NCBI GenBank assembly: GCA_025451355.1
Contig: JANWKN010000033.1
Coordinates: forward strand, 1-39,112
Source: Pseudolabrys sp.
Lineage (GTDB): Bacteria > Pseudomonadota > Alphaproteobacteria > Rhizobiales > Xanthobacteraceae
Reading direction: 5' to 3'
DNA length: 39,112 nucleotides
Position 1 is the first letter of the stretch. Every line of letters begins with the position of its first letter. The notes under the pieces are model-generated. The model saw only the letters and a program-made list of their open reading frames with translations, searched no databases and was not told the DNA's origin. Position numbers and translations under genes: made by a program. Of this stretch, positions 1 to 39,112 are shown piece by piece.

Positions 1-3
1 CGC

Positions 4-240
4 CTATTTCTTCTCGTCGCTCTTGAGAAAGCCCGAAAACTTCTTCTGGAAGCGCGACACGCGGCCGCCGCGGTCGACGAGCTGCTGCTGACCGCCGGTC
101 CAGGCCGGATGTGACTTCGGGTCGATGTCGAGATGCAGAACGTCACCCTCTTTGCCCCAGGTGGAGCGGGTGGTGAATTCGCTGCCGTCGGTCATCACCA
201 CTTTGATGGCGTGGTAGCCGGGATGGATATCTTGTTTCAT
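4..240 (-). CDS. rpmE: 50S ribosomal protein L31
   Basis: [64 protein letters not shown] is typical L31; the ORF-track start at 357 is too long, internal Met at 240 fits. Confidence 0.96.
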
Positions 241-395
241 CGTCAGTTTCCGGGCGCGCAGGCGCGCCAAATGAGGGCTGAATTTGGGGGCTCTATACAG
301 CAGGCGGTCGCTGGCGGCAAGCCGTGGCAATTGACCGCCGTCATCCTTGCGGGGCATTAAGACTGCGCAAGATTAACGTCAAACACAGGATTTGT

Positions 396-2210
396 ATGGG
401 TTTTTCCAGCGACGGACGGGGGCTCGATGATGCGGGCGCGCCGCGAGTGGGCGAGCAGCGCAAGTTGAAACTCAGACCGCTGAGACGGCTGGCGACCTAC
501 GTCGTGCGCTATCGCGGCCGTGCGCTTGCGGCGTTGATCGCGCTCGTCGTTGCAGCGCTCACCACGCTGATCGTGCCGGTAGCAGTCCGCCGCATGATCG
601 ATTTCGGTTTCTCCGACAAGGCGGTGCAACTGATCGACAGCTACTTTGCGGTGATGATCGGGGTCGTGGCCGTGCTCGCGATCTCGAGTGCTCTGCGCTA
701 CTACTTGGTCACGACCCTGGGCGAGCGCATCGTGGCCGATCTGCGATCCGATGTCTTCGCGCACCTCACTCAATTGTCGTCTGCATTCTTCGATACGGCC
801 CGTACTGGCGAAATCGTTTCGCGGCTGACCGCAGACACCACGCAGATCAAATCGGCCGTCGGCGCTTCAATATCGATCGCATTGCGCAACCTGCTGCTTT
901 TCTTCGGGGGCGCGGCCATGATGGTGGTCACCAGCCCGCGTTTGTCCTTGTTCGTACTCGGAGCGATACCGATCATCGTGCTTCCGCTCGTCGGTTTTGG
1001 ACGAGCCGTGCGCAGACGCGGGCGCGCCGCGCAAGATACGCTCGCCGAGGCATCGGGCTATGCCGACGAGCTCATCGGCGCCGTTCGCACGCTGCAGGCC
1101 TTCACGAACGAGAAGCTCGCGCAGTCGCGGTTCTCCGCCGCGGTCGAGCGCGCTTTTGCGGCAGCACGCGATGCCACAAAAGCGCGGGGTATACTCACGG
1201 CCGTCGTGATCTTTCTGGTCTTTGCCAGCATCGTGGTTGTCCTGTGGGTCGGTGCGCAAGACGTGCTCGCTGGCCACATCACGCCGGGGCGTCTCAGTCA
1301 GTTCGTCCTCTACGCGGTCTTCGCGGCTGGAGGCCTCAGCGAGTTGAGCCAGGTCTGGGGAGAGATCGCGCAGGCATCTGGTGCCGCGGAACGCCTTTTC
1401 GAAATTCTGGATGTCGAGCCGCAGATCAAGGTGCTAGCGCGTCCGGTTACTCTGCCAACTCCGGCACGCGGCGAGATCGAATTTCGTGACGTAAGTTTCG
1501 AATATCCCGGGCGTCCCAACGCGACCGTGCTCAATCATGTTTCGTTTCGCGTTGCGCCCGGAGAAAAGCTCGCTTTGGTTGGTCCGTCGGGCGCCGGCAA
1601 GAGCACGGTCTTTCAACTGATCCAGCGGTTTTATGATCCTGTCGCCGGAATTGTCAGCTTCGACGGCATTCGTGTTACCGATGTCGATCCGGCGGCGCTG
1701 CGCTCGCGCATTGCTTTGGTACCACAGGATGCGGTGGTCTTTGGCACCAGCGTACGGGAGAACATCCGGTTCGGCCGGCCCGCCGCTACCGATGCGGAGA
1801 TCGAGAAAGCGGCCGAGGCTGCGAACGTGTCTGACTTTATTCGTCGGCTGCCTGACGGCTACGAGACCCAGGTCGGCGAGCGCGGCGTTACGTTATCCGG
1901 CGGACAGCGTCAGCGCATCGCCATCGCGCGTGCCATATTGCGTGAAGCTCCACTTTTGTTGCTCGACGAGGCAACCTCATCACTCGATGCCGAAAGCGAA
2001 ACCCTCGTCCAGCAGGCACTCAAGGGACTGATGCGCAATCGCACCAGTATCGTGATCGCGCACAGACTCGCCACCGTCCAAAACTGTGATCGCATTCTGG
2101 TGATCGACCATGGCCGAATCGTCGAGGAGGGCACGCATGTCTCGCTTGCCTCTTCAGGCGGTCTCTACGCGCGGTTGGCAAAACTGCAGTTCGAGATGGC
2201 AGAGGCCTAA
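396..2210 (+). CDS. ABC transporter, fused permease and ATP-binding protein (MsbA-related exporter)
   Basis: N-terminal TM domain plus Walker A (GPSGAGKST), signature LSGGQRQR, Walker B LLLLDEATSSLD; start trimmed to Met at 396. Confidence 0.93.
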   Translation: MGFSSDGRGLDDAGAPRVGEQRKLKLRPLRRLATYVVRYRGRALAALIALVVAALTTLIVPVAVRRMIDFGFSDKAVQLIDSYFAVMIGVVAVLAISSALRYYLVTTLGERIVADLRSDVFAHLTQLSSAFFDTARTGEIVSRLTADTTQIKSAVGASISIALRNLLLFFGGAAMMVVTSPRLSLFVLGAIPIIVLPLVGFGRAVRRRGRAAQDTLAEASGYADELIGAVRTLQAFTNEKLAQSRFSAAVERAFAAARDATKARGILTAVVIFLVFASIVVVLWVGAQDVLAGHITPGRLSQFVLYAVFAAGGLSELSQVWGEIAQASGAAERLFEILDVEPQIKVLARPVTLPTPARGEIEFRDVSFEYPGRPNATVLNHVSFRVAPGEKLALVGPSGAGKSTVFQLIQRFYDPVAGIVSFDGIRVTDVDPAALRSRIALVPQDAVVFGTSVRENIRFGRPAATDAEIEKAAEAANVSDFIRRLPDGYETQVGERGVTLSGGQRQRIAIARAILREAPLLLLDEATSSLDAESETLVQQALKGLMRNRTSIVIAHRLATVQNCDRILVIDHGRIVEEGTHVSLASSGGLYARLAKLQFEMAEA

Positions 2211-2656
2211 GGGCGCCACGCCATTCTGTCGACCGCAATCCCCGATACGGGGTTCTTGTCGTCGCCGACGTAAACAAAGCCATGCTTGCCGTAAAAACCG
2301 ATGGCGCGAAAATTGTCTTTGTTGACGAGCAGATCGAGCCCTGTCGGCGACAGGCGTTTGGCTTCATCGAGCAGGATGAGTGCGACATTTGAACCCCAGT
2401 GTTCGGGCGCGACCACGATCTGATCGAGATACATGGTCTTCGGATCAACGGTGACGAATCCGACAAGCGCCTCGCCTTGTTCCGCGAGGATGATCCGCGC
2501 GGTCGCCACCAGTTCGTTACGCCACCGCTCGCGCCACCATGCAACGCGCGCATTGAAGTCGAGATGCGGATAGTGTTTCGACCAGGTGCGCCGCCATAGC
2601 TCGATCGCGGCATCCTCGTCGGCGGTCACATAGGGGCGAAGGGTGACTTGAGGCAT
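2207..2656 (-). CDS. GNAT family N-acetyltransferase
   Basis: GNAT-like pattern (LVGFVTVDPKTMYLDQIVVAPEHWGSNVALILLDEAKR...GFYGKHGFVYVGDD). Confidence 0.88.
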   Translation of the reverse strand: MPQVTLRPYVTADEDAAIELWRRTWSKHYPHLDFNARVAWWRERWRNELVATARIILAEQGEALVGFVTVDPKTMYLDQIVVAPEHWGSNVALILLDEAKRLSPTGLDLLVNKDNFRAIGFYGKHGFVYVGDDKNPVSGIAVDRMAWRP

Positions 2657-2764
2657 CAGCGGCGCATTATTTACGAGCCGGACGAATCCCGGCCACCTGT
2701 GTCCTGGCTTGTAAGTGTATCAAAGACGTCGGTGCCGGGCACATGGCCGGCCCGCAGGTAGGAG

Positions 2765-3796
2765 CTATCGCTCGGTCAGCTTGAATTCGATGCGGCGATT
2801 ACGCTGATAGGCCTCTTCGGTTTTGCCAAGGTCGATCGGCTGAAATTCACCAAAACCGGCGGCAACCAGGCGCTGTGGGGAGACCCCCTTGGAGATGAGA
2901 TATTGCACCACGGCGATGGCGCGCGCGGAGGACAGATCCCAGTTCGATTTGAATGCCCCGCCGAGGGAGAGCTGCCGCACGTCGGTATGGCCGTCGACGC
3001 GGAGGACCCAGGCAAGATCGGGCGGAATCTGCTTTTCTAATTCCACCAGCGCGCCGGCGACCTTGTCGAGCTCGACCCGGCCCTCGGGCTTCAGGTCGGC
3101 TCTTGCGGTGTCGAAAAACACCTCGGATTGCAGCACGAACCGGTCGCCCACGATGCGGACGTCCGCGCGATTGCCAAGAATTTCACGCAGCTTCCCGAAA
3201 AAATCCGAGCGATAGCGTTTGAGCTCATTGACGCGCTCGGCCAGCGCGAGATTGAGCCTCTGGCCAAGCTCGGTGATGCGTGCCTGGGATTCCTTGTCTT
3301 TCTTTTCGGAGGCGTCGAGCGTCTGTTCGATCGCAGCAAGCTGGCGGCGCAAGGCGGCGATCTGCTGGTTGAGCACCTCAACCTGCGCCAGCGCACGCGC
3401 CGATATCTTCTTTTCACTTTCGATCTGGCCCGCGAGTTCCGACACCTTGCCCTGGGCGGCTGCGACGCCGGCGCCTGCACTGTCGGCGGCGCTCTTTAGC
3501 CGGTCGCGCTCGCTTTCGGCGACGGCGAGCGTGGCGCGCAATTGCGCGAGCTGATCTTCAACGCCGGCCTTGCTCGACTTCTCCAGACCCAGCAATTCGG
3601 TGAGCTGGGCGATCTGCGCATTCAGGCGATTGAGGGCGGTGTCTTTTCCCGCCACCTCCTGCTGGAGATAGAATTGAACGACCACGAACACGGTCAGCAG
3701 GAATATGATGCCGAGGATCAGCGTCGACAGTGCGTCGACGAAACCCGGCCAGTAATTCATGCCGCTTTCGCCGCGGCGAGCTCGTGCCAACGTCAT
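2765..3796 (-). CDS. MotB/OmpA-like peptidoglycan-binding protein with one N-terminal TM and a long coiled coil
   Basis: TM with acidic residue (WPGFVDALSTLILGIIFLLTVFVVV), Ala/Glu/Gln-rich coiled coil, C-terminal OmpA domain (RVDGHTDVRQ...NWDLSSARAIAVVQYLISKGVSPQRLVAAGFGEFQP...NRRIEFKL). Confidence 0.88.
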   Translation of the reverse strand: MTLARARRGESGMNYWPGFVDALSTLILGIIFLLTVFVVVQFYLQQEVAGKDTALNRLNAQIAQLTELLGLEKSSKAGVEDQLAQLRATLAVAESERDRLKSAADSAGAGVAAAQGKVSELAGQIESEKKISARALAQVEVLNQQIAALRRQLAAIEQTLDASEKKDKESQARITELGQRLNLALAERVNELKRYRSDFFGKLREILGNRADVRIVGDRFVLQSEVFFDTARADLKPEGRVELDKVAGALVELEKQIPPDLAWVLRVDGHTDVRQLSLGGAFKSNWDLSSARAIAVVQYLISKGVSPQRLVAAGFGEFQPIDLGKTEEAYQRNRRIEFKLTER

Positions 3797-3804
3797 AATT
3801 CAGC

Positions 3805-4782
3805 TCAACGGTTAGCGTGCTCGCGCACCATGACCTCCAGGAGCTTCTTGATCTCGCGCTGCTGCGCAGCCTGCGAGTCGACCCAGTCGCGGATCATCTG
3901 TTGCTCGGTACGCATATGGTGCACAAGCCCCTGGATCGCCTCGGCAAGATTGGCCATCGCGGTTGAAGCAGACTTCCCGGCCTCGACCTGGTCGACCGCA
4001 CCGCGCAACCGCTCGATTGCGGAACGAACTTCGCCCGTCACGCCGGTGGCGAGTGCTGGTTCGGGGCCCTGATCGTAGACGGTGGTGGACAACCAATCCT
4101 CAAGTTCCGTGTAGAAGCGGTTCTGCGCCTGGCTCGATTGCAGGTCGAGGAAACCGAGCACCAGCGAGCCGGCCAGGCCGAACAGCGATGAGGAGAACGA
4201 AATACCCATGCCCGACAATGGCGCGGCGAGGCCCTCGCGCAGCGAATCGAACATGGACCCGGCGTCGCCGCCTGCCTTGAGGCCCTGAATGACGCCACCG
4301 ACAGAACTGACCGTTTCGATCAGGCCCCAGAACGTGCCAAGCAGGCCGAGAAAAACAAGCAGGCCCGTCATGTAGCGCGAAATATCGCGCGCCTCGTCGA
4401 GGCGAGTTGCGATTGAATCGAGGATTCCGCGCATCAATTGCGGGGACATGGCCATCCGCCCGACACGACTGCCAAGGATTGAGGCCATCGGCGCCAAAAG
4501 GACCGGCGCTCTGTCGACTGCGAGTCCGGGATCGGCAAGACGGAAATTATTGACCCACGCGATTTCCGGATAAAGGCGCAGAACCTGACGGAACGACAGA
4601 ATGATGCCGATCGCCCCAACGCCAAGGATAAGCGCGTTCAGACCCGGATTGGCCATGAATGCCGTCTGGATCTGCTTGTACAGCACAAAGCCGAGCAGTC
4701 CGACCAGGATGACGAATACAAGCATCCTGAGCAGAAAGATGCGCGGAGACGACAGCTTGAGAGGATCGAGTTCTTTGGCCAT
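3805..4782 (-). CDS. MotA/TolQ/ExbB-family proton channel protein
   Basis: Multiple TM segments, TGLLVFLGLLGTFWGLIETVSSVGGVIQGL and PLSGMGISFSSSLFGLAGSLVLGFLDLQ typical of MotA/ExbB; 8 nt upstream of the OmpA-domain partner. Confidence 0.88.
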   Translation of the reverse strand: MAKELDPLKLSSPRIFLLRMLVFVILVGLLGFVLYKQIQTAFMANPGLNALILGVGAIGIILSFRQVLRLYPEIAWVNNFRLADPGLAVDRAPVLLAPMASILGSRVGRMAMSPQLMRGILDSIATRLDEARDISRYMTGLLVFLGLLGTFWGLIETVSSVGGVIQGLKAGGDAGSMFDSLREGLAAPLSGMGISFSSSLFGLAGSLVLGFLDLQSSQAQNRFYTELEDWLSTTVYDQGPEPALATGVTGEVRSAIERLRGAVDQVEAGKSASTAMANLAEAIQGLVHHMRTEQQMIRDWVDSQAAQQREIKKLLEVMVREHANR

Positions 4783-4913
4783 GAGTTTAGAAATACGTCG
4801 ACGCAGCCCTGTCGAACACTATGGCACAGACCCGTGACAGGGAAAAAGCAGTTGTCGTGGTGGAACTATACGACCGCATTAAGCCACTGATTGAGTTGAA
4901 ATTGCGGTAGCCG

Positions 4914-5711
4914 TCAGTTTTTGCCGGCCTTTTTCAACACGCTCACCAATTCTTTTTGAATGGTCTCATTCCCGGCAACGATGTGCCCCTTGCCGAAAAT
5001 ATCGTCACCGCCGTCACAATCGGTTGCGAAGCCGCCGGCCTCGCGTACCAGGATCACCCCGGCCGCCACGTCCCACGAATTGACGTCGCGCTCCCAATAG
5101 CCATCGAGCCTTCCAGCCGCGACCCACGCCAGATCAAGGGCTGCCGCGCCAAAACGGCGCAGCCCGGCCACATGATCCTGCATTGCGCCTGTTTCTTTCC
5201 GCGACAGCGCGATATCGCCCCGGCCCTGATGCGGCAGCCCGCAGGCGATGACGGCATCGGCAAGGCGCTTTCGCGCGGCAACCCGGATGCGCTGGTCGTT
5301 GAGGAATGCACCTTTGCCGCGCTCGGCGATAAACATTTCGTCGTTCGCAGGATTGTAGATCAGTCCCGCGATCACGGTTGACTCCCGTTCGAGCGCAATC
5401 GAGATGGCGAATTGGGGAATACCGTGCAGAAAATTGGTGGTGCCATCGAGCGGATCGACGATCCAGGTGTGGGTCTTGTCGGAGCCTTCTCGGCGGCCGC
5501 CTTCTTCGCCGAGGAAACTATAGCCCGGTCTGGCCTTCATCAATTCGGCGTGCAGCGTCTCCTCGGCGCGGCGGTCTGCGGCCGATACGAAATTCCCCGG
5601 GCCCTTCAAAGAGACCTGCAGTTTTTCCAGCTCGCCGAAGTCGCGTTTGAGGGCCCGCGCGGCTTTGCGCGCGGCGGCGATCATGACATTGAGCAGAGCG
5701 GAATGTTGCAT
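4914..5711 (-). CDS. Inositol monophosphatase family protein
   Basis: IMPase motifs FLGEEGG, WIVDPLDGTTNFLHGIP, and WDVAAGVILVREAGG; start reassigned to Met at 5711 (MQHSALLNVMIAAARKAARAL). Confidence 0.93.
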   Translation of the reverse strand: MQHSALLNVMIAAARKAARALKRDFGELEKLQVSLKGPGNFVSAADRRAEETLHAELMKARPGYSFLGEEGGRREGSDKTHTWIVDPLDGTTNFLHGIPQFAISIALERESTVIAGLIYNPANDEMFIAERGKGAFLNDQRIRVAARKRLADAVIACGLPHQGRGDIALSRKETGAMQDHVAGLRRFGAAALDLAWVAAGRLDGYWERDVNSWDVAAGVILVREAGGFATDCDGGDDIFGKGHIVAGNETIQKELVSVLKKAGKN

Positions 5712-5745
5712 GGCGCGTGCGGTCTGCCTGTGATGGCACGCGTCG

Positions 5746-6729
5746 TCAAGGGCGGGCAGGTGCGGTGGTCGACAGCCATTTCTTTGCACCCTTGTCGGCG
5801 GCCTCGCGCACTTCCGGTTTTTGCTTGCCGGCGAACACGTCGAGATCCGGGTCGCTCGCGCCGCCGGCCTTCGCAACCATGTGCCATTTGACGGCTTCTG
5901 TTGCGTCCGCGGGCATGCCGCGACCGGCCATGAGGATCCGTGCAAGGCGATTTTGTGCAATCGGGCTGCCGAGGTGCGCTGCTTTAAGGAATAGTTGCGC
6001 CGCCATCGCTTCGTCCTTCGGGGTACCGTCCCCGTTGAATTGCGCGATAGCGAACTCGACCATGGCGTCGAGATTGCCGGCGACGGAGGCCTGCTGCATG
6101 AGCCGCGTTGCTTTGGTCGAGTCCTTTGCGACGCCGCGGCCTTCTTTGTACATCGTCGCGAGCGCGTATTGCGCTTCCGAGTTGCCCGCTTCCGCGGCTT
6201 GCGCGAACAGTTCGCCAGCGCGTTTGAAATCCTGCGTAAACTGCTGGCCCTGCATATAGAGAAGGCCGAGATCATAGGCAGCACCGGCGTGGCCTAGTTT
6301 GGCGGCAGATTCGAGAAGTCGCGCCGCTTCCGACAAATCGCGAGCACCGGCGCGGCCCTGAAAATTGAACATGGCCAGCGCGAACATTGCGTCACGATTA
6401 CCCTTCGCAGCGGCGAGCTTGTACCATTGCGCCGCCTTCGCATCGTCGCGGCCCACACCCAGTCCTTGCGCGTAGATCTCTCCGAGCAATGTCATGGCGG
6501 TGGGGTCGCTCTGTTGAGCGAGTTTATTTGCTTCATTGAATGCAGTGATGTAGTGCCCGCGCTGGAAGGCACCGTAGGCGATGTCAACGTTGGGCTGACC
6601 GAAGGGCGCGCTGGCATTCTGGGTCGCCGGTGGCGGCGTGTTTTTGGTGACCTGTGCCTGCGTCGGCACGGCAATAGCAGCCAACGCAAGCGCACCAAGC
6701 TCAACGAGCGCGCGTGACTTTCCGCTCAT
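5746..6729 (-). CDS. Secreted SEL1-like/TPR repeat protein
   Basis: N-terminal signal-like sequence; repeated A-x2-LG-x-(L/M)Y-x-G-x-G-V-x2-D-x2-KA-x2-W/L units (SEL1). Confidence 0.9.
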   Translation of the reverse strand: MSGKSRALVELGALALAAIAVPTQAQVTKNTPPPATQNASAPFGQPNVDIAYGAFQRGHYITAFNEANKLAQQSDPTAMTLLGEIYAQGLGVGRDDAKAAQWYKLAAAKGNRDAMFALAMFNFQGRAGARDLSEAARLLESAAKLGHAGAAYDLGLLYMQGQQFTQDFKRAGELFAQAAEAGNSEAQYALATMYKEGRGVAKDSTKATRLMQQASVAGNLDAMVEFAIAQFNGDGTPKDEAMAAQLFLKAAHLGSPIAQNRLARILMAGRGMPADATEAVKWHMVAKAGGASDPDLDVFAGKQKPEVREAADKGAKKWLSTTAPARP

Positions 6730-7385
6730 TGTGTCGACTCCGCAACGCGCAGATATCGAGAGATCTCGCTGATGGTTGCAGCAATTTTGTCCGGATCACG
6801 CCAGAGAAAATCTCCCACCGCGATGAAGTCGGCCCCCGCTGTTACGAGCGGCGCGACGTCCTCAACGGATGCTGCATAGCCGACACACGGAATCTCGAAG
6901 ACTTCCGCCCACCAGGCGATGCGTTCCTCGATCGCCGCCAGCGCCGGACGTCCGCGTTCGACCGACGGCTCTCCGAACATCACGTAGTCTGCGCCTTGTT
7001 CAGCGGCGAGCATGGCATCGTGTCGGGTGATGAGCCCGCCGGCGCCGACAATGCGTTCGGGTTTGAGATCGCCGATCGCTTTTGTGAATGCCGAGAGGCC
7101 GGTCAGATGCGCGCCATCAGCACCGGCGCGCGCGACGAGATCGGGGCGACCGTCGAGGAGAAGCGCGGCATCCTTGCCTTGCACGGAAGTTGCCAGAGCT
7201 TTCGCACAATTGATCAGCGTGCGCTCATCGACCTTGGCGAGTTGCAGAAGCAGCGCCGCGACATCGCTGGCGTCAAGCGCGGCGGTCAATTGCCGAGTGA
7301 ACCCCGAAGGCTCCGCAAGTTGCGGCGTAACGAGATAAAGCCGCGGCGCCGGGCGCGGCGCCGCCTGTTTGGGTCGCGAGGTCAT
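6726..7385 (-). CDS. Thiamine phosphate synthase-like protein (ThiE/TenI family, divergent)
   Basis: LYLVTPQ N-terminus, GADGAHLTG, GADYVMFGEPSVERG; TIM-barrel ThiE/TenI pattern; overlaps next gene by 4 nt. Confidence 0.78.
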   Translation of the reverse strand: MTSRPKQAAPRPAPRLYLVTPQLAEPSGFTRQLTAALDASDVAALLLQLAKVDERTLINCAKALATSVQGKDAALLLDGRPDLVARAGADGAHLTGLSAFTKAIGDLKPERIVGAGGLITRHDAMLAAEQGADYVMFGEPSVERGRPALAAIEERIAWWAEVFEIPCVGYAASVEDVAPLVTAGADFIAVGDFLWRDPDKIAATISEISRYLRVAESTQ

Positions 7386-7462
7386 GGTCTTCGCATGCTA
7401 GCCCAATCCGGCAGAAAATTGACCGGGGCGAGCCACTTGGTCGCGGTGCCGTGGCGCAGAAC

Positions 7463-8092
7463 CTAGGGCATAGGCACAGGACCCATGTCCTTCGGCACCT
7501 TGTAACCCTTCTGAACCGCAGGGCGCACAGCGATGGTTTCGTACCAGCGTTTCACATTCGGATACTGCTTCAGGTCGATCGTCTGCCACTCGAAACGGGA
7601 TATCCAGGGCCAGATCGCGATGTCCGCAATGGAATATTGATCGGTGACGAACTCGCGACCTTCCAGCCGGGTGTTGAGTACTTTGTAGAGGCGGTGTCCT
7701 TCCTTGAGATAGCGCTCCTCGGCATAGGGCGCCTTGCCTTTGTTGTATTTCACGAAATGGTGCACCTGGCCGAGCATGGGACCGGGCCCGCCCATCTGCC
7801 ACATCAGCCACTCGATGACGCGATAGCGCTCTTCGCCCGATTTCGGCAGCAGCTTGCCGGTCTTGTCAGCGAGATAAACGAGGATCGCGCCGGACTCCAT
7901 GAGCGCAATGTTGGTGTCGCGGTCGACGATCGCGGGAATCCGGTTGTTGGGAGCGATCTTGAGAAAAGCGGGCGCGAACTGCTCGTCCTTGGAAATGTCG
8001 ATCGGATGCACGGTGTAGGGCAGGCCGAGTTCTTCAAGTGCAATAGACACCTTGCGGCCGTTGGGGGTCGTCCAGGTATAAAGATCGATCAC
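7463..8092 (-). CDS. Glutathione S-transferase family protein (YfcG/Ure2-like)
   Basis: (V/M)IDLYTWTTPNGRKVSIALEELGLPYTVHPIDISKDEQFAPAFLKIAPNNRIPAIVD; GTG start at 8092 preferred over the longer ORF to 8275. Confidence 0.9.
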   Translation of the reverse strand: MIDLYTWTTPNGRKVSIALEELGLPYTVHPIDISKDEQFAPAFLKIAPNNRIPAIVDRDTNIALMESGAILVYLADKTGKLLPKSGEERYRVIEWLMWQMGGPGPMLGQVHHFVKYNKGKAPYAEERYLKEGHRLYKVLNTRLEGREFVTDQYSIADIAIWPWISRFEWQTIDLKQYPNVKRWYETIAVRPAVQKGYKVPKDMGPVPMP

Positions 8093-8231
8093 GTTAGGGT
8101 CCTTACTTGGTACAAATCGAGGGGAACGTTGGGGTAGGGAAAGGCGTTGGCAGGAGGCTTCTACAGGAGCAGACCCAGCGGGGTCGACAAAGATTTGCAG
8201 TAGCAATTGCGCCGCACGCAACGGGATAAAC

Positions 8232-8263
8232 GCGAAAGGCCGTGTTACGACACGGCCTTTCGC
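8232..8263 (-). terminator. Strong hairpin terminator candidate downstream of class I aldolase
   Basis: Perfect 14-bp inverted repeat GCGAAAGGCCGTGT-TACG-ACACGGCCTTTCGC, 8 nt past the fba stop codon; no long U-tract. Confidence 0.75.
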
Positions 8264-8271
8264 ATATTTCG

Positions 8272-9294
8272 TCACGCCGCTTTTTTCTCCATGTCAGCTT
8301 TCCACTGACCCAGGGCGGCGAGCCCGTTCATTCTTGCACGATGCGAAAAGGCGCGCTGGGCGGCGGCAACATTCTCTGTTTTGCCTTTCCAGGTCGTCTG
8401 CGGGGCGTGCTGGAGCGCACGCCCATAAGAGAATGTGAGCTTCCATGGCAGGTTGCCGATCTTGTTCATGGCGTCGAGGTTGGCGGTCGCCTCCTCATCG
8501 CTTTGTCCGCCGGAAAGGAATGCGATTCCGGGCACCGCGGCCGGCACGCACAACTTGAGCACGGTTACGGTTTTTTCGGCTATCTCCTCGACAGAGGCGC
8601 GCTTGGCGGTCTTCTTGCCGGGAATGACCATGTTCGGCTTGAGCACGATCCCTTCGAGTTGGACACGGGCGTCGAACAGCTCGCCGAACACGGCATGCAG
8701 CACGCGCTCGGTCACGGTGAAGCATCGGTCGATATCGTGATCGCCGTCCATCAACACTTCTGGTTCGACGATCGGCACGATCTGCGCCTCTTGGCAAAGC
8801 GCGGCATAGCGCGCCAGCGCGTGCGCATTAGCCTTGATGCAGTTTCTGCTCGGAATGCTCTTGCCGATGTCGATCACCGCCCGCCATTTGGCGAAGCGCG
8901 CACCTTGTTCGTAATATTTCGGCAAACGGTCGGCGAGCTTGTCGAGCCCGACGGTGACGAGCTCATCGGGCGAGAACGGAAGCGGCTTCGTGCCTTCGTC
9001 AACCTTGATGCCGGGAATCGCGCCCGCCTTCTTGATCAAATCGACCAACGGCGTGCCATCTTTCGCTTTTTGCCAGATAGTCTCGTCGTAGAGGATGACT
9101 CCCGAAATGTGCTTCATTCCCTCCGCCGAACGGAACAGCATCTCGCGATAGTCGCGGCGGCTGTCCTCGGTCGATTCCACGCCGATGGCGTCGAAACGCT
9201 TTTTGATCGTGCCAGAGGATTCGTCGGCGGCGAGGATGCCCCTGCCGGGCGCGACCATGGCCAATGCGACCTTGTTCAATTCAGTGAGATTCAT
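8272..9294 (-). CDS. Class I fructose-bisphosphate aldolase
   Basis: MNLTELNKVALAMVAPGRGILAADESSGTIKKRF and LKPNMVIPGKK typical of class I FBA. Confidence 0.95.
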   Translation of the reverse strand: MNLTELNKVALAMVAPGRGILAADESSGTIKKRFDAIGVESTEDSRRDYREMLFRSAEGMKHISGVILYDETIWQKAKDGTPLVDLIKKAGAIPGIKVDEGTKPLPFSPDELVTVGLDKLADRLPKYYEQGARFAKWRAVIDIGKSIPSRNCIKANAHALARYAALCQEAQIVPIVEPEVLMDGDHDIDRCFTVTERVLHAVFGELFDARVQLEGIVLKPNMVIPGKKTAKRASVEEIAEKTVTVLKLCVPAAVPGIAFLSGGQSDEEATANLDAMNKIGNLPWKLTFSYGRALQHAPQTTWKGKTENVAAAQRAFSHRARMNGLAALGQWKADMEKKAA

Positions 9295-9346
9295 GCTTCC
9301 CTCCATCGCATCCGTAGCAATTCCCCCCGGATGGCTTTGTTCGACT

Positions 9347-10540
9347 TCATTCTACCCGCAACACCTCGACCCCGGGTAAGCGCTTGCCCTCGAGCCATTC
9401 GAGAAACGCACCGCCCGCGGCCGAAACATAAGTCAACCGGTCGGCGACCCCCGCGACATTGAGCGCGGCTACGGTATCGCCGCCGCCCGCTACCGAGACA
9501 AGTTTGCCAGCCGCGGTCAGTTCCGCCACTGCTTCCGCGACTTCGGCGGTGCCGTTGTCGAATGGTTCCATCTCGAAGGCGCCGAATGGCCCATTCCACA
9601 CCAGCGTCTTCGCCCGCGCCAGCACGGATATAACTTGCTCGATGCTGCGCGGCCCGATATCGAGAATCATATCGGTGACGCCGACTTTGCCCGTATCGAC
9701 GACACGCGAAGATGCATGCGCCTCAAACTTCTCTGCCACGACGACATCAACAGGAAGGATGATTTCGCGTTTTCCAGCCTTTGCCTTGTCCATGATTTCC
9801 AGCGCGGTGGAGACGAGATCGGTCTCCACCAGTGACTTTCCGACATTTTTTCCCTGAGCGAGCAGGAACGTATTCGCCATGGCGCCGCCGATGATCAGCG
9901 CGTTCACTTTGTCGAGCAAGTTACCGAGCAAATCGAGCTTGGTCGAAATCTTGGCACCTCCGACGATCGCGACCAGCGGCCGCTGTGGGTTCTCGAGCGC
10001 CTTGGCCAGGGCCTCAAACTCCGCCTGCATCGTTCGTCCGGCGTAAGCAGGCAGCTTGTGACCGAGCCCCTCGGTGGACGCGTGCGCGCGATGCGCGGCG
10101 GAAAACGCGTCGTTCACCCAGATATCACCCAGCTTCCCAAGTTCGGCGACAAATACGGGATCGTTCTTCTCTTCGCCTGCGTGAAAACGCGTGTTCTCCA
10201 GGCATAGGATTTCGCCGGGTTTCATCGCGTCGACGGCCTGTTCCGCGGGCTCGCCGATGCAGTCGTCGGCGAATTTTATGGGCCGCTTGATGATACGCGC
10301 CACTTCGGCAGCGACCGGTTTCAAGGATTGCGTCGGATCGCGTCCCTTGGGTCGGCCGAAGTGCGAGAGCAAGATGACCTTGGCGCCTTTATCGGCAATT
10401 TCCGTAATTGCCGGCGCCACCCGCTCGATACGCGTTGAGTCGGTGACGACACCATTTTCAACCGGCACGTTGAGATCGACGCGCATGAGGATGCGCTTGC
10501 CTTTTACGTCGACGCGGTCGAGCGTTCTGAACGCAGTCAT
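9347..10540 (-). CDS. pgk: Phosphoglycerate kinase
   Basis: RVDLNVPVENGVVTDSTRIERVAPAI, LLSHFGRPKG, IVGGAKISTKLDLL, SVAGGGDTVAAL. Confidence 0.98.
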   Translation of the reverse strand: MTAFRTLDRVDVKGKRILMRVDLNVPVENGVVTDSTRIERVAPAITEIADKGAKVILLSHFGRPKGRDPTQSLKPVAAEVARIIKRPIKFADDCIGEPAEQAVDAMKPGEILCLENTRFHAGEEKNDPVFVAELGKLGDIWVNDAFSAAHRAHASTEGLGHKLPAYAGRTMQAEFEALAKALENPQRPLVAIVGGAKISTKLDLLGNLLDKVNALIIGGAMANTFLLAQGKNVGKSLVETDLVSTALEIMDKAKAGKREIILPVDVVVAEKFEAHASSRVVDTGKVGVTDMILDIGPRSIEQVISVLARAKTLVWNGPFGAFEMEPFDNGTAEVAEAVAELTAAGKLVSVAGGGDTVAALNVAGVADRLTYVSAAGGAFLEWLEGKRLPGVEVLRVE

Positions 10541-10561
10541 GACCCGCCTGACACCGGACCG

Positions 10562-11569
<1,008 letters not shown>

Positions 11570-11637
11570 GGAAACGCTCCCGGCTCGTTCAATTTGCCGT
11601 GGCCGCGATCGACCACAACAACACATATAATCGTTTG

Positions 11638-13695
11638 TTACGCCTTCCCAAGCTTTGCCAACGCTGCGTTGGCAACTGCTTCGGCGGTAATTCCAAATTT
11701 CTTGTACAGTTCCTTGTACGGCGCGCTGGCGCCGAACGATTGCATCCCGATAAAGAGCCCATCGGAACCGATAATGGCATCCCAGCTTTGTCGAACCGCG
11801 GCCTCGACGCCGACGTTCACGCGGGCACCCCCAATGATGGCGCGGCGATATCGCTCGTCCTGTTCCAGGAACAATTCGAAACACGGCATTGAAACCACCC
11901 GGGCCGCGACGCCATGCTGCGCAAGCAGCTTTGCGCCGTCGACCGCGATCGAAACTTCGGAGCCCGTGGCGAAGATTGAAACATCCGAACGGCCGTCAGG
12001 GCCCGCGAGTTCATAAGCGCCGAGCGCGCAGATATTGTCCTCGTCGAGGCGATTGCGCAGCTGCGGCAGGTTCTGGCGCGTGAGCGCGAGTATGCTCGGC
12101 CTGTCTGTCGACTGGATCGCCAGCTGCCAGCACTCCGCCGTTTCCACCGCGTCGCAAGGACGGAACACCAGCAGGTTTGGAATTGCGCGCAGCGCGGCGA
12201 GATGTTCGACCGGCTGATGCGTCGGTCCGTCTTCGCCGAGGCCGATTGAATCATGTGTCATCACGTGGATGACCCGCTTGCCCATCAGCGCGGCAAGCCG
12301 GATCGCCGGGCGGCAGTAATCGGAAAAGACGAGGAACGTGCCGGAGTACGGTACTATGCCGCCGTGCAGCGCCATGCCGTTCATCGCTGCGGCCATGCCG
12401 TGTTCCCGCACACCGTAATGGATGAAACGGCCGGAGAAGTCGGCGGCCGATATCGCCTTCATGTCTTTGATGCGCGTGTTGTTGGAACCGGTCAGATCGG
12501 CCGAACCGCCAATCATTTCGGGCAGCGCGGGGATCAGGCTTTCGAGCGCGAGTTCGCAGGCTGTACGCGTCGCGATCTCTTTCGGCTGTGCTGCCAGTTT
12601 TTCCTTCACCGCGCGCACTGCATCGGCAAGCGCCTGCTTGGGCAGGTCGCCTTTCATGCGACGTTCGAACTCGGCGCGCTTGCCGCTCTCGAGGCCGGTC
12701 AGCCGCTTTTTCCAATCCGCGTGCGTGCTCTTTGAGCGCGCGCCAATCGCGCGCCACGCTTTCAGAACGTCGGCCGGCACGTCGAACGGCGCGGATGTCC
12801 ACCCAAGGTTTTTGCGCGCGCCGGCAATTTCTTCCGCGCCCAGAGGCGAGCCATGTGATTTTTCGGATCCCTGCTTGGTCGGCGCGCCGAAACCGATTTT
12901 ACTCTTGCAGGCGATCAGCACGGGCTTGTCAGATGTCTGTGCCTTTTCGAGCGCCGCACTAATCGCCGCCGCATCGTGGCCGTCGATGCGCGCGGCGTTC
13001 CAGCCGGCGGCTTCGAAGCGCTTCACCTGATCGACAGAATCGGAAAGCGACAACGCGCCGTCGATCGAAATGCCGTTGTCGTCGAACAGCACGATCAGCT
13101 TGTTCAACTTGAGATGGCCGGCGAGGGCGATCGCTTCATGGCTGATGCCTTCCATCAAGTCGCCATCCGACGCAATCACATAAGTTTTGTGGTCGACGAC
13201 GCTGTCGCCGAACTCGGCCGCGAGGTGCCTTTCGGCAATCGCCATGCCGACAGCGTTGGCCAATCCCTGACCGAGCGGTCCCGTAGTGGTTTCGATGCCG
13301 GGCGCATGGCCGTATTCCGGATGGCCGGCGGTGATCGAACCGAGTTGGCGGAACTTTCGGATCTGATCGAGCGTCATCCCTTCGTAGCCGGTGAGATGAA
13401 GCAATGCGTAGATCAGCATCGAGCCGTGGCCGGCCGAGAGCACGAAACGGTCACGATCGGCCCAGGCCGGATCGGCCGGATCGAACTTCAAAAAGCGTGA
13501 GAACAGCACGGTCGCCACGTCGGCCATGCCCATCGGCATTCCGGGATGGCCGGATTTGGCTTGTTCCACCGCATCCATGGCCAGCGCGCGAACCGCGTTG
13601 GCCATGCTGGCGTGGGCAATGGCGAGGGCAGCGGGCGGTTGCTCGCGACGCTCCTGAGGCGCCGCAGCTGCCGTCGGCGAGGCTTCTGCACTCAT
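11638..13695 (-). CDS. tkt: Transketolase
   Basis: [33 protein letters not shown]-like [37 protein letters not shown]. Confidence 0.97.
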
Positions 13696-13895
13696 GAAAG
13701 GGCCTTTTGGCCGGTGGATAGCATGTAAGTCCCTTGAGTCAATGTGACGGCCCCCATGGTCACCCTCCATGCACAGGATGACGAAAACAACTGGGCAAAT
13801 CCTCCTCCAAGCGTTGACTGCGTGGTCGTGCAGCACGTAAGATTCCTCGCCTAAATATCTGCTGCCGCACAAGTTTTTGGTGTGGGCCAAAGGCG

Positions 13896-14174
13896 ATGAC
13901 GGAGCAAAGCGCAATCGATACCGCGGTCAAGCGCCTGGCGCTCGCACTGGACGCGCTGGATGCCGCAGTCGAACGGCGAAAGCAGGCTGACCGCAACGAA
14001 GAGGGCCTCGCGGCTCAGGTGCAGGCGCTCGGCGTCGATCGCACGCGGCTGGCTGCGGAGCTCGACGGCGAGACCGCGCGCTCGCGACGGCTCGAAACGA
14101 CGAACCGTGAAATTGCAGAACGGCTGGACGGCGCGATCGCGACAATCCAGTCGGTGCTGGACGTGCACGAGTAA
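13896..14174 (+). CDS. DUF4164-like small coiled-coil protein
   Basis: 92-aa coiled-coil ORF immediately upstream of zapA, a common alphaproteobacterial arrangement. Confidence 0.75.
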
Positions 14175-14178
14175 CCCC

Positions 14179-14568
14179 ATGGCTCAAATCAGCTCCACCA
14201 TTGCGGGTCGCCAATTTCGTCTTGCTTGTGAGGACGGGCAGGAGGAGCACCTGCAGGAGCTCGCCAAGGATATTGACCAGCGCATCATCAGTTTGCGACG
14301 CAAGTTCGGTGAGATCGGCGACACACGTCTCACTGTGATGGCTGCGTTGATGGTCGCGGACGAACTGGCGGAGACGATACAGAAGATGCATCGCCTCGAA
14401 AAAGACATCGCCTCTCTGCAGGACGCGCGCCTCGTTGCCTCCGACCGCGCCAGGGCCGCCTCCGATGCGGTGATCGGTGCTTTCAATTCCGCCGCTGAGC
14501 GTATTGAAGGCATTACCCGCAAGCTCAATCAAACGGTGGGCAACGGCGGCAGCGTGCCGATCGGGTGA
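14179..14568 (+). CDS. zapA: Cell division protein ZapA
   Basis: MAQISSTIAGRQFRLACEDGQEEHLQELAKDIDQRI...LTVMAALMVADEL; followed by 6S RNA and 5-FCL gene. Confidence 0.92.
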   Translation: MAQISSTIAGRQFRLACEDGQEEHLQELAKDIDQRIISLRRKFGEIGDTRLTVMAALMVADELAETIQKMHRLEKDIASLQDARLVASDRARAASDAVIGAFNSAAERIEGITRKLNQTVGNGGSVPIG

Positions 14569-14619
14569 CTGTTTCACCGCGAGTAGCGTGCGCGCCACAT
14601 AACCATTACATTGAGCTGG

Positions 14620-14780
14620 CGGGGCTGCGGGGCGCGTCAGGAGACACAATCCCCGGGGCCTTATCGATCCTTTAGGGAGCTGTCCCTGACCGGGCTCGTG
14701 GGTTCGGTCATATGGCGCCCACCTACTTTCGTAGGGAACCCGGGATCGATGCTCCAACGGCCATCGCGGCTCCGCACTTA
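14620..14780 (+). ncRNA. ssrS: 6S RNA
   Basis: Conserved zapA-ssrS-5-FCL position; rod fold by eye: closing stem TGCGGGGCGCG (14626-14636) with CGCGGCTCCGCA (14765-14776), inner stem GGGGC..ATCGATCC (14656-14670) with GGATCGATGCTCC (14743-14755), inner hairpins. Ends approximate. Confidence 0.88.
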
Positions 14781-14786
14781 TTTGCA

Positions 14787-15377
14787 ATGACCGAAATCGC
14801 TGACACCGGTTCACCGAAAGCACGACTGCGCCAACAGGCACTTGCCCTGCGTGATGCATTGCCGGCGGCCGAGCGTGCGGCTGCTGCTGCGGCGATTGCC
14901 GCGCGCCCGTTCCCATTGAAAGTTGAGCGGGGGATGGTGGTCTCGGGGTTTTCGCCGATGAAGAGTGAAATCAATCCAATTCCATTGATGCGCAGGTTGG
15001 CGGACGCCGGAGCTGGTCTTGCGCTGCCTGCGATCGCCGGTCGTGGCAAACCTTTGACGATGCGCGCCTGGGGATTCGGCGAACCGTTGAACTCCGGTCA
15101 GTGGGGCATTCGCGAGCCTTTGCCCGACGCGCGTGTTGTCGAGCCTGACATTCTCATCGTGCCGCTTGCGGCTTTCGATCGGGCTGGCCATCGTATCGGC
15201 TATGGCGCGGGCTATTACGACATGACGATCAACGCGCTGCGTGAGAAAAAGCCGGTGGTTGCCATCGGCATTGCATTTGCCGCGCAGGAGATTCCGTCGG
15301 TGCCCGCGACCGAACGCGACGCGCCGCTTGATCTCGTGCTAACGGAACGTGAGACCATCGATTTTCGCGGGCAATAA
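14787..15377 (+). CDS. 5-formyltetrahydrofolate cyclo-ligase
   Basis: DILIVPLAAFDRAGHRIGYGAGYYD signature; start set at 14787 (MTEIADTGSPKARLRQQALALRDAL). Confidence 0.94.
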   Translation: MTEIADTGSPKARLRQQALALRDALPAAERAAAAAAIAARPFPLKVERGMVVSGFSPMKSEINPIPLMRRLADAGAGLALPAIAGRGKPLTMRAWGFGEPLNSGQWGIREPLPDARVVEPDILIVPLAAFDRAGHRIGYGAGYYDMTINALREKKPVVAIGIAFAAQEIPSVPATERDAPLDLVLTERETIDFRGQ

Positions 15378-15381
15378 CTGC

Positions 15382-16203
15382 ATGCGTATTCTTTTTATCG
15401 GCGATGTTGTCGGGCGCTCCGGGCGCACAATCGTGACGGAGCGGCTGCCGGACCTGATCAGCAAGTGGAAGCTCGACCTGGTGTTGATCAACGGCGAGAA
15501 CGCGGCCGGTGGTTTCGGTATCACCGAGGTGATCTACAACGAATTGATTGATGCCGGTGCCGATGCCATCACGCTCGGCAATCACGCCTGGGATCAGCGC
15601 GAGGCGTTGGTGTTCATCGAGCGGGCGCCGCGCCTGGTCCGCCCACTTAACTATCCGAAGGGCACGCCGGGCCGCGGCGCCGCACTCCTCGACACAAAGA
15701 ACGGCAAGCGCGCATTGGTGATCAACGCCATGGGACGCATTTTCATGGATCCGCTCGATGATCCCTTTGCCGCGATCGAGCGCGAACTTTCGGCCTGTGC
15801 GCTGAAGTCCGGTGCGGACGCAATCATCATCGATTTCCACTGCGAGGCGACGAGCGAAAAACAGGCGATGGGTTATTTCGCCGATGGACGCGCAAGCCTC
15901 GTCGTCGGTACGCACACGCACGTGCCCACCGCCGACGATCGCGTATTGCCGGCTGGGACCGCCTTCATGTCGGACGTCGGCATGACTGCCGACTACGATT
16001 CCATCATCGGCATGAACAAGGACGAGCCGCTCAACCGCTTCCTGCGCAAACTTCCTGGCGCGAAGTTCGAACCTTCGATGGGTCCGGCGACATTGTGCGC
16101 GGTCGCGGTCGAGACCGATGACAAGACCGGTCTCGCGCGCAATGTCGGCGCGGTGCGGCTCGGAGGTATTCTGCAAGAGGCCCGGCCCAAGTTCTTGGAA
16201 TGA
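15382..16203 (+). CDS. YmdB-family (TIGR00282-like) metallophosphoesterase
   Basis: MRILFIGDVVGRSGRTIV, NGENAAGGFGIT, TLGNHAWDQREAL, DFHCEATSEKQAMG, GTHTHVPTAD. Confidence 0.94.
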   Translation: MRILFIGDVVGRSGRTIVTERLPDLISKWKLDLVLINGENAAGGFGITEVIYNELIDAGADAITLGNHAWDQREALVFIERAPRLVRPLNYPKGTPGRGAALLDTKNGKRALVINAMGRIFMDPLDDPFAAIERELSACALKSGADAIIIDFHCEATSEKQAMGYFADGRASLVVGTHTHVPTADDRVLPAGTAFMSDVGMTADYDSIIGMNKDEPLNRFLRKLPGAKFEPSMGPATLCAVAVETDDKTGLARNVGAVRLGGILQEARPKFLE

Positions 16204-16252
16204 AATTTTCGAATTGTACGGTTGACCGCGAATCACGGCGATGATTCGTTAG

Positions 16253-17647
16253 ATGACGTTGATTCGCCGGCGTGTGCTTGGGTCCGGCATAGTGACCTCC
16301 GCACGGATGTCCATGAATTTGCACGTCAACGCCGATCTGGCACTGGAACTTCCGCCGGATCTCGCTTGCCCATCTTCGACTCCTGAAAAGCCAACCGATC
16401 GCCGCGTCGAGCTTGCCGCACAGTTCATTCCGGCAGGCGCCCGCGTTTTCGATCTGGGCGGCGGTACGAGGCTACAGGCGCTGTTGCCGAATGGTTGCAG
16501 TTACAGCTGCAGCGACCGCCCGCTGGCAACTTTGATCCGTGATCTGAAATCCGGCGGGTTTCCGACCAAAGCCGCGTTGGACTGCGACGTGATCGTCATG
16601 CTCGGCGTACTCGAGCGGATTGACGACGTCGAAAACCTATTTACGCATCTGCGGTTCTGCAGGCACGACATCATCCTCAGCTACCATGCGAGCGATTTGA
16701 CCACGGGTGTCGATCGTGCCGCACGTGGCTTCGTCAATCATTTGAGCTTCTACGAGCTGACGCGCCTGTTCGATCACTACGGTTTCCGGATCGAATGTAC
16801 GACGCCAGTCGACGAGACGCAGGTGCTGATGCGACTCACGCCTAGCGAATGGCTGTCCGCGCCCGCGGCCTGCCGTGTTGCCGTGATCTCGGCAGACGAC
16901 GCAGGAGATTTCGGCGCCCGGCTCGGCCGCCAGATAATCAACACGCTGTTGCCCGGCGAAGCGGAGGCGGATCACCTGAACCTGCACACGCTCGGCCAGG
17001 CGCGCGGCAACTACGATCTGGTGGTGCTCGGGACCGGCGACAGCCTTTTTCCGACGCCGCTTGGCGAAGAAATTCTGGACGTCGTTTCGCACGCCAAAGC
17101 GGCGATCGGCATTTTCGGCACGCACAGCCGCGAGCTGATCTCCCGCCCGGTTCTCGATCGACTCATCGATCGCCTCGATACCTGGTTCACGCGTTACGAA
17201 GACGATGTGCTGATGTACGGCCGCGGTCGTCGCAACGTCGTTCACCTCGGCGATTGGCTGATCGACCAGTTCCCGCTCGCGCGGCCCATTAATGACGAAC
17301 CGTTGATGATCAGCGAGGAGGTCGGTCAGGAATTCGCGCTTGATCGTGCGATCCGCACCATTCAGCAACACAAGCAGGTCTATTCAACCCTGCCGTCAGC
17401 GCTGCTGTGCGCGCTCACCTCGGCCGAGCTTGCGGCCTACACCGAGCCATCGATGCCACGATCGCTTGCCGGCGGCCAGTTCCGCAGCATGCTGATCGAT
17501 ATTTTCGGACGTACTTTTCCGGAGCAGAAATTCTTCCTGGTCGACCGCGACGCTGTCACCTGGTACAAGGCGCGCGTCCACCGCAATGTCGGCAAGGTCG
17601 GCGCGCGCATCGCGGCGATCCTGCGTGATGTGGCGGTCGCAGCCTGA
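16253..17647 (+). CDS. Two-domain protein: N-terminal class I SAM-methyltransferase-like, C-terminal polysaccharide pyruvyltransferase-like
   Basis: [17 protein letters not shown] and [24 protein letters not shown] in N-half; C-half [25 protein letters not shown]...[15 protein letters not shown]...[11 protein letters not shown].. resembles PS pyruvyltransferase folds. CDS certain, domain assignment tentative; start could be downstream. Confidence 0.65.
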
Positions 17648-17729
17648 AATTGCCGCCGATACATGTTTATTTTCTTTGGCTGACGGCCTATATAGCCGCC
17701 GGCATCAGCACATAATCACAAGTTTTCCT

Positions 17730-18476
17730 ATGGCGGGTCATTCCCAGTTCAAGAACATCATGCACCGCAAGGGGCGCCAGGATAAGGTGCGCTCCAAGCT
17801 GTTCGGCAAACTTGCGCGTGAAATCACCGTCTCCGCCAAACTCGGTCTGCCCGATCCGGCATTCAATCCACGCCTGCGCGCGGCGATAATTGCAGCGCGC
17901 GCCGAGAACATGCCGAAGGACAATATCGATCGCGCCATCAAGAAGTCGCAGGGCGCCGACACGGAAAGCTACGATGAGATCCGCTACGAGGGTTATGGGC
18001 CTGGCGGCGTGGCGATCATCGTCGAGGCTCTGACCGACAATCGCAACCGCACGGCCGGCGAGGTTCGCGCGATCTTTGCCAAGAACGGAGGCAACCTCGC
18101 GGAAACCGGTGCGGTGTCCTTTATGTTCAGTCATGTCGGCATCGTCGAGTACGACGCGAAGGCCGCGAGCGCCGATGCCATGCTGGAAGCGGCGATCGAC
18201 GCCGGCGCCGAAGACGTGGTCTCCAACGATGATGGCCATCAGGTCATCACGACGCCGGATACGTTGGCGGACGTCTCCAAAGCGCTGGAAACCAAGTTCG
18301 GCGAGCCGCGCAAGTCGTCGTTGCTGTGGAAGCCGCAAAACACTGTCGCGCTGGACGACGAATCCGGCGAAAAGGTTCTGAAACTGATCGAGTCACTCGA
18401 TGACAGCGACGACGTGCAGAATGTTTACGCGAATTTCGAAGTCTCCGACGCGCTCGTCGCCAGGATGAGCGCGTAA
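17730..18476 (+). CDS. yebC: YebC/PmpR family transcriptional/translational regulator
   Basis: [39 protein letters not shown]. Confidence 0.97.
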
Positions 18477-18479
18477 GCG

Positions 18480-19733
18480 CTACACGCCGGTAAACTCCAG
18501 AACATAGAGTCCGGCATTGTAGTCGGTCGCGTAGATTAGACCTTTGGCATCCACAAACACGTCTGCCGATTGAATGACGCGCGCGCGGTTCGGCCGCGTA
18601 TCCGCGAGCGTCGCCGGTTGTGGCGGCACCAATGCGCCGACTTCTTTCGGGGCGAAGGCCTTGGATATGTCGAAGACGCGGATGCCCGCGTTCTGGTAGG
18701 TGGCAAAAATCAATTGCGAGCTGATGAAACTTCCGGGCCGATTTTCGTGAATATTATGCGGGCCAAAATGCCCGCCTTTGGCCTTGTAGTTGGCTTCGGC
18801 CGGCGTCGGAAACGACGAAATGCTGACCGGATTTTCTCGCGCGCGATTGTCGAAGACCCAGACTAGTTTGAGCCCATCGTCCTGGTGATCGAGCACGGCC
18901 TCATCGAGCACCACCAGCAGGTCGCGGTCGGGCAGGGGCAGGCAATTGTGCGTGCCCCCACCGAACGGCGGCGACCAGTTTCGATGCACGATCAGCTTCG
19001 GTCTGGCGCGGTCGGCGATGTTGAGCACCACCATGCCTGCATCGCGCCAGGCGGCATAAGCGGTGTCACCGTGGATGATGGCGTGGTGCAGGCCGTAGCG
19101 GCGGGTTGGCTGCCATGACGGTGTCTCGCCGGCCGCGAGATTCATGCCCGGGATCCACCATCGCCCGGCCTCGCGCGGCTCAGCCGGATTGCTCATGTCA
19201 ACAGTCATAAAAATGTAGTCGGTGAACCCATCGAGCAGTACCGACACATAGGCCCAGCGGCCGCCGGTGTACCAGATGCGATGAATGCCGCCGCCTTCGA
19301 CCGCCATGAATCCGATGCGGCGCGGATTGTCCGGCGTGGAAATATCGTAGACGGCGAGGCCTGCGCTCCAGTCGCGCACGCGGCTGGCTTCCGCGGTGCC
19401 GACCGTCTTGCCGAGCGCCCCGCTGTAATAGGCGCGCTCGTCGGCAAACTCGGCAGCGGCGAACATGTCCTTGGCATTGATGACCAGCAACAGGTCGTCG
19501 TGGGTCTGCAGATGAATGGTCCACGTGTTCGGCGGCGCGGCAACGTAGTTCACCGCATACGGATTTTTGGCATCGCGCACATCGATTACGGAAAATCCCC
19601 TGGAGAACATGTGACCGACATAAGCGAAGCCGCGATGCACCATGACCTGCACGCCGTCGGGACGGCCGCCCTGATCGGAGTGGCCGACGACGCGCATGTT
19701 GCGTGCATAGTCGGGCTGGGGCAGGTCGCTCAT
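18480..19733 (-). CDS. LVIVD-type beta-propeller repeat protein
   Basis: Repeated blade motifs (AYVGHMFSRGFSVIDVRDAKNPYAV, GLAVYDISTPDNPRRIG, AGMVVLNIADRARPKLI, AGIRVFDISKAFAPKEVG, AGLYVLEFTGV); no obvious signal peptide. Confidence 0.83.
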   Translation of the reverse strand: MSDLPQPDYARNMRVVGHSDQGGRPDGVQVMVHRGFAYVGHMFSRGFSVIDVRDAKNPYAVNYVAAPPNTWTIHLQTHDDLLLVINAKDMFAAAEFADERAYYSGALGKTVGTAEASRVRDWSAGLAVYDISTPDNPRRIGFMAVEGGGIHRIWYTGGRWAYVSVLLDGFTDYIFMTVDMSNPAEPREAGRWWIPGMNLAAGETPSWQPTRRYGLHHAIIHGDTAYAAWRDAGMVVLNIADRARPKLIVHRNWSPPFGGGTHNCLPLPDRDLLVVLDEAVLDHQDDGLKLVWVFDNRARENPVSISSFPTPAEANYKAKGGHFGPHNIHENRPGSFISSQLIFATYQNAGIRVFDISKAFAPKEVGALVPPQPATLADTRPNRARVIQSADVFVDAKGLIYATDYNAGLYVLEFTGV

Positions 19734-20971
19734 CTGTAAGCGTCAAGAAAATGCGGCACGGCGATCCAGTCCAGCATGGCGCCATCGCTTTGCAGCAGAT
19801 CATGCATGCGGCGGTCTTCGTCGGTCTTCAAGTTGACGCCGAGATGCGTGCCGAGTTTGCGTCCATGCATGACGATGTGGTTGCCGATGGGCTGACGCTC
19901 CGCGTTATAGGCCTTCAATGCGTCGTCGATGTCGTCATGGTCGCGCAGATGTTTCGCCAAAGCCTGTGCGTCTGTGCCCGCCTTTGCCATCCCGAAACCC
20001 ATATGCGGACGCGCATTCGCCGCCGCGTCGCCGACCATTGCAACACGGCCGAACACGGTCGCCGGCGCGGTGAAATCGTAGATCGGTGTGATGAACGGCT
20101 GTTTGATTTTCATCAGCGCGTCGAGGAGAGCGGGCGGCAAAGTTTCACGCGCGTCCTTGTACATCTCCGCGATGAGATCTTTGCGGATCAGCGGTGGCGG
20201 CACCGAATGTTCGTGCTGCACGCCGTTCTCGTCGACATTCATCTCGCGCAACTTTGCGGCGTCGGCGACGCGGTACCAGATAAAATTGAAGCGACGCTTG
20301 CCCGGCCGCAGGTCGTTGTCGAAGCCGGCAATGGGATAGGTAATCACTTGCTGACGCTTGGGCAGGTAAAACGTGAACAGAGGATAGATGCTGCTGAGTG
20401 TTTCCGCGGCGAGGTCGGCCTCATTCGGCGCGCCGCGCCAGATGTAATAGCCGGCATAGACCGGCTGCACGTCCGGCGCCATCTGCGCGCGCACACTTGA
20501 ACGAATTCCGTCGCCACCGACGAGAATGTTGGCGTGCTCGACGCGCCCGCCGGAAAACCGCACGCGCACGCCCCGCTCATCCTGGTCGACGCGTTCGAAA
20601 TTCCATCCGAGATGGTATCGGGACTCGTCGACCGTCGCCCGGAGAAGCCGCTGCAGGCGATCCCATGACGTGAGGATCTGCTTCAGTGGGCGCTCATCGG
20701 TGACACGGCCTTCACGGTCAATCGCAACGCGCTTGGGGACCTCGACACCAAGATCCTTGGTACCGGCACCGCTCGCTTCGAGGGTTTCCATGAGTTCCGG
20801 GTGGCCCGTAATCCCGGCGCCACGGCCGGCCAGTTCGACGTTCGACCGCTCATAGACATCTGCGTCCCAGCCTATCTGCCGCAGGAACGCTGCTGAAAAG
20901 AGCCCGGACATTGAGCCGCCAATAATGATAGCGCGTCGCTTGGCGCGACGAGGGGAGGGTGAACCCGGCAT
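19730..20971 (-). CDS. FAD-dependent aromatic hydroxylase-like monooxygenase
   Basis: RAIIIGGSMSGLFSAAFLRQIGWDADVYERS (variant GxGxxG), LVGGDGIRSSVR, GRVAMVGDAAANARPHMGFGMAKAGTDA. Confidence 0.88.
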   Translation of the reverse strand: MPGSPSPRRAKRRAIIIGGSMSGLFSAAFLRQIGWDADVYERSNVELAGRGAGITGHPELMETLEASGAGTKDLGVEVPKRVAIDREGRVTDERPLKQILTSWDRLQRLLRATVDESRYHLGWNFERVDQDERGVRVRFSGGRVEHANILVGGDGIRSSVRAQMAPDVQPVYAGYYIWRGAPNEADLAAETLSSIYPLFTFYLPKRQQVITYPIAGFDNDLRPGKRRFNFIWYRVADAAKLREMNVDENGVQHEHSVPPPLIRKDLIAEMYKDARETLPPALLDALMKIKQPFITPIYDFTAPATVFGRVAMVGDAAANARPHMGFGMAKAGTDAQALAKHLRDHDDIDDALKAYNAERQPIGNHIVMHGRKLGTHLGVNLKTDEDRRMHDLLQSDGAMLDWIAVPHFLDAYR

Positions 20972-21100
20972 GCTCGGCCATCCTAATGCAATCACGTCGG
21001 AAATTCCGAATCCCGTTATGGTGGAAAGCCTCCGCGATCAGCAGTGGGGCGCGCATTTCGGTCCTAGGCTGCGGGCGGGCGCGGGGTTATCAACGGGACC

Positions 21101-21640
21101 ATGGCCCGGCATCCGATTCGAATACTCGGCATCGATCCGGGGCTCCGCCGTACCGGCTGGGGCCTGATCGAGAGCGACGGAAATCGGTTGATTCACATCG
21201 CCTGCGGTTCTGTCGAAACCAGCGAGCGCGCCGAACTCGGCAGCCGCTTGCTAGTGATCCACGACGGGTTGATCTCGGTCATTGAACGCTACCGGCCGCA
21301 CGAGGCCGCGGTGGAGGCGACCTTCGTCAATGCAAACGCAGCGGCGACCCTGAAGCTCGGTCAGGCACGCGGCATTGCGATGCTCGTGCCGGCGAAGGCG
21401 GGGCTCACGGTTGCCGAGTACGCCCCCAATGTCGTCAAAAAGACGGTTGTCGGCGCTGGCCACGGAGAAAAGACGCAGATCCGTATGATGATAGGTGTGC
21501 TGCTGCCGAAGGCCGATCCCAAGAGCGAAGATGCGGCCGATGCACTCGCTATCGCAGTGTGCCACGCCCATCATCGCACGAGCGCGGCACGTCGCTACGC
21601 GGCGCAGGCCTGTGGCGGTGGCAAGCGGATGAAGACATGA
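21101..21640 (+). CDS. ruvC: Holliday junction resolvase RuvC
   Basis: [41 protein letters not shown]. Confidence 0.97.
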
Positions 21641-22254
21641 TCGGTAAGCTCAAGGGCATCGTGGACAGTTACGGCGAGGATTACATCATCCTCGACGTCG
21701 GCGGCGTCGGCTATCAGGTGCATTGCTCCGCGCGCACGCTGCAGGCGCTTCCCTCACCAGGCGAGGCGGCCACCTTGTCCATCGAAACCCATGTGCGTGA
21801 GGACCAGATCAAGCTGTTCGGTTTTGCCAGCGACCTCGAACGCGAGTGGTTCCGGCTGCTGCAGACAGTGCAAGGGGTGGGTGCCAAGGTCGCGATGTCG
21901 GTGCTCGGCACGCTGAAGCCATCCGAACTCGCTTCAGCAGTTGCCATGCGTGACAAGGCAATGGTGGCCCGCACGCCGGGCGTGGGTCCGAAAGTGGCGG
22001 AGCGTATCGTCACCGAACTGAAAGACAAGGCACCCGCTTACGCAAACGTCGATCCCGCGGTCGTGCATCTTGCCGGCGCGCTTGATGAAAAGCGTGCGCC
22101 AAGGCCGATCACTGATGCTGTTTCCGCGCTGGTCAATCTCGGTTATGGACATCCGCAGGCGGCTGCCGCCATCGCGGCCGCGGCACGCAGTGCGGGTGAC
22201 GACGCAGACACCGCGACGCTGATCCGGCACGGTCTGAAGGAATTGGCAAGATGA
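21637..22254 (+). CDS. ruvA: Holliday junction branch migration protein RuvA
   Basis: [31 protein letters not shown]; 4-nt ATGA overlap with ruvC; start trimmed from 21559. Confidence 0.97.
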
Positions 22255-23291
22255 ACAGTCCGCGCCGACTGGTGGCTGCCGACAAGCGCGACGACGATGT
22301 CGATGCTTCGTTGCGTCCACAGCAACTCAGCGAGTTTGTCGGGCAGCAGCAGGCGCGCGCCAATCTGAAGGTCTTTATTGAGGCAGCACGGGCGCGCAAA
22401 GAGGCGCTCGACCATGTGCTGTTCGTGGGGCCACCGGGCTTGGGCAAGACGACGTTGGCGCAGATCGTGGCGCGCGAATTGGGTGTCAGCTTTCGCGCTA
22501 CTTCCGGCCCGGTAATTGCCAAAGCGGGCGACCTTGCGGCGCTGCTGACCAATCTTGAGCCGCGCGATGTGCTGTTCATCGACGAGATTCACCGACTCAA
22601 CCCGGCAGTCGAGGAAATTCTTTATCCAGCGATGGAGGATTTCCAACTCGACCTCATCATCGGGGAAGGGCCGGCTGCGCGCTCGGTCAAGATCGATCTC
22701 TCCCCCTTCACATTGGTCGGCGCGACAACGCGAGCGGGACTGCTGACAAATCCGTTGCGCGACCGCTTCGGCATTCCGGTGCGGCTTAACTTCTATACCG
22801 AGAAAGAGCTCGAAGAGATCGTCGATCGTGGAGCGCGCGTGCTCCGCATCGGCATCGCCCCAGATGGCGCCAATGAAATCGCGCGGCGCGCCCGCGGCAC
22901 CCCGCGCATCGCGGGACGTCTCCTGCGTCGTGTGCGCGACTTTGCCCATGTCGACGGTGCAAAGACCATCGACCGGAAAGTTGCTGACCGCGCGTTGTTG
23001 GCGCTTGAGGTCGATGCCGCCGGCCTGGATGCGATGGATCGGCGCTATCTCTCGACCATCGCGTCGAGTTACGGAGGTGGGCCGGTCGGTGTCGATACGC
23101 TCGCGGCCGCGTTGTCGGAACCGCGTGACGCCATCGAGGACATCATCGAGCCATTCCTGATCCAAAAAGGCTTCCTGCAACGGACGCCGCGCGGGCGGTT
23201 ACTGACCGCGCTGGCTTTCCAGCATCTCGGCCTGCCGGAGCCTGCGCGCGATCCGGCCCAGTTTGGGCTGTTTTCCGGAGAGGATGAGTAG
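22251..23291 (+). CDS. ruvB: Holliday junction branch migration helicase RuvB
   Basis: [41 protein letters not shown]. Confidence 0.98.
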
Positions 23292-23691
23292 CGAAAGAAT
23301 CATATCTGTGGTGGCCGCACTGATCCGCGACGGGGACGGGCGCGTTCTGCTGGTCCGCAAGCGCGGGACGGTGGCTTTCATGCAGCCGGGCGGCAAACGC
23401 GACGTTGGCGAAAGCGACGTCGCGGCATTGGCACGCGAAATCGGCGAGGAATTGGGCTGTCGTATCAAGGATAGCAGCGTGCAGGCTCTGGGCGTGTTTG
23501 ATTGCCCGGCGGCGAACGAGCCAGGATTTCAAGTCAACGCCGCTGTCTATGCGGTGGATGTCGACGGTCCGATCAAGCCTGCCGGCGAGATCGATCAGGT
23601 CTTATGGATCGATCCGCGCGCGCTTCCCGACCTCACATTCGCACCATTGACGCGCGACCACGTGCTCCCGCTCGCGCGGTCACTTCAATGA
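23287..23691 (+). CDS. Nudix hydrolase
   Basis: Nudix box [22 protein letters not shown]; start overlaps ruvB stop (ATGAGTAG). Confidence 0.9.
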
Positions 23692-23752
23692 ATGGCTGCA
23701 TTGACGCGCAAGCCGATTGATGCAGTTCTCTCCTGTCTGTAAATAGTTCGCT

Positions 23753-24211
23753 ATGAACTCCCTCGATGGCGAAATTCTCGACGGCCGGCACCATCAGGCT
23801 GTGCGTGTCTATTACGAAGACACGGATTTTTCCGGCATCGTCTATCACGCGAGCTATCTGCGTTTCATGGAGCGCGGCCGCACCAATTATCTACGACTGA
23901 TCGGCGCCGATCATCGCGCGCTGTTCGAACAAGCCGAAAAGGAAGCGCCGGGATTTTCTTTCGTGGTGCGTCATATGAGCATCGATTTCCGCAAGCCCGC
24001 GTTCATGGATGACGTGCTGGACATCGTCACCACACCGGAAGAAGTGAAAGGCGCCTCGGTGACACTCAATCAGAAGGTTATGCGTGGCGTTGATCTACTT
24101 GTGGAAGCGCACGTTCAGGTCGCCTTCGTTTCCGGCGGACGCGCAAAGCCGATCCCGAAGCCGCTGCGCGTTGCCATGAAAGCAGATCAGGAATCGGGCG
24201 GCGTCACCTGA
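23753..24211 (+). CDS. ybgC: Tol-Pal-associated acyl-CoA thioesterase (YbgC)
   Basis: VRVYYEDTDFSGIVYHASYLRFMERGRTNYLR hotdog thioesterase motif. Confidence 0.95.
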   Translation: MNSLDGEILDGRHHQAVRVYYEDTDFSGIVYHASYLRFMERGRTNYLRLIGADHRALFEQAEKEAPGFSFVVRHMSIDFRKPAFMDDVLDIVTTPEEVKGASVTLNQKVMRGVDLLVEAHVQVAFVSGGRAKPIPKPLRVAMKADQESGGVT

Positions 24212-24233
24212 CGGCACGTGCTATTATTTCTGG

Positions 24234-24806
24234 ATGAGCAACAGTTTCGCGATATTCGATACGGCGATCCGTACGTGCGGAATCGTCTGGAACGTGCACG
24301 GCGTGGCCGGCGTGCAGATTCACGACGGAACTGAAGGCGCCACCCGGGCGCACCTGTTGCGGCGTTTTGCCGGCGCAAAGGAAGAGCCGCCTCCTGCACA
24401 TGTGCAGCGGGCGATTGACGGCATCGTTGCACTCTTGTGCGGCGAGAAACGCGACTTGAACGACGTGACGCTCGATACTGGCGATCTGCCGGAGTTCAAT
24501 CGCAAGGTCTACGCCATTGCACGCACGATTCCGCCGGGCTCCACATTGACTTACGGAGAGATTGCGGAACGCCTTGGCGACAGATTATTGGCGCGCGATG
24601 TCGGACAGGCGCTCGGCCAGAATCCGATTCCCTTGATCGTGCCCTGTCATCGTGTGCTCGCTGCGGGCGGCAAGACAGGCGGCTTTTCGGCTCCGGGCGG
24701 CGTCGTCAGCAAGCTCCGTCTGCTGAGCATCGAAGGTGCACAGCCGAGCGGTCCGACATTGTTTGATCATCTGCCGCTGGTCGCCAAACGCGGGCGACGT
24801 TCATAG
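24234..24806 (+). CDS. Methylated-DNA--protein-cysteine methyltransferase
   Basis: Active-site motif IPLIVPCHRVLAAGGKTGGFSAPGG; GSTLTYGEIAERLG. Confidence 0.94.
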   Translation: MSNSFAIFDTAIRTCGIVWNVHGVAGVQIHDGTEGATRAHLLRRFAGAKEEPPPAHVQRAIDGIVALLCGEKRDLNDVTLDTGDLPEFNRKVYAIARTIPPGSTLTYGEIAERLGDRLLARDVGQALGQNPIPLIVPCHRVLAAGGKTGGFSAPGGVVSKLRLLSIEGAQPSGPTLFDHLPLVAKRGRRS

Positions 24807-24835
24807 ATATCGGCGTCGACGCACCTGCCGGACTC

Positions 24836-24854
24836 ATGTTAATCCCGTTTACAT
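24836..24854. promoter_or_regulatory. Putative TetR operator 1 (imperfect 8-3-8 inverted repeat)
   Basis: ATGTTAAT-CCC-GTTTACAT; each arm matches ATGTAAAT/ATTTACAT of 25599-25617 at 7/8; overlaps the TetR start codon at 24853. Confidence 0.6.
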
Positions 24855-25500
24855 GAAATGGGGCAGACGTGCCGGACCGCGCGGCTATCACCACGGCAAC
24901 CTCAAGGAAGCCCTGGTGCGGGCTGCGCTTGAGTTGATTGCTGAGAAGGGACCGGCTGGCTTCACCTTTGCCGACGCCGCGCGCTGGGCAGGCGTAAGTC
25001 CTGCGGCGCCGTATCGGCATTTTCGCGATCGAGACGCGCTGCTCGCCGATGTTGCTCGCCGCGGCTTTCAGGAGTTTGCAAGCGCGCTCGCCAAAGCCTG
25101 GGACGAAGGCAAGCCGGAGGTGATGGCGGCTTTTGACCGTCTCGGCAAAACCTATCTCGCTTTCGCCAAACGCGAGCCGGCCTATTACTCTGCGATGTTC
25201 GAGGCGGGTGTTCCTCTCGATACTGATCGCGAGTTACGCGAGGCTAGCGAGAACGCATTTGCCGTGTTGCGCGCGGCGGCCGAGAAACTGGTTTCGTTGA
25301 TTCCGTCGCCAGGGCGTCCGCCGGCTCTGATGGTCGCATTGCACATATGGTCGATGACGCACGGGATCGCCTCGTTGTTCGGCCGCGGCGACGCGGCCCG
25401 TCGCGCATTACCGATGCCGCCCGAGGAACTGCTGGAAGCTGCCGTCCTTATTTACCTGCGCGGTCTGGGGCTTAACGCGACAGCGGCCCGGCAGCGGTGA
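24853..25500 (+). CDS. TetR/AcrR family regulator (WHG-type C-terminal domain likely)
   Basis: GYHHGNLKEALVRAALELIAEKGPAGFTFADAARWAGVSPAAPYRHFRDRDALLADVARRGF HTH; start trimmed from 24736. Confidence 0.93.
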   Translation: MKWGRRAGPRGYHHGNLKEALVRAALELIAEKGPAGFTFADAARWAGVSPAAPYRHFRDRDALLADVARRGFQEFASALAKAWDEGKPEVMAAFDRLGKTYLAFAKREPAYYSAMFEAGVPLDTDRELREASENAFAVLRAAAEKLVSLIPSPGRPPALMVALHIWSMTHGIASLFGRGDAARRALPMPPEELLEAAVLIYLRGLGLNATAARQR

Positions 25501-25570
25501 GTAGCCAGCGACTTTTGCGCGCAGGTCTGGCGCGGCGCCACAACGCTCACCAATTTAATTTCCGCGCCGC

Positions 25571-25599
25571 TTGACAGTGGCCTCGCCCTGCCCTAACTA
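25571..25599 (+). promoter_or_regulatory. Sigma70-type promoter for DUF2852 gene
   Basis: TTGACA (25571-25576), 17-bp spacer, TAACTA (25594-25599); last base of the -10 enters the palindrome. Confidence 0.6.
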
Positions 25600-25617
25600 T
25601 GTAAATGTTATTTACAT
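25599..25617. promoter_or_regulatory. Putative TetR operator 2 (perfect 8-3-8 inverted repeat)
   Basis: ATGTAAAT-GTT-ATTTACAT, AT-rich island in GC-rich DNA, at the predicted transcription start. Confidence 0.7.
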
Positions 25618-25633
25618 TCACGCGAGGCCGACA

Positions 25634-26047
25634 ATGCCTATCACCGCGCAACTCGACTCTTTCGGAAAACCCGCCTGGATCGCACTGATCGTTCTTGGCT
25701 TCATGGTCTGGTGGCCGCTTGGGCTTAGCGTCCTCGCCTTCACCATCGGGAGCGGAAGAATGGGATGTGGACAGCACCACTGGCAGAACAAGGTGGATCG
25801 AATGCAGCAAAAGATGGATTGGATGAGGTCGCGAATGGGTGGCAGCCCCTGGAATTTCTATGCGCCCTCCAGCGGCAACCGGGCTTTCGACGATTATCGG
25901 GCCGATACGCTGCGGCGCCTTGAGGAAGAGCAGCGCGAGTTCCGTGAGTTCCTCGCGCGTCTTCGTCTGGCGAAGGACAAAACCGAGTTCGACCAGTTCA
26001 TGGCCGAGCGTGGCAACCGGCCTTCGCCGGATCAGCCCCAGAGCTAA
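25634..26047 (+). CDS. DUF2852-family membrane protein
   Basis: GKPAWIALIVLGFMVWWPLGLSVLAFTIGSGRM TM segment followed by FDDYRADTLRRLEEEQREFREFLARLRLAKDKTEFDQFMAER. Confidence 0.85.
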   Translation: MPITAQLDSFGKPAWIALIVLGFMVWWPLGLSVLAFTIGSGRMGCGQHHWQNKVDRMQQKMDWMRSRMGGSPWNFYAPSSGNRAFDDYRADTLRRLEEEQREFREFLARLRLAKDKTEFDQFMAERGNRPSPDQPQS

Positions 26048-26072
26048 ATCGCCCCGCTTTCCTGAAGCAACG

Positions 26073-26104
26073 GGCCGCCCGAGAGGGCGGCCATCGCTTT
26101 TTTC
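26073..26104 (+). terminator. Rho-independent terminator after DUF2852 gene
   Basis: GGCCGCCC-GAGA-GGGCGGCC hairpin followed by atcgcttttttc. Confidence 0.85.
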
Positions 26105-26353
26105 GCCGGCGCGCGGAGGTAACTACTCCTTAACCACAATCAGCGCTGTTTAGAGCGGTTAGGCCCGCTTCCGCGCCCAAGTTTGGCCAAGTTTCGCGGG
26201 GATTTCGTAGGTTACCGGTGGACGGGACCAACGATTTTCGCGAGACGTCCGGCTTAGCGCGTGAGCGGCATCGTCGCGCGCGCATGTCGACTTCGGATAT
26301 TGCGCCGCGCCGGTTCGACCCACGGGACCGGATTAAGCCGAAAGGACGTGCCT

Positions 26354-27067
26354 ATGAATCCTGCCGACGTGGCACAGTCGGTGCTCCCGCTGACTTCTTC
26401 CGATCTTTCGCTGTTCACCCTGTTCTGGAACGCGCACTGGGTCGTCAAGACGGTGATGGTCGGGCTGCTGATCTGCTCAGTCTGGGTCTGGGCGATCGCG
26501 ATCGACAAGACCGTGCTCTATACCCGTTCGCGCCGCGCCATGGATCGTTTCGAGCAGGCCTTCTGGTCGGGGCAGTCGCTGGACGAACTCTACCGCGCGC
26601 TGTCCTCGCGCCCCGCGCATTCGATGGCGGCATTATTCGTGGCCGCGATGCGCGAATGGAAACGCAGTTTCGAGGGAAATGCGCGCACGATCGGTGGATT
26701 GCAGATGCGTATTGAAAAAGTCATGGAAGTGACAATCGCGCGTGAGGTCGAGCGGCTTGAAAGGCGTCTGCTCGTGCTCGCCACCGTCGGGTCGGCGGGA
26801 CCATTTGTCGGGTTGTTCGGTACCGTCTGGGGCATCATGACGAGCTTCCAATCGATCGCCGCATCCAAAAACACATCATTGGCGGTTGTCGCGCCCGGCA
26901 TCGCCGAAGCGCTTTTTGCGACTGCACTCGGCCTTGTCGCCGCCATACCAGCGACGATTTTCTATAACAAGTTCGCGTCCGAAGTTAACAAACAAGCCCA
27001 GCGCCTCGAGGGCTTTGCCGACGAGTTCTCGGCAATTCTGTCCCGGCAGATCGACGAGCGAGGGTAG
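26354..27067 (+). CDS. tolQ: Tol-Pal system protein TolQ
   Basis: MotA/TolQ/ExbB domain (ATVGSAGPFVGLFGTVWGIMTSFQSIAASKNTSLAVVAPGIAEALFATALGLVAAIPATIFYNKF). Confidence 0.96.
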   Translation: MNPADVAQSVLPLTSSDLSLFTLFWNAHWVVKTVMVGLLICSVWVWAIAIDKTVLYTRSRRAMDRFEQAFWSGQSLDELYRALSSRPAHSMAALFVAAMREWKRSFEGNARTIGGLQMRIEKVMEVTIAREVERLERRLLVLATVGSAGPFVGLFGTVWGIMTSFQSIAASKNTSLAVVAPGIAEALFATALGLVAAIPATIFYNKFASEVNKQAQRLEGFADEFSAILSRQIDERG

Positions 27068-27078
27068 GGGATCGCTTC

Positions 27079-27534
27079 ATGGCTGCCAATGCCGGCACGC
27101 CGATCATCGGGAAGCGCAAGCATCATCGCCGCCGGGTGATGAGCGAGATCAACGTGACCCCGATGGTCGACGTGATGCTTGTGCTGTTGATAATTTTTAT
27201 GGTGTCGGCGCCGCTGCTGACGGTCGGCGTTCCGATCGATCTGCCGCAAAGTCAGGCCAAAACCCTGGACCAGGACAAGGAGCCGCTCACCGTTTCTGTC
27301 AACGACAAAGGCCAGATTTTCCTGCAGAATAGCGAAATTGCCGTCGACGATCTGATCCCCAAAATGCAGGCCGTGGCCCAAGCGCGCGGTGGGGTCGAAG
27401 CACGTGTTTACGTACGCGGCGACAAGAAAGTGGACTATGGGACCATGATGCAGGTGATGGGCCGGCTGTCATCGGCCGGCTTTCATCGTGTAGCCTTGGT
27501 TACCGAGTTTGAACAGGGCGCGAAAGCGCGGTGA
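27079..27534 (+). CDS. tolR: Tol-Pal system protein TolR
   Basis: MSEINVTPMVDVMLVLLIIFMVSAPLLTVGVPIDLP ExbD/TolR motif. Confidence 0.97.
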   Translation: MAANAGTPIIGKRKHHRRRVMSEINVTPMVDVMLVLLIIFMVSAPLLTVGVPIDLPQSQAKTLDQDKEPLTVSVNDKGQIFLQNSEIAVDDLIPKMQAVAQARGGVEARVYVRGDKKVDYGTMMQVMGRLSSAGFHRVALVTEFEQGAKAR

Positions 27535-28388
27535 TGAGAAAAGCGACAGCAATATCGGCTGGCCTGCACGCGGCGGTGCTGCTGTGGGCGACGTTCTCAT
27601 TTTCAGGGAAGATGTTCGACGTCACGCCGGCGGAGTCGTTGCCGGTCGACCTCGTCAGCGAAAAAGATTTCTCCGAGATGACCAAGGGCGTGAAGGACGC
27701 GCCGAAGGTCGAGACACCAAAGCCACTGGCCGAGAAAAAAGCCGAAGAGCCGCCCAAACCGGTCGAAGATTCGAAGGCGAAGATCACCGAAAAAAAGGAA
27801 GTTCAGGCCGCGAAGGAAGTTGCGTCGCCGCCCGAGCCGCAACCGACCAAGCCCGATCAGATTGCCGATAAGCTTAAACAACCGGACGAACCAAAGCAGC
27901 AGACCAAGGTCGAGCAGCCACTACCGCCGAAGAAGCCGCCGCAGAAGCCGCAGCCGAAATTCGATGCCGACAAGATCGCGGCTCTGCTCGACAAGCGCGA
28001 TCCACAACGGAATGTCGCGGCCGGGCTGGACCCCAACAACGTTCCGTCCTTGGGAACGCCCTCGGGCATGGCGGCGAGGTTGTCGCAATCCGAAATCGAT
28101 GCGCTTCGTGCCCGATTGATGGCCCTATGGAGTCCCCCGGTCGGTGTGCAGGATCCGAATGAGCTGATCGTCAATGTGACCGTAAGACTTCGCCCCGACG
28201 GCCGTCTGGCGGCGGCGCCATTTGCGCGGGTCAACGGCAGAAGTGTTGCCGCAATGGCCTCGCGCGACAGCGCGGTACGCGCGGTGTTGACAGGTCAGCC
28301 CTTCGACATGCTCAAACCTGAGCATTACGAGAGTTGGAAAGAGATCGAGTTGACGTTCGATCCCAAAGACATGTTTCGGTCAAATTAA
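27531..28388 (+). CDS. tolA: TolA-like cell envelope protein
   Basis: Position tolR-X-tolB; N-terminal TM, Lys/Pro/Glu-rich central region, TonB/TolA-like C-terminus; 4-nt overlap with tolR. Confidence 0.88.
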
Positions 28389-28410
28389 GTCCTCTATTGA
28401 TCCAATCGAA

Positions 28411-29730
28411 ATGACCCAACGATCCGTTCCCCTTCCGCTCACCCGTCGCTGGTTGCTCGCCGGCGCGGGAGCAATGGCTGTTCTTGCGCCACGCGCGGCA
28501 GGTGCGGTGCTGCGGCTCGACATTACGCAGGGTAATTTGCAACCGATGCCGATCGCACTACCAGACTTCGTCTCCGAAACCGACATCGGACGAAATGTTA
28601 CCGCGGTCATCAGCAACAATCTTCAGCGCAGCGGTCTGTTCGCGCCTATCAATCCAGCTGCCTTCATCGAAAAAGTCACCAACAGCGATAACGTGCCGCG
28701 CTTTGCCGATTGGCGCACGATAAACGCTCAGGCGCTCGTCACCGGCCGTATCACGCGCCAGGGTGATGGTCGGCTAAAGGCGGAGTTTCGCCTTTGGGAT
28801 GTGTTCGCGGGCCAGCAGCTCGACGGCAAGCAGTATTTTACGACACCCGATAACTGGCGGCGGATCGCTCACATTATTGCAGACGCGATCTATGAACGCC
28901 TCACTGGCGACAAAGGTTATTTTGACAGCCGTGTCGTATTTGTCGACGAAACCGGCCCGAAGGATCGGCGCGTGAAGCGGCTCGCCATCATGGATCAGGA
29001 TGGCGCCGGCGTACGCTACCTGACGCGCGGCGATGATCTGGTGCTGACGCCCCGCTTCAATCCGTCGACGCAAGAGATCACTTACATGTCGTATGGGCAG
29101 GGCGATCCGCGCGTCTATCTGCTCAACATCGAGACCGGACAACGCGAAATCGTCGGTAACTTTCCTGGCATGACCTTCGCCCCGAGATTTTCCCCCGACG
29201 GTCAGCGCGTCATCATGAGTCTTCAGCAGGGAGGCAATGCCAATCTGTTCGTAATGGACCTACGGTCAAAGCAGACCACGCGTCTCACCGACACTCCGGC
29301 AATCGATACCGCGCCCTGTTACTCACCTGATGGTACCCGCATCTGCTTCGAGAGCGACCGGGGGGGCAGCCAGCAGATCTACGTCATGCCGGCAACCGGC
29401 GGGGCGGCGCAACGCATCAGCTTCGGCGAAGGGCACCATTCGACTCCGGTCTGGTCCCCGCGTGGCGACTACATTGCTTTCACCGGCCAGGCGCGTGGTA
29501 ATTTTGCGATCGGTATTCTCAAACCCGACGGTTCCGGCGAGCGCCTGTTGACCGAAGGCTTCCACAACGAAGGGCCTACATTCGCGCCGAACGGGCGAGT
29601 ACTGATGTTCTTCCGGGACGTAGGCCAGGGGCCAGCGCTCTATACGATCGACATCAGCGGCCGCAATGAATTGAAGGTTCCGACGCCGGCCTATGCATCC
29701 GATCCGGCTTGGTCACCCCTTTTGTCGTGA
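28411..29730 (+). CDS. tolB: Tol-Pal system beta-propeller protein TolB
   Basis: [74 protein letters not shown]. Confidence 0.97.
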
Positions 29731-29817
29731 CTGTCGCAAACCGGCCTTATTTTCACACTGTCTTAACCATTAGAAACGGTTTAAGGGACGACGGGACATT
29801 TAATCGGGCTGGGCAAG

Positions 29818-29855
29818 GTTCCATCAAGGTTGATGGAACGTTCGTTTAACGAACG
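29818..29855. repeat. Two abutting inverted repeats in tolB-pal intergenic region
   Basis: GTTCCATCAA-GG-TTGATGGAAC (29818-29839) and CGTTCGTT-T-AACGAACG (29839-29855), both with perfect arms. Confidence 0.85.
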
Positions 29856-29910
29856 GCCTGCTAGACCCGCACGCATGGTGTGTCGATACGCGTGAATGGA
29901 GGGGACCGGG

Positions 29911-30405
29911 ATGATGGATATCAGGAAAATGCTTCACGCTGCCCGGTTCGCGGTGATCCTCGCTGCGGCTCTGGCAGTCTCGGCCTGCGCCAGGTCAGGC
30001 GAAGATGCTCAGGCGAATGCCGCCGGCCAGGCGTCGCCGGGCAGCCAGCAGGATTTTATTGTCAACGTCGGTGACCGCGTATTTTTCGAATCCGACTCGA
30101 CCGAGCTCACGCCGCAAGCGCGCGCGACGCTAGACAAGCAAGCTCAGTGGCTAACGACGTACAGCCAGTACGGCCAGTTCACCATCGAGGGTCATGCTGA
30201 CGAACGCGGCACCCGCGAATACAACATCGCGCTCGGTGCGCGGCGTTCACAGGCGGTGCGCGACTATTTGGTCTCGCGCGGTATTCAGGGACAGCGCATG
30301 CGGACGATCTCCTTTGGCAAGGAGCGGCCGGTCGCGGTCTGTAACGATATCTCCTGCTGGTCGCAGAATCGACGCGCAGTGACCGTGCTGGGGGTCAGTT
30401 CCTAA
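29911..30405 (+). CDS. pal: Peptidoglycan-associated lipoprotein Pal
   Basis: Lipobox AVSAC, OmpA domain FTIEGHADERGTREYNIALGARRSQAVRDYL; start at 29911 because the GGAGG just upstream is a good SD overlapping the ORF-track start. Confidence 0.96.
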   Translation: MMDIRKMLHAARFAVILAAALAVSACARSGEDAQANAAGQASPGSQQDFIVNVGDRVFFESDSTELTPQARATLDKQAQWLTTYSQYGQFTIEGHADERGTREYNIALGARRSQAVRDYLVSRGIQGQRMRTISFGKERPVAVCNDISCWSQNRRAVTVLGVSS

Positions 30406-30550
30406 GGCTCGGATGGCCGGGTTCGTCCGGCCACCTATACATTCGGCATAAAGTCGGACGAAGCCGGAACCGGCGCCGCAGTCACAATTTCGACGCAGCG
30501 CGTCTTATGTTACCCTTTCTCGGCAAACGGCTGCCGCCGGTTCATCAGAC

Positions 30551-31696
30551 ATGAAGCGTTCACGACCACCATCTCGAACTGCGGCGCTTGCCGCAATTTC
30601 CGTGTTGCTTCTGACCGCTTCTGCGCTGGCGCAAGACCAGCGCGGCTCGGGCAATTTTCTCGACAATCTTTTCAATCGCGGCGAGCAGACGCAATCGCGT
30701 CAGCAGTCACAGTCGGGTCGCATGGAGCAAGCCGATCCCAGCGATGTGACCGTCCGGCTCGACCGGATGGAAAGCGCGTTGCGCCAACTCACAGGTACAC
30801 TTGAGCAGCTTCAATACCGCAATCAGCAACTCGAAGCGCAACTCAAGCGCATGCAGGACGATACCGAGTATCGTTTTCAGCAATTGGGGTCTCGTGGCGG
30901 AGTTGCGCCCCCGGCGCAGGCAGCACCGGCCACTCCAGGAAACGCGCCGATGGCGCCGTCCGGACGTCGCTCCGATGTTTTCGATCCGTCGCAACGCCCC
31001 AATGCGCCGGGCGCTCCGCGCACGCTGGGTAATGAGGCGGTGATAGCGGCACCCGAACAGGGTCGCGACAGTGGACCACCGGTCGGTGCGCCAGGCGGAC
31101 GTAGCGCGGGTGCCCCGCTCGATCTGTCGACGCTGGCGAATACTGACTCACAACTACCGCCGCAGCGAGCGGTGCCGCCGTCTGCAGTCGCGTCAGCTGG
31201 GTCGATGCCGGTACCGACACAGCAGACAACGGCGCCTTCACCGCCGCCGCAAGCGCGCAATGTCGTTCCCGCCACGCCGAATAACCAGCAGGTTGCGACG
31301 CTGCCGCCTTCGGCCTCGCCGCAGGATGAGTACGATTTGGCGTACGGGTACGTGCTGCACAGGGACTATTCGTTGGCCGAACAGTCGTTCCGCGATTACC
31401 TGAAGAAATACCCCAACGAACGCCTGGTGCCCGAGGCGCAATACTGGCTCGGCGAAAGCCTGTTTCAGCAGCAGCGCTACCGCGACGCTGCCGAGTCGTT
31501 CCTCGGGGTATCGACCAAGTTCGAGCGCTCCGCGAAGGCGCCTGATGCGCTGCTGCGCCTCGGTCAGTCACTGGCTGCGATGAACCAGAAGGAAGCTGCT
31601 TGCGCCACACTTACCGAGATCGGGCGTAAGTATCCGCGTGCTTCGGCCAATGTAAAGCGCGGGGTCGAGCAGGAGCAGAAGCGCGCGCACTGTTAG
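30551..31696 (+). CDS. cpoB: Tol-Pal system protein YbgF/CpoB
   Basis: Signal peptide, N-terminal coiled coil, Pro-rich linker, C-terminal TPRs (DEYDLAYGYVLHRDYSLAEQSFRDYLKKYPNERLVPEAQYWLGESLFQQQRY). Confidence 0.94.
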   Translation: MKRSRPPSRTAALAAISVLLLTASALAQDQRGSGNFLDNLFNRGEQTQSRQQSQSGRMEQADPSDVTVRLDRMESALRQLTGTLEQLQYRNQQLEAQLKRMQDDTEYRFQQLGSRGGVAPPAQAAPATPGNAPMAPSGRRSDVFDPSQRPNAPGAPRTLGNEAVIAAPEQGRDSGPPVGAPGGRSAGAPLDLSTLANTDSQLPPQRAVPPSAVASAGSMPVPTQQTTAPSPPPQARNVVPATPNNQQVATLPPSASPQDEYDLAYGYVLHRDYSLAEQSFRDYLKKYPNERLVPEAQYWLGESLFQQQRYRDAAESFLGVSTKFERSAKAPDALLRLGQSLAAMNQKEAACATLTEIGRKYPRASANVKRGVEQEQKRAHC

Positions 31697-31762
31697 GATA
31701 TGATCGCTATTGCCTGCCCGCGGACTTGATCCGGGAGCGGGAACCGGCCTTCGGTAACGATC

Positions 31763-32845
31763 ATGCCTGAGCAAAAATCACTGGCCCTCGCGCCGTCGGA
31801 AGCCAAGGCGCTTTTTTCGGATCTGCAAGTCTTTCCTGTTCTGACGCTTGCGGTGTCAGGCGGACCCGACTCGACCGCGCTGATGCTGCTCGCTGCACGC
31901 TGGCGCGATTCACTCAGGACGAAGCCAAAGCTCATTGCCGTGACGATCGATCATGGCCTGCGCAAAGAGTCCAGAGACGAGGCTGCTGCGGTTGCACGCC
32001 TGGCGCGCAAATTAAACATTTCGCATTGCACCGTGCGCTGGAATAGCCGCAAGCCCTCGACGGGCGTCCAGGAGAAAGCGCGCGCGGCTCGCTATCGATT
32101 GCTCGGCGAGGCCGCGCGCAAAGCAGGTGCTGCGCACGTCCTCACTGCACACACGCTCGACGACCAGGCCGAGACCGTATTGATCCGCATGAGCCGGGGC
32201 AGTGGATTGACCGGCCTTAGTGCAATGGCACGGACCGCTCCGTTGCCCCCGGACGGCAAGAGCACGATCGTGCTTGTGCGCCCGCTGCTCGACATTGCAA
32301 AATCGCGGCTGATTGCAACGCTTGACGTTGCGAAAATTCCATACGCCGATGATCCGTCAAACCGCAACCCGCGCTTCACGCGGGCGCGGCTCCGCGGCCT
32401 CATGGGTGCGCTGGCGGCGGAAGGTCTCGATGCCAACCGTCTGGCGCAACTCGCGCGCCGGCTGAAGCGGGCGGAAGGCGCGATCGAGGCCGCGGTCGAC
32501 CGCGCAATGGACGACATGGCAGTGGAATTGGCGCCTCCGGGCTCGCTTTCGATCGAGACCCGCCGTTTTGCCGAATTGCCTGGTGAAATTGCACTGCGCC
32601 TGCTCGGCCGGGCGGTGGCCAGAGCCGGTGATGAGGGTCCTGTTGAGCTCGGCAAGCTCGAAGCGCTTAAATACGCCCTGGATTGCGCCCGGATGGCCAG
32701 CGAGGGGCGTTTTCGCCGTACTTTGGCCGGTGCGCTTGTAACGCTGACCGAACGTCAACTCATTGTTGAAAGGGCGCCGGCTCGCGGTCGCGGGGCCTTA
32801 ACCAACCGCCGACACGAGCGCGCAAGCCAGGCGAAAACACGCTAG
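31763..32845 (+). CDS. tilS: tRNA(Ile)-lysidine synthetase
   Basis: LAVSGGPDSTALMLL PP-loop, TAHTLDDQAETVLIRMSRGSGLTGLSAM. Confidence 0.97.
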   Translation: MPEQKSLALAPSEAKALFSDLQVFPVLTLAVSGGPDSTALMLLAARWRDSLRTKPKLIAVTIDHGLRKESRDEAAAVARLARKLNISHCTVRWNSRKPSTGVQEKARAARYRLLGEAARKAGAAHVLTAHTLDDQAETVLIRMSRGSGLTGLSAMARTAPLPPDGKSTIVLVRPLLDIAKSRLIATLDVAKIPYADDPSNRNPRFTRARLRGLMGALAAEGLDANRLAQLARRLKRAEGAIEAAVDRAMDDMAVELAPPGSLSIETRRFAELPGEIALRLLGRAVARAGDEGPVELGKLEALKYALDCARMASEGRFRRTLAGALVTLTERQLIVERAPARGRGALTNRRHERASQAKTR

Positions 32846-32982
32846 ATATTAAGGTTTGAGGCCTTTTCTTGGGGGCCCGTGCTGCCTACATTGGGAATTC
32901 GGGTCCGACGCTAAGTCGCCACGAACGGGATGCATAAATCACAAAGCCGCGGGGCTTGTGCGCGGCGGGGTCAGGACGCCTG

Positions 32983-34908
<1,926 letters not shown>

Positions 34909-34928
34909 TCCGGTATCCGCAATCCTCC

Positions 34929-34950
34929 TGGCCGGGCCCAGTCCCGGCCA
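34929..34950 (+). terminator. Hairpin terminator candidate after ftsH
   Basis: TGGCCGGG-CCCAGT-CCCGGCCA 8-bp stem; only a weak T-rich tail. Confidence 0.5.
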
Positions 34951-34971
34951 TCTCGATTCATGGGTTGAGCC

Positions 34972-35733
34972 GTGCGAGCCTCGGCGGGAACAACCTTCCT
35001 TTCGGTTTCTTCAATGACCTTCTTAGAAACGGCGCCGGACAAATCCCGTTGGTCCGGCTTTGTCCATGGAATGCGTCTCGGGCTTCCGGTGGCGCCGGGC
35101 ATCATGGCGTTTGGTCTCGTCGTCGGCGCGGCCGCGGCTCGGCAAGGCCTGACGTTCCTGCAAAGTCTCGCCATGAATTTTTTCGTGTGCTCCGGGATTG
35201 CCCAGCTTGTTGCACTCGAAATCTGGCCTGCCGTTATGACCTGGGCCGCCGTCCTGACGGTCGCCGTACTGGCGGGCGTTGTCGGGGCGCGCCTTTTCCT
35301 GATGAGCGTCGCTATGCGTCCGTGGCTCGCGGAACGGCCGGCATGGCAGGCCTACACGGCGCTGTTTTTTCTGACCGACGCCACCTGGCTGATTGCCATG
35401 CGCTATCGCGCCGACGGGGGCCGGGATGTTGCCGCGTATTTTGGCGCGGCCACCGCAATCATGGCGGCTTGGCTCGCCGCTACGGGTGTCGGGTACTTCG
35501 TCGGCAGCTTTATTGCGGATCCGACAAAATACGGGCTCGATCTTGTGATGCCGGCATTTTTCGCGGCGATGCTCGTGCCGCTATGGGTGGGACCGCGCCG
35601 TGCGTGGGGTTGGCTTGTCGCGGGGATCGTGGCTGTCGCTGTCGAGCGTCTGATTCCGGGTTGGTGGTTTATCGTTGCGGGCTCGATCGTGGGTGCGGTC
35701 GCCGGCGGCTATCTCGATGAGCAGACCGAATGA
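34972..35733 (+). CDS. azlC: AzlC family branched-chain amino acid exporter subunit
   Basis: FVHGMRLGLPVAPGIMAFGLVVGAAAARQGLTFLQSLAMNFFVCSGIAQLVALE; GTG start at 34972 or ATG at 35014. Confidence 0.92.
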   Translation: MRASAGTTFLSVSSMTFLETAPDKSRWSGFVHGMRLGLPVAPGIMAFGLVVGAAAARQGLTFLQSLAMNFFVCSGIAQLVALEIWPAVMTWAAVLTVAVLAGVVGARLFLMSVAMRPWLAERPAWQAYTALFFLTDATWLIAMRYRADGGRDVAAYFGAATAIMAAWLAATGVGYFVGSFIADPTKYGLDLVMPAFFAAMLVPLWVGPRRAWGWLVAGIVAVAVERLIPGWWFIVAGSIVGAVAGGYLDEQTE

Positions 35734-36044
35734 GCGCGGATCTGGGCGCATTCGGCGTCTGGGCCGCCATCGCCGCGATGGCGATTGTGACCTATGCGAT
35801 CCGCGCGGGCGGCTTTTGGTTGATGGGCTACGTTCCTCTTACCCGCCGCGTCCGCAGTATATTGAATGCGCTTCCCGGTTCGGTGATCGTGGCAATAATT
35901 CTGCCGCTGGCCGTCCGCGGCGGCACGGCGGCGACTGTGGCCGTTGTCACCGCGCTGGCTGTGATGGCGCTGCGTCGCAACGATCTTCTTGCTGTGGTTT
36001 GCGGTGTGGGCGCGGCTGCGTTCGTGCGAGCGCTCGTGCTTTGA
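35730..36044 (+). CDS. azlD: AzlD domain-containing protein
   Basis: Small membrane protein AMAIVTYAIRAGGFWLMG...ALPGSVIVAIILPLAVRGG; 4-nt overlap with azlC. Confidence 0.9.
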   Translation: MSADLGAFGVWAAIAAMAIVTYAIRAGGFWLMGYVPLTRRVRSILNALPGSVIVAIILPLAVRGGTAATVAVVTALAVMALRRNDLLAVVCGVGAAAFVRALVL

Positions 36045-36052
36045 GTAATGCG

Positions 36053-36658
36053 ATGCCTTTGCAAAATCGTGTCACGCCCACCGGCGACCTCATCTCGACA
36101 TCCGCGCGCGGAACGTTGTTGGGTAATCGCGGCGGCAGGTTTCACGCCGCCAATCGGACGTTGACCGGCCGACGCTGGGCATCCCGGCAGTGGATCTGTT
36201 GCGTGCTCGAATTCAAGAATCGCCAGCGCGATGTATGGGGCCGCTTCTACACGGAATTGTTTTTCCTCGACGAAGTGACGGCTTTTGCAGCGGGCCATCG
36301 GCCGTGTTTTGAATGTCGTCGCCGCGACGCCGAGCTCTTCGCACATTTGTTTTCCGGCAAAAGGAGACGCGCGTCGGCCGATGCAATCGATCGAGCGCTT
36401 CACGCCGAGCGATTGAACGACAAAGCCAAACGGACCCATCGACGCAACATCGATACGTTGCCCGACGGAGCGATGGTGACGCTGGACGGGGAGGCCTTCG
36501 CTGTTCGGGGCAGGCGCCTGCTGCGCTGGGCACCTTCGGGCTATTCCGCATCAAGGGCGCGGCCGCGCGAAATCAACGTCGACGTGCTGACTCCGCCGTC
36601 GATTCTGTCAGTGCTTGCGCGAGGCTACACACCGGTCTGGCATTCAAGCGCGCACTAG
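36053..36658 (+). CDS. Conserved hypothetical protein with HRPCFECRRRDA motif
   Basis: 201-aa ORF from ATG 36053; the longer track ORF starts antiparallel to AzlD function and is trimmed. Confidence 0.75.
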   Translation: MPLQNRVTPTGDLISTSARGTLLGNRGGRFHAANRTLTGRRWASRQWICCVLEFKNRQRDVWGRFYTELFFLDEVTAFAAGHRPCFECRRRDAELFAHLFSGKRRRASADAIDRALHAERLNDKAKRTHRRNIDTLPDGAMVTLDGEAFAVRGRRLLRWAPSGYSASRARPREINVDVLTPPSILSVLARGYTPVWHSSAH

Positions 36659-36662
36659 AGCG

Positions 36663-37871
36663 TCATGGCGGTTCGACCGCCGGAACCTCGGTTGAAGCGG
36701 GCGCGCGACGCGTCCAGGCAAAAATCACGATCGTCGACATTATCGCCAGCATGGCTGCAACGAGCGCGACGCAAGCCGGCCAGCCGCCGTAATTCCAGGC
36801 GAGGCCACCCAACGCTGCGCCGAAACTGCCGCCGACATAAAACGAGGTGACATAAAGCCCGACTGCCGACGAGCGGCCTGCTTTGGCCGTGACGGTGACG
36901 TAGGCGGTCGAAACCGCCTGACAAATCAAGCCGCAGCCGGCGCAGATCGCTAGTCCCGCGATGATCAGCGGCAGCGAAGGAACGAGCGTCAGGGCGATGC
37001 CAATGACCCAGACAGCAATGACGCGCACCGTGAACCGCCGTCGCCCAAACCGTGCGACGGCCCAGCCGGTCCAGGGCGTGAGCAACGAGCCAGTAAGGTA
37101 GACGACAAAGAGCGCGCCGAGCCAACTGGCCGAAAGGCTGAAGGGAGGCGCCGCCAGATAAAAGCTGACATAGGTGAAGGTGGTAATGAAATTGAACAAA
37201 ACTCCGAAGCCGACCGCATAAGTTGCGATCAGCTGCCTGTTGCGCAGATGGGCAAGCATTTGCTTCCCGGAGGAAGCCAGGCCTTCAGAGCGCACGAATT
37301 TGCGCTCGTGCGGCAAAAGAAACGCAACGATGATCGCACCTGTAAAAGCGATACCCGCGAGCGCCATGAACCCTGCGCGCCAGTTCACCAAATCGGCAAG
37401 AAGGCCTACGAACAGCCGGCCGCTGAAGCCGCCCAGGCTTGAGCCCGAGGAGTAGATGCCGGCTACGGTGGTCGCTTCGCGTTGCGGTAGTTCATCTCCG
37501 ATATACGCCACCATCACCGCGAAGATTGGAGGGAGCACGAGGCCCTGCACCGCGCGCCAGAAGATGATCGCCGACAGGCTTGTCGACAGACCGACCATGA
37601 CCGTCGGAATGACCAGTACAAACATCGCAACGACGATGACTCGTTTGCGACCCAGCACGTCGGCAACCGTTCCTGTGAACGGCGCGGTCAGCGCCACCGC
37701 CAGCGTGCTGACGGTGATAATGGTCGAGATGCCGGCGGCGCTAGCGCCGAATTCCTCCGACAACAGCGGCAAAATCGATTGTGGCGAGTAGAGATTGATG
37801 AAGGCGCAATAGCCGGCAATTCCCGCGGCGAGTCTGAGGGCAAAGGCGTGTCGTGCTTTCGCGGTCGTCAT
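36663..37871 (-). CDS. MFS transporter (YnfM-like)
   Basis: 12-TM pattern, TVSTLAVALTAPFTGTVADVLGRKRVIV (MFS signature). Confidence 0.93.
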   Translation of the reverse strand: MTTAKARHAFALRLAAGIAGYCAFINLYSPQSILPLLSEEFGASAAGISTIITVSTLAVALTAPFTGTVADVLGRKRVIVVAMFVLVIPTVMVGLSTSLSAIIFWRAVQGLVLPPIFAVMVAYIGDELPQREATTVAGIYSSGSSLGGFSGRLFVGLLADLVNWRAGFMALAGIAFTGAIIVAFLLPHERKFVRSEGLASSGKQMLAHLRNRQLIATYAVGFGVLFNFITTFTYVSFYLAAPPFSLSASWLGALFVVYLTGSLLTPWTGWAVARFGRRRFTVRVIAVWVIGIALTLVPSLPLIIAGLAICAGCGLICQAVSTAYVTVTAKAGRSSAVGLYVTSFYVGGSFGAALGGLAWNYGGWPACVALVAAMLAIMSTIVIFAWTRRAPASTEVPAVEPP

Positions 37872-37978
37872 CCTCGGAAACCGGATCGGGCTTCTTTGGT
37901 GCAGCTATGCATCAGTTCTGTATTGAATGTCACGAGGGTGTTGTCGCTGGACTGCGAAGCGCGAACTGCATGGCTCAC

Positions 37979-39112
37979 TCATCTGAGCCCAAGCATGCCT
38001 TCGGCACGCAGGAGCGTTTCCTCCGGAGTTCCCGATGCGTCAACCTTCGACCATGTCATGCGGCCGCGATCGAATTCTTCCTGCTTCCGCGCAACATCCG
38101 CGTCTGCGTCGGACGCGTCGTGGCCGCGGTCCCTGATGCGGGTCAAACGGGCCTCGAGGCTTGCGATCAGGAATAGTCCGTAAAACGCGGCGCTGTTTGC
38201 GGATTTCGCAATCTCGGATCTCTCAACCGATGATGCGAAGACAGCATCGACGATGGCCGAATAGCCTGCGGCAGTTATGCGCCGCGCTTTTTCCGTGAGA
38301 CCCCTGTAGACTCTGATCGTGGTCTCGACCGAGTAGGCGCGGTCCGGGAGCTTTTCAGTTTCGTCGATTCCGAACAATGCTTTGCGCTCGACGTCGCTGC
38401 GCAGCACCACCGCGCCCGGCAATGGCAGAAGCGCCGGCGCCAATGTACGCGCGAGCACTGACTTTCCCGTTCCCGAGAGGCCGCCGATCGCAACCAGTTT
38501 CGGTTCTGCCGGCGCGAGGAATTTTTGTGCCAGTGCAGCGTAGTCTCGCGCACTGTTTACAAGTTCCGGCTGGGATCCTTTTTGTCTGTGTCGCGCCGCG
38601 ATGACCTTGGCGCGGATCGCCGCGCGGATCGACATGAAGAGCGGTAGCGCGGCCAGTACATCCAAGTCGTGGACGCGACGTGTTTCCGTCAAATAGCGAT
38701 TCAATACGATGTTGGCAGCCGTGTGCAGTCCTCGTTGAATCAAATCCATCAATAGAAATGCAAGATCGTAGTAGACGTCGCCGGTTGCGATGCGGTCGTC
38801 GAATTCGATGGCGTCGAAAACCACCGGCTTGCCCTCGATGAGCACGATATTGCCCAGGTGCAAATCACCATGACATCGCCGCACAAGCCCGGCGCGCTCG
38901 CGAGCCTGCAACAATGGCTTCACGCGTTCGAGTGCGTCACGCGTCGCCGCACCGAGGGCGCGCACATGGTCTAGCGAAAACAGCTCCGGTTCAGCCGTAA
39001 GGTCGGCCTCGTTCTGCGCGATAATTTCCGACAGTGTCTCAGTGGTATGCCCATTGGCGACGCTGGGAGCGAGGCGGTGCGCAGCCGCAACCGCCCGGCC
39101 GAGCGCTTCGGC
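37979..39112 (-). CDS. Bifunctional aminoglycoside-phosphotransferase-like / P-loop kinase protein (partial, 5' end outside window)
   Basis: CHGDLHLGNIVLIEGKPVVFDAIEFDD (APH-like) then GGLSGTGKSVLARTLA Walker A; reading frame stays open to the window edge. Confidence 0.87.
   Translation of the reverse strand, partial: AEALGRAVAAAHRLAPSVANGHTTETLSEIIAQNEADLTAEPELFSLDHVRALGAATRDALERVKPLLQARERAGLVRRCHGDLHLGNIVLIEGKPVVFDAIEFDDRIATGDVYYDLAFLLMDLIQRGLHTAANIVLNRYLTETRRVHDLDVLAALPLFMSIRAAIRAKVIAARHRQKGSQPELVNSARDYAALAQKFLAPAEPKLVAIGGLSGTGKSVLARTLAPALLPLPGAVVLRSDVERKALFGIDETEKLPDRAYSVETTIRVYRGLTEKARRITAAGYSAIVDAVFASSVERSEIAKSANSAAFYGLFLIASLEARLTRIRDRGHDASDADADVARKQEEFDRGRMTWSKVDASGTPEETLLRAEGMLGLR

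Follow-up and report, generated by a model that had tools for sequence, protein, structure and literature searches.

Two palindromes lie in a short segment of Pseudolabrys sp. DNA, one over the start of a TetR-family regulator gene and the other in front of the neighboring DUF2852 gene, and they raise the question of whether this regulator reads both sites and how it might control its own gene and its neighbor through them. We examined the locus in the 39,112-nucleotide stretch that contains it (the window), in the remainder of its own genome and in related genomes. The regulator gene (24853-25500, + strand, start codon ATG at 24853-24855) encodes 215 amino acids. Its N-terminal helix-turn-helix domain matches Pfam TetR_N (PF00440, 6.4e-11) above the curated cut-off, and its C-terminal domain matches TetR_C_33 (PF13305, 5.4e-14). 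The AlphaFold model is all-helix (pLDDT 89) with TetR folds as its top PDB matches, the nearest solved structure both by sequence (1.2e-16) and by fold being 3on2. The protein falls below the cut-off of every named NCBIfam equivalog (BetI, RutR, MtrR and others), with a best score of 36.1 bits against the 250 required. The second gene (25634-26047, + strand, 137 amino acids) belongs to the DUF2852 family (PF11014, 4e-47; 159.6 bits against a cut-off of 22.5). In its alignment, a hydrophobic helix at the N terminus leads through a variable linker to a conserved, helical C-terminal part that begins SSGNRAFDEYR, and the product is predicted to be a small membrane protein. The structure model has low global confidence (pTM 0.26) and was thus too uncertain for a fold search.

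The order of genes, ruvB, nudix, ybgC, O6-methylguanine methyltransferase, TetR, DUF2852 and tolQRAB, is common, with variations, to many relatives. In the window (22251-29730), TetR and DUF2852 stand between the ruvB-ybgC genes and tolQRAB, as they do in many Xanthobacteraceae. Several more distant loci are without the ruvB-ybgC and tolQRAB neighbors, so the TetR-DUF2852 pair is not tied to tol. A terminator-like hairpin with a T-run lies 3′ of DUF2852 (26073-26092, + strand) and, judging by its position, may separate this gene from tolQ; hairpins in the surrounding region were in no excess over shuffles.

The initial annotation had described both palindromes as inverted repeats of 8-3-8 geometry, and both lie where it had placed them. 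The one in front of DUF2852, ATGTAAATGTTATTTACAT (25599-25617), is perfect, with arms ATGTAAAT-GTT-ATTTACAT. The other, ATGTTAATCCCGTTTACAT (24836-24854; arms ATGTTAAT-CCC-GTTTACAT), runs over the TetR start, its final two bases being the first two of the ATG. Each of its arms agrees with the perfect site at 7/8 positions, as had been reported, and its own two arms pair at just 6/8. A scan of the window with a degenerate consensus (≤3 mismatches) gave four strand matches at these two places versus 0.19 expected from shuffles, and none of 100 shuffled windows reached four. The genome-wide motif scan that the initial annotation had suggested as a check returned two sites only, both at this locus: among the 2,998,862 bases of its own genome (252 contigs, 72% complete), they were the only zero-mismatch matches to ATGTNAAYNNNRTTNACAT, and the reversed ATGTNAAYNNNRTTNACAT control gave zero matches.

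The DUF2852 palindrome had been placed directly behind a promoter, and TTGACA (25571-25576), a 17-base spacer and TAACTA (25594-25599) are present as described, with a one-base overlap between the −10 element and the palindrome. The σ70 consensus for rhizobia is CTTGAC-N17-CTATAT; the corresponding bases in the window read CTTGAC-N17-CTAACT, and we assign CTTGACA-N17-TAACTA (25570-25599, + strand) as the predicted DUF2852 promoter. A promoter scanner called no site in this region of the window; since it accepts a −10 element only with T at its final position, our assignment relies on the conserved −35 and −10 columns. In a profile of 75 DUF2852 promoters, the −35 (TTGACA) and −10 elements keep a fixed distance to the operator, which puts the predicted transcription start inside it, near 25606.

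The same profile revealed strong conservation over 23-25 positions rather than 19, with at least a dozen columns reaching or approaching 2 bits and most flanking columns near 0. The DUF2852 site is therefore not the simple 8-3-8 palindrome it had been taken for: the conserved block is 25 bp long, reaches 25623 and reads ATGTNAATGT-N5-ACATTNACAY. It is composed of two overlapping ATGT-N11-ACAT sites at block positions 1-19 and 7-25. The first, site A (25599-25617), is the perfect palindrome, identified by sequence search, column profile and symmetry; the second, site B (25605-25623), is offset by 6 bp and identified by conserved columns 20, 22 and 23 and by symmetry about column 13. The GTT of the palindrome likewise proved more than a mere spacer, as its G9 and T10 (25607-25608) are each conserved in 73/75 promoters and form part of site B. 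T20, A22 and C23 are also conserved in 73/75. Complementary bases occupy positions 3/23, 4/22, 6/20, 7/19, 8/18, 9/17, 10/16 and 12/14 in 96-99% of promoters, a symmetry centered on position 13 that arises because the two sites overlap in this way. Site B is imperfect in Xanthobacteraceae, its last base being C in 54/75 promoters, and in the window its right half is partly decayed (ACGC, versus ACAC or ACAT), the 25-bp element there carrying one mismatch on the + strand. Given this weakened site B, binding of two dimers may be reduced in the family and in the window. Many Pseudolabrys have a single extra site, O2, exactly 40 bp upstream of site A; the −35 element falls within the right half of O2. 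Comparison with these relatives points to a remnant of this third site over the −35 in the window (25559-25577), where the right half with TTGACA alone persists.

The predicted autoregulatory operator of TetR (24836-24854), conserved upstream of TetR in relatives, is instead one ATGT-N11-ACAT site of 19 bp. An operator pair of identical geometry had been proposed; its two places stand, whereas its architecture does not, with a 25-bp double site at DUF2852 and a single 19-bp site at TetR. The column profile shows one site only, GT being absent from the spacer, and conservation is lower than at the DUF2852 operator. We predict a −35 element, TCGAC (24816-24820, + strand), from conserved columns at operator positions −19 to −15 (T69, C63, G71, A57 and C67 of 80). 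Its location 15-19 bases before the operator means that the −10 should fall within the operator and transcription should begin at most a few bases from the ATG, so that the operator overlaps the start codon as well as the predicted −10 element. The TetR mRNA is likely to be leaderless or nearly so, as judged from this spacing. The ATG shares the palindrome’s last two bases in 57/80 relatives, and we rejected the notion that the palindrome’s end coincides with the start codon in every relative, as the two are in frame in these 57 only. In many Pseudolabrys, the operator lies farther upstream of the TetR start. A short upstream reading frame from the ATG of the operator’s left arm was also discarded; it reads ATG-TAA in most relatives.

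The 25-bp element is found well beyond the family. Across an order sample of 298 genomes, which includes some Xanthobacteraceae, ATGTNAATGTNANNNACATTNACAY occurred in 85 (≤2 mismatches), and the fetched loci with ≤1 mismatch all have DUF2852 directly downstream, bar one at a contig edge. At the class level, 17/192 genomes matched the element with ≤1 mismatch; among the loci fetched, DUF2852 was directly downstream in 12/12 and TetR directly upstream in 11/12. The reversed element gave zero matches among the 192 genomes, and reversed-pattern controls at both levels were essentially empty. Outside Xanthobacteraceae, the element takes the form of the full ATGTNAATGT...ACATTNACAT palindrome, and inner positions of the 19-mer vary; by this comparison, the longer 25-bp form is the more constant one there. 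DUF2852 homologs without an adjoining TetR exist (e.g., L185), so TetR control of DUF2852 is not universal. Two tandem DUF2852 genes stand behind one 25-bp operator in L215 (1534-2436), L219 (1507-2538) and L220 (527-1510).

By analogy with QacR, CprB and DarR, the layout at DUF2852 is one that two TetR dimers would be expected to use, and an element holding two dimer sites is present at DUF2852 as well as order- and class-wide. A single TetR dimer could instead occupy the 19-bp palindrome at each place, with DUF2852 bases 20-25 serving the 5′ untranslated region or the transcription start. The degraded right half of site B in the window (ACGC), the usual ACAC rather than ACAT in Xanthobacteraceae and the lone site at TetR all fit such an arrangement, which we nevertheless consider unlikely: columns 20, 22 and 23 are not only conserved in 73/75 promoters but mirror columns 6, 4 and 3, G9 and T10 are held at DUF2852 and not at TetR, and outside the family it is the full ATGTNAATGT...ACATTNACAT palindrome that is kept as the inner 19-mer bases drift.

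Conservation beside orthologs, whose absence the initial annotation had named as grounds for abandoning its proposal, was looked for, and the proposal came through strongly, with sites kept at both promoters. Nearly all loci, both those from the genus and 80 from named genomes, have ATGT-N11-ACAT sites at the start of TetR and ahead of DUF2852. Most genus members have the identical DUF2852 site, ATGTAAATGTTATTTACAT, while their DUF2852 proteins are just ~65-90% identical. A genus-wide genome search with ATGTNAANNNNNTTNACAT found two or three sites in most TetR-bearing genomes, and the sites listed adjoin TetR or DUF2852, except two identical copies on other contigs of G016; the reversed ATGTNAANNNNNTTNACAT control was empty across the whole genus. 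G001, G005, G022, G023 and G036 have no operator sites, no TetR and no DUF2852, reflecting either clean joint loss or incomplete assembly.

Site and regulator also travel together across the family. In a sample of 250 Xanthobacteraceae genomes, 227 of the 228 with TetR had at least one site and 21 of the 22 without it had zero (G214 and G221, absent from the TetR match list and with zero sites, are counted among the 22). The association is strong (Fisher p = 2.6e-28), although the genomes are related and the loci share common ancestry, so this value overstates the independent evidence; the losses span several genera. The single exception, G016, has sites but no TetR, and its DUF2852 gene lies 58 bases from a contig end; its TetR may be off the contig, missing from the assembly. 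Matches exceed three in some genomes (five in G064, four in G123), and additional TetR targets are possible in some species. Both operators are present in genomes of genus g47, which are mostly 6-9 Mb. In genus g48, extra palindromes, ATGTAAATACTATTTACAT and ATGTTAATGGTATTAACAT, lie off the TetR-DUF2852 locus (G224:C3:741089-741107 and G198:C4:165556-165574), and a second TetR match occurs in several g48 genomes, possibly a duplicated regulator with another target.

Where 0.6-3.3 kb of unrelated genes separate TetR from DUF2852 in Pseudolabrys relatives, TetR keeps one site and DUF2852 keeps the others. The sites thus follow their genes, which argues against the DUF2852 site belonging to the 3′ region of the TetR gene. 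The insertions are 1.5-3.3 kb long in L099, L101, L102, L129, L130, L132, L134 and L139, and by eye their reading frames resemble either an HxlR-type regulator and a divergent NmrA/SDR oxidoreductase, or else sigma-factor-like and CMD-like genes. That DUF2852 sites persist with TetR a few kilobases off could suggest that another regulator binds the palindromes and that the TetR gene is a mere neighbor. We regard this as very improbable, since in the 250 genomes site presence tracks the TetR gene almost perfectly, one of the two classes of site lies at TetR’s own promoter, and 11 of the 12 class-level loci have TetR immediately upstream. Scarcely credible at all is that the palindromes work as RNA hairpins in 5′ leaders rather than as protein-binding DNA: a perfect 8-3-8 inverted repeat does lie near the DUF2852 transcript 5′ end, but the predicted start inside it leaves the left arm untranscribed, the TetR copy pairs at only 6/8 positions, what is conserved is the sequence rather than compensatory pairing, and two sites that overlap could not form both hairpins.

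Autorepression together with repression of a single target, as originally proposed, is the best reading that sequence comparison offers, with sites at both promoters, sites that stay with their genes and TetR-site co-occurrence pointing the same way. We hold it highly likely that the local TetR_C_33-type repressor governs its own gene together with a single target, DUF2852, via these predicted operators, and the switch they form is very probably dedicated, ancient and essentially one-target, with autoregulation. In the mechanism that we infer, each ATGT-N11-ACAT unit site would take up one TetR dimer. Two dimers would probably bind the overlapping DUF2852 sites together, over the −10 and start region, and block RNA polymerase, and in many Pseudolabrys a third site over the −35 would be added. 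At its own gene, TetR would act through a single site that covers the −10 and start codon, and autorepression would be weaker, so that DUF2852 would be shut off tightly and tetR more loosely. A putative ligand in the TetR C-terminal domain would release the repressor and turn DUF2852 on.

The literature that we searched held no paper linking DUF2852 to a TetR regulator, no mention of the neighbors of bll7160 and no “WHG domain” TetR paper, and searching by motif text returned unrelated papers only; the switch appears to be of an ordinary kind, yet undescribed and surprisingly old. Bradyrhizobium diazoefficiens bll7160, a DUF2852 gene, is upregulated under microoxia (log2 2.5 for protein, 2.1-fold for mRNA) and 4.9-fold in soybean bacteroids, and is absent from the listed FixK2 or NifA targets (PMC6515984). 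A mapB envelope mutant of Brucella suis has lowered levels of BR2114, also a DUF2852 member (PMC6377625). These data indicate that DUF2852 proteins respond to conditions and serve as leads only for the present locus, where proximity to the tol genes hints at a role in the envelope. With rather more doubt than belief, we picture a class-wide, single-purpose alphaproteobacterial switch: a new TetR subfamily with a 25-bp double operator at DUF2852 and a single own site fused to the start codon, giving differently tuned responses, in which an envelope-associated DUF2852 protein is released by a signal, for instance low oxygen or envelope stress. DUF2852 proteins occur widely in Alphaproteobacteria and are uncharacterized in function, and a conserved operator with a dedicated regulator offers a direct way in; the pair is also an evolutionary test case for double versus single operators under one regulator.

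How does this system compare with characterized TetR regulators? The structure 3on2, a probable transcriptional regulator of Rhodococcus sp. RHA1, is ~30% identical to this TetR, and the matches name no operator, ligand or function for it; our search for a characterized close relative of this TetR_C_33 protein found none. DarR, a distant structural match (8suk, rank 25), responds to cyclic nucleotides and has overlapping palindromic half-sites read by two dimers (PMC10636190). The DUF2852 operator shares such overlapping palindromic half-sites, whereas the DarR operator is 20 bp long and differs in sequence. QacR, CgmR and CprB bind as a dimer of dimers to long operators of 22-32 bp (PMC4150764), and the 25-bp DUF2852 element, with two overlapping units on one promoter, falls in the same size class. 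Targets of that type are mostly efflux pumps or antibiotic pathways, whereas here two-dimer binding is predicted at the gene of a small membrane protein.
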